A stretch of 64,000 bases of DNA from Synechococcus sp. PCC 7335 (GTDB taxonomy: Bacteria; Cyanobacteriota; Cyanobacteriia; Phormidesmidales; Phormidesmidaceae). The stretch spans positions 62,001 to 126,000 of the forward strand of contig NZ_DS989904.1 of the NCBI RefSeq assembly GCF_000155595.1, read 5' to 3'. The position numbers and the translations under genes are program-made. Positions 1 through 64,000 of this stretch are shown here, piece by piece. Below the pieces are notes generated by a model that was given only the letters and a program-made list of their open reading frames with translations, ran no database searches and was not told where the DNA came from. Numbering within the stretch: the stretch's first letter is position 1; each line of letters starts with the position of its first letter.

Positions 1-38
1 ACTTCGAGGCTGCTTGGTTTCAAAATAAGGAATGCAGT

Positions 39-965
39 ATGCAAAATCGACTTGCTTTATTATTGCTGTTTGCGATGGTGGGATGTTCAGGTCAAGAGAG
101 CGCTGAGCACGTATCTGAAGCCGAAATACCAGTGACGCGCTCAGCGTGTGAACAGCAGGGATTTGTTTTTATAGAAGCGGGCGATTTTTTGCGGGGAAGT
201 GATCGCACCCAAAAAGACTACGCCTACCGCATCAGCGCTGAAGGCTTTGCCGATTCGCCGGAGGAGATCGCCGAAGCAGAGGCGGGCTATCGGCGTCGCA
301 ACTGGTTTGAGCGCGAGCCGGACGAGCAGATGGTCAATTTGCCAGCGTTTTGCCTAGCTCAGAATCTAATTACCAACGAGGACTATCAAGCGTTCGTGCA
401 AAGTACCGATCATAAGCAGCCAGGTATTTCAGCCGCAACCTATCAAGCGCAGGGGTTCCTAGTGCATGACTACAGCAAAGTAGAGCCTTATCTATGGCAA
501 GACGACCAGTACCCAGCTGGCCAAGGACAGCATCCGGTGGTACTAGTTTCGTATGAAGATGCGTTGGCCTATGCAGAATGGCGATCGCAACAAGATGGCG
601 TTACCTACCGACTGCCAACGGCTTTGGAATGGGAGAAGGCGGCTAGAGGGACGGATGGGCGCTATTTCCCCTGGGGCAGTGAATGGCGAGATGACGCTAC
701 AAACTGGGCGAGAAATGGACCTACAGGGACAAGTGCGATCGCTACCTACCCCGATAGTCGCAGTCCCTATGGCATTGAAGATATGGCGGGCAACGTTTTT
801 GAATACACCAGCACGCTCGTTGAAAAATCCAATGGTGAAACGGAGGTTTTACTTAAAGGCTGCGGCTGGGATGACTATCCAGGTTTTTGTCGAGCGGCCT
901 ATCAGCATGATCGCCCCCATGACTCAAAACACATTCTTTTTGGCTTTCGCCTGACCTTAGAATAG
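39..965 (+). CDS. SUMF1/formylglycine-generating-enzyme-like lipoprotein
   Basis: A 308-residue protein with a short hydrophobic N-terminus ending in a lipobox (VGC, Cys16), so it is probably a lipoprotein facing the periplasm. The remainder is an FGE-sulfatase (SUMF1) domain. Recognisable family blocks are GFVFIEAGDFLRGS near residue 42, RLPTALEWEKAARG in the middle, DMAGNVFEYTS, and the C-terminal GFRLTLE. SUMF1 homologues include true formylglycine-generating oxidases, but many bacterial members are binding or accessory domains. Only one cysteine (FCRAAY) lies in the C-terminal region where FGE carries a catalytic pair, so sulfatase activation is not supported. No sulfatase gene is nearby. 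The ATG at 39 begins the signal sequence. Confidence 0.8.
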   Translation: MQNRLALLLLFAMVGCSGQESAEHVSEAEIPVTRSACEQQGFVFIEAGDFLRGSDRTQKDYAYRISAEGFADSPEEIAEAEAGYRRRNWFEREPDEQMVNLPAFCLAQNLITNEDYQAFVQSTDHKQPGISAATYQAQGFLVHDYSKVEPYLWQDDQYPAGQGQHPVVLVSYEDALAYAEWRSQQDGVTYRLPTALEWEKAARGTDGRYFPWGSEWRDDATNWARNGPTGTSAIATYPDSRSPYGIEDMAGNVFEYTSTLVEKSNGETEVLLKGCGWDDYPGFCRAAYQHDRPHDSKHILFGFRLTLE

Positions 966-1044
966 GTTGGCCAAGCAAAAGAAAGTATACTTTGTCGCCT
1001 GCTGCCCGCTAATATCAGTCGAAGTAGAGCTATTTCCTTAATCT

Positions 1045-1956
1045 ATGGCACCCTCTTTGCCCAGCAGCTTACCTAAGCCCCAAGACTCAAGCGCTCAGCC
1101 AACAGAGACTCAGACTTTGCTAGAGCTTCAACGGCTCATCGACGTCATTGCTCAGCTACGTAACCCTGAGGGCGGCTGTCCTTGGGATCTCGCTCAAACA
1201 CCTCAGAGCCTAACGCCATACATCATTGAAGAAGCTTACGAAACGGTAGATGCTATTCAAACCGGTAAGACCAAAGATGTAGCCGAAGAGCTAGGTGATC
1301 TGTTGTTACAGGTTGTCTTGCAAGCGCAGATCTTTCAAGAGCAGGGTGATTTCAACTTGGGAGATATTGCGAAGGGAATTGCTGATAAGATGATTCGCCG
1401 GCATCCTCATGTTTTTGAGAATCAGACTGACGAAGCAACTGATAAGACGCCAGAAGCAATCAGTACTACGTGGGAACAAATCAAGTCAGCGGAAAAGGCA
1501 GATACTGAAGATCCTAATAAACTATCTCCAAAACTGCGGCGATACGCCAGATCATTACCTCCACTCACAGGGGCCATGAAAATCTCCCAAAAAGCTGCTA
1601 AAGCCGGGTTCGAGTGGGACTCCCTGTCAGGGGTCTGGGCGAAAGTAGATGAAGAAATCGCCGAACTACAACAAGCTATTCAATCAGAGACCACTACTGC
1701 ACAAGAAAGTGAGCTTGGTGATGTTCTATTCTCTTTGATTCAGATTGCACGGTGGCAAGGGCTTGATCCCACTGCGGCGCTTCAGGGCACGAATCGTCGG
1801 TTCATTCAGCGCTTTGCTAGTGTTGAAGCTCAAGCCCAAAAGCCGCTACATTCCTATGATCTAGCTGAACTCAACGCGCTTTGGCAACAGGCGAAGCAAC
1901 AGATTGCAGCACAGTCAATTGTCTCAGAGCCCTCTGCATCAGAGTCCTCGCATTAG
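1045..1956 (+). CDS. mazG: Nucleoside triphosphate pyrophosphohydrolase MazG
   Basis: A 303-residue all-alpha NTP pyrophosphohydrolase. It hydrolyses (d)NTPs to NMP and pyrophosphate in the cytoplasm, as house-cleaning and ppGpp-linked control. The first MazG repeat shows the hallmark GGCPWDLAQTPQSL block and the metal-binding helix pair EEAYETVDAI...EELGDLLLQVV. The second repeat (roughly residues 180-250) has DEEIAELQQAI...ESELGDVLFSLIQIARW. Both EExxE/ExxD metal sites look intact and the two-domain length is normal. A low-complexity N-terminal stretch of about 25 residues precedes the domain, so a slightly later start cannot be excluded. Confidence 0.93.
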   Translation: MAPSLPSSLPKPQDSSAQPTETQTLLELQRLIDVIAQLRNPEGGCPWDLAQTPQSLTPYIIEEAYETVDAIQTGKTKDVAEELGDLLLQVVLQAQIFQEQGDFNLGDIAKGIADKMIRRHPHVFENQTDEATDKTPEAISTTWEQIKSAEKADTEDPNKLSPKLRRYARSLPPLTGAMKISQKAAKAGFEWDSLSGVWAKVDEEIAELQQAIQSETTTAQESELGDVLFSLIQIARWQGLDPTAALQGTNRRFIQRFASVEAQAQKPLHSYDLAELNALWQQAKQQIAAQSIVSEPSASESSH

Positions 1957-2052
1957 AGAATAAGCACTGTCAAAACACAATCCCTTACAACACACAAGCG
2001 CCCATACTAAACCAGGTAACAAGATAGTTTACATTACAACCTTGGATGACAA

Positions 2053-4047
2053 CTAGGCTCGAAGACTCGTCAAATCTGGACTAATCTTAAGCCGAACGAC
2101 AATTCCAGTGATATTGTCGTGCCCATTTACCTCATTAGCTAGCTTAATTAGATCATCCATACCAGCCACAATCCCTTTCTGCTCTTGTAGTATTGGAGCG
2201 ATATGGCTATCTAGATGATCTTCTACTAGACTGTTGTCACTTAGACCATCGGAGCAAAGCAGGAGCAAAGTATCCTCCGAAAAGTTGAGGTAAGTCACGC
2301 CGGGAACAAGATCCCTTTGACTACGAGGCCCTAGCGCTTGAGTTAGCTGGTACGCGTCCGGGCGCTCATAGGCGATCACTGGATCGACCCCGTGCTGAAT
2401 CTCTCTTTGGCCGACTTCATGATCGGTTGTAATCTGCTTTAGCCCGGCTCGCCGAGTATATTGATACAGCCGACTATCCCCCACATGAGCAACCACTGCG
2501 GACGTTCCTTGCAATAGCAACAGAACTAGCGTTGTCCCCATACGTTCGTGTCCAGCCCTTTGTTCTTCTTCATTAAGTTCGTATACCGCCTGGTTGGCCA
2601 GTTTCACCGATGCAACGATTGTGTCCTCGTTCGGTAGCCCACCCTCTGCATCGGTGTCGCCTGCAAAATTGTAAGGCCAGTTCGCTTCAAAATAGTCAGA
2701 TAGGGTTCGAGCCGCTAACCGACTAGCGATTTCTCCCCCATCGTGTCCGCCCATACCATCGCATAGCACGTATAAGCAGTGGGTCTTGAGACTGTGAGCA
2801 TGGTTATCTGATAATTTTTGGTAGCGGCTAGCAATCGAGAAAAAGTCCTCATTGTGATCTCGCATACGGCCAACATCAGTATGACCAACGTCTTCTAACG
2901 CAACTAGCTTCATAGGTAGAACCATCGTAGATTCTTCCATTTCTGTAAGATCACTAGCCAAGGTACTTTCTAAAGGATCAACTAAAGAATCTGTTGAAAA
3001 ATCTACTAGAGCCATATCATTTTCAGAATCAGCCATGGCCACTTTAGAATCAAACATGGCCACCTTAGAGGCGGACGTATCTTTAAGCTGGGGGAGATGA
3101 GGTGATAGACCAGTTTGAGGCGTGGCTGCCGCTGGCGTGGAGCGGAGACCTTCGCCAATGACGGTAAGTTCGTCCCTTAGCTGTTCCAAAGTATTGGCAG
3201 AAGTCACCGCTAATATGAACTGTCTAATCTGTCTAAGTGTGGCAATTTCACCGCTATGGGGCTGAGCAAGGAGAGACTTCAAGAAGGCTTGTAGATCTGG
3301 GAGCTGAGGGAGATCTGGGAGCTGAGGACTGGAGGATTGAGCGTCTATAGACTGTGAATCTACAGACGCTACAGAGGAGCTGTCTTGATTTTCTAGGCAG
3401 CTAGATTGACTCTTCAGCCGGGTAAACTTGCGTATGTATAGAGATTGATCAGAGGTGACGCCAAGATTGTCGGCTTGCAAGAGACTGGTTCGCCATTGAG
3501 GAACAGGCTTGAGCTTAGCCCAAAGATCGATGAGCAGCTGGGTCCAGTAGACAGGCTGAAGCGGATCAATAGCAGTAGAGAAGGCTTTGAATAAGGGAGT
3601 TGTGGTTGGCTGATCGTGAGTGATAATTAGGGTGCTCTCCCCTACTTGCCAGGCATCATAAAGCTGAGGGGTTGTCTCTTTGAGCAACAGATAGAGATAG
3701 GCATCGGCGGGCAGGTCCGGAATAGATTGAAGGGTTTCTAAGGTTGGCGCAGTATCGGCACTGGTCAGATCGCAGATCTGCTGCTGCAGGGGCGATCGCA
3801 ACTCAATTTGAGTATCAACCACGTAAGCTCTACCTGGACTAAGTACCGTAGACACCTGATAGCGACTGTCAGATAATTGGCCACTCGGCTGAGTAATCGG
3901 CAAGCAAGTATCTGGAACTAGTGCTAAGCAATCAATGGGCATCAGCTCAACTCGTAGCAATGGCTTAGCTACTAAAGGTGTCCCACAGCGCTGACAGAAG
4001 TTGTGATCGATTGGGTTGGCAAACTGGCAGTTGGCGCAGGTGAGCAT
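2053..4047 (-). CDS. Zinc-ribbon PP2C-type serine/threonine phosphatase
   Basis: A 664-residue protein. An N-terminal zinc ribbon (Cys4, Cys7, Cys18, Cys21) is followed by a poorly conserved middle region. The PP2C catalytic domain occupies about residues 385-655. Metal-binding PP2C motifs are present: DVGRMRDHNEDFF, CDGMGGHDGGEIAS, AHVGDSRLYQY, CSDGLSDN and GHDNITGIVV. It should dephosphorylate Ser/Thr phosphoproteins and counter Hanks-type kinases, but no kinase lies in the window. The linker contains small internal repeats (LPDLPQLPDL and SKVAM units). The gene is monocistronic and divergent from nothing obvious; the downstream neighbour mazG converges on it. Confidence 0.9.
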   Translation of the reverse strand: MLTCANCQFANPIDHNFCQRCGTPLVAKPLLRVELMPIDCLALVPDTCLPITQPSGQLSDSRYQVSTVLSPGRAYVVDTQIELRSPLQQQICDLTSADTAPTLETLQSIPDLPADAYLYLLLKETTPQLYDAWQVGESTLIITHDQPTTTPLFKAFSTAIDPLQPVYWTQLLIDLWAKLKPVPQWRTSLLQADNLGVTSDQSLYIRKFTRLKSQSSCLENQDSSSVASVDSQSIDAQSSSPQLPDLPQLPDLQAFLKSLLAQPHSGEIATLRQIRQFILAVTSANTLEQLRDELTVIGEGLRSTPAAATPQTGLSPHLPQLKDTSASKVAMFDSKVAMADSENDMALVDFSTDSLVDPLESTLASDLTEMEESTMVLPMKLVALEDVGHTDVGRMRDHNEDFFSIASRYQKLSDNHAHSLKTHCLYVLCDGMGGHDGGEIASRLAARTLSDYFEANWPYNFAGDTDAEGGLPNEDTIVASVKLANQAVYELNEEEQRAGHERMGTTLVLLLLQGTSAVVAHVGDSRLYQYTRRAGLKQITTDHEVGQREIQHGVDPVIAYERPDAYQLTQALGPRSQRDLVPGVTYLNFSEDTLLLLCSDGLSDNSLVEDHLDSHIAPILQEQKGIVAGMDDLIKLANEVNGHDNITGIVVRLKISPDLTSLRA

Positions 4048-4131
4048 ATCAAGGGCTAGAGCATTATCTCCAGAATGGCTTGGGAATAGTGGCAGAAGCT
4101 ATCTGCTCTAAGCAGCGTTACTTGGTTTGGA

Positions 4132-4791
4132 TTATGCCCGAGAATGGACATTACCAGGAAGTGATCGTATCTCTGTTGCTGTCAGCGATCGCCACTGTCC
4201 AGGTGATAGGCCAGATAGGGTTAGCGCCAAAGCAGCGCCAGCTCGTTTTTTCGTCTGCCGCTGCTTTTGCCGCTTTTCGGGGGTCGGCAGAAATAGAGCA
4301 CTGCGAACCAGACGCAGCGTTGGGAAGCCTACTGCTGCGGTCATTCGACGCACCTGTCGATTTTTCCCTTCAGTTAAGGCGATTTCCAGCCAAGCTGTCG
4401 CTATCTGCTTACGATAGCGAATAGGCGGATTTCTAGGCGGTAAGTCGGGGTCTGGGATAACGCTTACCTGAGCGGGCCGAGTTCGATAGCCCCGAATAGT
4501 CACCCCCGCTCGTAGCTGATCGATCGCCGCCTCTATAGGCTGGCTCTTAGGTCCGCACTCTACTTGCACCCAATACTGTCGGCGATGGCCAAAGCGTGGA
4601 TGGCTTAGCCGATGTTGCATAGGGCCATCGTCGGTTAGTAGCAGTAATCCTTCGCTATCACGGTCTAACCGTCCTACCGCATAGACATTTGGTACAGCTA
4701 CCAAATCTTTCAACGTTCGCCGGCCTGATTCATCCGTGAATTGACTTAGTACGTCATAGGGCTTGTAAAGCAACAGATAGCGATAGGGCAC
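4132..4791 (-). CDS. rRNA large-subunit pseudouridine synthase (RluE/RsuA family)
   Basis: A 219-residue pseudouridine synthase without an N-terminal S4 domain, as in the RluE branch that modifies 23S rRNA. The catalytic block GRLDRDSEGLLLLTDDG places the nucleophilic Asp at residue 43. Further family blocks are the YLLLYKPYDVLSQF start, the RQYWVQVECGP strand and EGKNRQVRRMTAAVGFPTLRLVR near the C-terminus. A basic tail of about 50 residues (KRQKQRQTKKRAG) extends past the catalytic domain. The exact uridine target cannot be read from sequence. The gene is divergent from the small membrane protein at 4899. Confidence 0.88.
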   Translation of the reverse strand: MPYRYLLLYKPYDVLSQFTDESGRRTLKDLVAVPNVYAVGRLDRDSEGLLLLTDDGPMQHRLSHPRFGHRRQYWVQVECGPKSQPIEAAIDQLRAGVTIRGYRTRPAQVSVIPDPDLPPRNPPIRYRKQIATAWLEIALTEGKNRQVRRMTAAVGFPTLRLVRSALFLPTPEKRQKQRQTKKRAGAALALTLSGLSPGQWRSLTATEIRSLPGNVHSRA

Positions 4792-4898
4792 GTAAGCAAA
4801 CTTATTAATTCTTGAACTCTATTGACAAATCATCCTAAACCTAAGAGAGATCGATATTCTAATAAAACAAATTAAGCTATGTTGTGAGAATTCGAGCC

Positions 4899-5204
4899 AT
4901 GGATAACGCAAAAACCTACAAGATGAACTGCACCCTAAAGTTCGGCGATATCTATAGCCAGATTATTGTCTGGCTACTGGTTCTATTTATCAGTTTGGCT
5001 TCGGCTTTAGCACTGATGGGAGCTAGTCGTCCAGTATATGCTCTAGCTACCGTTGGCCTGATCTTTGTGCTGTCGCTGCCGTTCCTGCTTTTTGCCTTTG
5101 TGACAACGTTGCTAAATCACATTGAATTTAGTGAAGTTGATCCCGATGCGGTAGTTGCGAAGTCACCCGCAGCCACCGCACGCTTAGCGAGCCAAAGTGC
5201 CTAA
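4899..5204 (+). CDS. Small two-helix membrane protein, unknown function
   Basis: About 101 residues from the ATG at 4899 (MDNAKTYK); an upstream GTG at 4884 would add five residues. Two hydrophobic helices are evident: IIVWLLVLFISLASALALMG near residues 25-45 and a second one with VLSLPFLLFAFVTTLLNHIEF. The tail is short and polar. It looks like a conserved cyanobacterial hypothetical protein, but I do not recognise a named family. A strong bidirectional terminator follows directly. Confidence 0.65.
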   Translation: MDNAKTYKMNCTLKFGDIYSQIIVWLLVLFISLASALALMGASRPVYALATVGLIFVLSLPFLLFAFVTTLLNHIEFSEVDPDAVVAKSPAATARLASQSA

Positions 5205-5260
5205 GCACTTACTGTCAGCTTTTTAAGAAAGATGCTCAAATAACCTAACCCCTTGTAGGA

Positions 5261-5302
5261 CAAAACTATAGGGACGCAGCTAGGTGTGTCCCTGTAGTTT
5301 TG
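5261..5302. terminator. Bidirectional hairpin between convergent genes
   Basis: CAAAACTA-T-AGGGAC pairs with GTCCCT-G-TAGTTTTG around a loop of about 12 bases. It lies between two genes that converge here (4899-5204 and 5337-6239). The A- and T-rich stem ends suit termination in both directions. Confidence 0.75.
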
Positions 5303-5336
5303 CCTATTGTTTTGTTAGAGATCGCTAAGCGAAAGC

Positions 5337-6239
5337 CTATGGCGTGGGTGCTGCTGACTCCGCCTCTACATTTTCTTCTACTGCATCTACATTCTCTTCT
5401 ACGACAGTATCTTCTCCGCTCGGTGAAGTCTTCTGGCTGACCAACTCTCGCACACCGTCTTTATACTGAGCCGGCGCTAACGCGATCGCCTGGTCAAATA
5501 GAGCCTGAGCTTCGCTGTCTTTGCCCTGCTCTTTTAGAACTAGGCCTTTAGCAAGCGTAGGACGAAAATCTGGCTGAGTCGGCGAGGAAGCTTGAGCATC
5601 TGCGATCGCCTCGTCATAAACGCTCAGCGCCTGCTCCAACTGACCTCCTTCCACATACACCTGACCTAACAGCAGCTTGACGGAAAGCTCGTCAATACTA
5701 CCTGACGAAATTCCATTGTTTTGGTCCGCCGTCTTCAGGGTGTCTTGTAGTAACCCTATCGCCGCTTCAGTTCGATTTTGACTTAGCAGCAAAGCTACAA
5801 ACCCTTCTAAAGCTGGAACACTACCAGGGGTTTGGGTGAGAACGCTACGATAAACTTGGGCAGCACCCTCTAGATCATTAAGCTGCTGTTTAGTCTGAGC
5901 AAGTAAAACTGCATATCTAGGCTCGCTAGGATTTAGATCTACTAGCCGCTCTAAAGGCTCTACAGTCCCCTCTAAGTCCCCTAGCCTACTTTTAGCATAA
6001 ATGATACCGGAGAGCGCCGTTTGGTTATCAGGCTCTCTGCTAAGCACCGCTGTGTATCCTTGAATCTCACCCTCTAGCTGAGTAGTTTCATCTGCCGTTG
6101 GCTGAGTCGCTGCTGAGGGTGATTGATTTCGGCTAGAAGCTCGGCCGTTGATACCAAATAAGATAGGAACAGCAACAAAGGCTGCAACCGCTGCGATCAG
6201 AACCCCTCTGACCAGCCAACTGTCTTTCTTTAAAACCAT
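5337..6239 (-). CDS. TPR repeat protein with N-terminal membrane anchor
   Basis: A 300-residue protein with one N-terminal hydrophobic segment (GVLIAAVAAFVAVPILFGI, residues 12-30), an acidic/polar linker, and about five tetratricopeptide repeats from residue 55 to 265. Examples are NQTALSGIIYAKSRLGDLEGTVEPLERLVDLNP and PRYAVLLAQTKQQLNDLEGAAQVYRSVL. The tail is very acidic (EEN/VEE repeats). TPRs mediate protein-protein contacts; the partner is not evident. It is likely anchored in the plasma or thylakoid membrane with the repeats exposed. Cyanobacterial TPR proteins of this shape serve photosystem assembly or secretion, but nothing here selects one role. Confidence 0.8.
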   Translation of the reverse strand: MVLKKDSWLVRGVLIAAVAAFVAVPILFGINGRASSRNQSPSAATQPTADETTQLEGEIQGYTAVLSREPDNQTALSGIIYAKSRLGDLEGTVEPLERLVDLNPSEPRYAVLLAQTKQQLNDLEGAAQVYRSVLTQTPGSVPALEGFVALLLSQNRTEAAIGLLQDTLKTADQNNGISSGSIDELSVKLLLGQVYVEGGQLEQALSVYDEAIADAQASSPTQPDFRPTLAKGLVLKEQGKDSEAQALFDQAIALAPAQYKDGVRELVSQKTSPSGEDTVVEENVDAVEENVEAESAAPTP

Positions 6240-6760
6240 AGTATGCTCCTTGGCTAACTGTTCATCGACTTGACTATCAAACTATCTATCAAGGTACTAT
6301 CCATCAAAATAACTTGCTCATACTAGCCTACCCCCCTCATCTCCCTTCACTCCACCTATGCAGCTTCACAGTTCGACCCCTACTTCACCACCCAATTTCA
6401 CAGCCTCACGTGTAGTTCTTGTAAGTAGAAAACAGGTACAGAATTTGCTACTCATTAAATATTTTGAAGGAATATTTTGAAGAATACTTTGAAAAAATAT
6501 AGGTAGATCTGCTGATGTACAGCGCGAACCTTGATCAATCCAATTCTTTGGTATCTTCACGCCGGAAAATGTTTTGTTTCTGACAAGAACCGTGAAGGCC
6601 TAGTCATAGAATTGAGTCGTTCGCGCTAGCCTATGAGGAACCTTATAGGAACTAGCAAGTGCGATTGCTAGCTATATGATTGTCGCGTAGTGCGAGTGAA
6701 GGCTTTTCTTGGTCTTTACTATCAAAAAATCGCAGGTACAGTTCAGGAGTTAGAGAATTG
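6240..6760. other. Intergenic, about 520 bp, no convincing gene
   Basis: The TPR gene and the unknown gene at 6761 are transcribed away from this region, so it should carry two promoters. The short frames here (for example 6366-6560 minus) have no family signature, no hydrophobic pattern and no ribosome site. I see no hairpin or RNA gene. Confidence 0.5.
6745..6749 (+). promoter_or_regulatory. Shine-Dalgarno deciding the start at 6761
   Basis: AGGAG lies 11 bases before the ATG at 6761, whereas the frame's earlier start at 6680 has none. This supports the shorter protein. Confidence 0.6.
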
Positions 6761-7924
6761 ATGAGTTCTGCTGCTAGCCGCCCCCAAAAATCTGCCAACC
6801 AATCTGATGATGCCGCTTTGAATTCTACCCAGGCAGAGTCAACCGCAGAGTCAACCACCAACTCCAAGACTAACCTGCATCAGCCACCTAGCCGATCGCT
6901 GCTCCGCCCCCCGGCTCGACCTAAGCCGCCTGCTCGTCCTGAGGTGATGGCCTCATCAACGCCCCCAAAACAAACAGATCTCGAAGCAGCCCCAGCAGTC
7001 TCCCAACGCCCTGGTCCGATTTCGCTACCGAGCGATCCGAGGCAGTATCGAGCGATTGGATTGATAAAAGGAAAATACATTGCCTCTGAAGAGCAGCTTA
7101 ACCGAGGAAATATCCAAACAAGAGACGGAAGGCTCATCGATGCGGTCCTATTAGGACGGGTCACTAGCCTACTCAAAAAGCATATTGACCTAGACAAAGA
7201 CCATCTCTGGGTGGTCTATCCTCGTACGCTCCTCAAAGAGGAGGGCAAGGGTGAAACCCCATCAAGAGCCGAGCAACGCTCCTCTGATGAAGAAGTATCT
7301 GACCAGTCGAATTCTAATCAGACTAGCACCGAGCAGACTAGCACTGAGCAGTTTGAGGCCGAAAAATCTGACACCGCTACAGCCAGAAAAGAGGCGAATG
7401 AAGGTCTAGAGAAAATTCCAGCGCTGCATGTCCAGATTGTAGGCGTCTGGGAACCTGAAACGCTCAACGCGGAAGCTATGGAACAACCTGAAGAGTCTCG
7501 CCCGCTCTCTAGTAAAGAAGCTGAAGCGCTATGCGATCAATTCTCTATCAGAGGAGAGGTAGCTAAATACTCTGAAGAATCAGGCGAGATCACAATCAAC
7601 ATTGTCCAGCAGAGTAAGTCTGCGAACACTAAACCCAAGCGGCCCTTCAAGCTATTAATTAACGGCCAGCTTGAAGGGCGAACCACGGGTTACTTCTGGG
7701 ACTTGACGGTTGAGCGACAAGAGGGCAAGTTGGTGCTCAAAGAGGGGAAGTCGATTGGCGTAGTCCCACCAAAGAAAAAGCCAAAAGGTCAAAAAAACGC
7801 TAAGCGGCGTCCGCCTTCTAATAAGACAAAAGGAGCATCAGGCCCACCCAAACCTAAACCCAAACCAAAAACGGCTAGTACGATAGCCCAAAATACGCAG
7901 AAGCAGAGCAAAGAGCAGGGGTAG
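6761..7924 (+). CDS. Conserved unknown protein with basic tail
   Basis: 387 residues from the ATG at 6761, chosen because AGGAG lies at 6745-6749; an upstream frame from 6680 lacks such a site. The N-terminus is Pro/Ser-rich. A compact block follows, from GPISLPSDPRQYRAIGLIKGKY to HLWVVYPRTLLKEE. After a Ser/Thr/Glu-rich linker with a TSTEQ repeat comes a second block (ALHVQIVGVWEPETLN to GYFWDLTVERQEGKLVLKEG). The last 60 residues are Lys/Pro-rich (PPKKKPKGQKNAKRRP, KPKPKPK). The two blocks joined by a linker suggest a split single domain. The basic tail may bind nucleic acid, but that is inference. No known family was recognised. Confidence 0.7.
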   Translation: MSSAASRPQKSANQSDDAALNSTQAESTAESTTNSKTNLHQPPSRSLLRPPARPKPPARPEVMASSTPPKQTDLEAAPAVSQRPGPISLPSDPRQYRAIGLIKGKYIASEEQLNRGNIQTRDGRLIDAVLLGRVTSLLKKHIDLDKDHLWVVYPRTLLKEEGKGETPSRAEQRSSDEEVSDQSNSNQTSTEQTSTEQFEAEKSDTATARKEANEGLEKIPALHVQIVGVWEPETLNAEAMEQPEESRPLSSKEAEALCDQFSIRGEVAKYSEESGEITINIVQQSKSANTKPKRPFKLLINGQLEGRTTGYFWDLTVERQEGKLVLKEGKSIGVVPPKKKPKGQKNAKRRPPSNKTKGASGPPKPKPKPKTASTIAQNTQKQSKEQG

Positions 7925-7970
7925 AGGGCACAGGCAAAGAAATCGCTAAGGTTAAGCTAGGTAACGCTGC

Positions 7971-9164
7971 TTAAGCCATATCTATTTGCGGTCCCCAGCT
8001 ATCTTGTGGCATAAACCGCGTATCAGTCGGCAGCGCTGCGATCGCTTTAGTCAGCTCAAATTCGCCTGCCTCGATTCTTTGCTTCAGATCGAGAGCCACC
8101 TGCCCAGAAAGATAGACGCTAGCTAGCGGCGCAGTCCTTACCGCTTTGCCATCGAGTACGATGCGGCCTGACTTGAGCTGTGCATAGCTGACTAAACCGA
8201 AGATAGGTCTAACTCTTCTAGGAATTGAAAAATCAATCACAGGCACCACTAAATCTTCATCTTTGACCGCGCAGCTGGCCAGCACTGCTTGGTTAAGAAT
8301 CGGAATCGGCACCCCAACGCCTAGCATTAGTGAAGGGCCATAGCCTTTGAAGTAGCAACCGCGCACCCAATGGGCATCCATACGTTTGGCATCACCGATC
8401 AAAGCAACAGTAGCAGCTGGCCCAACAGGCGTACGATTGGGTAGACGACGCTGCAAAGGGAAGTGCTGAGTGCCTTCCCAAGCAATATAGCCTTCGCTAC
8501 CGCCGAGCAAAATTCGGGTACCAATGCCAATAGTTTGCAGATCAGGGAGGTTGAGCAGGGGGGAAAGAGCGCCTGTATTGGCATAAACGGCGTTACCTAA
8601 GCGAGGCTGTAGCGGACCTAAATAGGTAGCCAAAGGACGATCTCCCCCATTGACCGCCACGATAAAGTTTTGGTAGAGGTTACGAGGGTTGAATAGGTAG
8701 AACTGATTGAGGCGATCGCGCGTAATCGTCGTATCCAAACTGGCCCGAGGATAGCAGTCTGTCACCTGGCCAAGGGCACTCAGGCGCACCGGTTTATCCG
8801 CTATGAGATCGGCAATCACATGACCACCGCCACGTTCTTCTACCTCTCCTTCTCGAATACTGTCTCGGCTGGAGGTCATCAGCTGCCCCGCCCCGAGGTA
8901 GAGATCCACCGCACCAAAACCCGAGTAGGCTAAAACGCCATCTAAGTGACATTCAACAATTTTGATAGGCGGATCGCTATGGCCCAGATTCATCATTGCC
9001 CCAGAACCTTCCATTGGCTCAAAGGCTCCAGTGGTGATCACATCAACTGTTTTAACCGCCTGCTCAATGCCTAGTTCCGTGATTTTCGCTTTTGCTTCGG
9101 TAATGGTCCATACGGTGACGCTACCCTGGCGAATCTTGTCGTTTATTTCGGCAATGGTGCGCAT
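7971..9164 (-). CDS. Homocysteine biosynthesis protein, DUF39 (HcyBio) family
   Basis: A 397-residue DUF39/HcyBio protein. Family blocks visible are the N-terminal EINDKIRQGSVTVWTITE, TTGAFEPMEGSGAMMNLGHSDPP and the Gly-rich AYSGFGAVDLYLGAGQ. The C-terminal half has PIFGLVSYAQLKSGRI and GKAVRTAPLASVYLSGQVALDLKQRIEAGEF. In methanogens and some bacteria the family is linked to making homocysteine from aspartate semialdehyde and sulfide; the cyanobacterial role is assumed by homology. The archaeal form often carries a C-terminal ferredoxin or CBS domain, absent here. It stands alone and converges on the gene at 6761. Confidence 0.85.
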   Translation of the reverse strand: MRTIAEINDKIRQGSVTVWTITEAKAKITELGIEQAVKTVDVITTGAFEPMEGSGAMMNLGHSDPPIKIVECHLDGVLAYSGFGAVDLYLGAGQLMTSSRDSIREGEVEERGGGHVIADLIADKPVRLSALGQVTDCYPRASLDTTITRDRLNQFYLFNPRNLYQNFIVAVNGGDRPLATYLGPLQPRLGNAVYANTGALSPLLNLPDLQTIGIGTRILLGGSEGYIAWEGTQHFPLQRRLPNRTPVGPAATVALIGDAKRMDAHWVRGCYFKGYGPSLMLGVGVPIPILNQAVLASCAVKDEDLVVPVIDFSIPRRVRPIFGLVSYAQLKSGRIVLDGKAVRTAPLASVYLSGQVALDLKQRIEAGEFELTKAIAALPTDTRFMPQDSWGPQIDMA

Positions 9165-9309
9165 GGGTGAATAGCTGAGTGAAGCTGTATCGGATAAACC
9201 TCAGTATAGGTTGAGTTTTGTATCACACATTTGAATATCCCCTATGAATTCTACAAACAGGCAACCCCCTATCACTGCCTATCACTGTCTAGTAGTCTTG
9301 GAATAAACG

Positions 9310-9323
9310 GTATGAAGAAATAC
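9310..9323. promoter_or_regulatory. NtcA box candidate upstream of the amidase
   Basis: A perfect GTA-N8-TAC (GTATGAAGAAATAC) lies 41 bases before the amidase start. NtcA is the cyanobacterial nitrogen regulator. No clear TAN3T -10 element follows at 20-24 bases, and chance occurrences of this pattern are expected about once per 4 kb. Confidence 0.4.
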
Positions 9324-9364
9324 GTTTTTCTGAAATTCAAAGCTGTCTTTTGTAAATCGCTAGA

Positions 9365-10759
9365 ATGACCGTTGATCCTAATTGGCTTACCTTAAAAATA
9401 CTGACAAAACAATTGAGAGAAGGGAGATTAACAGTCACTCAATTACTACAGAGCTGTATTCATCGCATTAACCAGCACGACTCTCAGGTGCATGCATGGG
9501 AACATCTTGACATTCAATTAGCCTTGCAGTTGGCGAAGGGACTAGATAGGGCAATAGAGCGGTCTGATGAGACACCTCCATCTCAAATTGTTTCTTCCTT
9601 ATTCGGTATACCTATTGGTGTGAAAGATATCTTTGCCACTTTAGATATGCCCACGGGGTGGGGCATGGATATCTATCGAGATCGCTATCTAGACCATGAG
9701 GCAGCTGTTGTATCTCGATTGAAAGCCGCTGGTGCGATTATTCTAGGGAACACTGTCACTACAGAGTTGGCCACCGCTGCTGCCGGGCCTACAGCCAATC
9801 CCCATCATTTACAACATACGCCTGGGGGTAGCTCTAGTGGTTCAGCCGCAGCAGTTGCTGATGGTATGGTGCCCCTAGCCATTGGTTCCCAAACGATGGG
9901 CTCAATTTTGCGACCCGCTGCCTACTGTGGAATTTTTGGGTTTAAGCCTAGCTTTGGGCTTATTTCTCGGTATGGCATGATGCCCGTTTGCCAGGAGCTT
10001 GATCATGTAGGAATTTTTGCCCGTGGCATAACGGATCTTCAAATCTTATTGACCGTACTAGTAGGCCCTGATCGTCGAGATCCAGACAGTTGGCTAGGGG
10101 AACCTTTTGGAACAATAGAATCGACATCGAAATTGGCACAACACCATCACTCGTCGTGCCTCCGAATCGGATTTGTTTCAACACCTTACTGGAATCAGGC
10201 CGAGAAGGTTACCCAGGTTCGTTTACATCAGGCAATGTCTAAGCTGCAGCAGGCTGGAATCAATGTCGAAGAAGTGAGCCTACCTAGGGAGTTTGATCGC
10301 GCTTGGGAGGTTGTTCAAACTCTCTGTGCCTATGGACTGCATAAAGAGCATGGCAGTCACCTGCCAACCAACGTTGGTTCACCAATCTTACAAACCTGGC
10401 TGCAGCGCGGACAGGCCGTCTCTGACGCGAACTACCGACAAGCCTGCCAATATCGTGATCGCTACCGCCAGTTATTGCAGCCTATTTTTGCCCAATACGA
10501 TGCTCTGCTTAGCCCTGTTACGCTTGGGCCTGCTCCATTTGGATTGACCAATACAGGGTCTCCTGTCTTTTGTGGGCTGTGGAGTCTGTGCGGCCTTCCT
10601 GCTCTAAACCTTCCGCTCGGGCAGACAGAGTCGGGGTTACCCCTAGGGGCACAACTGATAGGACCCCTTTACGCTGATAGAGAACTTTTAAAGGCTGCAG
10701 AACAATGCTGGACAGTATTCAAGATGCATTTTGGTGGCGTGAAAAGACCTACAGGATGA
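9365..10759 (+). CDS. Amidase-signature hydrolase (AtzF/GatA-like)
   Basis: A 464-residue amidase-signature enzyme hydrolysing a C-N amide bond, probably cytoplasmic. The Ser-cisSer-Lys triad is readable: Lys87 in GIPIGVKDIF, cis-Ser156 in GGSSSGSAAAVA, and nucleophile Ser180 in QTMGSILRPAAYCG. The 24-residue spacing between the two serines matches the family. The usual DTGGS around the nucleophile is changed to QTMGS, which points to a specialised substrate and away from GatA. The gene ends 11 bases from the convergent operon carrying an amidohydrolase and an ABC transporter. That arrangement resembles AtzE/AtzF-type amide hydrolases in heterocycle breakdown. The substrate is unknown. Confidence 0.88.
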   Translation: MTVDPNWLTLKILTKQLREGRLTVTQLLQSCIHRINQHDSQVHAWEHLDIQLALQLAKGLDRAIERSDETPPSQIVSSLFGIPIGVKDIFATLDMPTGWGMDIYRDRYLDHEAAVVSRLKAAGAIILGNTVTTELATAAAGPTANPHHLQHTPGGSSSGSAAAVADGMVPLAIGSQTMGSILRPAAYCGIFGFKPSFGLISRYGMMPVCQELDHVGIFARGITDLQILLTVLVGPDRRDPDSWLGEPFGTIESTSKLAQHHHSSCLRIGFVSTPYWNQAEKVTQVRLHQAMSKLQQAGINVEEVSLPREFDRAWEVVQTLCAYGLHKEHGSHLPTNVGSPILQTWLQRGQAVSDANYRQACQYRDRYRQLLQPIFAQYDALLSPVTLGPAPFGLTNTGSPVFCGLWSLCGLPALNLPLGQTESGLPLGAQLIGPLYADRELLKAAEQCWTVFKMHFGGVKRPTG

Positions 10760-10770
10760 TAGTACCCGTA

Positions 10771-11277
10771 TCAAAAAACGCCGTTGATATAGACTTTCTG
10801 GGGTTCAGGGATTGTTTCAATCTGATCAGGGAGGACCACGAGTACAGGTTTATTACGCACCGTCACTGTACCAAAGGTGCCTCGAACCTTCAGCCATATG
10901 TCATTTTCAAAATCATCGGCAGTGTCTGTATGAATCGATAATCCTAGGGGAACCGTATCAGACAGGCAACAGCGAATCACCTGGCGTGCTAATACAAATT
11001 GCTGAGGCGCACCTGGAAAACTTCGGTATACGAAGCCAGTCACATCTACTGGCTGCCCTGGAAATATCTCTAAAGGTTCTCGTACCGACGTAATTAACCG
11101 TCTCCACTGCAACACATTACGCTTTAACGGGTCAGGTTCTTCTCCGGCAGGCTCAGCATAGGCCCAGATATCAATCGCAGGCTTATCATCCATTTGATCC
11201 GCTTTGCTCGGCCCGCCTCCTATCCACCGGCTCAGATTTTGCACAAAAGGAAAACGACGAGTCATCAGCCTATGCAA
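10771..11277 (-). CDS. TIGR03943/DUF1980 C-terminal-like protein without its membrane part
   Basis: A 168-residue protein matching the C-terminal domain of TIGR03943 (YcgQ/DUF1980) proteins. Matching blocks are FPGQPVDVTGFVYRSF, FVLARQVIRCCLSDTVPLGL with the paired cysteines, WLKVRGTFG and the late PEPQKVYING. Full-length members carry N-terminal membrane helices and usually sit beside a DUF318 permease. Here the N-terminus is short, basic and soluble-looking. The gene begins 6 bases after the ABC ATPase stop and so ends the operon. It may be a metal- or redox-binding accessory to the transporter, which is inference. The family call rests on remembered motifs. Confidence 0.65.
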   Translation of the reverse strand: MHRLMTRRFPFVQNLSRWIGGGPSKADQMDDKPAIDIWAYAEPAGEEPDPLKRNVLQWRRLITSVREPLEIFPGQPVDVTGFVYRSFPGAPQQFVLARQVIRCCLSDTVPLGLSIHTDTADDFENDIWLKVRGTFGTVTVRNKPVLVVLPDQIETIPEPQKVYINGVF

Positions 11278-11283
11278 CTCTCC

Positions 11284-12090
11284 TCACTTAATCCGGGTAT
11301 CTAACATCTCGGCCAATTCCTGCTCTTCAAAAGCCCTTACGACTTCCGAGCGCAACCGATCCACAAACAAGTTGCGATGGTAGGCAAAATCCTCACTCAT
11401 CATGTCGCGAGGGCGCGGCATGTTTACCGTTACCATCTCCAGCATTCGCCCAGGATTGGCCGTCAAAATCAGTACGCGATCTGCTAAGTAAACGGCTTCA
11501 TCAATATGGTGCGTTACAAACACCACCGTTTTCCCCGTCCCCTGCCAAATTTTCAAGAGGAACTTCTGCATCTGATGACGGGTTTGCACATCTAAGGCCG
11601 CAAACGGTTCATCCATTAGCAGCACCTGGGTTCCGAGGCACAGAGCCCGGGCAATGCAGGCTCGCTGCTGCATACCACCAGAAAGCTGATGAGGATAGCG
11701 ATGGGCCGATTTGAGTAACCCTACCTGTTGTAGATATTCTTTGGCGCGCTTGTGGCGATCGCGCTTCCCCATTCCCTGTAAGTTCAACCCGAAAGACACG
11801 TTCTCAATCACCGATAGCCAGGGAAACAGCGACGCCTGCTGAAAAATCATCGATCGGTGAGTGGAAGGCCCGTCAACTAGTTCACCACGAAATGAAAGAG
11901 ACCCCGACGTGGGTGACTCTAGCCCAGCAATCATGCTCAGCAGCGTACTTTTACCGCAGCCACTAGGGCCAATGACGACCAAAAACTCTCCTGGCTCTAC
12001 CGAAAAGCTGATATCGTCAATAGCCAGGTTGGGCTCGGCGGTATCAGGATTCCAAATCTTGCTGATGCGATCGCAAACAATCTCACTCAT
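11284..12090 (-). CDS. ABC transporter ATPase, nitrate/sulfonate/pyrimidine type
   Basis: A 268-residue ABC ATPase of the TauB/SsuB/NrtD group. It shows Walker A GPSGCGKST, the Q-loop at FQQASLFPWL, signature LSGGMQQRACIARAL, Walker B VLLMDEPFAALD and the switch His in FVTHHIDEA. Residues after about 215 form the small C-terminal extension usual in this group. It lies 11 bases downstream of the permease in the same operon and energises uptake with it. The substrate follows the binding protein and is probably a small nitrogenous or aromatic compound. Confidence 0.93.
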   Translation of the reverse strand: MSEIVCDRISKIWNPDTAEPNLAIDDISFSVEPGEFLVVIGPSGCGKSTLLSMIAGLESPTSGSLSFRGELVDGPSTHRSMIFQQASLFPWLSVIENVSFGLNLQGMGKRDRHKRAKEYLQQVGLLKSAHRYPHQLSGGMQQRACIARALCLGTQVLLMDEPFAALDVQTRHQMQKFLLKIWQGTGKTVVFVTHHIDEAVYLADRVLILTANPGRMLEMVTVNMPRPRDMMSEDFAYHRNLFVDRLRSEVVRAFEEQELAEMLDTRIK

Positions 12091-12101
12091 GCTTTATTCT
12101 C

Positions 12102-12989
12102 CTATATCTGCGATGACCCTTTCCACCACAGCACCCGCCGCTGTAACTGACGAAAAACCACATCTAGTAAGTAGCCCACTACCCCAATCACGGCCATTCC
12201 CAAAAACATCAGCTTGGCATTAAACATTTGCCTTCCTACCATCACGATTGCCCCTAAGCCCGTATTTACCCCCACCATCTCAGCCGCAAGTACAGCCATC
12301 CAAGCCGCGAAAAAGTTAATTCTCAAGATAAAGAACAAATCAGGAATCACCGCAGGTAACACCACCTTGAACATTACCTGTCGGCGAGTCGCACCCAATA
12401 CCCTGGCTGTATTGATATACAGCTGATCTACATTGTTGACCGCATTTACTGTTGCCAACGTAAGCAAAAAGAAAATGCCAATAAACACCACAAAAATAGC
12501 CGCTCCATCGCCAATCCCAAACGCCATAATCGCAAACGGAATCCAAGCAATTGGAGCAATTGGGGCTAGCAGCGTAATCACCGGCAGTGTGAGCTTACCA
12601 AACAAATCAAAATAACAAGCCAGTCCGCCTACGCCCAGAGCCGCAATAAACCCTAGAACAATTCCTGCCATCACTCGCTTTAGCGTCGCCACCACAGCAG
12701 TCAACAACACAAAATTACCGCCCGTGCGTGTCACGCCAATTTGAGGTGCTAAAAACTGTTCCTGATTTTTAATTTCAGCGAAAAACTCATGGGGCGGCGG
12801 CAAAATTAACGTGTTGGTCCAGCCTAGTGCTGTTACCAGCTCCCAAATACCGATAAATAATGCCAATGACAGGCACCACCACATCACTGAGATCGCTATC
12901 TGCCGCCGCCAGTGCTTTCGCGCATTCGCTTTAGGCCGAATAGTCACAGGTATTTTCATCGGCTCATCAGCCACGCGATCAGCAGTCAT
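12102..12989 (-). CDS. ABC transporter permease, TauC/SsuC family
   Basis: A 295-residue inner-membrane permease with about six helices. The first is at WWCLSLALFIGIWELVTALG. The EAA-like coupling loop is near NTARVLGATRRQVMFKVVLPAVIPDLF, the cytoplasmic contact for the ATPase. Blocks such as FAAWMAVLAAEMVGVNTGLGAIVMVGRQMFNA are typical of the nitrate/sulfonate/taurine family. It sits between the binding protein and the ATPase. The 50-residue basic N-terminus precedes the first helix. Confidence 0.92.
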   Translation of the reverse strand: MTADRVADEPMKIPVTIRPKANARKHWRRQIAISVMWWCLSLALFIGIWELVTALGWTNTLILPPPHEFFAEIKNQEQFLAPQIGVTRTGGNFVLLTAVVATLKRVMAGIVLGFIAALGVGGLACYFDLFGKLTLPVITLLAPIAPIAWIPFAIMAFGIGDGAAIFVVFIGIFFLLTLATVNAVNNVDQLYINTARVLGATRRQVMFKVVLPAVIPDLFFILRINFFAAWMAVLAAEMVGVNTGLGAIVMVGRQMFNAKLMFLGMAVIGVVGYLLDVVFRQLQRRVLWWKGSSQI

Positions 12990-13044
12990 CTCTCAGTCCC
13001 CATTATTCAGTCCCCGCTATTGAGTTCCTCACTATTCGAGTTAC

Positions 13045-14091
13045 CTATGTTGTCACCTTTACCTTCACCTGCTCCCATAGCTCCGGACTTTCGGCAATCA
13101 CTTCTTCCAACAAAGAGAAATTAACAAAATTGTCGTCTAAGTCAGTGTTGATGTAATTCAGCTCCCTCATACTTTCAGCTCGACTATACATAAAGTCACG
13201 TTTGTCGCGAATATCAACACCTGGCGGCTGCGCTTGAGCAGAAGCCAGCAAGCTGTCCATATCAGTCTTGTAGTACTTATCAATAGTGACCTCAGCGGCC
13301 TTAGCAAAGTTACTCTCAATCTCGTACTGAGCCTCAAAGAACACCCGAATCACGTCCTTTACCATCTCGGGTTCTTCAGCGATAATCTCGTTACGTACAG
13401 CTAAGACACAATCGGGATAGCCACTCCCATAGATGTCTACACCATTACCCAAAACGTTGCCATTGGTCTCTGTTTTTGCCTTCGTGGCATAGGGTTCAAT
13501 ATGGCTCACCGCATCGACCTGACCGGCTACATAGGCATTAAGTAACTCGGTGGAGTCGCCCAGATATACCATCTCCACATCGTCATAGCTCAGCCCTTCT
13601 TGCTTTAAGTAGTCATACACAATCACATCTAGGGTATCTGCTTGGAAGGTAGCGACTTTCTTACCTTTGAGATCGGCAAAGGATTTGATCTCGGGTTTGG
13701 CAACCACAATGAGTCCTTCTACTCCGCTACCGGCAACTACTTGGAAGGAAGCACCTTGGGCGTAGGCTGCGATCGCATTGGTGAATGGAATCACCGCCAT
13801 CTCTACTTTCCCCGTCGCCAACTGCACCGCCACATCAGCAGGCATCGGGGTTAGCGCCGCTGTCCCTTTGAAGCCATACTTAGCAAACAGCGCTTGTTCC
13901 GCTGAGTAAAACAGCGGCATATTACACAGCCCAGCGCCGTGTGCAAACTTTATTTCGCGTCCCTCCCGTTCCCCAGAAGCAGCTGTATCATTACTAGTGC
14001 AACTACTCAAGAAAGACAATAAGGGAGGCGTCAAGGCGGCCCCTATACCCATCTTAAAAAAGCGGCGACGACCTGTACGAAACTGAAACAT
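13045..14091 (-). CDS. ABC substrate-binding lipoprotein, NMT1/SsuA type
   Basis: A 348-residue binding protein. The N-terminus has RRRFFKMG, which resembles a twin-arginine signal, followed by a hydrophobic segment and the lipobox LSSC (Cys31). It is therefore an exported lipoprotein. The mature part is an NMT1/THI5-like type-2 periplasmic fold, with LCNMPLFYSAEQALFAKYGF, ADLKGKKVATFQADTLDVIVYDYLKQEGL and a long C-terminal helix set. Relatives bind thiamine precursors, sulfonates, pyrimidines or nitrate; the pocket cannot be assigned. It follows the amidohydrolase by about 65 bases in the same direction, so the ligand is likely that enzyme's substrate or a relative. Confidence 0.9.
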   Translation of the reverse strand: MFQFRTGRRRFFKMGIGAALTPPLLSFLSSCTSNDTAASGEREGREIKFAHGAGLCNMPLFYSAEQALFAKYGFKGTAALTPMPADVAVQLATGKVEMAVIPFTNAIAAYAQGASFQVVAGSGVEGLIVVAKPEIKSFADLKGKKVATFQADTLDVIVYDYLKQEGLSYDDVEMVYLGDSTELLNAYVAGQVDAVSHIEPYATKAKTETNGNVLGNGVDIYGSGYPDCVLAVRNEIIAEEPEMVKDVIRVFFEAQYEIESNFAKAAEVTIDKYYKTDMDSLLASAQAQPPGVDIRDKRDFMYSRAESMRELNYINTDLDDNFVNFSLLEEVIAESPELWEQVKVKVTT

Positions 14092-14158
14092 GATGAATCT
14101 CCTTGATCAATATCTGTAGAAAACTGTCTGTAGAAAACTGTTGTTTAATGCTGAAACT

Positions 14159-15715
14159 TTAAGGCGCGTGATAGTTTTGGCAGCTAGTGCAGTAATGAGA
14201 CTCATACCCATTTGGATTCAACCAGCCGTCATAAACCTTTTTCACATACGGAAAAACTTCTTTGGCCAGCTCTCGCCGCCTTAATTCTTGAGGTGTTAGC
14301 GGAGCCCTAAGTTGCTCAGCTAACTCAGCTAGCAGCTCATCCTTATCTACATGCGTAAACTTCCCATCTTGCAAAATCACCTCCCCCGCCACCATGACTG
14401 CCGAAATTCCACGAGGGCGGCTACGGTGAATCACCGCATCTAAAACAGAAATTGTGTCATCTAAGTAGGGGTAGGCCAGATGTGCCCAGTCCATCACGAC
14501 CAAATCTGCGGCCTTACCTGGGGCGAGCACGCCTACCTCATCAGCAAACCGCGTCGTTTTTGCGCCATTTTCAGTCGCCATCTGAAACACTTGTGGCGAA
14601 GTCGGCACGACAGAATCCATTCCTGGCACTCGATGTAGCTTCAGCACCAACCGCATTTCCTGCAGCATATTGCGGTCGTCATTGATGCCTGCTTCATCGA
14701 GACCCATACCCACTGTCACGCCTTTCTGGGCATACGCGTTCAGCGGCGCAATGCCGCTTTGCAAACGCAGATTAGAGCTGGCATTGTGACAAATCATCGT
14801 CCCGGTTTCAGCAATTAAGTCAATGTCCTCTTCGGTGAGCCACACTCCATGTCCCAGGGTCAAGTGCGGACCCAAAACGCCTAATTTGTGGAGGTGCTTT
14901 ACCGCTGAGGTGCCCGTACGACGATGGGCATATTCCATTTGATAAGGGGTTTCTAGCAGGTGCATATGCATGCCCACGCCATACTTATGCGCACGTTCTG
15001 TTTGCGTCGTCAGCGCATGATCATCGCACCAGTGCAAATTCGCTGGGGCTAGCTGTAAGCGGATTCGGTTGTCAGCTTTGTTCTCCCACGCTTTCCACAG
15101 CGCCTCAAAGAACCATAGATAATCTTCTAACGGCACCTCGTGAGACTTCAGAATGGCTTCCATGTCCGCCGCGATACTGGGCGGCAGCTTAGATACAAAC
15201 TCGTCATTTGACTCATATACAAAGTGGTTTTGCGTTCGTACTCCAAAGCAGTAAGAGACTCTCATGCCAATATCAGCGTAGGCCTGAAGCACATTCGACG
15301 AAATCTCCGACCAGCGAGGCGCAGGCCCAGGTAACCACCCATGAATATGCTGCACGGTGGTAATCCCCGACTCAATCATCTCAAAAGCTGAGTACATCGT
15401 GTCGAGATAGAAATCGACGTCCCGTGCCGACAGACGACTAGCGAACCAAAGCTCTAGTGGATAGTCTAGCGAGCCTAGCTGAAAAGGGGTCAAACCCACG
15501 TGATGGTGGCTGTTCACGAAACCTGGCATCACAATATGATTGGCCGAACCCAGGATATGATCGGGTTCGTATTTAGCCGATAGCGCTTGATACGAGCCTA
15601 TCTCTACTATTTTTCCACCTTGTTGAAAAATAGCACCATCTTCGATAATTTCGGCTTCAGTGCGACTCAGCACCCGGCAGATAACTTGCTTACCACGAAT
15701 GAGGGTAGAAGACAT
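14159..15715 (-). CDS. Amidohydrolase, TrzA/AtzA/8-oxoguanine-deaminase type
   Basis: 518 residues from the ATG at 15715 (MSSTLIRGKQ); a longer frame to 15814 adds 33 unlike residues. It is a metal-dependent hydrolase of the SSNA/TrzA group. The metal-site HxH is His70/His72 in GFVNSHHHVGL. Further ligands are likely in MHMHLLET, LGHGVWL and GLDEAGINDD. NASSNLRLQSGIAPL matches the canonical NxxSNxxLxSG loop. Relatives deaminate or dechlorinate s-triazines, guanine derivatives or other ring compounds. An unusual tail ends GYESHYCTSCQNYHAP, with a CxxC flanked by histidines. It leads the operon behind an NtcA-type promoter. Confidence 0.85.
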   Translation of the reverse strand: MSSTLIRGKQVICRVLSRTEAEIIEDGAIFQQGGKIVEIGSYQALSAKYEPDHILGSANHIVMPGFVNSHHHVGLTPFQLGSLDYPLELWFASRLSARDVDFYLDTMYSAFEMIESGITTVQHIHGWLPGPAPRWSEISSNVLQAYADIGMRVSYCFGVRTQNHFVYESNDEFVSKLPPSIAADMEAILKSHEVPLEDYLWFFEALWKAWENKADNRIRLQLAPANLHWCDDHALTTQTERAHKYGVGMHMHLLETPYQMEYAHRRTGTSAVKHLHKLGVLGPHLTLGHGVWLTEEDIDLIAETGTMICHNASSNLRLQSGIAPLNAYAQKGVTVGMGLDEAGINDDRNMLQEMRLVLKLHRVPGMDSVVPTSPQVFQMATENGAKTTRFADEVGVLAPGKAADLVVMDWAHLAYPYLDDTISVLDAVIHRSRPRGISAVMVAGEVILQDGKFTHVDKDELLAELAEQLRAPLTPQELRRRELAKEVFPYVKKVYDGWLNPNGYESHYCTSCQNYHAP

Positions 15716-15929
15716 GACATGACCTGCAAAAGAAACAGAGAGCCTCAAAATTGAGGTTACTGAGTCTTTCTCAAGAACAGCCAGCTTACAAGGTTTACCT
15801 TTAGCCAAAGACAACTAGCGCACCTTGACAAAAGCCACTCTATCAAAAGGCTTCAGAGATGTTGCGCTAGTGGGAAAAAACTACTTTGTAGGACTAAACC
15901 ACGCCAAGCTTGGTCCATTTATAGTAGAA

Positions 15930-15971
15930 ATACTAGGCGGATACTCAGGGGTAAGCTGTATGCATTGATAC
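15930..15971 (-). promoter_or_regulatory. NtcA-activated promoter candidate for the scavenging operon
   Basis: On the minus strand a perfect GTA-N8-TAC box (15958-15971) is followed after exactly 22 bases by TAGTAT (15930-15935), which fits the TAN3T -10 element. This is the classical layout of an NtcA-activated class II promoter. Transcription would start near 15923 and give a leader of about 200 bases before the amidohydrolase ATG at 15715. Confidence 0.65.
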
Positions 15972-16106
15972 CTTTATCTCATCTTGGAAATGATCTTAAT
16001 GTTCAGAAATGAGCTTAATGTTATGAGAAGTGCCTGTTCATGATTATCTTGTTCGTGTTGCCATCCAACGGGAACTAGACTTTGCTTCGACCCTTGCCAT
16101 TCGCCC

Positions 16107-16495
16107 GCAGGGATAGTTCAAGCGTTTCCAGAACTCCGCTGTACCTTTGGAGCCCGCTCAACTGTTTTAGATATTGCTGTTTTTGGTCAGAACGCATTCC
16201 GTGTGATCTCGATGGACAGGTTTCAAACTCATTCAATCTGCCGCCAGATTGGACAATCGAGATTCTCTCACCTAGTCAGAGTCGAACACGGGTGACTCGT
16301 AACGTTATCCACTGCCTTAACTATGGGTGTGAAATGGGATGGATTATAGACCCCGCAGAGTCCTTGATATTCACCTATGGCTTAGGTAAGTCAGTGAGTA
16401 TATTTGAAGACCTCACAGAAGGCTTACCTACACCTGAATCTGCAGCAGCCGTTAACCTGATACCAGGCGATGTGTTTGGTTGGCTGCAGGTGTAG
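16107..16495 (+). pseudogene. Decayed Uma2-family (DUF820) gene
   Basis: Two overlapping frames together give a Uma2 C-terminal half. The first gives IVQAFPELRCTFGARSTVLDIAVF (from about 16107), and the second gives FWSERIPCDLDGQVSNSFNLPPDWTIEILSPSQSRTRV and onward to FGWLQV. The switch falls at the T-run in GCTGTTTTTGG near 16170-16180, where one extra T would restore the frame. The N-terminal half of the family domain is missing upstream. Uma2 proteins have a restriction-endonuclease fold of unclear function and multiply in cyanobacteria. An intact paralogue lies at 41155. Confidence 0.75.
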
Positions 16496-16549
16496 TTCAG
16501 TATCTACTGGTTACTCGGCCTTTGAGCAACAATCTGAAACGTCGGTGCG

Positions 16550-16762
16550 TTAGCAGCTCCGACGATGTGCACTTGTCCAGAGAAAGATAGCTACGGTAAG
16601 AGCGGGGGTGATGATCAGAGCGATCGCCACCCAGTTGAGCGCGGAACCTGCCAAACCAGCAACTGGCAGCAGCGGCCCACCAAACTTGATCAATACGCTC
16701 AGAGCTGCTGACGAGACGAGCACTTTTGCTAAGAAGATCAGTGTATCCTTTGTGCTGTTCAT
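16550..16762 (-). CDS. Small two-helix membrane protein, unknown function
   Basis: 70 residues: a short polar start (MNSTKDT), a hydrophobic helix (LIFLAKVLVSSAALSVLIKFGG), a Pro/Gly turn and a second helix (LNWVAIALIITPALTVAIFLWT). It ends in a basic tail. The pattern resembles small cyanobacterial membrane proteins I have seen, but no function is known. An AAGG ribosome site precedes the ATG on the minus strand. It appears to have been the gene directly after prmA before the IsrB element inserted between them. Confidence 0.65.
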   Translation of the reverse strand: MNSTKDTLIFLAKVLVSSAALSVLIKFGGPLLPVAGLAGSALNWVAIALIITPALTVAIFLWTSAHRRSC

Positions 16763-16783
16763 CTTGTTTTACCTTGAGAGACC

Positions 16784-16809
16784 CACGCTATAGCTGCTGG
16801 CTTAGCGTG
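16784..16809. repeat. Subterminal hairpin at the element's 3' end
   Basis: CACGCTA at 16784-16790 pairs with TAGCGTG at 16803-16809 over a 12-base loop. IS200/IS605-type elements carry such terminal hairpins for recognition by TnpA. It overlaps the last codon and stop of the IsrB gene. Confidence 0.6.
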
Positions 16810-17917
16810 CGGAGGGATAAAGAGCTGGTTGAGTGACGCGGGATGCGCCCGAAGCCAGCAGCCCAGTACTTCGCTTCATTAGCTGAACCTTGCTAGCCGT
16901 GAACTGAGCTAACCGCTTCCAATTGCTGTCGCTCACAGAAACTTGCTTAGCCGTGTCACCAGACACCCAGCCAACGAATGACCGACCCGCTTTTTCAGCC
17001 AGTACCAAATCACCTTTACGAAACCCGTGGCGGGTAGTCGTGCCGCCATAGGCTCTGCGAATGCCGCCTTCGCGAAACTGCAACAGGTGAAGCTGACGCC
17101 GCGAAATAGGGGGTCTGCGAATGACAGAAAAAGCAGCAGGGGTAATCGCAACCGCCCCTTTCCACAGTGCCCCATCTGACTTTAGCGAATGCACCGACTC
17201 GTATCTAATAAACTCTGAACTGGCTAGCGCTACCCCATCGACTGCATGAGTCTCAGGCGTTTGGTCAGACTTCTTTTGAGACTTGAACAAGCCCAATGCG
17301 CGACGCAGGTTCGCGGTGTCGTAGCCAAACTTGGTGACTAACTCGCAACGGTTTACTATCTGTTCGAGCATCCAGTTCTGGCCGACCATCACCGGACTAA
17401 AACGATTGTCGCCTTTCGCCTTGACTAGCTCGTACACAACTTTAGAAACTGGGAAGATAGCTTGCAGCTCTTTGAGTACTCGTAACTCAAGTTGACGGTT
17501 CGCTCGAATAGAGGGCGCTACCTTCTTGCTTTTGCGGTTGTCGAATCGCTTTTGACGATGGTTCCTGAACTGAAACAAAACGTTTCGATTAATTCGTCTA
17601 CTTCGCCTAGTCCGACGCATCATCGCCCGAGTCGCCATCCGCTTCCTGACGGTCTCAAAAGGCAAGACCAGATGCGCCATCAAAAGGGTAGCTTTAGCTG
17701 ACTGAACGCCGATGCCAGAGTATTTCTTGCCTGGGTCGATGCCGACTACAACCGATTGAGTTTCGGTGCCTGATGGCTCACCAGTTAGCTGCACATAAAA
17801 CACGCCAACATCTGACCATTGCTTGACGGCTTTTCCTGCCTTTAGCCAGCGCCGCACCCGTGAGGGTTTGGCGGGCATCAAAGGTTGGTGGTTTTTATCT
17901 ACAACGGGAACACGCAT
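16802..17917 (-). CDS. isrB: IsrB-like RNA-guided RuvC nuclease (RRXRR/PLMP, no HNH)
   Basis: 371 residues from the ATG at 17917 (MRVPVVDKN); the longer frame to 18076 runs into the RNA leader. Domains in order: the PLMP/RRXRR domain (QPLMPAKPSRVRRWLKAGKAV, residues 11-31), RuvC-I (VVGIDPGKKYSGIG, Asp61), an arginine-rich bridge helix (about 93-130), RuvC-II (VVYELVKAKG, Glu163) and RuvC-III (ETHAVDGVALAS, His224/Asp227). The C-terminal target-recognition domain includes RRAYGGT, GFRKGD and KVQLMKRSTGL. Only about 60 residues separate RuvC-II and RuvC-III, leaving no room for the HNH domain of IscB, so this is the IsrB form. IsrB uses an omega-RNA to nick DNA. All RuvC residues are intact. 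Confidence 0.88.
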   Translation of the reverse strand: MRVPVVDKNHQPLMPAKPSRVRRWLKAGKAVKQWSDVGVFYVQLTGEPSGTETQSVVVGIDPGKKYSGIGVQSAKATLLMAHLVLPFETVRKRMATRAMMRRTRRSRRINRNVLFQFRNHRQKRFDNRKSKKVAPSIRANRQLELRVLKELQAIFPVSKVVYELVKAKGDNRFSPVMVGQNWMLEQIVNRCELVTKFGYDTANLRRALGLFKSQKKSDQTPETHAVDGVALASSEFIRYESVHSLKSDGALWKGAVAITPAAFSVIRRPPISRRQLHLLQFREGGIRRAYGGTTTRHGFRKGDLVLAEKAGRSFVGWVSGDTAKQVSVSDSNWKRLAQFTASKVQLMKRSTGLLASGASRVTQPALYPSAR

Positions 17918-17924
17918 AAGTGTA

Positions 17925-18159
17925 CTCAGTGAGTTGATATAATCCAGCGCCGAAGCCCTGTGTAAGTCCCTTCCCGCACCAATGTCAGCATGGCTTGCCA
18001 TAACGCAACGCCTAGCGACTTCTAGGCTTAGAGTGAATCCGAACGAGGGAAGTATTCGGAAGTCTGTGACAGACATTGGCTCGGTGCGGTAGTCAACGGT
18101 TTAACTTAGGGATGAGCCCCCCAAGCCCCTGCTATAGCCCGCTAGGGTTTAGCGTGGGT
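17925..18159 (-). ncRNA. HEARO / omega-RNA leader of the IsrB gene
   Basis: The leader upstream of the nuclease folds as expected for a HEARO RNA. A long-range stem pairs CCGCACC+AATGTC (17974-17986) with GACATTGG (18072-18079) and GGTGCGG (18083-18089). It encloses three hairpins: ATGGC/GCCAT (about 17989-18001), GCCTAG/CTAGGC (18010-18027) and TCCGAA/TTCGGA (18038-18060). A further GC-rich TTCG hairpin lies at about 17944-17961 just before the coding region. In this family the RNA is 5' of the gene and its 5' end, read from flanking DNA, is the guide. The RNA ends are estimated. Confidence 0.75.
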
Positions 18160-19116
18160 AGTTGACTTAGGCTTTGCCAGTTCGATTGTCATAGCGCACC
18201 ATTCGTCTTGATAGGTCGTGCCTGTGACTTGCCAACCGCGTGCCGTCAGATGCTCTTCCACCCAGGCGGCTTTACTGGTCAAGATGCCGCAGAGAATGCC
18301 CCAGGTGTGCTCGTTGGCCAGCTCGCTAAGGCGAGGAATGATTAGCCCAACGATAATCTCTGAGAGGATATTGCAAACAATTCCATCTACGGGGCCTGCA
18401 GCCATCTCGACGACTTCGCCGACGCTGCCTAGCCGAATTTGTAATGCTTCTGGATCGATATCGTTCAAGTTGGCATTGTCCCTAGAGGCCCTAATCGCCA
18501 GCGGATCTACGTCTGCTGCGTATACCTGCTTGGCACCATACAGCAAAGAGACAATAGACAAAATCCCCGAGCCGCAGCCAATATCAGCAATTACCGCGTT
18601 TGCTAGCTTTTGTTCGGCCTGTTCTTCTAGCGCCTTCAGGCATAGCTGAGTAGTGGCATGGGCCCCAGTCCCAAAGGCACTACCTGGATCGAGCGTCAAG
18701 ATAGTGCGATCTGTCTCAGGCGGCTCCATCCAAGCTGGATTAATCAGTAGGCGATCGCCCACCTCCTCCGGCTGCCAATGAACCTTCCAGCTGCTAGACC
18801 AGTCTTCTTCAGCAATCAGCGACCAGCTCACCTGTGTCGTCGGCTCTAGGCCCATCTGCACTTCGTCATCGAGGATAGTTTGCCGGAGCGTTTCAAGCGT
18901 TTCATGCTCGAACTCAGTCGAAAGCAAATAGGCTTTCACCACACAGCGAGTGCCCACTTGCTGACTGGCTGTCCCTTTACTTTCTAACTGGGAAAAGTAC
19001 CAGTAAACGCTCTCTTCAAGTGTGAGCGGACAGTCGACAACAACTTCCCACCACTGGTTATCGGTAGGTGCAAAGCTGTTTGGCTGAGCAGCTGTTTGGC
19101 TAGAGGGAAATGGCAT
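18142..19116 (-). CDS. prmA: Ribosomal protein L11 methyltransferase
   Basis: A 324-residue SAM-dependent methyltransferase that trimethylates ribosomal protein L11. It has an N-terminal L11-binding region (WWEVVVDCPLTLEESVYWYF), then DPGSAFGTGAHATTQLCLKAL and the SAM motif VIADIGCGSGILSI. VYAADVDPLAI and VCNILSEIIVGLI follow. The last residues (TTHAKP and the stop) are encoded inside the inserted IsrB element. Without the element the frame would read KSTLSR and stop, so the insertion only changed the C-terminal tip. The catalytic core is untouched and activity should be kept. Confidence 0.95.
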   Translation of the reverse strand: MPFPSSQTAAQPNSFAPTDNQWWEVVVDCPLTLEESVYWYFSQLESKGTASQQVGTRCVVKAYLLSTEFEHETLETLRQTILDDEVQMGLEPTTQVSWSLIAEEDWSSSWKVHWQPEEVGDRLLINPAWMEPPETDRTILTLDPGSAFGTGAHATTQLCLKALEEQAEQKLANAVIADIGCGSGILSIVSLLYGAKQVYAADVDPLAIRASRDNANLNDIDPEALQIRLGSVGEVVEMAAGPVDGIVCNILSEIIVGLIIPRLSELANEHTWGILCGILTSKAAWVEEHLTARGWQVTGTTYQDEWCAMTIELAKPKSTTHAKP

Positions 19117-19170
19117 GAAAATTCAAGAAGTACCTACGTATTCTGCCCAGCGTATTCTGCTCGGCTCATC

Positions 19171-20751
19171 CTATAGCACCACTACATAAGCGTCACGGAT
19201 GCCCTGCTCCTTTTTAATCTCTTCTAGGATGCCAGCAGGTAGTGGATCGTCAATGCTGAGCACCATCACTGCATCCCCTCGAACAATCTTACGGCCTACC
19301 TGCATACTGGCAATATTGACATTGAAGCTGCCTAACAAGGAGCCAATCTTGCCGATAATTCCTGGCATATCACGGTGCAATGTAAACAGCATGTATTGTG
19401 TTGGCGGCACGTTGATAGGAAAGCCATCCATGTCAATGATGCGAACCTCACTGCCACCTAGCAAAACGCCTGTGACCGAATGCTCACCCAAAGATCCTTT
19501 TGCCGATAAATACAAGGAGCCCGTGTAGTCTTCTACCGTCGTATCGCGAGTTTCTACCACTCGAATTCCGCGTTCTTTGGCCTCGATTGAAGCATTGACA
19601 TAGTTCACTCGCTCTTGCAGGGCATTAGACAACAGTCCTTTAAGAGCAGCGACGACAACCGGTTTGGTATCGTTTTGAGCCAGTTCACCTTGCAGCTTGA
19701 TATTCAGTTCTTCAATTCGACCGCCAGCTAGCTGACCGACAAAGTTGCCAAGCGTCTCGGCCAGATTCAAATAGGGACGCAGCTTTTCTAACACGTCGGG
19801 CCGCAAGCCTGGAATGTTGACCGCCGATCTAGCTGGCAGCTCTAGCAAAACGTCGCGAATTTGCTCGGCAACATCGACGGCGACATTGACCTGCGCCTCT
19901 GCGGTGGAAGCCCCTAAGTGAGGTGTGAGTACTAAAGGTTTACCAACGGCCCTTAGCGGGGACTCGCCTAGGGGTTCTTCGCTATACACATCGAGAGCTG
20001 CCCCCGCAATTACGCCATCGTTCAGCGCTTGTGCTAAGGCTGCCTCATCGATAATCCCCCCGCGAGCACAGTTAATGATACGAGCAGACGGCTTCATCTT
20101 AGCAAGAGAGTCAGCGTTGATTAAGTTGGCTGTATCTGGTGTTTTGGGAATGTGCAGCGTAATGTAGTCAGATTCGCTCAGCAGTAAATCCATTTCGACC
20201 AGGCGGCATCCTAGTTCTTCAGCGCGATCGCTAGAGATATACGGATCGAACGCCAGCAGATTCATTCCCATTGCCCGAGCCACCGTGGCTACGTGGGAGC
20301 CAATTTTGCCTAGACCCACCACACCCAACTTCTTTTTGTAAACTTCTACGCCGGTAAAGGCTTTACGATTCCACTCTCCGGCTTTCATCGACTCATTAGC
20401 CGCTGGAATAAAACGCGACATCGAGAGCATCATCGCCAACGCATGCTCAGCAGCGGCGATCGTATTGCCTTCTGGAGAGTTGACAACGACAATACCGCGA
20501 CGGGTAGCCGCCGGAACATCTACGTTATCGACGCCGACGCCTGCTCGACCAATAATCTTCAGGTTCTTACCTGCTTCTATGACAGCTTGAGTCACCTTGG
20601 TTCCAGAGCGAATCATCAACGCATCATAGTCAGGAATGATGGCAACCAGTTCGTCTAAGGGCAGTTTTGTTTTGACATCGACAGTGGCAACCTGGGAAAG
20701 AATATCCAGTCCGGACTGATCGATAGGATCGGAGACGAGTACCTTGGGCAT
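19171..20751 (-). CDS. serA: D-3-phosphoglycerate dehydrogenase
   Basis: A 526-residue long-form SerA catalysing the first step of serine synthesis, 3-phosphoglycerate to 3-phosphohydroxypyruvate with NAD. Features are the substrate region GRAGVGVDNVDVPAATRRGIVVVNSPEGN, the Rossmann motif VVGLGKIGSHVA and the catalytic Arg block INCARGGIIDEAAL. The His block is VLTPHLGASTAEAQ. An intervening domain and a C-terminal ACT domain (YMLFTLHRDMPGIIGKIGSLLG) complete the plant/cyanobacterial length. It lies about 55 bases upstream of prmA in the same direction. Confidence 0.96.
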   Translation of the reverse strand: MPKVLVSDPIDQSGLDILSQVATVDVKTKLPLDELVAIIPDYDALMIRSGTKVTQAVIEAGKNLKIIGRAGVGVDNVDVPAATRRGIVVVNSPEGNTIAAAEHALAMMLSMSRFIPAANESMKAGEWNRKAFTGVEVYKKKLGVVGLGKIGSHVATVARAMGMNLLAFDPYISSDRAEELGCRLVEMDLLLSESDYITLHIPKTPDTANLINADSLAKMKPSARIINCARGGIIDEAALAQALNDGVIAGAALDVYSEEPLGESPLRAVGKPLVLTPHLGASTAEAQVNVAVDVAEQIRDVLLELPARSAVNIPGLRPDVLEKLRPYLNLAETLGNFVGQLAGGRIEELNIKLQGELAQNDTKPVVVAALKGLLSNALQERVNYVNASIEAKERGIRVVETRDTTVEDYTGSLYLSAKGSLGEHSVTGVLLGGSEVRIIDMDGFPINVPPTQYMLFTLHRDMPGIIGKIGSLLGSFNVNIASMQVGRKIVRGDAVMVLSIDDPLPAGILEEIKKEQGIRDAYVVVL

Positions 20752-20881
20752 AGAAGTTGTTAGAAGATTTCGGACTTACACAGACGGCTATGTTACTGCA
20801 AAGTGGCGGCTTCTACTTTAAGGTTGTGATTGTCTTTATTAATCAGCAATTAATGGCGCCCTCGATTGCAGCCTCGGTTCG

Positions 20882-22141
20882 CTACTCGCTATGTGCAACG
20901 TCCTCAAGGGCGTTAAAAGCATCGGTAATCACGACATTAGACATCAAGAAACCTTCGGGATCGCTGAGCTGTATACGATCTGTTGGCCTAAGTTTGATTG
21001 CATTGGAATCATCTAATAAAGCGGATTCAACTGAAGCAGATTCAACTGAAGCGGATTTAATGGTGAGCCAGCCGTTTTGGAGATGAGGGGCGATCGCTTT
21101 ACCCAGCGCTTGTAGTCCCTTTTCTCCATAAATCTGATGAACGCCCCCTAAAGCGATGCCCGCAGGTAGTCGTAGTCCCATCATAATTGATTCAACCACT
21201 TGCTCTTCTGGGTCGATAACAGGGTCTGCTGTTCTACCGCCATTTTGAATAAATGCATCTACCCACACTTGATAGCGTTGTTGAGTTCGAGGTCGATCGA
21301 TGCGCTGGTGGTTCAAGTAGCTAGTCGCACCCATCCCAAACCCGTAGTTTTGTTGGCAGCGCCAATAGGTCAAATTGTGTTGGCTAGCGTAGCTGGGCTT
21401 AGCATAGTTACAAATTTCGTAGTGTTCATAGCCGTTAGCGCTCAAAACTGAACGGGCAACGCGGTACATCTCTACGGTGAGATGATCGCTAGGCAAAGGG
21501 GCTTGTCCCGATATGTAGTAGCGACTAAAAGCGGTTTGGGGTTCGACGATCAGATCATAGATAGAGAGATGCTTTGGACCCAGTGTGATCGCTTCTATTA
21601 AAGCCGCTTGCCAATCTTTCATGACTTGATAGGGCAACCCCAAGATCAAATCTAGGCTGAAGTTCTCGATCCCAGCTTGCCGCAGTAGCTCAACCGCATG
21701 GAAGATATCTTCGCGCCGATGAAACCGCCCTGCCGCCGCTAGCAGTTCATCTTTGAAAGCTTGCACGCCTAGACTCACTCGATTCACGCCCGCTGATTTG
21801 TAGCCTCGAATGTGGTCGAGGTCAAACGTCGCCGGGTCCATCTCCATCGTGATCTCCGCGTTTGGTGCAATGCCAAATCTATGGGCGATCGCCGCCAGAA
21901 TTTCTTCTACCTGTGTTACAGACAGCAGCGAAGGCGTTCCCCCGCCGAAAAACACCGTTTTCAGCGGCCTTTTGTCGTAGATAGGGGTTGCGGCAATCTC
22001 TTTTAGCAGCGTTCTGGTGTAGGTGGCCATCGTGTTAGACGTGTCGCCCCGCTTCTTTTCGCCTATAACCGTGATGGCAAAATCGCAATAGAAGCAGCGT
22101 CGACGGCAAAAAGGAATATGGATATAGGCAGAGGTCACCAT
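20882..22141 (-). CDS. hemW: Radical SAM heme chaperone HemW
   Basis: About 419 residues from the ATG at 22141 (MVTSAYIHIPF); five more residues are possible. The radical SAM cluster motif is FCRRRCFYCDF, a CxxxCxxC followed by Phe as in HemW and HemN-like proteins. Further blocks are VFFGGGTPSLL, MEMDPATFDLDHIRGYKSAGVNRVSLGVQAF and the HemW-type YEICNYAKPSYASQHNLTYWR. It lacks the extra residues of true oxygen-independent coproporphyrinogen oxidase, so the heme-chaperone role is the better call. A 15-bp tandem repeat near the C-terminus encodes SVESA units. Confidence 0.88.
   Translation of the reverse strand: MVTSAYIHIPFCRRRCFYCDFAITVIGEKKRGDTSNTMATYTRTLLKEIAATPIYDKRPLKTVFFGGGTPSLLSVTQVEEILAAIAHRFGIAPNAEITMEMDPATFDLDHIRGYKSAGVNRVSLGVQAFKDELLAAAGRFHRREDIFHAVELLRQAGIENFSLDLILGLPYQVMKDWQAALIEAITLGPKHLSIYDLIVEPQTAFSRYYISGQAPLPSDHLTVEMYRVARSVLSANGYEHYEICNYAKPSYASQHNLTYWRCQQNYGFGMGATSYLNHQRIDRPRTQQRYQVWVDAFIQNGGRTADPVIDPEEQVVESIMMGLRLPAGIALGGVHQIYGEKGLQALGKAIAPHLQNGWLTIKSASVESASVESALLDDSNAIKLRPTDRIQLSDPEGFLMSNVVITDAFNALEDVAHSE
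21021..21060. repeat. 15-bp tandem repeat inside hemW
   Basis: Units GCGGATTCAACTGAA (21021-21035) and GCAGATTCAACTGAA (21036-21050) are followed by a partial third. In the hemW frame they encode repeated SVESA, a surface-like insertion in the last 60 residues. Confidence 0.7.
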
Positions 22142-22299
22142 AGCGCTGCTATGCACAAGAGGTTACAAAAAAAGTGAGAAGACCAGCGAACGATAGATCA
22201 ACCCCTATAATGGCCGTAATCCTAATCACAGCAATGCTTTTAAGCGGGTTGCGCTTTTCCTTACGGCTCTACACTTCTATCCGGTTTTATACATAGCTT

Positions 22300-23385
22300 A
22301 TGCTCGACGCACTCATTGTATTTTCATTCATCCTTACCGGGGCAGCCGTCGGCTTTTTTAGCGTCGAGCTTCTTCCCGACTCAGCCCTCAATCAAGTCAG
22401 TAATATTGAAGGGCTAGAGTCTGTCACTGCTGGCTTTGGTGCGCTAGTCGGCGTTGCTATCGGCTTGATTGTACAGACTAGCTACCGCCGCATAGAGCGG
22501 CAGATTACCGAAATGCCGCCGGACCGACTGCTAGCAAGGGCAGTTGGCCTAGTCGTAGGGCTACTCATTGCCAACCTCATGCTAGCACCGCTTTTTCTGC
22601 TACCTTTTCCAGTCAAGTTTAGCTTTATCAAACCCGTTACAGCGGTCATGGGTAGTCTGATATTTGCCGTCACTGGCATGAGCCTAGCGGAAACCAACGG
22701 TCGCGCCCTCTTCCGACTGATCAATCCCAATAGCTACGAGACCCTGCTGATTTCTGAAGGTACCCTCAAACCGTCTAAGTCCAAGGTACTAGATACCAGT
22801 AGTATCATTGATGGCCGCATAGAAGATCTGCTCAAGACTGGGTTTATTGAGGGTCAGCTACTGCTACCGCAATTTATCCTACAAGAGCTACAAAGAGTTG
22901 CTGACTCAGCTAGCGATCAAAAACGAGCTAGGGGCAGACGGGGCCTAGACATCATCAACCGCATTCGCAAGAACTATCCCGATAGAGTCATTGTTGATCC
23001 AGCAGACTATGACGACATTAATGCGGTCGATGCCAAGCTGGTCAAGCTAGCTCAAGAGATGAAGGCAGACTTGCTGACCACAGACTACAACCTAAACAAA
23101 GTCGCAAGCGTCCAGCAGGTGAGTGTATTGAACATCAACGACCTGGCCAAGGCGCTCCGTCCTACCTACCTACCTGGAGATGATATTGAGATTCGAGTGC
23201 TAAAGGAAGGGAAAGAACCCTCACAAGGCGTTGGCTATTTGAATGATGGCACCATGGTTGTTGTTGAAGAAGGTAACGAGTACATTGGCGACAATTTAGT
23301 CGTCGTCGTCACCGGGGCTTTGCAAACCTCAGCGGGTCGGATGATTTTTGCTAGACCTAATCGCTCTGCTATGGCCTCCTCATAG
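22300..23385 (+). CDS. PIN/TRAM-domain membrane ribonuclease-like protein (YacL type)
   Basis: A 361-residue protein. Three or four N-terminal hydrophobic segments (LIVFSFILTGAAVGFFSVEL; VGLVVGLLIANLMLAPLFLLP; VMGSLIFAVTGMSLAE) are followed by a PIN nuclease domain at about residues 160-285. The acidic residues of the PIN site are present in LDTSSIIDGR, ILQELQRVAD, INAVDAKLVKLA and LLTTDYNLNK. A C-terminal TRAM domain (LPGDDIEIRVLKEGKEPSQGVGYL...GRMIFARP) likely binds RNA. This is the B. subtilis YacL architecture. The RNA target is unknown. Confidence 0.88.
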   Translation: MLDALIVFSFILTGAAVGFFSVELLPDSALNQVSNIEGLESVTAGFGALVGVAIGLIVQTSYRRIERQITEMPPDRLLARAVGLVVGLLIANLMLAPLFLLPFPVKFSFIKPVTAVMGSLIFAVTGMSLAETNGRALFRLINPNSYETLLISEGTLKPSKSKVLDTSSIIDGRIEDLLKTGFIEGQLLLPQFILQELQRVADSASDQKRARGRRGLDIINRIRKNYPDRVIVDPADYDDINAVDAKLVKLAQEMKADLLTTDYNLNKVASVQQVSVLNINDLAKALRPTYLPGDDIEIRVLKEGKEPSQGVGYLNDGTMVVVEEGNEYIGDNLVVVVTGALQTSAGRMIFARPNRSAMASS

Positions 23386-23431
23386 TCTTTACTAAGCTCG
23401 GCTCTAAAGACAGGCTCAGCTCTAAAGACAC

Positions 23432-23529
23432 TCAATCTAGGCCTAGCAGATTCAGCTGAGCGTGGTCTTTTTTAGCTTCGCGTTTCTGACGGCCTTTCTG
23501 GCGAACTTTTTGCCGTTTTGACTTGTTTA
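23432..23529 (-). pseudogene. Severed 3' end of the photolyase gene
   Basis: Reading on from the photolyase frame with the IS and one target copy removed gives 30 further codons and a TGA at 23432-23434. The lost tail is very basic (KSKRQKVRQKGRQKREAKK) and ends HAQLNLLGLD. It no longer has a start and is separated by the 975-bp insertion. Confidence 0.82.
23524..23529. repeat. Target-site duplication, left copy (TGTTTA)
   Basis: TGTTTA lies directly outside the left inverted repeat. The same six bases directly follow the right inverted repeat at 24505-24510. Confidence 0.85.
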
Positions 23530-24504
23530 ACGTCAGTTCGGGTTAAGCAGCAGGGGGAAGTTCCCATTCCATATGGAGAGAAGGCTTCTTCGGTTGGTGG
23601 CAATAAGCAATCAGTCCACAGAGGATGTTGACCCAGCAGTTGACCGGACTACGGTGACGAGAATGCTCTATCTGCGAAATGTTCTTCAGTTGGTCGATAA
23701 TCGTTTCGATGATGGAACGTTTGCGCGAGAGTAGCTTGTCAGTTAGCCGCACTAGCTGGTTCTTCATGTTGCGCCGAGGCTTAGCAAAGAACTCGATGTT
23801 GAACGCGTCGAGTAGTTGCTTGGCCAGCTGCTTCGATACATAGCCTTTGTCTGCGCAGACTTTTCCCCATAGTCCAGTAAGTAAGTCAAAGGCGGGCTCA
23901 CGGTCGTCCGTATTGCCCGGGGTCAGGGTGAGGTTGAGCAGTTCACCGCACTCGTTCACCACGAGGTGTAGCTTGAAGCCATAGAACCAGCCGACAGAGG
24001 TTTTGCCCCTAGCTGCCGTATCTTTGCAGACCTTATGCTGCCAAATGCGACGGTTGTGGCAGACCGATAGACTGGTCGCATCGATAAAACTAATGCCTGT
24101 ACAACGGCCGAAGCAGCGCTTCAGATAACAACACAAGGGAAACAAACAAGAGGGCGTCCATTCGACAAAGCGGTTATAGCTGACTAGCGTTGGAAACGCT
24201 TGCTTCCAGTACTGGCATACATGATGAACGTAGTAGTGTTTGAAGGTGCGGTAGTGGCTTTGGTGAAAGCCGATGAGTATCGTCATCACTTCGCTTAGGC
24301 TCAGCGAACGAGCGCGTTGTCGCGTCTTTAGATGGTGGCTTAGCAGTTGACGCTGCCAGAGGGGTTCAAACACTTGGCAGAAGTCATCGACGTGGCAGAA
24401 CAGTTCTTCTAAGCTGAACATAGTGGAGGATAGGGCTGATGGGTTTTACAACTTCAGCTTACCTATCCTCCTTTCTTCGAGCTTTCCTTATCCCGAACTG
24501 ACGT
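23530..24504 (-). mobile_element. IS982-family insertion sequence, intact
   Basis: A 975-bp element bounded by the perfect 13-bp inverted repeats ACGTCAGTTCGGG (23530-23542) and CCCGAACTGACGT (24492-24504), flanked by 6-bp TGTTTA duplications. It contains one transposase gene filling nearly all of it. The perfect repeats, intact frame and exact duplication indicate a recent insertion. Confidence 0.88.
23543..24421 (-). CDS. IS982-family transposase
   Basis: A 292-residue DDE transposase. The N-terminal helical region ([14 protein letters not shown]...[24 protein letters not shown]) is characteristic of IS982. Likely catalytic acidic residues are Asp in [13 protein letters not shown], Asp in [14 protein letters not shown] and Glu in [46 protein letters not shown] and [10 protein letters not shown] are family blocks. 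No frameshift or stop is seen, so the enzyme may be active. It is transcribed in the same direction as the photolyase it interrupted. Confidence 0.92.
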
Positions 24505-26140
24505 TGTTTAGCCAGCCGCCGTGGGTAACGAACCAAGTGCGAAGAATTTTGGATTGTTGCTTGTCCAGGCAATCTAGATCTAGCGCAGCAGGGAAAAGGC
24601 TATCGGTGTTCTTTTGGGTCCAGCTGACATCGCTAGGGAAGAGATCTGCGCCGAAAGGAGTGACGTCTTTTGGCATCCTAGTCAGGAAGGGGTTGATGTC
24701 TGTAGCGTGGATGATATGGTGGCGAAGATCATCAATCCGTTTGGTTCGGCGATCGCGCGCCTGTGCATAATTCAAAATCGGCTGAGGATATCCCTTCACC
24801 TTTGGCGGCGTTCCTAGCTGCTCGGGCTTGAGATGTCTTAACTCTGGTAGCCAGCGATAGACAAAACGACCTTGCGGATCGCAGCGATCAATCGCTTCTT
24901 GCTGCGGATTGTAGATCCGAATCCACGCTTTATTTAGGCAGTGAGTGACACCCGCCTGCTGAGCCCACTGATAGTGATCAATCGGACAGTCGCCATCAAT
25001 TAAATAGCGCATGAAATGCAGAGCGCCATATCGCCAGTCCATGCCAATTAGATTGCAAAGGAAACTAGCATAGATAGCGCGGACACGAAAATTAAGTGCG
25101 AGCCAGCCACCAGTTTCTTTTAGGCAGCGAGCCGCAGCATCAATGATGGGATAGCCCGTCTCACCATTTTTCCAAGCCTCGTAGTGCTCAAAGTTATCGT
25201 CCCAGCCGCCGTTTTGAAGCTCCTCAGCAGGCAGCAAGCTATCGCTTGGTCCGGTTTCAAAAGGGGTATAGAGTGATCGCACTTCAAGCTGCGGCAGATA
25301 CCGAAACCGCTGTGTAAACCCACTGCCCCATCGCAATCGAGAAAGTAGCTGATGAGCACTGCGCTCAACCCTTTTATCGGTCCACCAGCGGGGGTCTGCC
25401 TGCCTGTCCCAGATTGTCTGTGCGCACTCCCGAATAGAGATAGCACCATACTTGAGATACGGACTTAGGCCACTAGTCGCGTTCGCACTTGGATAGGAAA
25501 GCTGCCAGTAATACCGTTGAGCTTTGCGTTCATCAAAAAAAAGATTAAGCAGCTTACGGGCCTCGATAGTGCCCCCTTGAGGCACCAACATGCCATCTGA
25601 GATATGGCCAACCGCTTCCAACGATGGCAGTTCATCAGATGAGATGTCGGGGGGAACTTCGATTTTTTGAGGAGTCGGGATTTGAGGCGATCGCACGCTT
25701 TGATACCAAAGCTGTCGATAGTCCGGATAGGGGACCAAATCAGGTGTGCCACCTAAAGGTTCAAACCAGCGAACTTTTAGACCTTCTCTAGTTAGCGCTT
25801 GGTTCAAGCGTGCATCTCGCACACGTCCATAGATCCGTTCATAGTCTATATAGCTATAAATGCCATCAGACTGAGTCTCTCTAACTAGTTTCGGCAGCAC
25901 CTCTACTGGATCGCCTGAGCGCAAAATCAATCTGCCGCCACGCGATCGCAAGTCCTCATCCAAAGCCGCAAGACAGCTCAGCATAAACCGTACTCGCCCC
26001 GATCCCGTTTCTGGATGCTTCAACAGCGCCCGATCAAATACAAAGACAGGGACAATCAGGCCTCGCCGGGCGGCTCGATAAAGCGGCTCGTGGTCTGCAA
26101 TTCTCAGATCTCGGCGAAACCAAACAACAGTACGATTCAT
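24488..26140 (-). CDS. Cryptochrome/DNA photolyase, C-terminus truncated by an IS
   Basis: 550 residues from the ATG at 26140 (MNRTVVWFRRDLRI). The N-terminal antenna-binding Rossmann domain is followed by the helical FAD domain (about residues 210-480). FAD-binding blocks are WRWG-like RLRWGSGFTQRF, NGETGYPIIDAAARCLKETGGWLALNFRVR and MDWRYGALHFMRYLIDGDCPIDHYQWAQQAG. The enzyme probably repairs UV dimers using light. The last six codons come from IS982 sequence, which replaced a native basic tail of 30 residues. The FAD core is complete, so repair activity may persist. The photolyase class (CPD, 6-4 or cryptochrome) cannot be fixed from what I can see. Confidence 0.88.
   Translation of the reverse strand: MNRTVVWFRRDLRIADHEPLYRAARRGLIVPVFVFDRALLKHPETGSGRVRFMLSCLAALDEDLRSRGGRLILRSGDPVEVLPKLVRETQSDGIYSYIDYERIYGRVRDARLNQALTREGLKVRWFEPLGGTPDLVPYPDYRQLWYQSVRSPQIPTPQKIEVPPDISSDELPSLEAVGHISDGMLVPQGGTIEARKLLNLFFDERKAQRYYWQLSYPSANATSGLSPYLKYGAISIRECAQTIWDRQADPRWWTDKRVERSAHQLLSRLRWGSGFTQRFRYLPQLEVRSLYTPFETGPSDSLLPAEELQNGGWDDNFEHYEAWKNGETGYPIIDAAARCLKETGGWLALNFRVRAIYASFLCNLIGMDWRYGALHFMRYLIDGDCPIDHYQWAQQAGVTHCLNKAWIRIYNPQQEAIDRCDPQGRFVYRWLPELRHLKPEQLGTPPKVKGYPQPILNYAQARDRRTKRIDDLRHHIIHATDINPFLTRMPKDVTPFGADLFPSDVSWTQKNTDSLFPAALDLDCLDKQQSKILRTWFVTHGGWLNNVSSG
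24505..24510. repeat. Target-site duplication, right copy (TGTTTA)
   Basis: Matches 23524-23529 exactly and abuts the right end of the IS982 element. Confidence 0.85.
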
Positions 26141-26444
26141 GCTGACAAGAAATGACCTCGACACTTGCTGTACAAAGGGTTGCCGCTAGCGATTGTTTAC
26201 ACTAAGACTCCACCGACGTGATTAGTCTCTACCCCTAGACCAACATCCCAAAGTCGATCTCATGATCGACTATTGGGATCATAAGACAATAGCAGTTCAT
26301 CCGAACTACTATTCCCCGAGTGTAGATTGCCTTGAACGATGACTTGGAAACATATACTGGCTATGACTTTATCTTCAGGCAATAGCCTTTCTAGAAAGAC
26401 TAGCCGCCAAAACTAGCAGTTAAAACCAGTTCGCTAGCCAGTAG

Positions 26445-28325
26445 TTAGTCGCTGGCTGGCTCTAACCAGCTATAAATTGGCGTAGACAACAACGCAGCTA
26501 CCTCGTCCGCACCGACCGCTTTATGAAATAGATAACCCTGACCATACTGGCAGCCTAGCTTTTGCAGTTGATTAAGCTGCGTGCTATTTTCGATACCCTC
26601 GGCTACCACTTCCATATTCATTGTCTTGGCCATACTAATAATCAGCGGGACAATTCCCAGGCTGTCTGGATCATCGGTGATTGACTTGACGAATAATCTA
26701 TCTACCTTCAAGCAGTCAACGGGTAGCTGGTGCAGATAGCTCAGCGCAGAATATCCTGTACCAAAATCATCGATACTTAATCGAATATTCTGCTGCTTTA
26801 GCGCCTGCAAGATTTCATCTACTAATTCATGATCTCCAATCAGAGCCCGCTCCGTTAGCTCCAACCTCAAGCGGTGTGCAGAGATACCTGCAGAGTCTAT
26901 ACAGTGCTGTATGTGGCTTAGAATAGAAGGCTGCAAAAGCTGCTCTGCAGCAATATTGACGCTAATCGTAATCTCGCTATCTAGCACACCGGCTTTTTCC
27001 CAGTCAGATATGTGCATGCAGGCCATCTTTAGGACCTGTGCGCCTAGCTCAACAATAAAGCCTGTTTCCTCTGCAAACGGAATGAAATCGTTGGGCGGAA
27101 TTAACCCTTCTACCGGGTGCCGCCAACGCACGAGGGCTTCAAAGCCGACTACCTTCATGCGCCTTATATCAATGATTGGTTGATAGTGAACCTCGAATTC
27201 TTCCCTTTGCAGGGCTAGGCGCATACCTGTCTCGAGATTCAATAGCTTCACAGCCAGATGGTGCATGCCCGGTTCAAACCAGCAATACTTGAGGTGCATG
27301 TGTGCTTTGGCTTGATACATCGCTACATCCGCATCGCGCAGCAAATGTTCTGCAGAAGCATAGCTGCTATCGCCCCATACCATACCAATACTGGCAGTAG
27401 AGAAAATATTGTGCCCAGCGAGCAAGAAGGGTCGAGAAAGGATTCCATAAACAGTTTCAGCAAAAGCAGTCACAGCCGTTTGGTCAGCAATACCTACTAG
27501 CAAAATACCGAATTCATCGCCGCCAAAGCGAGCTACCATATCGACTTCGACGTGCTTTTGCTCCAGGTTGGTAAGCCTACGAGCAATGCCTTTCAAAAGC
27601 TGATCACCAATGCGATGTCCCAACGAATCGTTGATCCTTTTGAAGCGATCACAATCTAGAAATAAAACTGCAAAGGACGTCTGGGGATCGTCTTGAGAAT
27701 GTGATATCACATTGTCTAAACGTCTTAAGAACGACGGCCGGTTGGGTAGACGAGTCAGGCGATCGCTTTGAGCTAGATCGAGCATTTGACTATGAGCTAG
27801 CTCAAGTAGCTGTGTTCTTTCATTAACACGTTTTTCTAGCTCAACATTGATCTGCTCTTGCCGCTTCCGGGCTAGCCGTAGCTCGATTTGCAACTGTACA
27901 CGAGCGATCACCTCCTCAGTCTGGAACGGCTTAGTCACATAGTCTGCCGCACCGCTGCGAAACGCTTGGATTTTATTGAGAGGAGCATCCAACGCGCTCA
28001 GAAAAATTACTGGAATATGAGCAGTAGCTGATACCGTGCGCAGCCGTCTGCAAACTTCGTGGCCATCCATATCGGGCATCATGATATCTAGCAGAATCAG
28101 AGCAGGTTGATGGCTCTGTGCCAGCATCAGCGCCTCAAGCCCGTTGGATGACTGAATGACTTCATAACCTGCAGAAGTCAGTAGTTTGGACAATACAAAT
28201 AGATTAGTCGGTGTATCATCAACAATCAAAATGCGGCCTAGCTGTTGGTTCACCATCTGACAAGAAGCAGACTGGAGCAAGCTAGGTGGAAAAGTCATAT
28301 GTGTTTCCGACAATGTTCTATCCAA
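26445..28325 (-). CDS. Response regulator with GGDEF and EAL domains
   Basis: A 626-residue cytoplasmic protein. A receiver domain (residues 30-145) has phospho-acceptor Asp80 in LILLDIMMPDMDG and Lys in YVTKPF. A coiled linker (150-185) leads to a GGDEF domain with intact FGGDEFG at 268-272. The EAL domain begins with FEALVRWRHP (396-398) and continues with ELTERALIGD, SIDDFGTGYSALSYLHQLPVDCLKVDRLFV and VVAEGIE. Both cyclic-di-GMP synthase and phosphodiesterase motifs look active. No histidine kinase is adjacent, so the input is unknown. Confidence 0.93.
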   Translation of the reverse strand: MDRTLSETHMTFPPSLLQSASCQMVNQQLGRILIVDDTPTNLFVLSKLLTSAGYEVIQSSNGLEALMLAQSHQPALILLDIMMPDMDGHEVCRRLRTVSATAHIPVIFLSALDAPLNKIQAFRSGAADYVTKPFQTEEVIARVQLQIELRLARKRQEQINVELEKRVNERTQLLELAHSQMLDLAQSDRLTRLPNRPSFLRRLDNVISHSQDDPQTSFAVLFLDCDRFKRINDSLGHRIGDQLLKGIARRLTNLEQKHVEVDMVARFGGDEFGILLVGIADQTAVTAFAETVYGILSRPFLLAGHNIFSTASIGMVWGDSSYASAEHLLRDADVAMYQAKAHMHLKYCWFEPGMHHLAVKLLNLETGMRLALQREEFEVHYQPIIDIRRMKVVGFEALVRWRHPVEGLIPPNDFIPFAEETGFIVELGAQVLKMACMHISDWEKAGVLDSEITISVNIAAEQLLQPSILSHIQHCIDSAGISAHRLRLELTERALIGDHELVDEILQALKQQNIRLSIDDFGTGYSALSYLHQLPVDCLKVDRLFVKSITDDPDSLGIVPLIISMAKTMNMEVVAEGIENSTQLNQLQKLGCQYGQGYLFHKAVGADEVAALLSTPIYSWLEPASD

Positions 28326-28915
28326 AAGACTAGGCTGACGAAACTGAACGCTCAGTTGTTCATTGATTCTTCATTCATGGAGCTATTTACTACACTTTCT
28401 AGAGATACCCTAGGTATGTCCTGCGATAGGTATGTCGTGCGAGTAGATAGCGGTCAGCCAAGTTAGTCTAGCGATACAGTAATACTGAACAAAACGGAAT
28501 ATCGCTATAGAAACCTGCCAAGTAGTTGTAAATCTGTCCTGAAAATCAGGTTCTAAAAATAGTTAGTTAGCTTAAGGTGATTGAACGATAGCTGTTGAAG
28601 ATAGCTTTCGAGTCACAAGAGATTAGCATTGGGGGTTATCTCTATTGTCATAGTTGAAGCTGCTATAAGAGCGAAGATTTAATAATTTGCTCAAATTTGT
28701 TAAATCCATATACTTAGCTACCACCCAAAATCATTTATTGCGCCCCACAGATATCTCCTTTAAAGAACTATGGGTCTTTTAGAAGACTATGGTTCGGTTT
28801 AATTAATTCTGGTTGATTAGGAAAACATAGTACCCAGCTGCTAGCTGAACTATTGATTTGTAAAGATAACAAGGCAGAGCTTTAGGAAATTGAAACGTTC
28901 CTTAATGATCAGCGC
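28326..28915. other. Intergenic, about 590 bp, no gene seen
   Basis: AT-rich sequence upstream of the GGDEF-EAL gene and downstream of the phosphatase gene. No frame has a family signature, no tRNA-like fold was found, and no long hairpin stands out. It is the largest non-coding stretch in the window and may hold the response-regulator promoter. Confidence 0.5.
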
Positions 28916-29386
28916 TTACTTAGGTTCAACCTCTGCAAGCAGTCCATCACAAGCATCCAAAAGCAGGTCAATCACATAGTCAAATCCCGCCTCGCCACCA
29001 TAATAAGGATCTGGAACTTCCTTATCACGATGACTTCGACAGTAGTCACACATCAGCTTTATCTTGTGGGCATAGCAGTTGCTTTCATCCAGATTCAGGA
29101 TATTTTGATAGTTGCTGTAGTCCATCGCCAGGATCAGATCAAAAGTCTCCAAATCGGCTGCTGTCAACTGTCTAGACTGGCCTACTAGCGTCATTCCTCG
29201 TCGCTGAGCGGCTACGTTCATTCGGCGATCGGGTGAACTGCCCACGTGATAGCTGCTAGTACCTGCCGAGTCGCACACGATTTTGTCACCTAACGATCGC
29301 TGGGCAACTAGATGATTCATAATGTTTTCTGCCGAAGGCGAGCGGCAGATGTTGCCTAAGCAGACAAAGAGAAGGCGGGTAGGCAT
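28916..29386 (-). CDS. Low-molecular-weight protein-tyrosine phosphatase
   Basis: A 156-residue phosphatase. The P-loop FVCLGNICRSPSAE near the start carries the catalytic CxxxxxR-S motif (LGNICRSP), and the general-acid Asp is in EVPDPYYGGEAGF. Length and motifs are typical of Wzb/PtpA-type enzymes, which act on tyrosine-phosphorylated proteins such as polysaccharide co-polymerases, or on arsenate in relatives. It is the last gene in line after murC, murB and ebfC. Confidence 0.93.
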   Translation of the reverse strand: MPTRLLFVCLGNICRSPSAENIMNHLVAQRSLGDKIVCDSAGTSSYHVGSSPDRRMNVAAQRRGMTLVGQSRQLTAADLETFDLILAMDYSNYQNILNLDESNCYAHKIKLMCDYCRSHRDKEVPDPYYGGEAGFDYVIDLLLDACDGLLAEVEPK

Positions 29387-29414
29387 AGACGCTCTTGTAT
29401 CTGGGGTTACTAAA

Positions 29415-29759
29415 CTACATTCCTGGTAGGCTCAGTCCACCTGTTAGCTCTTCCATCTGCTCACGCATGGTTGCTGTGGACTTGTTATATGCATCTAGCA
29501 TCGCCGCTTTGACCAGATCAGAAAGGACTTCTGCACCTTCGCCTAGAGCCTCTTCAGAAATCGCTACGCCACGCGGCTCTTGGTTGCCACTCATGATGAC
29601 TTTGACTAATCCACCACCAGCGGTGCCTTCAATCTCCATCTGCTCAAGTTCTTCTTGAAGGCGTTTTGCCCCTTCTTGAACCTGCTGTGCTTTTTTAAAG
29701 GCCTCGCTTAGCTCTTTCATTTTGCCAAGGCCGAATCCAAATCCTTGTCCTTTTGTCAT
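29415..29759 (-). CDS. ebfC: YbaB/EbfC-family nucleoid-associated protein
   Basis: A 114-residue dimeric DNA-binding protein. The N-terminal helix with a Gly/Phe-rich start ([23 protein letters not shown]) leads to the family block [33 protein letters not shown]. The C-terminal helix is [29 protein letters not shown]. It may help organise the nucleoid; in cyanobacteria a homologue also influences heterocyst genes. It lies 28 bases upstream of the phosphatase gene. Confidence 0.92.
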
Positions 29760-29789
29760 GGCTCTTTAGTTTGTTTGATAAATCGACTG

Positions 29790-30776
29790 TCAAACTATAG
29801 CACTGGCTCGGGGGGAGTCGAAGCTGGGAGAGTCGAAGTCACCAATGATTTTGACTTCGGGTTCGAGTCGGATACCGTTACGCTCTTCAATCACAGCTTG
29901 GGTGTAATGAATTAAAGCGAGAACGTCATCAGCCCGGGCACCTCCTAGGTTGACAATAAAATTGGCATGAAGGGTGGAAGTTTGGGCCTTACCAATTTGG
30001 TGGCCCTTAAGTCCGGCTGCCTGAATTAGGCTACCGGCACTGTGATGTAAAGGATTGCGAAAGACGCTGCCACAGTTAGGAAGGTGGTAGGGCTGAGTTT
30101 TTCGCCTTGATCTTAGGTCGCTAGCTGTAGCCGCTTTGATTTGGGTAGGATCGTGGCCAGGACTGAGCTGAAAAGTAGCCGAAACGACGGTGCGATCGCT
30201 CCCCTGAAGATTAGACGTTCGATATCGAAAGCCTAAGTCAGCAGGCGTTAAGGTGCTCAGTGTGCCATCAGGATCAACAACTTCGGTCTCTACTAGAATG
30301 TCGGCCGTTTCTCCGCCATGGGCGCCCGCATTCATTACAACGGCTCCGCCGACAGTGCCTGGAATACCAATAGTCCATTCAAACCCTTTGAGCCCCTGAC
30401 GAGCCGCTTTCCAGGCCAACGACGACCAAGGCTCTCCGGCAGCAGCGGTCACTCTACCGGTAACTGCATCGAAGCAACTCTGTCTGAGCGCTCTGGTGCA
30501 AACAACTAGACCGGGCAAGCCGCGATCGCTAATCAACAGATTCGACCCTGCTCCTAGCATAGTGACACTCAATTCTCTTGTTCTTGCCCAAGCCAAAGCG
30601 GATCGTAGCTGAGCGACTGTCTTTGGCAGCACTAGCCACTCTGCCTTGCCTCCGACCCGTAAGCTGGTAAGTTTGGCGAGTGGCGCCCCGGCGATGATAT
30701 TGAGGTTTGCTTGAGCAGCGTCTACACCAGAAGCATCTGAATGCAAGCTGTCTACAAGTTGTACGTTGTCAGCCAT
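29790..30776 (-). CDS. murB: UDP-N-acetylenolpyruvoylglucosamine reductase
   Basis: A 328-residue flavoprotein making UDP-N-acetylmuramate for peptidoglycan. Type I/II MurB motifs are LTSLRVGGKAEWLVLP, VTMLGAGSNLLISD, GFEWTIGIPGTVGGAVVMNAGAHGGE, the Tyr region FRYRTSNLQGS and the catalytic Ser in PNCGSVFRNP. It follows murC by about 48 bases in the same direction, the common cyanobacterial pairing. The last 15 residues are a variable tail. Confidence 0.95.
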   Translation of the reverse strand: MADNVQLVDSLHSDASGVDAAQANLNIIAGAPLAKLTSLRVGGKAEWLVLPKTVAQLRSALAWARTRELSVTMLGAGSNLLISDRGLPGLVVCTRALRQSCFDAVTGRVTAAAGEPWSSLAWKAARQGLKGFEWTIGIPGTVGGAVVMNAGAHGGETADILVETEVVDPDGTLSTLTPADLGFRYRTSNLQGSDRTVVSATFQLSPGHDPTQIKAATASDLRSRRKTQPYHLPNCGSVFRNPLHHSAGSLIQAAGLKGHQIGKAQTSTLHANFIVNLGGARADDVLALIHYTQAVIEERNGIRLEPEVKIIGDFDSPSFDSPRASAIV

Positions 30777-30823
30777 TTTCGCCAGCTATCTTTTTGAGCA
30801 TTTATCTAGGTCAGTAGCGCCTC

Positions 30824-32368
30824 CTAAGTAAGTGCGGCTTCAGGCGCAGGCACGGAGGTATAGGCAGCCATCACTTCAGGAATAATCTGGTTGAGGTTGC
30901 CAGCCGTTAGGAAAATCACGATATCGCCTGAGCTTAGGCTCGTCATCAGCACTCGCTTGGTATTTTCTAACGTGCCGCAATACTCAGTGCTAGGTAAGTG
31001 CTGAGCGATCACATCTGCTAGTTTTTCACCGGTAATCCCAGTGAGATTAGCTTCGCCGGCGCTGTAGATATCAGTGACTAGCAGGCGGTCAGCTCCTTCA
31101 AAGCAAGTAGAGAATTCGCTCAGCAAGGTCGTTGCCCGGCTATAGCGATGAGGTTGAAAAACGGCAACAATCCTACGCCCGCGGCCTGATGGCAACTGTT
31201 GAGATCGTTGAACTTGAGCAGCAGCTAGCGTTGCTTTGATTTCGCTAGGGTGGTGGGCATAGTCATCAACAAACAAAATCTCGTTGTGAAAGCCACGGTG
31301 CTCAAATCGGCGACGGGCTCCTTTAAAGTTAGGCAGATGAGTTTGGATGCTCTCAAAGCTAACGTGCAGCAGTCGTGCTACCGCGATCGCTGCTAGGGTA
31401 TTACTCAGATTGTGCAGACCTAAAAGCGGAATGGTGAGATTCCCCAAGAGCTTTCCTCGCTCCAAGATATCGGCAGTCATACCATCAGCAGTCTCGACGA
31501 TATTAATGGCTTTGTAGTCAGCCTTAGCCTCTGCCTCTACGCTATAGGAAATAGTCGGCTGGATGCGATCGCGCACTGTCGGACAATCAATCGAACCCAC
31601 CACCGTTTTACACTTGGTGACAAACTGATCGAAGATAGCCACTACCTGATCGAGACTAGTGTAGTGGTCAGGATGATCAAGCTCGATGTTGGTAATCACC
31701 CCAATCTGAGACGACAGCTTGACTAGAGATCCATCTGATTCATCCGCCTCAGCAACAACGTAGTCACTCTGACCAACGTAGGCGTTGCCACACCAGGCAC
31801 TGACCTCCCCACCAATAATAATCGTCGGATCAACGCCGGCTTTGAGTAGCAAATAACCGGTGATGCTACTTGTGGTGGTTTTGCCATGAGTACCGGCGAT
31901 CGCAATGCCTTTTTTCTCATTCATTAGCGCCGCCAAGATATCCGATCGATGAAAGATCGGACACCCCAAAGCCAGTGCCTGTTTATACTCCGCGTTGCTC
32001 TCACCGATGGCTGTCGAGCAAACTACCTGAGGTAGCATCGTCTGGAGTACTCTGGCCTCCTTTGGCAGCACCGTGACATTCTCAACTGTTAAAACTGCTT
32101 GCCGCCCTTCGGCTTTCTCTTTGTCCTTATTTGTAAAAAAGTCTAAATTCTCTGCTCGTTGCTGATTGAAAATATGCGCCCCTTGATTCGCAAGCCGCTC
32201 AGTAATATGGCTCAAACGCAGATCAGATCCTGAGACCTTCAGCCCACGGCTTGCTAAAACATGCGCCAGAGCCGACATCCCAATTCCACCAATTCCAATA
32301 AAGTGAAACGGTCTGCCGCTGAAATCTACTGAATTCAGCATGTTTAATTTCCCCTCAAGCCGTGGCAC
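30824..32368 (-). CDS. murC: UDP-N-acetylmuramate--L-alanine ligase
   Basis: A 514-residue Mur ligase adding L-alanine to UDP-MurNAc. FHFIGIGGIGMSALAHVL is the N-terminal nucleotide-sugar domain, AIAGTHGKTTTSSITGYLLL the ATP loop, and VAEADESDGSLVKL and NIELDHPDHY the catalytic blocks. GARRRFEHRG and VDDYAHHPSEIKATLAAA follow in the C-terminal domain. An extra segment of about 25 residues (NKDKEKAEGRQAVL) interrupts the first domain, lengthening it slightly. It heads the murC-murB-ebfC-phosphatase run. Confidence 0.95.
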   Translation of the reverse strand: MPRLEGKLNMLNSVDFSGRPFHFIGIGGIGMSALAHVLASRGLKVSGSDLRLSHITERLANQGAHIFNQQRAENLDFFTNKDKEKAEGRQAVLTVENVTVLPKEARVLQTMLPQVVCSTAIGESNAEYKQALALGCPIFHRSDILAALMNEKKGIAIAGTHGKTTTSSITGYLLLKAGVDPTIIIGGEVSAWCGNAYVGQSDYVVAEADESDGSLVKLSSQIGVITNIELDHPDHYTSLDQVVAIFDQFVTKCKTVVGSIDCPTVRDRIQPTISYSVEAEAKADYKAINIVETADGMTADILERGKLLGNLTIPLLGLHNLSNTLAAIAVARLLHVSFESIQTHLPNFKGARRRFEHRGFHNEILFVDDYAHHPSEIKATLAAAQVQRSQQLPSGRGRRIVAVFQPHRYSRATTLLSEFSTCFEGADRLLVTDIYSAGEANLTGITGEKLADVIAQHLPSTEYCGTLENTKRVLMTSLSSGDIVIFLTAGNLNQIIPEVMAAYTSVPAPEAALT

Positions 32369-32678
32369 ATCAAAATAATCAGGCGTATCATAACAGGAAT
32401 CTCCAGTGCGACCCTAGCTAACCTCATTCGACCTTACTCGACTAAGCATTTAGATAGGTATTCATACATAGCCTCTTCAAGTCAGAACATACCCATTACG
32501 GGTTTTATGTATCAAACTACGTTGAAACGCCAACCTCGACATCTCTCTCATCTTTACTAATAGGTATAAAGACCTAAGTAAGAAATGCAGGTGACGATGA
32601 TGCGATATGATTAGGGTTGCTTATAGAGACTTAACTTTAAGTCATTTTCTGTATCTGAAAATACGAGGTTAGCGCGCA
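32369..32678. other. Intergenic between divergent murC and gap2
   Basis: About 310 bp that must hold both promoters. Sequences such as TAGGTATAAA near 32562 resemble -10 elements, but none is decisive. No small gene or RNA fold was found. Confidence 0.45.
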
Positions 32679-33695
32679 GTGGTTAGAGTAGCAATTAATG
32701 GTTTTGGGCGAATTGGCCGGAACTTCCTACGGTGTTGGTTGACACGCGAAAACAGTAATCTGGAACTGGTTGCTGTCAACAACACATCAGATCCTCGGAT
32801 CAACACCCACCTGTTGAAGTACGACTCTTTGCTCGGTCGGCTAGATGCAGATATCTCATACGATACCGACACAATGACTGTGAATGGCAATGTCATCAAG
32901 TGCTACTCGGATCGCAATCCTAGCAACCTCCCTTGGAAAGAATGGGACATTGATCTGGTCATCGAGTCCACAGGTGTTTTCAATAGTGAAGAAGGTGCTT
33001 CTCGTCACATTGAAGCAGGTGCTACCAAAGTTTTGATCACCGCGCCTGGGAAAGGTGGGCATGTTGGTACCTACGTCATGGGCGTAAACGATCAAGACTA
33101 TGCACACGATAAGCAAAACGTCATCAGCAACGCCAGCTGTACCACTAACTGCTTAGCTCCGGTTGTTAAAGTCATCAACGACAACTTTGGCATTGTCAAA
33201 GGCACAATGACCACTACTCACAGCTACACAGGCGATCAGCGAATTTTGGATGCGAGTCACCGCGATCTCCGTCGGGCGCGGGCCGCGGCTGTCAACATTG
33301 TTCCGACAACTACTGGCGCAGCTAAAGCAGTTGCCTTAGTCATTCCAGAAATGTCTGGGAAGCTGAACGGAATTGCACTACGTGTACCGACCCCTAACGT
33401 TTCTATCGTCGACTTAGTGGCTCAAGTCAGTAAAAAGACAATCACTGACGAGCTGAACGATGTGCTCAAGCATGCCGCTGAGACTAATATGAAAGGCATC
33501 TTAGGCTACACCGAAGAGCCTTTAGTCTCTGTCGACTTCCGTAAAACAAACGTCTCTGCAACTATTGACTCTCAGCTATCTTTAGTGATGGACGGCGACA
33601 TGGTCAAAGTCATCGCCTGGTATGACAACGAGTGGGGATACTCTCAGCGCGTTGTTGATCTTGCGGAATTGGTTGCTAGCAAGTGGGAAGGTTAG
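32679..33695 (+). CDS. gap2: Glyceraldehyde-3-phosphate dehydrogenase, photosynthetic type
   Basis: A 338-residue GAPDH starting at GTG ([20 protein letters not shown]), with GAGG about 12 bases upstream. The NAD(P)-binding GFGRIGRN, catalytic Cys in [36 protein letters not shown] and [12 protein letters not shown] are all present. [19 protein letters not shown] suggests the Gap2 (Calvin-cycle, dual cofactor) group, since Asp32 of strictly NAD enzymes is replaced by Asn in VAVNNTSDP. It reduces 1,3-bisphosphoglycerate in carbon fixation and gluconeogenesis. Confidence 0.94.
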
Positions 33696-33760
33696 TCCCT
33701 GCTGTAGGTCGTTACTTTTGATCTCGGTGAAAAAGCGGATAAAACAGCATAGGAAAGAGA

Positions 33761-33788
33761 AGCAGGGGCCAAGCGCTCCTGCTTTTTT
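33761..33788 (+). terminator. Rho-independent terminator after gap2
   Basis: AGCAGG (33761-33766) pairs with CCTGCT (33778-33783), followed by a T-run (CTTTTTTAT). It lies about 65 bases past the gap2 stop. Confidence 0.8.
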
Positions 33789-33882
33789 ATACGTTAGGCT
33801 TTTATAGCTGTGCTTTCTATATCTTTTATATTTTTCTATAGCTCACCGTTGCCTCATACCGTTGATTTTTACTGATTGATTT

Positions 33883-35502
33883 GTGCCTAACTCTGTTTTC
33901 TCATTAGAAAAGTGTTTGTTTACACCTGCGGCCTCAGTGGCGGATGCGGTGCCATTAATCTATGCATTTCCGAACGAATACAGCGTTGGTATCACCAGCT
34001 TGGGCTATCAAGTGGTGTGGTCAATACTGGCACAAAGAGCAGATATTGAAGTGAGTCGTCTGTTTACCAACGCGCGCGAGTCAATGCCAGTGCGAGCGGA
34101 ACTGATGGGATTTTCCCTGTCTTGGGAGCTGGACTATGTCAATGTACTAGACCTGCTAGAAGATCAGCGCATTCCTATAAGAGCCAAGGAGAGAACAGCA
34201 GATCACCCTTTGGTATTTGGCGGTGGGCCAGTTTTAACGGCTAATCCAGAACCGTTTGCGGCCTTTTTCGATGTCATTCTGCTAGGTGATGGCGAAACGC
34301 TGCTGCACGATTTTCTAGACGAGTATCAGCGGGTACGGCATGCCGACAGATCAGCTCAACTCAAGGCGCTGGCGCAGGTTCCAGGCGTTTATGTTCCCGA
34401 ACTTTATGCGGTGACTTATGTCTCTAAATTAGGACCGATTGCTGCTATTGCGCCTATCGATAAAGAAGTGCCTGCTGTCGTCAAAAAGCAAACCTATCGC
34501 GGCAATGTGCTATCGGCTTCAACAGTAGTGACCGAAAAAGCTGCCTGGGAAAATATCTTTATGGTAGAGGTGGTGCGTAGCTGTCCGGAGATGTGTCGGT
34601 TTTGTCTGGCGAGCTATCTGACCCTACCGTTTCGAGCGGCTAGTATCGAAGCCTCGCTGATTCCAGCGATCGAGAGAGGATTGCAGGCAACTAGGCGGCT
34701 GGGGCTGTTAGGCGCATCGATTACACAGCATCCTGAGTTTGAAGCGTTGCTGGACTATCTCAACCAGCCTCAGTATGACGATGTGCGGCTAAGTATGTCG
34801 TCGGTGAGAACAAATACAGTCAACCAAAAGCTTGCAAAAACTTTGGTCACTCATGGCTCTAAGTCAATCACAATCGCCATCGAAAGCGGCTCCCAAAAGG
34901 TGCGCGATATTATCAACAAAAAGCTGAATACTGATGAGATTGGAACCGCAGCGCATCAGGCTAAATTGGGTGGACTAGCCTCGTTGAAGCTATACGGTAT
35001 GGCTGGCGTACCTGGGGAAAATGAGGACGATCTTGACCAAACGGCGGCGCTGATGATTACGCTCAAAAAGCAGGTACCCGGTCTAAAACTGACGCTAGGA
35101 TGCAGTACATTTGTGCCCAAAAGTCATACGCCGTTTCAGTGGTATGGTGTCAACCCGCAAGCAGAGAAGCGACTCAAGTTTTTGCGTAAGCGGCTCAAAC
35201 CTTGTGGCATAGATTTTCGGCCGGAAAGCTATAGCTGGTCCGTAATTCAAACGCTCATTTCAAGAGGCGATCGCAGACTTGCCGATTTACTAGAGCTCAC
35301 ACGAGGCTATGGCGACACTTTGGGCAGCTATCGCCGTGCGTTCAAGGCGCTAAAAGGAACTTTGCCACCCCTAGACTTCTATGTATATGAGCAGTGGTCA
35401 ACTGAACAGGTACTCCCCTGGGACCATCTAGAGGGCCCTCTACCAAAAGCTACTCTAGTCAAGCATTTGATAGAAGCTGAGACGCATATGCAGTCGATTT
35501 AG
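33883..35502 (+). CDS. B12-binding-like radical SAM protein
   Basis: A 539-residue protein with a GTG start. An N-terminal cobalamin-binding-like region (FPNEYSVGITSLGYQVVWSILAQRADIEVSRLF and VFGGGPVLTANPEPFAAFFDVILLGDGE) precedes a radical SAM domain from about residue 215. Its cluster motif is CPEMCRFCLASYLTLPFR, a CxxxCxxC. ITIAIESGSQKVRDIINK and LKLYGMAGVPGENEDDLDQTA are typical TIM-barrel strands. Related cyanobacterial proteins are annotated only as radical SAM; the reaction is unknown. It follows gap2 but is separated from it by a terminator. Confidence 0.86.
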   Translation: MPNSVFSLEKCLFTPAASVADAVPLIYAFPNEYSVGITSLGYQVVWSILAQRADIEVSRLFTNARESMPVRAELMGFSLSWELDYVNVLDLLEDQRIPIRAKERTADHPLVFGGGPVLTANPEPFAAFFDVILLGDGETLLHDFLDEYQRVRHADRSAQLKALAQVPGVYVPELYAVTYVSKLGPIAAIAPIDKEVPAVVKKQTYRGNVLSASTVVTEKAAWENIFMVEVVRSCPEMCRFCLASYLTLPFRAASIEASLIPAIERGLQATRRLGLLGASITQHPEFEALLDYLNQPQYDDVRLSMSSVRTNTVNQKLAKTLVTHGSKSITIAIESGSQKVRDIINKKLNTDEIGTAAHQAKLGGLASLKLYGMAGVPGENEDDLDQTAALMITLKKQVPGLKLTLGCSTFVPKSHTPFQWYGVNPQAEKRLKFLRKRLKPCGIDFRPESYSWSVIQTLISRGDRRLADLLELTRGYGDTLGSYRRAFKALKGTLPPLDFYVYEQWSTEQVLPWDHLEGPLPKATLVKHLIEAETHMQSI

Positions 35503-35562
35503 GAACGCTCCTTTATCAAAAAGCCAGCCTCCTTATAGCTATCTATCGTCTTTATCCGATGA

Positions 35563-35581
35563 CTTTAGCCATCAGCTAAAG
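35563..35581. terminator. Hairpin between convergent genes
   Basis: CTTTAGC (35563-35569) pairs with GCTAAAG (35575-35581) over a CATCA loop, between the radical SAM gene and the small gene transcribed toward it. No long T-run follows. Confidence 0.45.
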
Positions 35582-35587
35582 CTGTAG

Positions 35588-35806
35588 TTACTGTAAACTC
35601 TGTAGTCTTCGACTTATTTGCCGTCGTTCTTTGAAGCGTCGAATTTGCCTAAAGATGATGCAAGGCAAGGTCACAGGGCTAAGCAGAGTCGCAACCAAGA
35701 TAAACAGAACGGCTTCAGGCGATAGCACGGCATCCTCGTCATTCACGAATGCAATCAGGACGCTGATAAGAGTAATACCAGCTATTGCGTAATAAAAAGT
35801 GGTCAT
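35588..35806 (-). CDS. Small two-helix membrane protein, unknown function
   Basis: 72 residues with a helix at FYYAIAGITLISVLIAFV, a short acidic loop (NDEDAVL), a second helix at AVLFILVATLLSPVTLPCIIF and a strongly basic tail (RRFKERRQISRRLQSL). The topology suggests an integral membrane protein with a cytoplasmic basic tail. I do not recognise the family. It stands alone between the radical SAM gene and mnmH. Confidence 0.6.
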   Translation of the reverse strand: MTTFYYAIAGITLISVLIAFVNDEDAVLSPEAVLFILVATLLSPVTLPCIIFRQIRRFKERRQISRRLQSLQ

Positions 35807-35972
35807 CTTTTTTAGAGGCTTGGTCTTCTACGGTTTGCGCACCCAGAGTTTACCCACTCAGATAAGAGAGACCGATAGATAAATACTGTTACAGATCTCA
35901 ATATGTGATGAATTGAATGTGCCTATCGTAGCCTAAGCAAACTTTCATGTGGTCAGACTATAGACAGAATTA

Positions 35973-37022
35973 TTATTGGCATTTGCTCTTAATAGTATAT
36001 GAGCTATTGACTAAGAACATGCGTAGCTTTTGAGCCGCTTGACTGGAGGAAAGCCCTGTCACGGCTATCTCTGGAACAAGGCGATCGCGATTCTCGAGCC
36101 CGTAGCGATAGGTGCGATCATAGTAGTCAAGGGTAATTGAGACAGCAGTAGCTAGATCGCCTACTTGAATAGCAGCGATCGCGGCTTGCGTTCTTTGTCC
36201 TCCTAGCCGTTTACGAATTCGCTCAGTAGCTGAGATTAGATCGGCAGGTGTCGCTTTGCCATAGATATCTACCAACAGCGCTACTCTCTCTGAGATAGGA
36301 CGAGTAATCTCTAGAGCAAAGGCCGCTTCCATCTGTTCAAACAACTCTGCGGGTATTCGACAGGCACCCACTCGCCGGCTCTCTGCTTCAATCCAAACCG
36401 GTCGATCAGGGACAAATTGCTGCCATTCGAGCGCCAAAATGTTTTCAAATTGTTCAGTGCTAGGCTGGGGCGGTAAGCACAGTGCGCCGAAGCTGCTGCC
36501 ACGGTGGTTAGCATACCCTTCTAAATCAAGCACCTGTTCACCCTGCTCGGCTAGTGCATGCAGAATATCTGTCTTGGCTGTGCCGGTCATGCCCCCTAGC
36601 AGAACAATCTTCTTAGTAATAGATAAAGTACTGCGAACCCACTGGCGAAAGGTTTTGTAACCACCTTCGAGCGTAACTATATCAAAGCCTGCAAGATCAA
36701 GTGCCCAAGCGATCGCACCGCTACGCATCCCACCACGCCAGCAATGAACTCGCACCGCTCCATCAGGAGCTAACACTTTTGCTTGTCGGATAAACTCTCC
36801 TAGTTTGGGACCTACGAGATCGAACCCTAGCTCTACTGCCTGTTCTCTGCTCTGTTGCTTGTAGCAAATGCCCACTTTAGCGCGTTCTTCGTCTGTGAAT
36901 AGCGGAAAGCTAATCGCGCCTGGAATATGACCTTGCTCAAATTCACCCGGACTACGCACATCCAAAATTGGACCCGCTGCATTGAGGAATTTATCAATAG
37001 AGACTACGGAAATGTGAGACAC
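35973..37022 (-). CDS. selU: tRNA 2-selenouridine synthase (rhodanese + P-loop)
   Basis: About 349 residues from a GTG at 37022 (SHISVVSIDKFL), which matches the usual family length; the open frame extends to 37235 with 71 unlike residues. The rhodanese domain has LDVRSPGEFEQGHIPGAISFPLF and the catalytic cysteine in HCWRGGMRSG. The C-terminal P-loop part has LLGGMTGTAKTDIL. It replaces wobble 2-thiouridine with 2-selenouridine through a geranyl intermediate. The P-loop reads GTAKT where GSGKT or GNGKT is usual, so one conserved Gly is Ala. Also known as mnmH/ybbB. Confidence 0.85.
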   Translation of the reverse strand: MSHISVVSIDKFLNAAGPILDVRSPGEFEQGHIPGAISFPLFTDEERAKVGICYKQQSREQAVELGFDLVGPKLGEFIRQAKVLAPDGAVRVHCWRGGMRSGAIAWALDLAGFDIVTLEGGYKTFRQWVRSTLSITKKIVLLGGMTGTAKTDILHALAEQGEQVLDLEGYANHRGSSFGALCLPPQPSTEQFENILALEWQQFVPDRPVWIEAESRRVGACRIPAELFEQMEAAFALEITRPISERVALLVDIYGKATPADLISATERIRKRLGGQRTQAAIAAIQVGDLATAVSITLDYYDRTYRYGLENRDRLVPEIAVTGLSSSQAAQKLRMFLVNSSYTIKSKCQ

Positions 37023-37235
37023 AAATATAACTTTAGCGATAGGTAAGCTCTCATATCCTAGTTCTTTTGGTTCATTTGTTCGAGGGTTATCTACTTTGCT
37101 CTGTGCTGCTTTAGAAAGCTCATAAATAGTTGGGATTTCAGTGGAACATACGTTCGAGATGGATAAACGAACTAGACCGCTGCATTGAAGTTCTGTTGCC
37201 GTCGTCTCATAGGTAGGAAACACTTCAACTACCAC

Positions 37236-37536
37236 AAGACGCTTTTGTTAACGCATCTGCTTGCAGAAGATCTTGTAGTAGAGGCTCAACCGGCCGAGGG
37301 AGGTTATTTCTGCTTTTGTTAGAGAAAGTTTTCGAGTAATTCTTTGAAACAACCAAAACCTTGACTCTGTCTCTAAAAAGTAATTACTCACAAGATAGAG
37401 GAATCAACGTTGCGAGCGCAAGCAACAGCTAAATACCGCTGGTATTGTTGATTTGTTCGCACATGACAATCAACTGTGTCCGATGTCGTAAGCTAATGTG
37501 CGTTCGCTTGTGGAAACCAGCTCGTTTGGAATCTAG
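37236..37536. other. Intergenic, about 300 bp, nothing identified
   Basis: Between selU and the SIMPL gene, both on the minus strand. No frame, hairpin with T-run or RNA fold was convincing. It presumably carries the selU promoter. Confidence 0.4.
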
Positions 37537-38304
37537 CTAGTAGCTGATGTACAAGGTTACTTGTCCACTGATGGTTTGTTCTTGTCCGAGGACGATGGTG
37601 CTAGCAGCAGTATCAGCTAGGCGATTTTCGACAGCTTCTGGACGAGGAACAGGGACGCTAACAGAGCCAATAGAGATATTCACAATTTCTGCGCGAGAGA
37701 GTCCTAATGTACTTAGCACCGTGTCCGCCTGCTGCTGCGCATCTTCAACAGCGTTAGCAAGTGCTTGCTGTCTAGCTGCAGTAGTCACATCATCTTCTGC
37801 GACAAAGCTAATGCCGTTGATTTGAGTCGCACCTCGATTGACAGCCTCATCTATGAGGGGTCCTGCCGCTTCGGTTGGTACTCTAAATCTAACGGTGTTA
37901 GTCGCTTGGTAGCCAATTAGCCTCTGCCTGTTGTTTGCATAGTCATAGCGAGGGTTAAGCGAGATGCCACTTGTCTCTAACTTTTGCACATTATCTTGCG
38001 ATTGCAACCACTCAATCACGGCTGTAGACTGCTGAGCCGCCTGCTGTTGAGCTGATTGAGCCGTCTCTGCTTCTATGTTCACGCCTAGATTAACTTGAGT
38101 TAGCGTAGTAGGGATTGACTGTATCCCTACCCCAGTAACACTCAACACTCGCTCTGACTGATGCACAGGACCACTATTCGTTTGAGCTATGGCTGAGCCA
38201 GAGCGCAGGGTGTAGCCTCCTACTGGAACCAGAGTCATCATTGCCAATGCTAAAGCCCACCTTCGACGGCCTAACTGCTTAGGTCGGATTAGCCAAAGTT
38301 TCAT
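37537..38304 (-). CDS. SIMPL-domain (DUF541/YggE) secreted protein
   Basis: 255 residues from the ATG at 38304, which has GAGG about 11 bases upstream; a TTG five codons earlier is less likely. It has a basic N-terminus then a hydrophobic signal (RRRWALALAMMTLVPVGGYTL) with likely cleavage after AIAQ. The SIMPL domain follows: LSVTGVGIQSIPTTLTQVNLGVNIEAE, VQKLETSGISLNPRYDY, TNTVRFRVPTEAAGPLIDEAVNRGATQINGISF and QTISGQVTLYISY. The family is periplasmic and linked to oxidative stress; the activity is not defined. Confidence 0.88.
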   Translation of the reverse strand: MKLWLIRPKQLGRRRWALALAMMTLVPVGGYTLRSGSAIAQTNSGPVHQSERVLSVTGVGIQSIPTTLTQVNLGVNIEAETAQSAQQQAAQQSTAVIEWLQSQDNVQKLETSGISLNPRYDYANNRQRLIGYQATNTVRFRVPTEAAGPLIDEAVNRGATQINGISFVAEDDVTTAARQQALANAVEDAQQQADTVLSTLGLSRAEIVNISIGSVSVPVPRPEAVENRLADTAASTIVLGQEQTISGQVTLYISY

Positions 38305-38571
38305 CACATATTTCCTCAATGTATCTTCGATGCGTTCATCTACTGAACTTCATCTACTAAAAATGCAGATAACTCACTACAGAATACTGTCACTATGATT
38401 GAGAAAAGCACTGGTTTCAGTTTCAGTAACCTCTCACTGGTTCTGCCAGCATGGTTCTGCCAACATTTTAACAATTACATTTGATTGGCATTGAAACAGC
38501 TAAAACTAGACCGGTCAATACATCTAATGATTTTAGATCAATACCCAATTCGATGGCAAAGGTGGACTACT

Positions 38572-39327
38572 CTACCTTCTATCGCTCTGTTTCTTTTCTC
38601 GAAACAGAGCAATCCGCAGGCCAAAGTAATAAGCAATGGAGCTTGCAGCTATACCAACCACGAAAGAACCTAGTAGCAGCGACGCACTTGCAGACACGCC
38701 TAGGCTCATCCACTCTTCCGTGCCAGCAGACGCAGATGGCATCATAATGTCGTTAGGTAGGCGCAATAGCCAACGACCGACATGAAAGTTGAGCGCAAAG
38801 ATAGGAACGTAGGTAAGCGGGTTGCTAATCCACGTGCCGACAGCGGCCATAATCTTATTGCCACGAATCGTAGCGGCGATCGCAACCCCAATGATCGTCT
38901 GAAAGCCTAGTAGCGGAAATGCCCCAGCAAACACGCCAGCAGCAATACCTCTGGCGATCGCATGAGGGCTGCCTTGCATTCTCAAAAAGCGAATATAAAA
39001 GTAGCGAAACAACCGCCGCCAGTAAAGTAAATTGAATCTTTTTAGCACAGAATTATTGGGTAACGCTCTCTGTCTAGCAGCTCTCTTTTTTCTGTTTGAC
39101 TGTTCACTAGAAAAGAGCGGCACCGGCCTTTCCATCAAAGCCAAAGACTCTACATCTCCTGTAGACTCTCTGCGCACTGTAGCAGACGCTTCACTCGCTG
39201 AGCTTCTGTGCATGGACTCTCTAAGTGCAGCCAAGTCTAGAGCAGATAGCGAATAGCGATCTCCTTTCGATGGCGGTAGCGACCTATCGTAATCTGCAGT
39301 ATCAGGTTGTGACATCGAATTTTGCAT
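38572..39327 (-). CDS. DUF2062 membrane protein
   Basis: A 251-residue protein with a polar, serine-rich N-terminal 95 residues, then the DUF2062 block: RRLFRYFYIRFLRMQGSPHAIARGIAAGVFAGAFPLLGFQTIIGVAIAATIRGNKIMAAVGTWISNPLTYVPIF. Three or four hydrophobic helices follow, the last near LLLGSFVVGIAASSIAYYFGL. The family is integral to the inner membrane and of unknown function, often beside glycosyltransferases. The disordered N-terminal extension is unusual in length. Confidence 0.87.
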   Translation of the reverse strand: MQNSMSQPDTADYDRSLPPSKGDRYSLSALDLAALRESMHRSSASEASATVRRESTGDVESLALMERPVPLFSSEQSNRKKRAARQRALPNNSVLKRFNLLYWRRLFRYFYIRFLRMQGSPHAIARGIAAGVFAGAFPLLGFQTIIGVAIAATIRGNKIMAAVGTWISNPLTYVPIFALNFHVGRWLLRLPNDIMMPSASAGTEEWMSLGVSASASLLLGSFVVGIAASSIAYYFGLRIALFREKKQSDRR

Positions 39328-39686
39328 AGCTTACGAAGGATATATCACTAGTCTTTTCACCTCAGCTCAAGAAAGGTTTTTTGGGAGGACTCTAATGGGT
39401 TGTAGCCCAACAGTATTTTGAAGCCAGCCTCAAAATACTACCTTTAAAGTCTTGCACCTTACCTAGTGGCAGGAGGCCAGAGAGATATGCGTCCACTCAG
39501 CTTATTTTATACCAGCGAATGAAATCATCTACCGCGTGAGTGATAAGTTGGCCGTAATACTACAAAGAGGCACTTCCTATCTTTAGATTCGTACTCCTGA
39601 GCAATCCCCTTGTAATTGATATGTTGTGGCTTAGGTCATACAGTTTCTGAACAGACCGCTGCTCTACGCCCTGTGCCCATTCGATC
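39328..39686. other. Divergent intergenic with one strong hairpin
   Basis: About 360 bp between DUF2062 (minus) and mnmE (plus). AGTATTTTGA (39412-39421) pairs with TCAAAATACT (39430-39439) over the loop AGCCAGCC, a perfect 10-bp stem with no T-run. Otherwise no gene is visible. Confidence 0.55.
39412..39439. repeat. Perfect 10-bp inverted repeat
   Basis: AGTATTTTGA and TCAAAATACT flank an 8-base loop. It sits between two divergent genes, so it is not an ordinary terminator. It could be an operator or RNA structure in the mnmE leader. Confidence 0.6.
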
Positions 39687-41066
39687 ATGCCTCAGACCAT
39701 CCACCAAGCTGAAACCATCGTGGCGATCGCTACTGCCATTGTCCCTGAACAAGGGAGCGTTGGCATCGTTAGGCTATCTGGGCTAGATGCGATCGCGATC
39801 GCCAAACAGCTTTTTCACGCGCCTGGACGACAGCCTTGGGAAAGCCACCGCATCCTATATGGACATATCCACAGCCAGCAGACCATCGTTGACGAAGCGC
39901 TGCTGCTGCTAATGGAATCGCCTCGCTCTTACACCCGCGAAGATGTCGTCGAATTTCACTGCCATGGTGGCATTATGGCAGTGCAGCAGGTGCTTCAGCT
40001 CTGCCTACAGCAAGGCGCTAGGCTAGCACAACCAGGTGAATTCACCCTGCGGGCTTTTTTGAACGGACGCCTAGATCTTACTCAGGCTGAGAGCGTTGCC
40101 GATTTAGTTGGCGCTCAGTCCCCACAGGCTGCTCAAACGGCGCTAATGGGAATTAGAGGTAAGCTAGCTGAGGTTATTCGTCAGCTTCGTAGTCAGTGTC
40201 TAGATGTACTGGCAGAGATCGAAGCACGGGTAGACTTTGCCGATGATCTACCACCGATCAATGAAGATGACGTGCGATCGCGCCTTCAATCCATTCATCA
40301 TCAGCTCGCCCAAGTTCTGTTGACCGCTGATCAAGGTGAATTACTTCGTACTGGTCTTAAAGTCGCCATCATCGGCCAGCCCAACGTCGGCAAATCTAGC
40401 TTGCTCAATGCCTGGAGCAAAAGCGACCGGGCAATCGTTACCAATCTGCCTGGTACCACCCGTGATGTCGTCGAGTCGCAGCTCATCGTCGGTGGTATCC
40501 CGATTCAAGTCCTTGACACCGCTGGCATTCACGCTGCCACCAACGAAGTCGAAAAAATCGGTATTGAACGCTCATTAACGGCTGCTCAATCCGCCGATCT
40601 CGTATTGCTGACCATAGACGCCACCGTTGGCTGGACAGCGGCAGACCAAGCCCTCTACGAGCAAATCAAAGACACGCCTCATATTATCGTAGTCAACAAA
40701 ATTGACCTGTTAGCTGATAGTCATCCCACCACCCTCCCACTCCCTCACTCCCCCATCGTCCACACTGCTGCTGCCGTCAACCATGGCATCCCCGAGCTTG
40801 AAGCCGCTATTCTCAGTGCTGCTAACGCGGGCGATCTCACCGCTGCTAATACCGACATCGCCATCAACCAGCGTCAAGCCGCCGCGCTTACCCAGGCTGA
40901 TATTGCGATCGCCCAAGTCGAACAGACCATAGCCAATGCCCTTCCGCTTGATTTTTGGACAATTGACCTACGCATAGCCATTCACGCCCTTGGCGAGGTC
41001 ACTGGAGAAGAAATCACAGAATCTATGCTTGATGAGATTTTTAGCCGCTTCTGCATTGGCAAATAG
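39687..41066 (+). CDS. mnmE: tRNA uridine-5-carboxymethylaminomethyl modification GTPase
   Basis: A 459-residue MnmE/TrmE. The N-terminal formyl-THF domain has [10 protein letters not shown] and [14 protein letters not shown]. The helical domain is interrupted by the G domain (about residues 220-375): [33 protein letters not shown] and VVNKIDLL. The C-terminus is the invariant CIGK. With MnmG it modifies the wobble uridine of several tRNAs. The start ATG at 39687 gives the standard length. Confidence 0.96.
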
Positions 41067-41154
41067 CCTTGACGGACATTACCAGCAGACAGAGGTCTGC
41101 GATACACTGTATTCACCGCTTTGTGTTGCTAGCATTTCGTTGTGAAATAGCTCT

Positions 41155-41730
41155 ATGACTGCTCTAACGCTACAGATGCCTCCGTCAACGAAACTCTCGG
41201 ACGAGCAGTTTTATGAACTATGTCGCGTTAATCGTGACATCAGAATTGAGCGTAGCGCCAATGGAGAATTAATCTTGATGCCCCCTACTGGTGGAGAAAC
41301 GGGAATCCGGAACGCTGATATCAACGCTCAGCTTTGGATGTGGAACGAAAGTAAGGGACTAGGCAAAGTATTTGATTCTTCTACTGCTTTTAGGCTTCCT
41401 AATGGAGCCGATCGAGCGCCAGATGCTTCTTGGGTGCAGATTGAGCGGTGGGATGCCTTAACGCCGGAGCAGAAGGAAAAGTTTCCCCCTATTTGTCCTG
41501 ATTTTGTCGTTGAGCTGCGCTCTAAAACCGATCGCCTCTCGGTTCTTCAGGCCAAGATGCAAGAATATGTAGACAATGGCGCCAGACTCGGGTGGTTGAT
41601 CAACCGAACGGATAGTCAGGTCGAGATCTATCGCCCTGATCAGGATGTAAAAGTTCTAATCAACCCTTCGTCTGTATCGGACGGCTCTGTTCTTCCAGAT
41701 TTTGAACTGAAGCTCAAAGGTATTCTTTAG
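41155..41730 (+). CDS. Uma2-family (DUF820) endonuclease-fold protein
   Basis: 191 residues with the Uma2 pattern: LSDEQFYELCRVNRDIRIERSANGELILMPPTGGETGIRNADINAQLWMW, then FRLPNGADRAPDASWV, and the catalytic-type strand FPPICPDFVVELRSKTDRLSVLQAKMQEYVDNGARLGWLI. The D and E-x-K arrangement is that of restriction-endonuclease folds. These genes multiply in cyanobacteria, and their DNA target and role are unproven. A decayed relative of another subgroup lies at 16107-16495. Confidence 0.88.
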   Translation: MTALTLQMPPSTKLSDEQFYELCRVNRDIRIERSANGELILMPPTGGETGIRNADINAQLWMWNESKGLGKVFDSSTAFRLPNGADRAPDASWVQIERWDALTPEQKEKFPPICPDFVVELRSKTDRLSVLQAKMQEYVDNGARLGWLINRTDSQVEIYRPDQDVKVLINPSSVSDGSVLPDFELKLKGIL

Positions 41731-41776
41731 CTCTTGAGCTTCAGCTTGTTCTCTTCGAAAGTTTTAAGTTTCTTTT

Positions 41777-43399
41777 ATGCTGCGTCTCACAGAAGTCAAA
41801 CTTCCTCTAGATCATACTGAAGCTGATCTAAGAGCAGCTATCCTTCAAAAGCTTAAGATCGGTGATGCTGATCTTAAAAATTTTTCAGTTTTTAAGCGTA
41901 GCTACGATGCTAGAAAGAAAAACGCTATTTCATTGGTGTATGCGCTCGATATTGAAACGCCAAAACAAAAACAACTGCTGAGGAAGTTCAAAAAGACAGG
42001 TCGCGTGTCTCCAACTCCCAATATGGGCTATCGATATGTTGCCAAAGCGCCTAATGATCTAGAGATGCGTCCGATTGTGATCGGCGTTGGCCCCTGCGGT
42101 ATGTTTGCGGCGCTGCTGCTAGCCCAGATGGGGTTTCGGCCAATTGTGTTAGAGCGAGGGAAGGCAGTACATGAGCGATCGCAAGACACGTTCGGATTTT
42201 GGAGTAAGCGTAGGTTCAACCCCGAATCCAACGCCCAGTTCGGCGAAGGCGGCGCCGGAACTTTCTCTGATGGTAAGCTCTATAGCCGGATCAAAGATAA
42301 TGACCATCACGGGCGCAAAGTACTACACGAGCTAGTTGAGAATGGCGCTGTTCCAGAAATCTTGTATATCAGTAAGCCACACATTGGCACCTACCGCCTA
42401 GTCAAGATTGTTGAAAATATTCGTAATCAGGTGATTGAGCTAGGGGGAGAAATTAGATTTCAAAGCCGGGTAGAAAAGATTGAGCTGGATAGACAAGGAG
42501 AGAATCGTCAGGTTCGCGGCGTTACCATAGAAAATGGAGACTTTATTGCCAGCAATCACGTTGTTTTAGCAGTTGGTCACAGCGCTCGCGATACCTTTGA
42601 GATGCTCCATCAGCAGGGCGTCTATATCGAGCCAAAACCTTTTTCTGTCGGCTTTCGTATAGAGCATCCGCAGCCACTGATCAATCAGCAGCGCTATGGA
42701 GACAATGCTGGAAATCCCATTTTAGGAGCTGCAGACTACAAGCTAGTGCATCACTGTGCGAATGGTCGCACGGTCTACAGCTTTTGTATGTGCCCAGGTG
42801 GGCAGGTGGTAGCAGCGACTTCTGAAATAGGCAGAGTGGTGACCAACGGTATGAGTCAATACGAGCGTAGCGGCCGCAACGCCAATAGCGGCATTGTGGT
42901 TGGGATTACGCCAGAAGTCGATTACCCTGACGATCCGCTAGGTGGCGTTAAGCTTCAGCGCCAGTTAGAGACCAATGCTTTTAAGCTAGGCGGCGAGACA
43001 TACGAAGCTCCAGGGCAGCTAGTCGGAGATTTTTTGGCAGGGAAGGCTTCGACGGAATTTGGTCAGGTAAAGCCGACCTATCGACCGGGCGTGCATCTGT
43101 GTGACTTAAGTGAGAGTTTGCCGGACTATGCGATCGCCGCTATTCGTGAAGCCATCCCTGCTTTCGATAAAAAGATTAAAGGATTCGCGATGAAAGACGC
43201 TGTTTTAACGGGTGTTGAGACGCGTACCTCTTCTCCTATCCGGATCAAACGAGATGAACGCTTTCAAAGTTTGAACACTCCAGGTCTCTATCCGGCCGGA
43301 GAAGGTGCAGGCTATGCAGGCGGTATTCTCTCGGCTGCTGTTGATGGCATCAAAGTTGCTGAAGCTGTTGCACTGAGTATGGTAGCAGCAAACGAATAA
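41777..43399 (+). CDS. FAD-dependent dehydrogenase (uncharacterised, COG2509-like)
   Basis: A 540-residue flavoprotein. The N-terminal 90 residues (LRLTEVKLPLDHTEADLRAAILQKLKI...FKRSYDARKKNAISLVYALDIE) form the small domain typical of this group. The dinucleotide-binding motif IVIGVGPCGMFAALLLAQMGFRPIVLERG follows, then QFGEGGAGTFSDGKLYSRI. The C-terminal FAD motif is TPGLYPAGEGAGYAGGILSAAVDGIKVAEA. Substrate unknown. It lies about 45 bases after the Uma2 gene in the same direction. Confidence 0.88.
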   Translation: MLRLTEVKLPLDHTEADLRAAILQKLKIGDADLKNFSVFKRSYDARKKNAISLVYALDIETPKQKQLLRKFKKTGRVSPTPNMGYRYVAKAPNDLEMRPIVIGVGPCGMFAALLLAQMGFRPIVLERGKAVHERSQDTFGFWSKRRFNPESNAQFGEGGAGTFSDGKLYSRIKDNDHHGRKVLHELVENGAVPEILYISKPHIGTYRLVKIVENIRNQVIELGGEIRFQSRVEKIELDRQGENRQVRGVTIENGDFIASNHVVLAVGHSARDTFEMLHQQGVYIEPKPFSVGFRIEHPQPLINQQRYGDNAGNPILGAADYKLVHHCANGRTVYSFCMCPGGQVVAATSEIGRVVTNGMSQYERSGRNANSGIVVGITPEVDYPDDPLGGVKLQRQLETNAFKLGGETYEAPGQLVGDFLAGKASTEFGQVKPTYRPGVHLCDLSESLPDYAIAAIREAIPAFDKKIKGFAMKDAVLTGVETRTSSPIRIKRDERFQSLNTPGLYPAGEGAGYAGGILSAAVDGIKVAEAVALSMVAANE

Positions 43400-43440
43400 T
43401 GTTTGTTCTACTTGAGCTGTTCTATTCGTAGAGTGAAGCT

Positions 43441-46400
43441 TCAGTGAGAGGTTTCTAAGCGCAAATCTGATTGCTTATCTGATTGCCTAAAAATTAGAAT
43501 GTATGCGGATGGAATGAAATAGAGCGCCAGCAGGGTTGCCCCGCCAAGGCCGCCGGCGATCGCAATCGCCAAGGGTGGCCAAAATCCGGTGCTATCGAGC
43601 ATCAACGGCACAAAGCCGACAATGGTTGTCACCGTCGTTGCGGCCACATGCCGAGTGGCTTTCAGCACAACCTGTACCGTTGCCTTGACATCGCCCGTTC
43701 TAGCCAGCGGATCTTCTCGCAGCGCTGCTAGTACGACAATAGAATCATTGATCGCCAGACCAATCAGACCCAGCGTTCCGAGAATAGCGGTAAAGCCAAA
43801 GATAGAGTTAAACACCCATAGCGCCATTGCCGCTAGTCCCACCGCGCAGACCGCAACCACACCCAGCAGCGCCGCGATCGCAAACGAATTAAACGATAGC
43901 ACTAGCGTGGCCACCATCAGAATCGCTAGCACGCCTACAGACGCTAGCAAATTGCCGACGGCGGTGCCTCTAGCGTCAGCCTCCCCACCATATTCAATCC
44001 GATAGCCCGTCGGCAGCTCGAAGCCACTTTCTTCTAGCTGCTGTTGAAATTGGGTGAGCACTGTGTCTGGCAAGGCGCCTGCTGTAAGGAAAGCCTGCAC
44101 ATTGTTTACTCGCTGACCGTTGTAGTGGGCGATAGTGGCAATATCAGGAACAAGGTCGATGCTTGCTACAGCAGAAAGCGGCACGGGATTTGCCCCGTCA
44201 GACGTACCATTAGTGCTAAGTAGATCGGTTGAGGCGATCGCACTCAAGTCTCCTCGAACCGCATCACCTACTCTCACCCGCACTGGAATATCTTCCGTAT
44301 CTTCTAACAAAGATCCACCCACCGCGCCATCTAGCGTACTATTGAGCTGAGCGGCGATCGCACTGTTGTCCAACCCCGTCCGCCGTGCGGCGACTTCACT
44401 CACCTGCAAAGCCAGCTTTGGCTGTACTTCGCTCATATCTGCGCGGGTATGAATCACGCTAGGAATCTGCGCTAGCTCGCCGCGTAGCTGATTGCCGATC
44501 TCTCGTAAACGTGACATTTCAGAACCGTAGAGCCGTAGCTCGATGGGTGCTGGGAAAGGCGGCCCTTGTTCTAGCTGACGCACTAAAGCTTGAGCCTGTG
44601 GAAACGCTGCATCTAGCTGTTGTTGGAGTGTGGTGATTGTGTCTCGTAAGTTATCAGCGCTGTTTAGCTGAACGATGCCCTGGGCGTAGTCTGGTGCATT
44701 CTCTCTAGACGCGACTACATTGTAGAAAAAAGAAGGCGCACTTTTGCCCAAAAACCAATGCACCTCCTCGACGGCGGGATGCTCACGGATCAGATCTCTC
44801 GCCTGGAGTACTTGCGATCGCGTCAATGACATCGCTGTTTGAGCGGGCATCTCAAACTCTATTTGAAACTGGTCGCGGTTTGTTGGGGGAAAGAACTGCT
44901 GAGGCAGACTTGCGAATTGCACAAAGCCAAGAATCGGCAGTATTAGCGCCACCCCAATACCAAGGATAGGACGACGAAAAGTCAGGTATAGGCTATTAGC
45001 ATAAGCTGTGCTCAGCGCCCGATTAGAAAAGCCGCCTTCCCACCACTGGTTAGCCCACCACCGTTTAGATGGATGACTAGAGGCGGAAGCAGCCGGTAGC
45101 GGCGCAGCTGGTGTTCCCATCCGTGAGGGCCATCTGCGATAGATCAATCCAATCATTGCAGCAATCACGGTGAGTGAAAGTGCGAGAGAACTCAACAGCG
45201 CTAGAATCACCGTTGTTCCAATCGTGCCAATAAACTCTCCGGTGCCGCCAGGTGAGGTGGCAATAGGAATGAACGCCAGCACAGTGGTTAACGTAGAGGC
45301 GACCAGCGGCACGACTAAATGCTTCACCGTTTCGCTGACGGCCTCACTAGGATGCATGCCAGCTCGCAAGCGGATCTGGACTTCGTCTACAACTACAATG
45401 GCATTGTCAATTAGCAAACCCAGCGCAATAATCAAGCCTGTTACGGACATCTGGTGTAGCGGAATATTTAGCACCTTCATCGCGCCAAACACCATCAGTG
45501 TCGCCAAAGGCAAGGCCAAACCCACGATTGCCGCAGAGCGCCAGCCTAACATAAATAGAGAAACAACAATCACCAGCCCAGAACTCAGCAACAGATTACC
45601 AATCACACCGTTGAGCCGCTGCTGTACATACTGGCTCTGGTCTAGCACAGTTGTAAGGCTGAGCCCGTCGGATAGTGTCTCTTCAAATGCTGCGAGCACT
45701 TGTCTTGCTTCTTGGGCCCAATCATCTACTCGAAAGCTCGATTCTACCTGTACTGACAGCACAACGGCGGGCTTGCCACCAATGAGCGCTAATTCTTCAG
45801 CCGGTTCCTGTACGGCCTTTGAGACTGTCGCCACATCGCCTAACATTCTTGCTTGTCCGTCGTCGCCCACGCGGATCGGAATTTGGCGAATTCTCTCTAA
45901 AGACTCCAAGTTGCTATCAATTTCTAGGAGCAGCTCATCAGCATCGCCTTGCAGCGTTCCTGCTGAGACCTTGGCATCGCTCGCACGGACTTGTTGCGCG
46001 ATCGCCTCTGCCGTCAATCCCAACCGCGCCGCGATCGCCTGATCTACAACAACCTGAATTTCTTCATCCGCCACCCCGAATAGCTCTACTTTATCCGTAC
46101 CTGGAATCACCTTCAGCTGATCTTCTAAACCTTCCGCTACTCGCTGCAACAGGGCAGCGTTCACCGGTGATTCTAAATCCCAGGTCAGCCCTACGATCAG
46201 GGCATTGGCTGCAACATCAGCATCTTCGTACACCGGATCTTGCGCCCCCGGCGGTAGCTCTGGGGTCACATCCTCTAGCTGACTACGAATCCTTGCCCAC
46301 ACAGGCGCAACGTTTGCTACGGCATCCTTTAGCTCTATCGTAACTACAGAAATATTGGGGCTAGAAGTTGATTCGATGTTGCTAATTTCTTCAACATCAG

Positions 46401-46605
46401 AGAACTCTTCTTCTATTTTCTCAGTGACGAGTGATTCAACTCGCTCAGCACTTGCTCCTGGGAAAAGAGTCGTAATCGAAGCATTCCTTTGAACAATCTC
46501 AGGATCTTCTAGCCTTGGCAAAGTCAAGAACGCAGAAATGCCCCAAACAACAATCAGCGTCAGCGTCAGGAATAGAAGCTGTCGATTTCGATAAAACACA
46601 TTCAT
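43441..46605 (-). CDS. RND efflux transporter permease subunit
   Basis: A 1054-residue inner-membrane RND pump, the usual size of AcrB/MexB/CzcA relatives. It shows the first helix (RQLLFLTLTLIVVWGISAFLTLP), porter-domain blocks (FPGASAERVESLVTEKIEEEF) and helices 2-6 with VTGLIIALGLLIDNAIVVVDEVQIRL, carrying the proton-relay Asp pair region. The second half mirrors this (FGFTAILGTLGLIGLAINDSIVVLAAL). The LIDNAIVVVDEV pattern fits multidrug or heavy-metal groups; the substrate is not set. It overlaps the adaptor gene by four bases (ATGA), so the two are co-translated. Confidence 0.94.
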   Translation of the reverse strand: MNVFYRNRQLLFLTLTLIVVWGISAFLTLPRLEDPEIVQRNASITTLFPGASAERVESLVTEKIEEEFSDVEEISNIESTSSPNISVVTIELKDAVANVAPVWARIRSQLEDVTPELPPGAQDPVYEDADVAANALIVGLTWDLESPVNAALLQRVAEGLEDQLKVIPGTDKVELFGVADEEIQVVVDQAIAARLGLTAEAIAQQVRASDAKVSAGTLQGDADELLLEIDSNLESLERIRQIPIRVGDDGQARMLGDVATVSKAVQEPAEELALIGGKPAVVLSVQVESSFRVDDWAQEARQVLAAFEETLSDGLSLTTVLDQSQYVQQRLNGVIGNLLLSSGLVIVVSLFMLGWRSAAIVGLALPLATLMVFGAMKVLNIPLHQMSVTGLIIALGLLIDNAIVVVDEVQIRLRAGMHPSEAVSETVKHLVVPLVASTLTTVLAFIPIATSPGGTGEFIGTIGTTVILALLSSLALSLTVIAAMIGLIYRRWPSRMGTPAAPLPAASASSHPSKRWWANQWWEGGFSNRALSTAYANSLYLTFRRPILGIGVALILPILGFVQFASLPQQFFPPTNRDQFQIEFEMPAQTAMSLTRSQVLQARDLIREHPAVEEVHWFLGKSAPSFFYNVVASRENAPDYAQGIVQLNSADNLRDTITTLQQQLDAAFPQAQALVRQLEQGPPFPAPIELRLYGSEMSRLREIGNQLRGELAQIPSVIHTRADMSEVQPKLALQVSEVAARRTGLDNSAIAAQLNSTLDGAVGGSLLEDTEDIPVRVRVGDAVRGDLSAIASTDLLSTNGTSDGANPVPLSAVASIDLVPDIATIAHYNGQRVNNVQAFLTAGALPDTVLTQFQQQLEESGFELPTGYRIEYGGEADARGTAVGNLLASVGVLAILMVATLVLSFNSFAIAALLGVVAVCAVGLAAMALWVFNSIFGFTAILGTLGLIGLAINDSIVVLAALREDPLARTGDVKATVQVVLKATRHVAATTVTTIVGFVPLMLDSTGFWPPLAIAIAGGLGGATLLALYFIPSAYILIFRQSDKQSDLRLETSH

Positions 46606-48041
46606 CGCACTGTCTCGCTAGAAGTGGTCCCGCTAGAAATGGTCTTGCCAGGTGCGGGCTGAATAGAAGAAATATCGCTAGGAATCACCAACTGATCTAC
46701 AACAACTCGGTGAGTGCCGCTGACAATGACGCGATCGCCCTCTGACACCAAACCTCTCACAAAAGACCGTGCCGTCTCCCCATTATTCTCAGAATGCAGT
46801 AGCTCTACATCGCGCCTCGCTACCCGGTATGCTTCCTCTCCATTTAGTTCCCCTTCCTCTGTTTTAGTGAGCACGTACACTGACCATAACCCTCGCTCTC
46901 CTGCCACCAGCGCTGTACTTGGCAACCAATAACCAGACGAGGCCTGTTGTTCATTTACTACCAGCTTCGTGGTGGTGCCAATGGTCAAATCACTATCTGG
47001 TGCAATCTCCAAAACCACTGTGACCGTTTGGCTGTTCTCATCGACTTCCGGCAGTTTCGCGCTTACGAGCGCTGAATAGGTTCGCGATCCCACCTGTATC
47101 GCCTGCGATTCTCCTACCGTTAGCCGCTGTGCTACCCGCTCTGGAACACCAATTCTCGCCTCCATCGCGCCATTTTCTACTAGCTTCATCACCTGCTGAG
47201 ATCCGCCGACAACCGAGCCTTCGTCCACTAGCCGCTGAGAAATCTTTCCTGCAAACGGGGCGTACAGCACACTCTTATCTAACGACACGTCGATGGCGCG
47301 GATGCGGGCATCGATTTGATCTACCTGGGCTGCTTGAGCACTAATCTGCTCTTGGCGAGTCCCGTTGCGCAATTCTTCTAGCTGGCTTTGGGCTTGTTGC
47401 AGTCGATCGGCGATCGCATTGGCACCAAATCGCCTTTCGTCTAGTTCCTCAGCAGAAACTGCGCCTTGAGCGAACAAATCGGCTCGTCGCTGCGCCTGCA
47501 ATTCTGCTAATTCCAGCTGGTTTTGCAAATCACTCACTGCTGCTTCTGCTGAGGCAACGTCTTCTCTACGCGGCCCCGTTTCTAATTCCTGCAGTTGAGC
47601 CAGCACCTGTCTCTTTTGGGCTTCTAGCTGCGATCGCTGCGCTTCTAAATCTCGCATATCCAACCGCGCCAGTGGCTCACCTGCACTGACGACATCCCCC
47701 TCATCGACTAGCAACGCGGTAACCGTTCCGCCTCTCTCGAAGCCCATATTGCTGCTGCGCCGAGCAACCAGCTCTCCAGAATAGGCCCGCTCTGTTGAAT
47801 AGCTATCTGCCGAACGCAGCCGTATTGTCTCTACGGGCAGGCGCTGCACGGTTTCAGCCACGGTATCCTCGTCACCCCACGAATTTGTTAGCCAAACTAC
47901 AGGCGCTAGGATCAGTGGCACCACCAGAAGTAGCTTCCAGCTAACAGCAGGTAAGGAAATTAGGCGTTTCTTGAAAGTGCTGGGCAACTGACGAGCAGAG
48001 GAATCCTCGGACGGGTTCGAGGGAGAAGAATCAGCATTCAT
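46602..48041 (-). CDS. RND efflux periplasmic adaptor subunit
   Basis: 479 residues from the ATG at 48041; the frame opens at a TTG two codons earlier. One membrane-anchoring helix (SWKLLLVVPLILAPVVWLTNSW) is followed by a lipoyl half (FERGGTVTALLVDEGDVVSAGEPLARLD), a long coiled-coil hairpin rich in Gln/Glu/Ala (about 110-200), the second lipoyl half (VLYAPFAGKISQRLVDEGSVV) and a beta-barrel domain. It links the pump to an outer-membrane channel. It is the first gene of the pair and its start overlaps the proposed PadR operators. Confidence 0.92.
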   Translation of the reverse strand: MNADSSPSNPSEDSSARQLPSTFKKRLISLPAVSWKLLLVVPLILAPVVWLTNSWGDEDTVAETVQRLPVETIRLRSADSYSTERAYSGELVARRSSNMGFERGGTVTALLVDEGDVVSAGEPLARLDMRDLEAQRSQLEAQKRQVLAQLQELETGPRREDVASAEAAVSDLQNQLELAELQAQRRADLFAQGAVSAEELDERRFGANAIADRLQQAQSQLEELRNGTRQEQISAQAAQVDQIDARIRAIDVSLDKSVLYAPFAGKISQRLVDEGSVVGGSQQVMKLVENGAMEARIGVPERVAQRLTVGESQAIQVGSRTYSALVSAKLPEVDENSQTVTVVLEIAPDSDLTIGTTTKLVVNEQQASSGYWLPSTALVAGERGLWSVYVLTKTEEGELNGEEAYRVARRDVELLHSENNGETARSFVRGLVSEGDRVIVSGTHRVVVDQLVIPSDISSIQPAPGKTISSGTTSSETVR

Positions 48042-48044
48042 ACT

Positions 48045-48103
48045 CAATTAGTTGATATTCAACTTGTTGTGTAGTATTTGATTAAAGTATACTCAACATG
48101 TTG
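48045..48103. promoter_or_regulatory. Operator region: three CAA-N4-TTG palindromes
   Basis: CAATTAGTTG (48045-48054), CAACTTGTTG (48060-48069) and CAACATGTTG (48094-48103) lie between the divergent efflux operon and padR gene. The last is a perfect palindrome and the last two share a TCAAC-N2-GTTG core. Their place suits repression of both promoters by the adjacent PadR protein, which is inference. Confidence 0.6.
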
Positions 48104-48145
48104 GATATGTCAATTCAGATTTTATTACTTGCCTCCTAGAACAAA

Positions 48146-48697
48146 ATGGCTCTATCGCACACTATTCTGGCCCTACTTTCCAAGCAGCCAGACAGCGGTT
48201 ACGACATCAGTAAGCACTTCGACGAGGAGCTAAGCTGCTATTGGAAAGCTACGCAGCAGCAAGTTTACAGAGAACTTACTAAGCTCACAAAAAATGGCTG
48301 GGTTGACTTTGAAGCGGTGCCGCAAGCAGGTAAGCCCGATAAGAAGATCTATCATATTACTGAGGACGGCTGGCAAGAACTCACGCGCTGGTATGCCGAG
48401 CCGACTGAGCCGACGCCTATTCGCGAGGATTTACTGGTAAAGGTTCTGATCGGTCATAAAATGCCGCGTCAGCTTCTAATTGATGAAGTGAAACATAGAC
48501 AGCAAGTACATAGTGACCAACTTGATCGATATCGTAAGATAGAAGCAGACTATCTTGCAAAAGATGAAATCGAAGATAGTGATCTAGAAGCGCAGTTCAA
48601 ATACCTTACGCTCAAGCGTGGCATTGCCTACGAGACCTCATGGCTGACATGGTGCGATCAGGTGATGGCCATGGTCGATAATCTCGAAGATAGATAA
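48146..48697 (+). CDS. PadR-family transcriptional regulator
   Basis: A 183-residue regulator. The N-terminal winged helix (LSHTILALLSKQPDSGYDISKHFDEELSCYWKATQQQVYRELTKLTKNGWVDFE) is followed by KKIYHITEDGWQELTRWY. A C-terminal alpha-helical dimer domain (LLVKVLIGHKMP to AYETSWLTWCDQVMAMV) completes the usual two-domain PadR-s1 form. It is divergent from the RND efflux pair and probably represses it until a ligand binds. The inducer is unknown. Confidence 0.93.
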   Translation: MALSHTILALLSKQPDSGYDISKHFDEELSCYWKATQQQVYRELTKLTKNGWVDFEAVPQAGKPDKKIYHITEDGWQELTRWYAEPTEPTPIREDLLVKVLIGHKMPRQLLIDEVKHRQQVHSDQLDRYRKIEADYLAKDEIEDSDLEAQFKYLTLKRGIAYETSWLTWCDQVMAMVDNLEDR

Positions 48698-48710
48698 TGC
48701 CGAGGAACAT

Positions 48711-49739
48711 ATGACGTTTGAAACGGCGGCAGAGAAATTTAGGCGAGCACGATCTTTGATTGCTGTGGGGCAAGTATTTGAGGCGTTGCCGCTGTTGGAT
48801 GAGCTAGTTGAAATGGAACCTGGGTGGGCGCAGGTGTATGTACAGCGAGCGCGGATTCGCAAGCGGTTAGGAAATAGAGAGGGGGCGATCGCAGATTACG
48901 CTAGGGCGATTAAGCTAGCACCGACAGCGGAACTATATTTAGCTAGGGCTTTGGTGTGGTTGAGTCTAGATCAGGTGGAAGGAGTAATCGCAGATAGTCG
49001 GCAGGCGATCACGCTTATGCCAGAGCTAGCAGGCGGACATCGGCTATTAGGTAAGGCGTTGGGGTTGTTAGGAGATGGTGAGAGTGCAATTAGCGCCTAC
49101 AAGCAGGCCGCGCGGTGCTATCTAAACGAAAAAGATAAAGAGAACGCGCAGCAATGTATTGATGCGATCAAGCCGTTGCGCGATCTGCCTCCCTTTGTAC
49201 CTTCACCAGAGCCGTGGCCTTCATCAGATTCATCAAAGGTAGAGAACAGTCATGAAGAAATGTCGTGGCCGGAGCAGATTAATACGCAGCAGGCTACAGA
49301 AAGCGCTCAGTCTATGCGGCAGATCAAAACCCAATCCGAAGATGGCAAAAGCAAAGGGATCATTGTTCCGATCAAATCGTTCGATCGTCACTTGCCAGTG
49401 GTAGAGGCTATGTTCGACGGCATTGCTAAGTTTGATATGGTGATCGATCGCAATGCGCCAAACTCAATCATCACCCAGCGAATAGCAAAGCAGCTAGGAC
49501 TCAAAGAAGTCAGCTATCAGTATGTGTATCTAGCAGATGGGACGCCTATGGAGCTATCGATTGCGCGGTTGAGATCGGTAGTAATTGGATCGCTGATTGT
49601 GACGGACGTGGAGGTTGCGATTCTCCCGAAAGGAGGCTCCGCCAACGCGCCAGACAACGCAACTGTTGTTTTAGGAAAGAATTGTTTCACTGGCTATAGC
49701 GTACGCATTAGTGGAAACGAGATTACGTTCATCCGCTAG
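48711..49739 (+). CDS. TPR protein with degenerate retropepsin-like domain
   Basis: A 342-residue protein that starts 13 bases after padR. TPR repeats fill residues 1-150 (AEKFRRARSLIAVGQVFEALPLLDELVEMEPGW; NREGAIADYARAIKLAPTAELYLARALVWL). A charged linker leads to a retroviral-type aspartic-protease fold (about 225-342): PVVEAMFDGIAKFDMVIDRNAPNSIITQRIAKQLGL, VYLADGTPMELSIARLRSVVIG and VLGKNCFTGYSVRI. Where the family normally has DTGAS this protein reads DRNAPNS, so the aspartate survives but the flanking motif is lost. Catalysis is doubtful. It overlaps folB by four bases at the convergent ends. Confidence 0.82.
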   Translation: MTFETAAEKFRRARSLIAVGQVFEALPLLDELVEMEPGWAQVYVQRARIRKRLGNREGAIADYARAIKLAPTAELYLARALVWLSLDQVEGVIADSRQAITLMPELAGGHRLLGKALGLLGDGESAISAYKQAARCYLNEKDKENAQQCIDAIKPLRDLPPFVPSPEPWPSSDSSKVENSHEEMSWPEQINTQQATESAQSMRQIKTQSEDGKSKGIIVPIKSFDRHLPVVEAMFDGIAKFDMVIDRNAPNSIITQRIAKQLGLKEVSYQYVYLADGTPMELSIARLRSVVIGSLIVTDVEVAILPKGGSANAPDNATVVLGKNCFTGYSVRISGNEITFIR

Positions 49740-50098
49740 CTTCTTTCTCTCGTAATTTCTACGCCAACGGTGCCTCCAAAATCTGGAATAGGAGGTGTGG
49801 GTTTGGTGACTTTTACGTTGATCTTTTCGATACGCTCGTCGCTGCCTAGGGCACGGGTCGCAACGGCATCAGCAAGACTTTCAATTAGCTTATATTTTTT
49901 GGTTTGAATGAGTTGTTTGGTTTCTTGAACAATCTCTACATAGCTATGGGTGTCTTCTAGCGCATCGGTCTTTCCAGCTTTTGAAAGGTCGATAAATATC
50001 TTTAAGTCAACATGAAACCACTGACCAAGAACGTTTTCTTCTGGTAAAACGCCAAGATAGCCGAAGGCTTTAATGTCGTTGATGTGGATAATGTCCAT
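49736..50098 (-). CDS. folB: Dihydroneopterin aldolase
   Basis: A 120-residue FolB of folate synthesis, converting 7,8-dihydroneopterin to 6-hydroxymethyl-dihydropterin and glycolaldehyde. Family features are IHINDIKAFGYLGVLPEENVLGQWFHVDLKI near the start, the substrate-side Glu and Tyr of this motif, and LIESLADAVATRAL with KVTKPTPPIPDFGGTVGVEI near the C-terminus. The tunnelling-fold length is normal. The stop overlaps the stop of the TPR gene on the other strand. Confidence 0.94.
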   Translation of the reverse strand: MDIIHINDIKAFGYLGVLPEENVLGQWFHVDLKIFIDLSKAGKTDALEDTHSYVEIVQETKQLIQTKKYKLIESLADAVATRALGSDERIEKINVKVTKPTPPIPDFGGTVGVEITRERS

Positions 50099-50156
50099 TC
50101 GTAAGGCTCAAGACTAGAAGATATTCTATATTCGATAGCATTGAATAGCCGAATGA

Positions 50157-50393
50157 CTATTGATGACTATGAACTTTTTCAAGCCGTTCTGCGATCCAAA
50201 CTTGAATAACAGACTGCCGGGACATGCCTATGCGGTTCGCCTCTCGGTCTAACGCTTCTATCATCCAATCAGGAAAGTCTACGTTAATTCGCTGTTGCTG
50301 CTGTCCAGGTCGCTTTGCTCGTGAAAGATCTAAGTCCTCTATAATGTCTTCTTCGTTCTCGTCAAACTTTCTGTCAAAATCTGCTGCTTTCAT
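50157..50393 (-). CDS. brnA: BrnA-family antitoxin
   Basis: 78 residues from the ATG at 50393 (MKAADFDRKFDENEED); the longer frame overlaps the toxin further and lacks support. An acidic N-terminus is followed by a ribbon-helix-helix DNA-binding domain (QQQRINVDFPDWMIEALDREANRIGMSRQSVIQVWIAERLEK). BrnA neutralises BrnT and represses the operon. It overlaps the toxin gene by 20 bases. Confidence 0.87.
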   Translation of the reverse strand: MKAADFDRKFDENEEDIIEDLDLSRAKRPGQQQQRINVDFPDWMIEALDREANRIGMSRQSVIQVWIAERLEKVHSHQ

Positions 50394-50649
50394 ATAGTTC
50401 AACCTCACGCTTGCGAGCCCGACGGACTGAAATGATTCTAATGTCCTTGTCACGATAGGTGATCACTGCCGCCCACATTTTGAAGTTGACTTTGGCAATC
50501 ACAGTGAATCGGAACTCATCTTCGGTTCGAGCAGGTACCTCAAGTCGAGACTTATCTTGCCAGAGGCTTTGAGCCTCTATGAAGTCGATACCATACTTCG
50601 CCTTATTGGACAGACTTTTGTTTTCGTCGAATTCAAATGCCATGTCCAT
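50374..50649 (-). CDS. brnT: BrnT-family ribonuclease toxin
   Basis: A 91-residue toxin with the BrnT pattern: FEFDENKSLSNKAKYGIDFIEAQSLWQD, RTEDEFRFTVIAKVNFKMWAAVITYRDKDIRIISVRRARKREVELYES. BrnT cleaves RNA through a RelE-like fold and the conserved Arg/Glu set near the C-terminus is present. In this type II system the toxin gene comes first and the antitoxin second, as here. It lies 15 bases after the end of proA on the same strand. Confidence 0.9.
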   Translation of the reverse strand: MDMAFEFDENKSLSNKAKYGIDFIEAQSLWQDKSRLEVPARTEDEFRFTVIAKVNFKMWAAVITYRDKDIRIISVRRARKREVELYESSRF

Positions 50650-50664
50650 ACATAATTTAGCAGC

Positions 50665-51981
50665 CTACAGATCTTTGTGTGTAAAGGGTCTTGCGTCAGC
50701 GCCGGAGTAGGTTGCAACAATATGGCCGTTACCGAGAAGCTGATACTTATAGGTGACGAGTCCTTCTAGTCCGACGGGGCCGCGTGGGGGCATTTTTTGG
50801 GTGCTGATGCCGACTTCTGCGCCGAAGCCGTAACGGAAGCCGTCGGCAAAGCGAGTGGAGCAGTTGTGGTAGACGCCTGCGGCATCGACTTGAGTCATGA
50901 AGGTATTGGCGGTAGTTTGATCGGTGGTGGCGATCGCCTCCGTATGCCGTGACCCATAGGTATTGATATGCTCAATGGCTGCTTCGACGGAGTCCACTAC
51001 CCGCACAGCTAAAATCAAATCACTATATTCTGTTGACCAGTCTTCTTCATCAGCAACCTTGATCCCCGATAAAATCTGACAGGTTCTATCGTCCCCCCGC
51101 AGTTCTACGCCTTCTAGCTGGAGAGCTTCGGCTAGAGTAGGCAAAGCTTTGTTAGCAATCTCTTGGTGAATCAACAAGGTTTCGATTGCGTTGCAGGCAG
51201 AAGGATAACCAGCTTTGGCATCAACGGCGATGCGAGCGGCTTGCTCAATATCGGCGGCGCTGTCTACATATAGATGACAGATGCCGTCGGCGTGACCGAG
51301 AACGGGAATTTTGGTGTTGGCTTGTACGTATTGAACGAACTGGTTCGAGCCGCGGGGGATGATGAGATCGACGTATTTATCAAGAGATAAAAGAGCGTTG
51401 GTTTCTTCGCGGGTGGTCAGAAGCTGGACAGCGTTGGGGTTAGCTCCGGCGTCGGTGATGCCTTGGCGAATGGCTTTGACGAGAGCGGTGCAGGAATGAA
51501 TGGCTTCGCGTCCGCCTTTTAATATCACGCCGTTGCCGGATTTGATGGCGAGGGTGGAAATTTGCATGACGGCGTCGGGGCGAGATTCAAAGATGATGCC
51601 GAGGACGCCCAGGGGAACGCCGATGCGTTTGAGAATTAGACCTTGATCGAGTTCGCGATGAAGGTCTAATTCTCCGGTCGGATCGGGTAATTCGGCAACG
51701 CTGCGGACGCCTTGGATGGCACCGTTGAGTTTGATAGGGTCTAGCTTTAAACGACCGTAAAGGGGTTTGGCTAGGTTGCTGGTAAGGGCGGCGTCAAGAT
51801 CTTTTTGGTTGGCGGTGACGATATCAGGAGCTGCGGTTTCTAGGGATTGGGCGATCGCGTTGATAATCGCGTTTTTTTGCTCGCTGGAGAGTTGGGCAAG
51901 TTCGCGGGCGGCTTGTTGGGTTTGTTGGGCGAGTTCTGTTAGGGTTGGCTGCGCTGTGGTGAGGTTGGTTAAGGTGATCAT
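50665..51981 (-). CDS. proA: Glutamate-5-semialdehyde dehydrogenase
   Basis: A 438-residue ProA of proline synthesis, reducing gamma-glutamyl phosphate with NADPH. Family blocks are [44 protein letters not shown], the nucleotide region [16 protein letters not shown] and the catalytic cysteine in [17 protein letters not shown]. The C-terminal [44 protein letters not shown] completes it. The length is standard. Confidence 0.96.
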
Positions 51982-52030
51982 TTCTATAGTTGGATGCGAC
52001 TATGAGGAAACAAGAAAGGCGACAAGAATT

Positions 52031-52130
52031 GGGGATTTCCTCCCCAAACCCCCTCCTCTGCTTGGATGCTCAATATCCCGCTTGGGGGCCCAAGCTCCCC
52101 CAAACCCCCCGAAAGGGAGTGTCCGGTCGG
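52031..52130. repeat. C/G-run repeat unit in the proA upstream region
   Basis: Two related blocks occur: TCCTCCCCAAACCCCCTCC (52038-52056) and GCTCCCCCAAACCCCCCGA (52094-52112), with GCTTGGG/CCCAAGC between them (52080-52095). Such C-run sequences recur between genes in filamentous cyanobacteria. It does not look coding, and short frames through it have no family pattern. Confidence 0.5.
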
Positions 52131-52156
52131 ATGCCTTGGTGTACTCGGCTGGAGGT

Positions 52157-53458
52157 CTATATATTGTACAGGGCGTTTCTTGTTATCTTTGATTCATCGC
52201 TCATCGTTTCTAGTACCTTCGCTGCTATTCTTTCGCTGGCACCGGGTTTGCCCATTCTCTGTTTACCGTTTTGGCAAATTAGCTGAAGGCGTTCTGGATC
52301 TTGGATGAGTTGGATGATCGCATCTCCTACTTCATCTACGTTCTCTATCATCTGAATGGATGGGCCTAGCATTTTTGCCTGGACGGTAGCGAAGGCTTTG
52401 GTAAATTGAGGGCCGTTGCCGGGAAGGGTGATGGCGGGCTTGCCTAAGCCGACGAATTGCTCGGTGGCGGTGCCTGCGGTGGCGATCGCAATTTCGGCTT
52501 TGTGCAGACAATCGTTGTAGGCGTTAGTGAGTAGTAGGGTGATGTTCTGGTTACGGTAGATAGATTGAGTGCTATCTATTGGGACCCATCCATGTGGTAG
52601 GGAGGCGATGAGTTTGGCTTGGGAAAGGGTAGGTGCGATCGCACCAAGTAGTGTCAATGACCTATGGGGGAACGTCCGTGCCAGACTAGGGAGAGTTGCC
52701 ACTATGCGGCTCCAGTTTTCGTAGGCTTCGGGTGGCCGAGAACCAGGTAGTAGCAAAATGGTTAGGGCATCTGAGTCTTGTTGTTCTATCAGCGGAGGTA
52801 GTGTGCCGGTAGGTAAGAGGCTATCCATCATCGGGTTACCGACGTATTGAGCAGATAGACCTAGCTGTAATAGGCAGGTCGCGGTAAATTCATCGCGTAC
52901 AAAGAGGTTGCAGCAGCGATGGTGGGCCATCAGCCAGCGTTCCCAGGGTAGGTATACTGAGCCAGACCAGCCTTCTAGACGATCCAAGAATTTGACTGGT
53001 GGATGCTTTCTCGTCTCGTCTCGTAGCCAGTACTCTGATTTGGCTGTGCCTAGAAAGCTATAGGATAGGCCGCTATAGTACGCGAAAAGTAGTGGCACGA
53101 TGTCGCCGACTGCAAGTACGTGTCGTTGATGGGTAGAAGAACTGGAGGGACGCCCTTTATATACAGACGGAACTTGCGCCCAGTTTCTGATAGCAGATAG
53201 CTGAGATTGAGTAAGGGGGATTAGCCCTCCGCTGAGATCTCTACCGAGCTGCTTTGGGTCTCGGTTGAGAAATCCACCAGAGGGAAGCGCGTTTGCTTTG
53301 CCAATAGTCGGAATGTTGGCCCGATGATAAGCGCTGCCACTGCCGCTAATAGGTAGGGCACAAAGGCTAACCTCTGGGTTCTGCTGGTGAATAGCACCTA
53401 AGATACGTACGGCAATGACGTCTTCACCATGGCCGTTACTAATACACAGCAGGTTCAT
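52157..53458 (-). CDS. Lipid-A-disaccharide-synthase-related glycosyltransferase (TIGR03492-like)
   Basis: 433 residues from the ATG at 53458 (MNLLCISNGHGEDVIAVRI); the longer frame to 53515 is less likely. It has a GT-B-like two-domain layout. The N-terminal part includes LCISNGHGEDVIAVRIL and HVLAVGDIVPLLFAY. The C-terminal part includes LLLPGSRPPEAYENWSRIVATLP, IATAGTATEQFVGLGKPAITLPGNGPQFTKAFA. It resembles the cyanobacterial LpxB-related family rather than true LpxB. The acceptor is unknown. Confidence 0.83.
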   Translation of the reverse strand: MNLLCISNGHGEDVIAVRILGAIHQQNPEVSLCALPISGSGSAYHRANIPTIGKANALPSGGFLNRDPKQLGRDLSGGLIPLTQSQLSAIRNWAQVPSVYKGRPSSSSTHQRHVLAVGDIVPLLFAYYSGLSYSFLGTAKSEYWLRDETRKHPPVKFLDRLEGWSGSVYLPWERWLMAHHRCCNLFVRDEFTATCLLQLGLSAQYVGNPMMDSLLPTGTLPPLIEQQDSDALTILLLPGSRPPEAYENWSRIVATLPSLARTFPHRSLTLLGAIAPTLSQAKLIASLPHGWVPIDSTQSIYRNQNITLLLTNAYNDCLHKAEIAIATAGTATEQFVGLGKPAITLPGNGPQFTKAFATVQAKMLGPSIQMIENVDEVGDAIIQLIQDPERLQLICQNGKQRMGKPGASERIAAKVLETMSDESKITRNALYNI

Positions 53459-53548
53459 AAGCAGTAAAAGCTCATAAGAGATACAGAAGTCTTCTCTGGT
53501 CTTTATCATAGTCAAAGTGATTCAGCCGACCAAATAGCAAGCCTGTTC

Positions 53549-54694
53549 ATGCCTTTCTCAATCGACACCGCCATTGATAAGCCCAAACCAAGTGCCAAGC
53601 TGGACGCTTTAGAAACGCATTTGTCTGATCAGGTCGCTCCGATCGCGCAGCAGCTAGATCGTGAGTCAGATAGACTATTTTCGGCTTTCTTGGCGCTCGG
53701 TGCAAAGGGTTGGCTAGCGCCCAAGCTGTCTGAATCTTGTTCCAAATTGTCTGATGGTAGTGTCTCAAGCTCATTGGCGAAAAGCCAGGGACTGGGCTTA
53801 GACAACCACGAATATTGGCAGTTTCAAGGCGCGATCGCCCGCCGTTCTGGGGCCCTGGCTTTTCTTCAGACTCAGCATCAGAGTGCTGCTAGCTTGATCC
53901 AAAGTGGCAGCAACGAGGCTCTCAAACCAAAGTACTTGCCCAAAATGACTACTGGCGATCGACGCATCGGGGTGGGCTTTTCTCAACTGCGACGTCGACC
54001 GTCACCTTTACGAGCAGAGCCCATCTCCGATGGCTATCGGCTCAATGGAGAGGTGCCTTGGGTGACAGGGGCAGGGCTGTTTAGCGAATTTGTTGGAGCT
54101 GCCGTTTTGGCGGATGGTTCGGTGGTATTCGGCTTGATACCGCTAGTGACACAAACAGTTGAAGATCAAAGAATTGTTGTTGGTGAACCGATGCCACTCG
54201 CAGCCATGTCATCGATGAACACGGTAGCGGTGCAGATAGAAGATTGGATTCTACCGGCCGCGCAGCTTGTCGGACATAGGCCGAAAGTTTGGATTGAAGA
54301 GCGAGATCGCGCCAGTCCCTTAAGCCCACTTGGATTGATCCTAGGGTGTACTGAGGCAGGTATAGATGTATTAGGACAGTCATTAAATCGGCGAAACATC
54401 GATCATGATATTGTGATGCAGCTTAGACTTAGACTTAGCTGGTTTCAAACGCACTTATCTAAGATAGAGGCCTTACCTAGCAGCGCCTATGAGCAAAAGC
54501 TAGCCTTCAGAGGAGAGGCAATCACTCTAATGAATACTTGCACTCAAGCTGCAGTGATTGCATCAAGCGGGGCCGCAAATATGCTTACTCATCCAGCGCA
54601 AAGAGTCTATGGCGAATCAATGGTTTTCAGCGTGAGTGGGCAGACTACGAACGGGGCGATCGCGACCTTGAATCACTTAATAAAGGCTGTATGA
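53549..54694 (+). CDS. Acyl-CoA-dehydrogenase-like flavoprotein
   Basis: A 381-residue protein with the ACAD three-part layout. The helical N-terminal domain is LDALETHLSDQVAPIAQQLD to GAIARRSGALAFLQTQHQSAASLI. The beta domain has KPKYLPKMTTGDRRIGVGFSQLRR and SDGYRLNGEVPWVTGAGLFSEFVGAAVLADGSVVFGLI. The C-terminal helical domain ends RVYGESMVFSVSGQTTNGAIATLNHL. ACADs are rare in cyanobacteria. The usual catalytic Glu region is not obvious, so a flavin monooxygenase of the DszC/SfnB kind is also possible. It stands divergent from the LpxB-related gene. Confidence 0.75.
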   Translation: MPFSIDTAIDKPKPSAKLDALETHLSDQVAPIAQQLDRESDRLFSAFLALGAKGWLAPKLSESCSKLSDGSVSSSLAKSQGLGLDNHEYWQFQGAIARRSGALAFLQTQHQSAASLIQSGSNEALKPKYLPKMTTGDRRIGVGFSQLRRRPSPLRAEPISDGYRLNGEVPWVTGAGLFSEFVGAAVLADGSVVFGLIPLVTQTVEDQRIVVGEPMPLAAMSSMNTVAVQIEDWILPAAQLVGHRPKVWIEERDRASPLSPLGLILGCTEAGIDVLGQSLNRRNIDHDIVMQLRLRLSWFQTHLSKIEALPSSAYEQKLAFRGEAITLMNTCTQAAVIASSGAANMLTHPAQRVYGESMVFSVSGQTTNGAIATLNHLIKAV

Positions 54695-54869
54695 TTTATG
54701 TGTCAGTGCATTCATACAAAGGCAGAGTTTTCTGAGTTCCTTATCGCTGCAAAATGAAGCGATGTAACAGAAGTAACACCGCTGTTAAGAACGATGTTTT
54801 AAAGTGTGAGTCCTCGTCTAGCCAGCTCAGTATGCGCTAAATATAAAGACAATATAAAGGTTTCAACGT

Positions 54870-55079
54870 ATGGATATTCGTCTTCTACGTCAATTCTGGT
54901 CCATCCTCGCAGCTTCTCCAAACCAACGCCTCGCCTCTCTAGACGACTCTAGCGTCTCAAAGTGGATTGTGGATATTCTTAAAGCCGATCCCACTTTTGA
55001 TCCACGCAATTTGCCTACCGTCAATCAGTACATCCAAACTCGCATTCCACTGATTCGAGACTTGTCACAGCAGGCTTGA
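54870..55079 (+). CDS. Small conserved-looking hypothetical protein
   Basis: 69 residues (MDIRLLRQFWSILAASPNQRLASLDD), soluble and helical in appearance, with VSKWIVDILKADPTFDPRNLPTVNQYIQTRIPLIRDL after it. The codon use and regular hydrophobic spacing look genuine. I do not know the family. Confidence 0.6.
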   Translation: MDIRLLRQFWSILAASPNQRLASLDDSSVSKWIVDILKADPTFDPRNLPTVNQYIQTRIPLIRDLSQQA

Positions 55080-55313
55080 CGTTACATTTTCTTTAGAACG
55101 ATATTCTTTAACAACCGCTACCAATCACTAACGCGGTTATAGCATTCATACAACCAGCTGACCCTAGGCTGAGTTCGTAACTCGTCCTCAAGCACCATAG
55201 GTAAACACATCACTGCTAGATAACGCACTAGATAACACATTTGTAATTTACGCCACAAAACTGCGGAAAGTCTATCTCATAGGCCGCTTGAGCCTTTTGC
55301 GCACTGATATCTA

Positions 55314-55342
55314 GAGGCTACGGAGAACAAGACCGTAGCCTC
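55314..55342. repeat. Perfect 10-bp stem-loop
   Basis: GAGGCTACGG (55314-55323) pairs exactly with CCGTAGCCTC (55333-55342) over a 9-base purine-rich loop. There is no T-run. It may end the small upstream transcript or be part of a structured RNA. Confidence 0.65.
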
Positions 55343-55457
55343 AAGTACTGATTATCCCTGTGGAAAAGATGATACTGTTGAGCGCAATTACCGCCGGGTA
55401 GGTTGTTTAGATGCACTACGGTGTCCTTCTCTAGTTCTAATAGATACAGTGCTAGAT

Positions 55458-55471
55458 GTAATGATTGATAC
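55458..55471. promoter_or_regulatory. NtcA box candidate upstream of the amino-acid ABC transporter
   Basis: GTAATGATTGATAC is a perfect GTA-N8-TAC, 66 bases before the binding-protein start. It shares ATTGATACCTTTAT with the box at 15958. I do not see a good TAN3T -10 at the expected spacing, so the promoter call is weaker than that at 15930-15971. Confidence 0.45.
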
Positions 55472-55537
55472 CTTTATTGCATCGACAGCCCATCAGGCCA
55501 TTTGAGTTCCTTGTATCGCAAGTGCGTGAATTTAGAT

Positions 55538-56608
55538 ATGAAAAAATGGAGTTTGATGCTCACAGCGAGCATGAGTGTAGTGGCATTAGTTAGCTGTGCG
55601 GCGCCAGGAGGAGCGCCAGGGGAGGCAGATGCTGATGGCGATGCAGTCGGCAGTTCTGGCAGCCGTTTACAAACCGTCCTAGATCGCGGCGAGCTAATTT
55701 GTGGTGTAGACGGTGGTATTCCCGGTTTCAGTTTCGTAGAAGCAGGAGCTTACTCTGGCTTAGACGTTGATGTTTGTAAAGCAGTCGCTGCCGCGCTGTT
55801 TGACGATCCTGAACAGGTGGTTTATCGCAACCTTGATTCGACAGAGCGCTTCGAAGCTTTAAAAGGTGGCGAAGTCGATATGCTCTCTCGGAATACTACC
55901 TGGACACTTAGCCGGGATACCTCAGTTGGCATGGAGTTCGGCCCAACCACGTTCTATGACGGTCAGGGTATGCTGGTGCGTGAGGCGGATGGCATTGCTG
56001 AGCTTAGCGATTTTGAAGGGCGATCGGTTTGTGTAGAAGCCGGTACCACAACTGAGCTTAATCTTGCTGACCAGATGCGTCAGCTAGGCGTTAGTTTTGA
56101 GCCACAGACTTTCCAGGATGCGGACGCAGCCTATGCAGCGTACGAAGCAGGTAGCTGTGAAGGAATGACTTCCGATAAGTCTCAGCTGATTGCCCGTCGA
56201 AGCACGCTCACTAACCCCGATGAGCATGTTCTGCTAGATGTGACGATGTCAAAAGAGCCTTTAGGACCTTTAACAATCAACAATGACTCTGCTTGGTTTG
56301 ACACAGTCAAGTGGGTAACCTACGCCTTAATTGAGGGCGAGGAGTTGGGATTGACTTCCGAAAATATCGAGGAGACCGTAGCCTCTACCGAAGATCCAAC
56401 TATCAGGCGATTCGCTGGCGAAGAAGGCACATTAGGTTCGGATATGGGTCTGCCTAATGATTTTGCCCTTCGCGCTATCAAGCATGTCGGTAACTATGGC
56501 GAAATCTATGAGCGCAACCTCGGTGAAGGATCACAGTTCGCACTAGCTCGCGGTCAGAATGCTTTATGGTCTGAGGGTGGATTACTCTATTCTCCTCCCT
56601 TCCGCTAA
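55538..56608 (+). CDS. Amino-acid ABC transporter binding lipoprotein (AapJ/NatF-like)
   Basis: 356 residues from the ATG at 55538 (MKKWSLMLTASM); an upstream GTG/TTG frame is less likely. A lipoprotein signal ends at LVSC (Cys20), followed by a Gly/Ala/Asp linker. The type-3 solute-binding fold shows LQTVLDRGELICGVDGGIPGFSFVEAGAYSGLDVDVCKAVAAALF, FGPTTFYDGQGMLV, FEGRSVCVEAGTTTELNLAD and WFDTVKWVTYALI. This is the AapJ/BztA/NatF group binding acidic and neutral amino acids. It heads the four-gene transporter locus. Confidence 0.92.
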   Translation: MKKWSLMLTASMSVVALVSCAAPGGAPGEADADGDAVGSSGSRLQTVLDRGELICGVDGGIPGFSFVEAGAYSGLDVDVCKAVAAALFDDPEQVVYRNLDSTERFEALKGGEVDMLSRNTTWTLSRDTSVGMEFGPTTFYDGQGMLVREADGIAELSDFEGRSVCVEAGTTTELNLADQMRQLGVSFEPQTFQDADAAYAAYEAGSCEGMTSDKSQLIARRSTLTNPDEHVLLDVTMSKEPLGPLTINNDSAWFDTVKWVTYALIEGEELGLTSENIEETVASTEDPTIRRFAGEEGTLGSDMGLPNDFALRAIKHVGNYGEIYERNLGEGSQFALARGQNALWSEGGLLYSPPFR

Positions 56609-57061
56609 TTCGTTGATATAGCTAGGTTGATATAGCTAGATACTCTTGCGACCGATGAGCGCAGGTGGCCAGGTATTTTGGTCCCCTGCGTTTACTTGTT
56701 TAAGACCAATGTATTAGGAACAAATAATACGTTTCGTATCGGGCCTAAGTTGTTGGTACGAAGGGATTATGATATCCATACTAATTGTCTCGGATGACAG
56801 AGAAAAATGGCGCCGAAGAGACTAGTGAGACTTGACAGTTTCTACACCGCAAAGCATCTACTTTTGTAAACGATGAGACGGAATGTCGTCTTGTTTTACT
56901 GCATAGTTGCCTCTAAGTTGGGGCCATCATCGCTAAAACACGATATACAAACGATCAGTACAGACATAGCCAAAACGCCAAACAAAGATAAAGCACAGAC
57001 AGAACGCTGCTAGAAACGCTGTCATCTAGATAGCAACGTAATTGTTGATTGATTAAAGACT
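56609..57061. other. Intergenic inside the transporter locus
   Basis: About 450 bp between the binding protein and the first permease. It has a 14-bp tandem repeat (GTTGATATAGCTAG, 56612-56639) and a terminator-like hairpin at 56660-56690. The rest shows no gene; a separate permease promoter is possible. Confidence 0.55.
56660..56690 (+). terminator. Terminator/attenuator after the binding-protein gene
   Basis: CGCAGG (56660-56665) and CCTGCG (56685-56690) form a stem extended by GGCC/GGTC pairing, followed by TTTACTTGTTT. Partial termination here would give more binding protein than membrane components. Confidence 0.6.
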
Positions 57062-58492
57062 ATGGCACAACGCTCAACCAAGCCTACTTCTGGCTTGCGA
57101 TCGCTACTTAGAGATGAAAGATTCTGGCAGATTGCCTTCCAAGTAATTGTGACTATCGCTGTGATTCTCACTTTTTCTTATCTGTTTGGCAATCTTTCTC
57201 AAAACTTACGGCGTCAAGGCACAGAGTTCAGCTTTGGTTTCCTACAAAATCCAGCTGGCTTTGGTATCGGCGAAAACATGCTGGGTTACGAGACTCAAGA
57301 CTCGTACGCCAAAGTAATTCAGGCGGGTATCGTCAACTCCTTAAGACTGATCTTTGTCAGCATTATCACGGCGACAATCGTCGGTGTGGCTGCAGGCGTC
57401 GCTAGCTTTTCAGATAACTGGCTATTGCACAAAATTAGTCGAACCTACGTCGGCCTAGTGCGTAATGTGCCCTTGTTGCTACAGCTCGTTTTTTGGTATT
57501 CGGCCGTTTTCTTAGCGATACCGACTGAAGCGAACCAAATCGTTTTTCCTAATCCAAGCCTCCCTTTGATAGTCGCAAACAACAGAAACGTTAGTCTGCC
57601 AGGACCAGGGCTACCTGGTGAAGTCTGGATTGCACTGATGTTGTTGGGACTAGCATTTTTGCTGTTTGGCCTGCTGTGGAACTCAATCAACAAATTTCGA
57701 TATGGACGGTTTGCAGCCGGTATTGCCGGTTGGCTTGAGCGCTTGGGCGCAGCAGCGGTCATTGTCGCGGTGGTGGTCGTAGATTACTTTCTACTGATGA
57801 GTAATTCTTCAGAAGATATGTTGTTCTTCAAAGGGGCGATTATTGCGCTATTTACCAACCCAGAAGGGCTTTGGGTAATCGCTCTGGCAGTAGCCATAGT
57901 TGCTATCTTCGTGATTTGGAGAATCCGTTTGAAGTCTATGGTTGAAGACGGCAGCGATGGCAAGCTGTTGATGGGTGTAATGATTGCGATTGGCATTGCT
58001 GCTCTAGCTATTTTAGTATTCGCCTTCAACTGGAATGCTCCTCAACTCTCAGAAGCAGGGCGAGCCAGTGGCGGTCTAACCATGTCAGTAAACTACGTTG
58101 CCTCTGTCACAGGCCTGACTTTCTATACCGGCGCTTTCATCGCTGAGATTGTGCGCGCAGGCATCCAATCGGTACCGCGTGGTCAGTGGGAAGCCGCACG
58201 TTCAGTTGGACTGACTAACGACAAAGCTATGAGGCTCGTTGTCTTTCCCCAGTCTTTGCGAGTATTGCTTCCTCCGCTCAATAGCGAATTTGCCAACCTT
58301 GCTAAGAATTCGAGTTTGGCCTTTGCCGTTGGCTACCCTGAGCTATACAACCTCGCCAACACCACATTCAACCAGACAGGTAAACCCATCGAAGTGTTCC
58401 TAATGATGATGGCTACCTATCTCACACTCAACTTGCTGATCTCTCTAAATATGAATCAGCTCAACAAAGCCGTTCAATTCAAAGAACGTTAA
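57062..58492 (+). CDS. Amino-acid ABC permease (AapQ/NatG-like)
   Basis: A 476-residue inner-membrane permease of the HisM/AapQ family. It has an N-terminal helix (WQIAFQVIVTIAVILTFSYLFG), the AGIVNSLRLIFVSIITATIVGVAAGVAS segment, and a central set of helices typical of the long Aap/Bzt permeases. The coupling loop near the C-terminus is GIQSVPRGQWEAARSVGLTNDKAMRLVVFPQSLRVLLPPL. The paired permease follows 17 bases later. Confidence 0.93.
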   Translation: MAQRSTKPTSGLRSLLRDERFWQIAFQVIVTIAVILTFSYLFGNLSQNLRRQGTEFSFGFLQNPAGFGIGENMLGYETQDSYAKVIQAGIVNSLRLIFVSIITATIVGVAAGVASFSDNWLLHKISRTYVGLVRNVPLLLQLVFWYSAVFLAIPTEANQIVFPNPSLPLIVANNRNVSLPGPGLPGEVWIALMLLGLAFLLFGLLWNSINKFRYGRFAAGIAGWLERLGAAAVIVAVVVVDYFLLMSNSSEDMLFFKGAIIALFTNPEGLWVIALAVAIVAIFVIWRIRLKSMVEDGSDGKLLMGVMIAIGIAALAILVFAFNWNAPQLSEAGRASGGLTMSVNYVASVTGLTFYTGAFIAEIVRAGIQSVPRGQWEAARSVGLTNDKAMRLVVFPQSLRVLLPPLNSEFANLAKNSSLAFAVGYPELYNLANTTFNQTGKPIEVFLMMMATYLTLNLLISLNMNQLNKAVQFKER

Positions 58493-58509
58493 GACAGGAG
58501 CGCTAACCC

Positions 58510-60105
58510 ATGACCCTCAGTTCTAGACCGATCGAACGTGGCGCACCCCGAGTCCAAAGAACAGGACCGCTCGTCTGGACTCAAAAGCATCTGTTCAACA
58601 GTCCATTTAACAGTGTTATCACCATTGTGCTAGGTGGCGTAATCATCTACGCACTCTATAGCATGTTGACCTGGGCCTTTATTCAGGCTCCCTGGGCAGT
58701 GGTCACTGAGAACTTCGCTCAGTATATGGTGGGGCTATATCCCCCCGAGTTTTACTGGCGGGTATGGACCATCTTTGCTTTGGTATTAGCCTTAGCAGGC
58801 GTGAGCTGGGGAATTCTTGCGCGTAATCAAAAGCAGCTGTTCTCGCCGCCTGTTCTAATTGGGTTTGGAATAGCTGTGCTGTTGCTGATCCTCTTGCCAA
58901 TGACCAGACCATATCTAGTCTATTCACTAGGTAGTTTGGCCTTACTGGCTGTAGGGGCGATCGCTGGTCAGCAAGTAGGCCGCAACTTCTCTAAAGCGCC
59001 GCAGTTCATTTCTGCTGGGTGGTTTATTTCTTACTTTGTCGTGCTGTATTTGCTAGGGGGCAACGCGTTTACACAGAGCCTGCTCTATGCCGTTCTTTTC
59101 CAAATTGGCTTAGGATTACTTGTTGGTTGGCAGCTGGCTTCTCGGCTTGCCATGCCGATACTGACGCAGTGGCTAGGTAGGCTGGCCCTGCTGGCTGCTG
59201 GCTTTTGCCTGGGCTACTACGTCTTAGGTAACATCTTCTTCCCAGTTTTGGGTGCTGTGCTTAGCTACCCAGTCTTTTTGTGGGTAATGAGAATTGTTGG
59301 CATCTTGCTCGGTGTCGCCTTAATCTGGGTTTTCTCAGACTCGCAGACGCTTGAGAACATTGGTAGGATTGCGCTGTTCTTGATAGGCTTTGCCGGTGTG
59401 TTCGTTTTGATGGGTTGGCTACCCGCTATGCTTGGTCTAGAGTTTGGCCTAGAAACGGTGCGGACAAATTCTTGGGGCGGTCTAACGCTGACTTTGTTTT
59501 TGGCTATCAGTGGTATTGCCCTTTGCTTCCCGGCGGGTGTTTTGCTAGCACTAGGTCGGCGGAGTAAGCTACCGCTGATTCGGATGTTCTCGGTCACCTA
59601 TATTGAGCTGGTACGAGGCGTTCCACTAATTTCTATTCTATTTATGGGACAGGTACTGATCCCCCTGTTCTTACCAGAGGGTATGCGACCAGATCCAGTA
59701 GTTCGAGCCATTATCGGCCTAACTATTTTTAGTGCGGCTTACCTAGCTGAGAACGTTCGGGCCGGACTGCAGTCCGTGCCTCAAGGCCAAGGTGAAGCAG
59801 CTCAATCTTTGGGATTGAACAAACCGCTGACAATGGCCCTAATCGTGCTACCACAGGCGCTAAAGACCGCGATTCCGGCGATTGTAGGCCAGTTTATCAG
59901 TCTGTTCCAAGATACGACACTGCTAGGCATTGTGGGATTGCTAGAACTATTGGGCATCACCCGAAACCTACTTGCTAACCCGAACTATCTGGGTGATTTT
60001 GCCCCTGCCTATGTCTTTATCGGAGTAATCTACTGGGTGTTCTGCTACGGAATGAGCTATGGCAGCCGCCGGGTAGAAGCAGCACTGAATACCGACCTGC
60101 GATAA
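58510..60105 (+). CDS. Amino-acid ABC permease (AapM/NatH-like)
   Basis: A 531-residue permease, longer than most relatives. It has about ten hydrophobic segments, several of them in a cyanobacterial insertion between the first helix and the conserved core (about residues 85-300). The C-terminal transport core shows GLTLTLFLAISGIALCFPAGVLLALGRRS, YIELVRGVPLISILFMGQVLIPLF and the coupling loop GLQSVPQGQGEAAQSLGLNKPLTMALIVLPQALKTAIPAI. It forms the heterodimer partner of the upstream permease and precedes the ATPase by about 30 bases. Confidence 0.92.
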   Translation: MTLSSRPIERGAPRVQRTGPLVWTQKHLFNSPFNSVITIVLGGVIIYALYSMLTWAFIQAPWAVVTENFAQYMVGLYPPEFYWRVWTIFALVLALAGVSWGILARNQKQLFSPPVLIGFGIAVLLLILLPMTRPYLVYSLGSLALLAVGAIAGQQVGRNFSKAPQFISAGWFISYFVVLYLLGGNAFTQSLLYAVLFQIGLGLLVGWQLASRLAMPILTQWLGRLALLAAGFCLGYYVLGNIFFPVLGAVLSYPVFLWVMRIVGILLGVALIWVFSDSQTLENIGRIALFLIGFAGVFVLMGWLPAMLGLEFGLETVRTNSWGGLTLTLFLAISGIALCFPAGVLLALGRRSKLPLIRMFSVTYIELVRGVPLISILFMGQVLIPLFLPEGMRPDPVVRAIIGLTIFSAAYLAENVRAGLQSVPQGQGEAAQSLGLNKPLTMALIVLPQALKTAIPAIVGQFISLFQDTTLLGIVGLLELLGITRNLLANPNYLGDFAPAYVFIGVIYWVFCYGMSYGSRRVEAALNTDLR

Positions 60106-60135
60106 TGTTGATTTTGTTGGCCTAGAGGACCTTTT

Positions 60136-60924
60136 GTGATGACTCAATCTGAAATTCAAACGCCTGCTGTGTCCCGTAATTCTGTGGGTGCAGAGGCGGT
60201 AATTGTCGCCAAAGACGTAAACAAGTGGTACGACAATGGCTTCCACGTCCTTAAAGGCGTCAGCATGAATGTCTACAAGGGCGAAGTGGTTGTGGTCATG
60301 GGCCCTTCAGGCTCAGGTAAATCAACGTTTATCCGCACGTTCAATGCACTAGAGCCCTATCAAGAAGGCAGTATTGATATTGATGGCGTGCGAATTGCTA
60401 ACGATCTTAAAGACATTGAAGCCGTGCGCCGGGAAGTCGGTATGGTGTTCCAGCAGTTCAATTTGTTCCCGCATCTAACCGTATTGCAAAATGTCACGTT
60501 AGCACCAATTTGGGTGCGGCGATGGCCAAAGGCCAAAGCAGAAGAGATCGCTATGCGGTTGCTAGATAGAGTGGGCATTGCTGAGCAAGCCTATAAGTTT
60601 CCTGGTCAGATGTCAGGTGGGCAGCAGCAACGCGTTGCGATCGCCCGCTCATTAGCCATGCAGCCAAAAGTCATGCTGTTTGATGAACCCACCTCAGCCC
60701 TTGATCCTGAGATGGTACGTGAAGTCCTTGACGTTATGCGTAATCTTGCCGAAGATGGAATGACGATGGTGTGTGTAACCCATGAAGTAGGCTTCGCTAG
60801 GGAAGTTGCTGATCGAGTAGTGCTGATGGATGGTGGCGTCTTGGTAGAAGAAAACACACCAGAAGAATTTTTCAACAATCCTAAAGAAGAAAGAAGTCAG
60901 GCGTTCTTATCGCAGATCCTATAG
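60136..60924 (+). CDS. Amino-acid ABC transporter ATPase (AapP/BgtA-like)
   Basis: A 262-residue ABC ATPase of the polar amino-acid (GlnQ) group. It shows Walker [37 protein letters not shown], signature [15 protein letters not shown], Walker [17 protein letters not shown] and switch His in [14 protein letters not shown] short polar leader of about 22 residues precedes the domain. It completes the binding protein, permease, permease, ATPase locus; import of acidic or neutral amino acids is the likely role. Confidence 0.95.
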
Positions 60925-61099
60925 CCCAGACTCTTTGCAGTTAATATCTTTCTTCTATCGCTTGACTGCTGCCTCCGTGGTAGATTATTACGTGCGATAA
61001 GTCAGTTCGAGATTGACGGAATGCTTCTACGTTCCACGCCCTGTAGCTTGATTTACTGCACGCTTGATTTACCACAAATACAACTGTGAGGAAGATTAA

Positions 61100-61579
61100 A
61101 TGATCACTCGATTCAGCAGCCGTCTGACTAGAGCGGCAATAGGGGCGCTAGTCGGTGGTCTAGCGATCGCTCTTTCTACTCCGACAGTCGCTAAAGCTCA
61201 AGCTGCCTACGGTAGCTATATCGGAATTGGTGGCGCCTTTGGAGATGGTGAGATAGGCGTTTCTATTAATGGTCGCTACAGCATTCTAGAACTCCCTATT
61301 TCTATCCGAGGCGCAGCCTTTTTAGGAGATGGATCCGCCTTTGTTCCCACCGTTTCTTATGACTATCCAGTCAACTTCAACTTAGACGTATATCTCGGGG
61401 CTGGAGTGGCCTTTGCTACTGACGGTTCTGTGATGGGCGATGGCACCAGCTTCGTCTTGCAGCCCGGCGCTGACTATGCCTTCACTAACAACCGGCTAGT
61501 CGTCTTTGGTAATGCAGTCATCCCGGTTGGAGGTGATACGAACACAGCCGTACAAGGGGGCGTAGGCATTCAGTTCTAA
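61100..61579 (+). CDS. Secreted beta-barrel-like protein, unknown function
   Basis: 159 residues with a clear signal peptide: basic start, hydrophobic core (AAIGALVGGLAIALS) and likely cleavage at AKAQA. The mature part alternates hydrophobic and polar residues in Gly-rich strands (YGSYIGIGGAFGDGEIGVSINGRYSI; LDVYLGAGVAFATDGSVMGDG) and ends in Phe, as outer-membrane barrels do. With about 8 predicted strands it could be a small OmpW/OmpA-like barrel. No family name is claimed. Confidence 0.72.
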   Translation: MITRFSSRLTRAAIGALVGGLAIALSTPTVAKAQAAYGSYIGIGGAFGDGEIGVSINGRYSILELPISIRGAAFLGDGSAFVPTVSYDYPVNFNLDVYLGAGVAFATDGSVMGDGTSFVLQPGADYAFTNNRLVVFGNAVIPVGGDTNTAVQGGVGIQF

Positions 61580-61730
61580 ACGGCTCTTCTAACTCTTCTA
61601 AACAGTTTTTCAACGAAAGCGCTACCTTTCACTGAAAGAACCCATGTACTAAGCGAGCGCTTTCCGTTACCATAAGCCCATTATCTAGAGTTTACTGATT
61701 CTAGGCTGCAGGGCCAGAAGGTATTTAGAC

Positions 61731-63482
61731 ATGCGAGAGCTGCGTCCGTTAGGGTCGGTCATTCAGGGCTCCTTGAGCAAGGGGCTCGAAGTTCGACTGC
61801 ATCCAGATGTGCTAGTTGAAGAAATGCGAGTGGGTAAGTTCCTGGTGGTACAGGGTGTGCGATCGCGTTTCTTCTGCATGCTCACCGATGTAGCCTTAGG
61901 CATGGCTAGCCAACGAATTGTCGCTAGCCCTCCGGCACCTAATAATATCTTTTTGCAAGAAGTCTTAGCAGGCTCAGGCACCTACGGTACGGTCGATCTA
62001 ACACCGATGCTGATGTTTACGCCAAATGAAGACTCTGCCCAGTCGTCGGCTGCAAAACGATCTTTTGAATCTACCCATGAGAATTCACCTAACTACAGCG
62101 CTAGTGCGGGTAGTCTGGCATCTTATGAAGCTAACTCAAGTGCGCCACTGCAGCTACTGCCAGTAAAGACAATTCCCGGCCATTTTAGCCAGGCTTATGA
62201 TGCCTCAGAAAGAGACTTCAGGGCGGTGTTTGGTTGGGAAGATGATGTACATCGGCGCAACTTTGCGATTGGTCAGCCAATTGATATGAACGTGCCTATC
62301 TGCATCGATCTCGATCGGTTTGTCGAGCGTAGCAATGGCATCTTTGGCAAATCAGGCACCGGTAAGTCCTTCTTAACTCGCCTGATTCTCTCAGGAATTA
62401 TTCGCAAACAGGCAGCGGTCAACTTAATCTTCGATATGCATTCGGAATACGGTTGGGAAGCAGTCAGCGAAGGCAAAGAATTTAGCACAGTTAAAGGGTT
62501 ACGTCAGCTATTTCCAGGTCAGGTACAGATATTCACACTAGATCCTGAATCGACAAAGCGCCGCGGGGTAACCGATGCTCAAGAGCTTTATATTAGCTTC
62601 GATCAGATTGATGTAGAAGATTTGATGCTAATTAGCCGCGAGCTTAATTTATCTGAAGCCAGCTTGGAAAATGCAATTATCTTGCGTAATGAATTTGGTA
62701 ACAGTTGGATAAATAGACTGTTACAGCTAAGCAACGAAGAGATACAAGAATTCTGCGAAGTGAAGATGGGTAGCAAATCTTCTATCATGGCTTTGCAGCG
62801 AAAGCTAACCCGTTTAGCAGAACTGAAATACATTCGGAGTAGCTGTCCATACAACTACGTAAATCAGATTCTTGAGACTATCGACGCCGGTAAGCACGTA
62901 GTAATTGAGTTTGGATCGCAAAGCAACATGCTTTCTTACATGCTAGCAACCAACGTGATTGCTCGGCGGATTCACGCTAGCTATGTACGCAAGGCTGACC
63001 GTTTCTTACAGAGCAAAAATCCGGCTGATCGGCCTCAGCCGCTGGTGATCACTATTGAAGAGGCTCATCGATTCTTGGACCCGGCAACAGCTAGACAAAC
63101 TATCTTTGGCGTGATTGCAAGAGAGATGCGAAAGTATTTTGTGACGCTGCTGGTAGTCGATCAAAGACCTTCAGGAATCGACAATGAGGTAATGTCTCAA
63201 GTAGGGACAAGAATCACAGCGCTGCTGAATGACGAAAAAGACATTGACGCGATCTTCACAGGCGTCTCAGGCGGACAAAGCTTGCGCTCGGTACTAGCAA
63301 AGCTAGATTCCAAACAGCAGGCGCTATTGCTAGGTCACGCAGTACCGATGCCGGTAGTTGTTAGGACCCGGCCTTATGACGAACAGTTCTATAAAGAGAT
63401 CGCAGATACAAATTGGACGGAGATGCCTGACGAGATGGTATTTCGAGCAGCGGAGGGCGCGATCGCTGATCTAGGCTTCTAG
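61731..63482 (+). CDS. HerA-like ATPase (DUF87)
   Basis: A 583-residue P-loop ATPase. An N-terminal HAS-barrel-like region (RPLGSVIQGSLSKGLEVRLHPDVLVEEMRVGKFLVVQG) precedes the DUF87 core: FGKSGTGKSFLTRLIL is Walker A, LVITIEEAHRFLDP Walker B, and LLVVDQRPSGIDNEVMSQVGTRITALLN the sensor and arginine-finger region. HerA relatives pump DNA during end-processing with the NurA nuclease; no nurA is adjacent. A serine-rich linker of about 60 residues (110-170) is likely disordered. The ring-translocase role is by homology. Confidence 0.88.
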   Translation: MRELRPLGSVIQGSLSKGLEVRLHPDVLVEEMRVGKFLVVQGVRSRFFCMLTDVALGMASQRIVASPPAPNNIFLQEVLAGSGTYGTVDLTPMLMFTPNEDSAQSSAAKRSFESTHENSPNYSASAGSLASYEANSSAPLQLLPVKTIPGHFSQAYDASERDFRAVFGWEDDVHRRNFAIGQPIDMNVPICIDLDRFVERSNGIFGKSGTGKSFLTRLILSGIIRKQAAVNLIFDMHSEYGWEAVSEGKEFSTVKGLRQLFPGQVQIFTLDPESTKRRGVTDAQELYISFDQIDVEDLMLISRELNLSEASLENAIILRNEFGNSWINRLLQLSNEEIQEFCEVKMGSKSSIMALQRKLTRLAELKYIRSSCPYNYVNQILETIDAGKHVVIEFGSQSNMLSYMLATNVIARRIHASYVRKADRFLQSKNPADRPQPLVITIEEAHRFLDPATARQTIFGVIAREMRKYFVTLLVVDQRPSGIDNEVMSQVGTRITALLNDEKDIDAIFTGVSGGQSLRSVLAKLDSKQQALLLGHAVPMPVVVRTRPYDEQFYKEIADTNWTEMPDEMVFRAAEGAIADLGF

Positions 63483-63570
63483 ACCTTCAAGGAAGATATA
63501 TACGAAAGGTATAACAGAGATAGACCCGCTCAAAGGTGATGTCAGCCATAAAAGAGACTAAAAGAAAATA

Positions 63571-63592
63571 GGAGAGCCATTTCAGGCTCTCC
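63571..63592 (-). terminator. Terminator for gatB
   Basis: GGAGAGCC (63571-63578) pairs with GGCTCTCC (63585-63592) over a six-base loop. Read on the minus strand it is followed by TATTTTCTTTTAG, suiting termination of the gatB transcript; it may also serve the HerA-like gene. Confidence 0.7.
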
Positions 63593-63603
63593 CTACCATC
63601 AGG

Positions 63604-63723
63604 GTGCATCTACATGCACACATTATGACATATGGGATGAGGGGTATCACCCACTGCTTCTTATAAATTATACGGATTCGTGTCCGTATACTAGAATGCA
63701 GGCTGAGAAGCTCAGCTTCTCAG
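63604..63723. repeat. Run of three further inverted repeats
   Basis: GTGCAT/ATGCAC (63604-63619), TATACGGA/TCCGTATA (63669-63690) and a near-palindromic CTGAGAAGCTCAGCTTCTCAG (about 63702-63722) lie in the 170 bases between the terminator and the gatB stop. Their role is not known. Confidence 0.5.
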
Positions 63724-63764
63724 TAGATCTAACTATCACAATTTAGAATTAAGCGACTGGTTCG

Positions 63765-64000
63765 TCAGGCGTTGAGCTTTTTGCCTAGCAGCTGATTGGT
63801 TAGCTTGGGATCGGCTCTTCCCCCCGTGCGCTTCATCACCTGACCAACAAAGAAGCCTTTGAGTTTGGTTTTTCCAGCTTTAAACTTGGCCAGCTCATCG
63901 GGATGAGCAGCGATCACTTCATCGATCATCGCTTCAATCTCAGCTGGGTTAGAGATTTGGCTAAGTCCTTTGCTCTCTACAATTGCTTTCGGCGATCCAC
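63765..64000 (-). CDS. gatB: Asp-tRNA(Asn)/Glu-tRNA(Gln) amidotransferase subunit B, C-terminal part
   Basis: The last 78 codons of gatB, the rest lying beyond the window edge. Reading inward from the edge gives GSPKAIVESKGLSQISNPAEIEAMIDEVIAAHPDEL, then KFKAGKTKLKGFFVGQVMKRTGGRADPKLTNQLLGKKLNA and a stop at 63765. This is the tRNA-binding YqeY-like tail of GatB. The enzyme makes Gln-tRNA from Glu-tRNA, as expected in cyanobacteria. Confidence 0.93.
   Translation of the reverse strand, partial: GSPKAIVESKGLSQISNPAEIEAMIDEVIAAHPDELAKFKAGKTKLKGFFVGQVMKRTGGRADPKLTNQLLGKKLNA

What the first reader, a model, noticed from the sequence alone, without database searches (positions are those of the whole stretch)
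16781..18159. IsrB nuclease with its HEARO/omega-RNA: a compact RNA-guided system
The protein has the PLMP domain, bridge helix and all three RuvC motifs (Asp61, Glu163, His224/Asp227) but no room for HNH, which is the IsrB rather than IscB form. The leader on the same strand forms a 13-bp long-range stem enclosing three hairpins, as known HEARO RNAs do. Both parts look intact, so this may be a working RNA-guided DNA nickase. No TnpA transposase or second gene is present.
Basis: partly seen in the sequence, partly recalled or inferred. Interest (0 to 1): 0.85.

Follow-up and report, generated by a model that had tools for sequence, protein, structure and literature searches.

The report
IsrB mobile element beside prmA
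A small jumping-gene element in a cyanobacterium-like genome carries IsrB, a known ancestor-like relative of Cas9, with its guide RNA; it is a clear new example of a known kind, with its insertion site and built-in target readable from the DNA.

Summary
The minus-strand ORF 16802-17917 (371 aa) is an IsrB: it aligns over residues 2-354 to a solved IsrB (E 3.6e-46), has the PLMP motif and RuvC residues D61/E163/H224/D227, and no HNH was found. The leader 17918-18166 is its omegaRNA. Its Rfam HEARO score is below the curated cut-off (30.9 against 83 bits), but 28 aligned leaders keep 93.5% of cells paired, with two-sided changes at 37 of 42 pairs.

The guide is therefore inferred to be the 3' end of prmA (18167-18186) and ATGA its target-adjacent motif, so the element-free junction would be the cognate target. 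PrmA now ends inside the omegaRNA. Relatives carry other left flanks, so this is a mobile element, not a fixed regulator.

IsrB biochemistry, cyanobacterial orthologues and an isrB-homologue insertion at ATGA in a Microcystis phage are published. Verdict: new member of a known kind, probably functional but untested. Open oddity: the adaptor pseudoknot is not detectable in this copy and its two closest relatives.

The parts
16763..18166 (-). whole mobile element (left end at 18166, right end at 16763; 1404 bp)
   Evidence: empty prmA/next-gene junction in same-genus genome G006 (L019)
16802..17917 (-). isrB, 371 aa, PLMP + bridge helix + RuvC I-III + C-terminal domain, no HNH found
17918..18166 (-). 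omegaRNA scaffold (HEARO-like), 249 nt up to the start codon
   Evidence: Rfam RF02033 30.9 bits at 17960-18166; 28-sequence alignment and covariation
18167..18186 (-). inferred 20-nt guide, identical to the 3' coding end of prmA
   Evidence: position next to the left end; 20-nt guide length from DtIsrB (PMC9581776); not shown by RNA data
16759..16762 (-). ATGA, right flank and inferred target-adjacent motif; also the start codon of the next gene
   Evidence: NTGA TAM of DtIsrB in PMC9581776
16763..16801 (-). right-end non-coding 39 nt with the 3' arm of a hairpin CACGCTA...TAGCGTG (its 5' arm lies in the last codons of isrB)
   Evidence: sequence
18161..18166 (-). stem P1 5' arm GTCAAC (pairs with 18092-18097 GTTGAC)
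18072..18089 (-). 5' arm of the 13-bp long-range stem, in two pieces 18086-18089 and 18072-18080 (pairs with 17974-17986)
17974..17986 (-). 3' arm of the 13-bp long-range stem
18046..18050 (-). nexus pseudoknot 5' arm TCCCT (pairs with 17967-17971 AGGGA)
   Evidence: 140 of 140 cells paired in 28 sequences; letters
17967..17971 (-). nexus pseudoknot 3' arm AGGGA
18142..19116 (-). prmA, host gene; its last 25 nt, stop included, lie inside the element's left end
   Evidence: Pfam PrmA 6.8e-72; compared with L019, where prmA stops at the ATGA junction
16550..16762 (-). next host gene, 70 aa, no Pfam hit at E <= 0.001; starts at the right junction

Best explanation
A non-autonomous IS200/IS605-type (OMEGA) mobile element carrying an IsrB RNA-guided nickase. 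Shown: the element sits exactly between prmA and ATGA; the protein is IsrB with intact RuvC residues; the leader is a structure-conserved omegaRNA. Inferred: a TnpA supplied by another element excises it as a single strand at its hairpin ends and leaves a scarless prmA-ATGA junction; the omegaRNA carries the last about 20 nt of prmA as guide, because it is transcribed across the left border; IsrB then nicks the non-target strand of that restored junction (guide match followed by ATGA), about 8-11 nt from the TAM as in DtIsrB; repair from an element-bearing copy puts the element back. The element is thus retained, and could home into element-free alleles of prmA.
For: IsrB identity. omegaRNA: Rfam; 93.5% of 1163 cells paired, two-sided changes at 37 of 42 pairs, 0 of 500 shuffles reach any of the five measures, slid controls 31-46% paired; nexus pseudoknot 140 of 140 cells. 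Borders: empty site L019. 28 different 20-nt left flanks in 28 elements. Mobility: 32 of 386 sampled phylum genomes and 5 of 63 family genomes carry it; the four long copies of the own genome fall in four places of the tree. dN/dS 0.13 and 0.09 against the two closest relatives, with dS saturated. Literature: NTGA TAM, nick 8-11 nt upstream of the TAM, and active Crocosphaera and Dolichospermum IsrBs (PMC9581776, passages); a host isrB homologue inserted into phage Mic1 at ATGA with 207 bp upstream and 59 bp downstream (PMC11237433, passages); guided retention/drive reported for TnpB (PMC11870625, abstract only).
Against: No activity or expression data. HEARO score below the curated cut-off, and lower than in L010 (61.5) and L011 (48.5). 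In this copy 21 nt separate the conserved TTAT near the leader's 3' end from the start codon, against 4 in L010 and L011 and 4-14 over all 27 other rows. The adaptor pseudoknot SL2:SL5 is not detectable here (best run 3 Watson-Crick pairs, 4 with G-U). No TnpA with matching ends was proven. The G006 empty site differs from the guide at 2 of 20 positions, the 2nd and 5th from the TAM. The window's own right end is not among the 23 pairs; it rests on L019 and on the match to L011. A nick is a weaker driver of repair-based copying than a double-strand break (general knowledge).
Confidence: 0.75

Rival explanations
1. A decaying copy: the element moved in the past, but this copy no longer makes a functional nickase complex because its omegaRNA or translation start has changed.
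For: Lower HEARO score than L010 and L011; first hairpin larger than in L010 and L011 and the longest spacer before the start codon of 28 rows, 21 nt; adaptor pseudoknot not found. One of the three other long copies in the genome, L003, lacks the first 20 residues and a recognisable leader.
Against: Uninterrupted 371-aa frame, all four RuvC residues present, low dN/dS against L010/L011; 39 of 42 stem pairs kept, within the range of relatives, 32-42; L010 and L011 lack the adaptor pseudoknot too, so that trait is not decay of this copy alone.
Confidence: 0.2
2. A domesticated regulator: the IsrB-omegaRNA pair has been kept at prmA to control prmA or its neighbour, as nuclease-dead TnpB relatives do elsewhere (recalled, not tested).
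For: The inferred guide lies in prmA and the omegaRNA overlaps the prmA stop.
Against: No element match in the prmA loci of six other genus genomes, L019-L024; its closest relatives are on contigs other than those with prmA and have other left flanks; RuvC residues intact.
Confidence: 0.03
3. The leader is an ordinary cis-regulatory RNA of isrB (5' UTR) and not a guide RNA.
For: It precedes the start codon on the same strand; in DtIsrB the terminal hairpin holds the Shine-Dalgarno sequence (PMC9581776, passages).
Against: It matches HEARO end to end (model 1-211), starts exactly at the element border, and has the nexus pseudoknot of tested omegaRNAs (PMC9581776).
Confidence: 0.02

Closest known systems
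IsrB (OMEGA nickase), DtIsrB, structure paper PMC9581776; solved IsrB chain 8dmb
   Same: full-length alignment, RuvC residues, lack of HNH, size (about 350 aa against 371), upstream omegaRNA, NTGA-type flank
   Different: this copy lacks a recognisable SL2:SL5 adaptor pseudoknot; activity untested; percent identity not computed
CwIsrB (Crocosphaera) and DsIsrB (Dolichospermum), tested in PMC9581776
   Same: cyanobacterial IsrBs with a TAM of NTG and an omegaRNA
   Different: sequences not compared here; their omegaRNAs are predicted (group B2) to form the SL2:SL5 pseudoknot
HEARO RNA, Rfam RF02033
   Same: full-length match from model position 1 to 211, same start as the element border
   Different: 30.9 bits against a gathering score of 83
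isrB homologue orf2067 inserted in Microcystis phage Mic1 (PMC11237433, passages)
   Same: isrB homologue with 207 bp upstream and 59 bp downstream, inserted at ATGA
   Different: other host and other target gene; sequence not compared here
IscB (NF040563)
   Same: N-terminal half, residues 5-166
   Different: no HNH found; 100.2 bits against the 175 cut-off

Membership tests
IsrB | homology to a characterised IsrB over the whole protein | tested here: met
   8dmb, E 3.6e-46, residues 2-354 of 371
IsrB | N-terminal PLMP domain | tested here: met
   PLMP at residues 12-15; P12, M14 and P15 in 32 of 34 rows, L13 in 26 of 34
IsrB | RuvC catalytic residues split in three motifs | tested here: met
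   D61, E163, H224, D227 identical in 34 of 34 rows
IsrB | no HNH domain between RuvC II and III | tested here: met
   61 residues from E163 to H224; no HNH in Pfam at E <= 1; no structure predicted
IsrB | omegaRNA directly upstream with conserved stems | tested here: met
IsrB | nexus pseudoknot | tested here: met
   TCCCT:AGGGA columns, 140 of 140 cells in 28 sequences; two-sided changes at 2 of 5 pairs
IsrB | adaptor pseudoknot (SL2:SL5) | tested here: inconclusive
   best Watson-Crick run 5-8 in 21, 4 in 4, and 3 in 3 of 28 (the 3 are the window, L010 and L011); with narrower segments 5-8 in 20, 4 in 5, 2-3 in 3; the cross-paired mean is itself about 4
IsrB | RNA-guided nicking next to a TAM | not testable with these tools
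   needs biochemistry; ATGA flank consistent
HEARO RNA (RF02033) | score above the Rfam gathering cut-off | tested here: not met
   30.9 bits against 83; also below it in the 9 relatives hit of 12 loci searched and in the phage copy
IscB | HNH domain | tested here: not met
IS200/IS605-type element | precise insertion without target duplication, next to a fixed tetranucleotide | tested here: met
   empty site and right-end drop-off at ATGA
IS200/IS605-type element | own Y1 TnpA transposase | tested here: not met
   none on the contig; 4 matches on contigs C2-C4, so non-autonomous at best

The most novel reading that the evidence does not exclude
The window's IsrB belongs to a small lineage (window, L010, L011; tree support 100/98) whose omegaRNA has lost or rewired the adaptor pseudoknot that is needed for nicking in DtIsrB. 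Here the SL5 loop (AAGUC) would instead pair with the conserved GACUU beside the nexus pseudoknot, a natural change of tertiary wiring among otherwise group-B-like relatives.
Probability: 0.2. Interest if true: 0.45.

Novelty: new member of a known kind. Interest (0 to 1): 0.27.

Why it matters
It adds a well-delimited example of an OMEGA nickase whose target can be read directly from an empty site, and shows an inferred guide written in the coding end of a host gene (prmA) that now ends inside the omegaRNA. Three sister elements without a visible adaptor pseudoknot would test how far omegaRNA tertiary contacts can change.

Tried and rejected
Rfam at gathering threshold and tRNA search: nothing. 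Guide targets elsewhere in the own genome: 1 perfect match (self) and 5 with 2 mismatches of 16; forward/reverse hits at up to 3 mismatches were 46/52 against 27/37 for the reversed-pattern control. One of those 5 (L066) is followed by ATGA, with 5 mismatches over 20, which I take as chance. Y1 TnpA partners: short BLAST of the element ends against L013-L016 gave only 10-15-base matches. The right-end resemblance to the TnpA locus L014/L062 comes from a pattern made from those two sequences, so it is only a lead. Group-A rewiring of the window lineage: SL5 loop:GACTT is 5 bp in 3 of 3, but loop shuffles reach this in 149, 156 and 180 of 2000, and SL4 still pairs and covaries with the 3' region, so it is not claimed. 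The order search covered the same 63 genomes as the family search and brought no further member of the lineage. Structure prediction and fold search were not run, because sequence homology to 8dmb already covers 2-354. Altae-Tran 2021 is not held; the 2009 HEARO paper was not looked up, and anything about it is recalled.

Full report
What is there. The minus-strand ORF 16802-17917 encodes 371 aa. Pfam finds only RRXRR (E 8.5e-47). NCBIfam's IscB model matches its N-terminal half only (100.2 bits, cut-off 175), and a weak Cas9d match lies in the same half (20 bits). Against solved structures the best match by far is 8dmb, named IsrB (E 3.6e-46, residues 2-354); the other 8 chains listed are IscBs or an IscB-derived construct, whose best stretches end by residue 156. 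PLMP lies at 12-15; D61, E163, H224 and D227 are identical in 34 of 34 aligned rows, a set that includes some incomplete copies. Only 61 residues lead from E163 to H224, and no HNH model is hit. This is IsrB, not IscB.

The leader. Rfam HEARO is absent at the curated threshold, but 17960-18166 matches the whole model, 1-211, at 30.9 bits (gathering 83; E 1.6e-4 for 701 bases). The whole-genome HEARO search listed another copy (C4) but not this one. In 12 chosen loci, 9 leaders were hit at E <= 0.01, all below 83 bits; the window's own copy (L001), L004 and L049 were not listed. The decisive test was therefore comparative. I handled 34 isrB loci, those that the genome searches had turned into loci, apart from three incomplete ones (L048, L051, L052), the two fragments of the own genome and the genome-contig loci. 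A leader with a recognisable left end was found in 29: 28 were aligned and L041 was left out for a long internal insertion. Five (L003, L032, L034, L053, L054) had no left end that I could recognise. With stem P1 added, 93.5% of 1163 cells pair, 37 of 42 pairs show changes on both sides, no shuffle of 500 reaches any of the five measures, and sliding partners by 1-3 columns drops pairing to 31-46%. P1 was read off the window's row, and the rest came from the consensus of these sequences, which favours them somewhat. The window keeps 39 of 42 pairs; relatives keep 32-42. The nexus pseudoknot described for DtIsrB is kept in 140 of 140 cells.

Exact borders. Each of the 7 genomes of the genus has one prmA match. 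In G006 (L019) the prmA end and the next gene join directly, and the window differs by a 1404-bp insert, 16763-18166. The left border coincides with HEARO model position 1; the right border is followed by ATGA, the start of the next gene. No element sequence matched in any of the six other prmA loci, L019-L024 (BLAST). In the window, prmA lost its own stop and reads 25 nt into the element, to 18142.

A general rule. Of 561 pairs of loci compared beyond the gene, 23 were alike enough. The right ends of loci outside these pairs were not assessed in this way; one (L029) looks to be followed by GTGA. The 28 left flanks (guides) all differ. L011 sits directly before the start codon of a gene whose homologues in six other genus genomes show no element in the 180 bases printed around their starts (by eye). 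This agrees with the NTGA TAM of DtIsrB (TTGA at 60 C) and the NTG TAM of two cyanobacterial IsrBs (PMC9581776; passages read), and with a published isrB-homologue insertion at ATGA in phage Mic1, with 207 bp upstream and 59 bp downstream (PMC11237433; passages).

Spread. 5 of 63 family genomes (E <= 1e-30) and 32 of 386 sampled phylum genomes (E <= 1e-60) have it, the own genome counted in both. The own genome has 4 long copies plus 2 fragments, and the four fall in four places of the protein tree. The window groups with L010 and L011 (100/98), which lie on contigs other than those with prmA in their genomes. This patchy pattern means mobility. dN/dS is 0.128 and 0.087 against L010 and L011, with dS saturated, and 0.079 between L010 and L011, so the protein has been under purifying selection. 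No TnpA match is on this contig; 4 lie on C2-C4.

How it most likely works. Shown: the protein and RNA families, the borders and the flank rule. Inferred: the guide is 18167-18186, transcribed across the left border, possibly from the prmA promoter; after excision by a TnpA in trans, the restored prmA-ATGA junction is the perfect target; the nick favours restoration from an element-bearing copy. Guided retention of this sort is reported for TnpB (PMC11870625, abstract read), not for IsrB in what I read. The G006 allele differs from the guide at 2 of 20 positions near the TAM.

Against a working copy. Its HEARO score is lower than those of L010 and L011; its first hairpin is larger than theirs, and 21 nt lie between the TTAT of the leader end and the start codon, against 4-14 in the other 27 rows. 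The adaptor pseudoknot (SL2:SL5), whose disruption abolished nicking in DtIsrB (PMC9581776), is not visible in the window, L010 or L011: best Watson-Crick run 3, against 5-8 in 21 and 4 in 4 others (narrower segments give 20 and 5). A run of 4 is itself near the cross-paired mean of about 4, so only the total is telling (147 against a cross-paired maximum of 130 in 500). An alternative SL5-loop:GACTT pairing exists in all three, but shuffles reach it in 7-9%. I leave this open.

Novelty and score. IsrB, its omegaRNA, its TAM and cyanobacterial orthologues are in print, so this is a new member of a known kind. Two searches joining IsrB, IscB and cyanobacteria, and HEARO, Arthrospira and noncoding RNA, found no paper with all terms; a looser one found the Mic1 paper. 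The held library is partial. That the host is a cyanobacterium is my inference from its relatives. In checking this report I corrected three statements (the state of L002, the spacer lengths, the count for the 13-bp stem) and left the odds as they were.

Noticed in passing
L070 (Microcystis phage LMM01, NC_008562.1 149611-154696), 1676-1800 and 3060-3160: Seven Microcystis-phage or MaMV cyanophage records (five genomes by name, two of them in duplicate records) carry an isrB at 55-56% identity; LMM01 has an omegaRNA match (27.4 bits), several partial left-end copies in a row just upstream (by eye), and a right end followed by ATGA.
   Followed up: partly
L062 1490-1535 (G000 C4, TnpA locus L014): The right end of a Y1 TnpA locus resembles the window element's right end (hairpin, then GGGAGTCCCCTTAAGG); a candidate trans-acting transposase, but the pattern was made from both sequences.
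   Followed up: partly
window 16082-16495 (+): A short ORF matches only the C-terminal part of the Uma2 family (positions 89-154 of 172), possibly a gene remnant.
   Followed up: no
G000 contig C4 (156 kb): 40135-41256, 110715-111803, 130989-132011: Three further long isrB copies and two fragments lie on one 156-kb contig, with two Y1 TnpA genes.
   Followed up: no
L066 (G000 C1:1680089-1680104, minus): A chromosomal site matches the 16-nt guide with 2 mismatches and is followed by ATGA; probably chance.
   Followed up: partly
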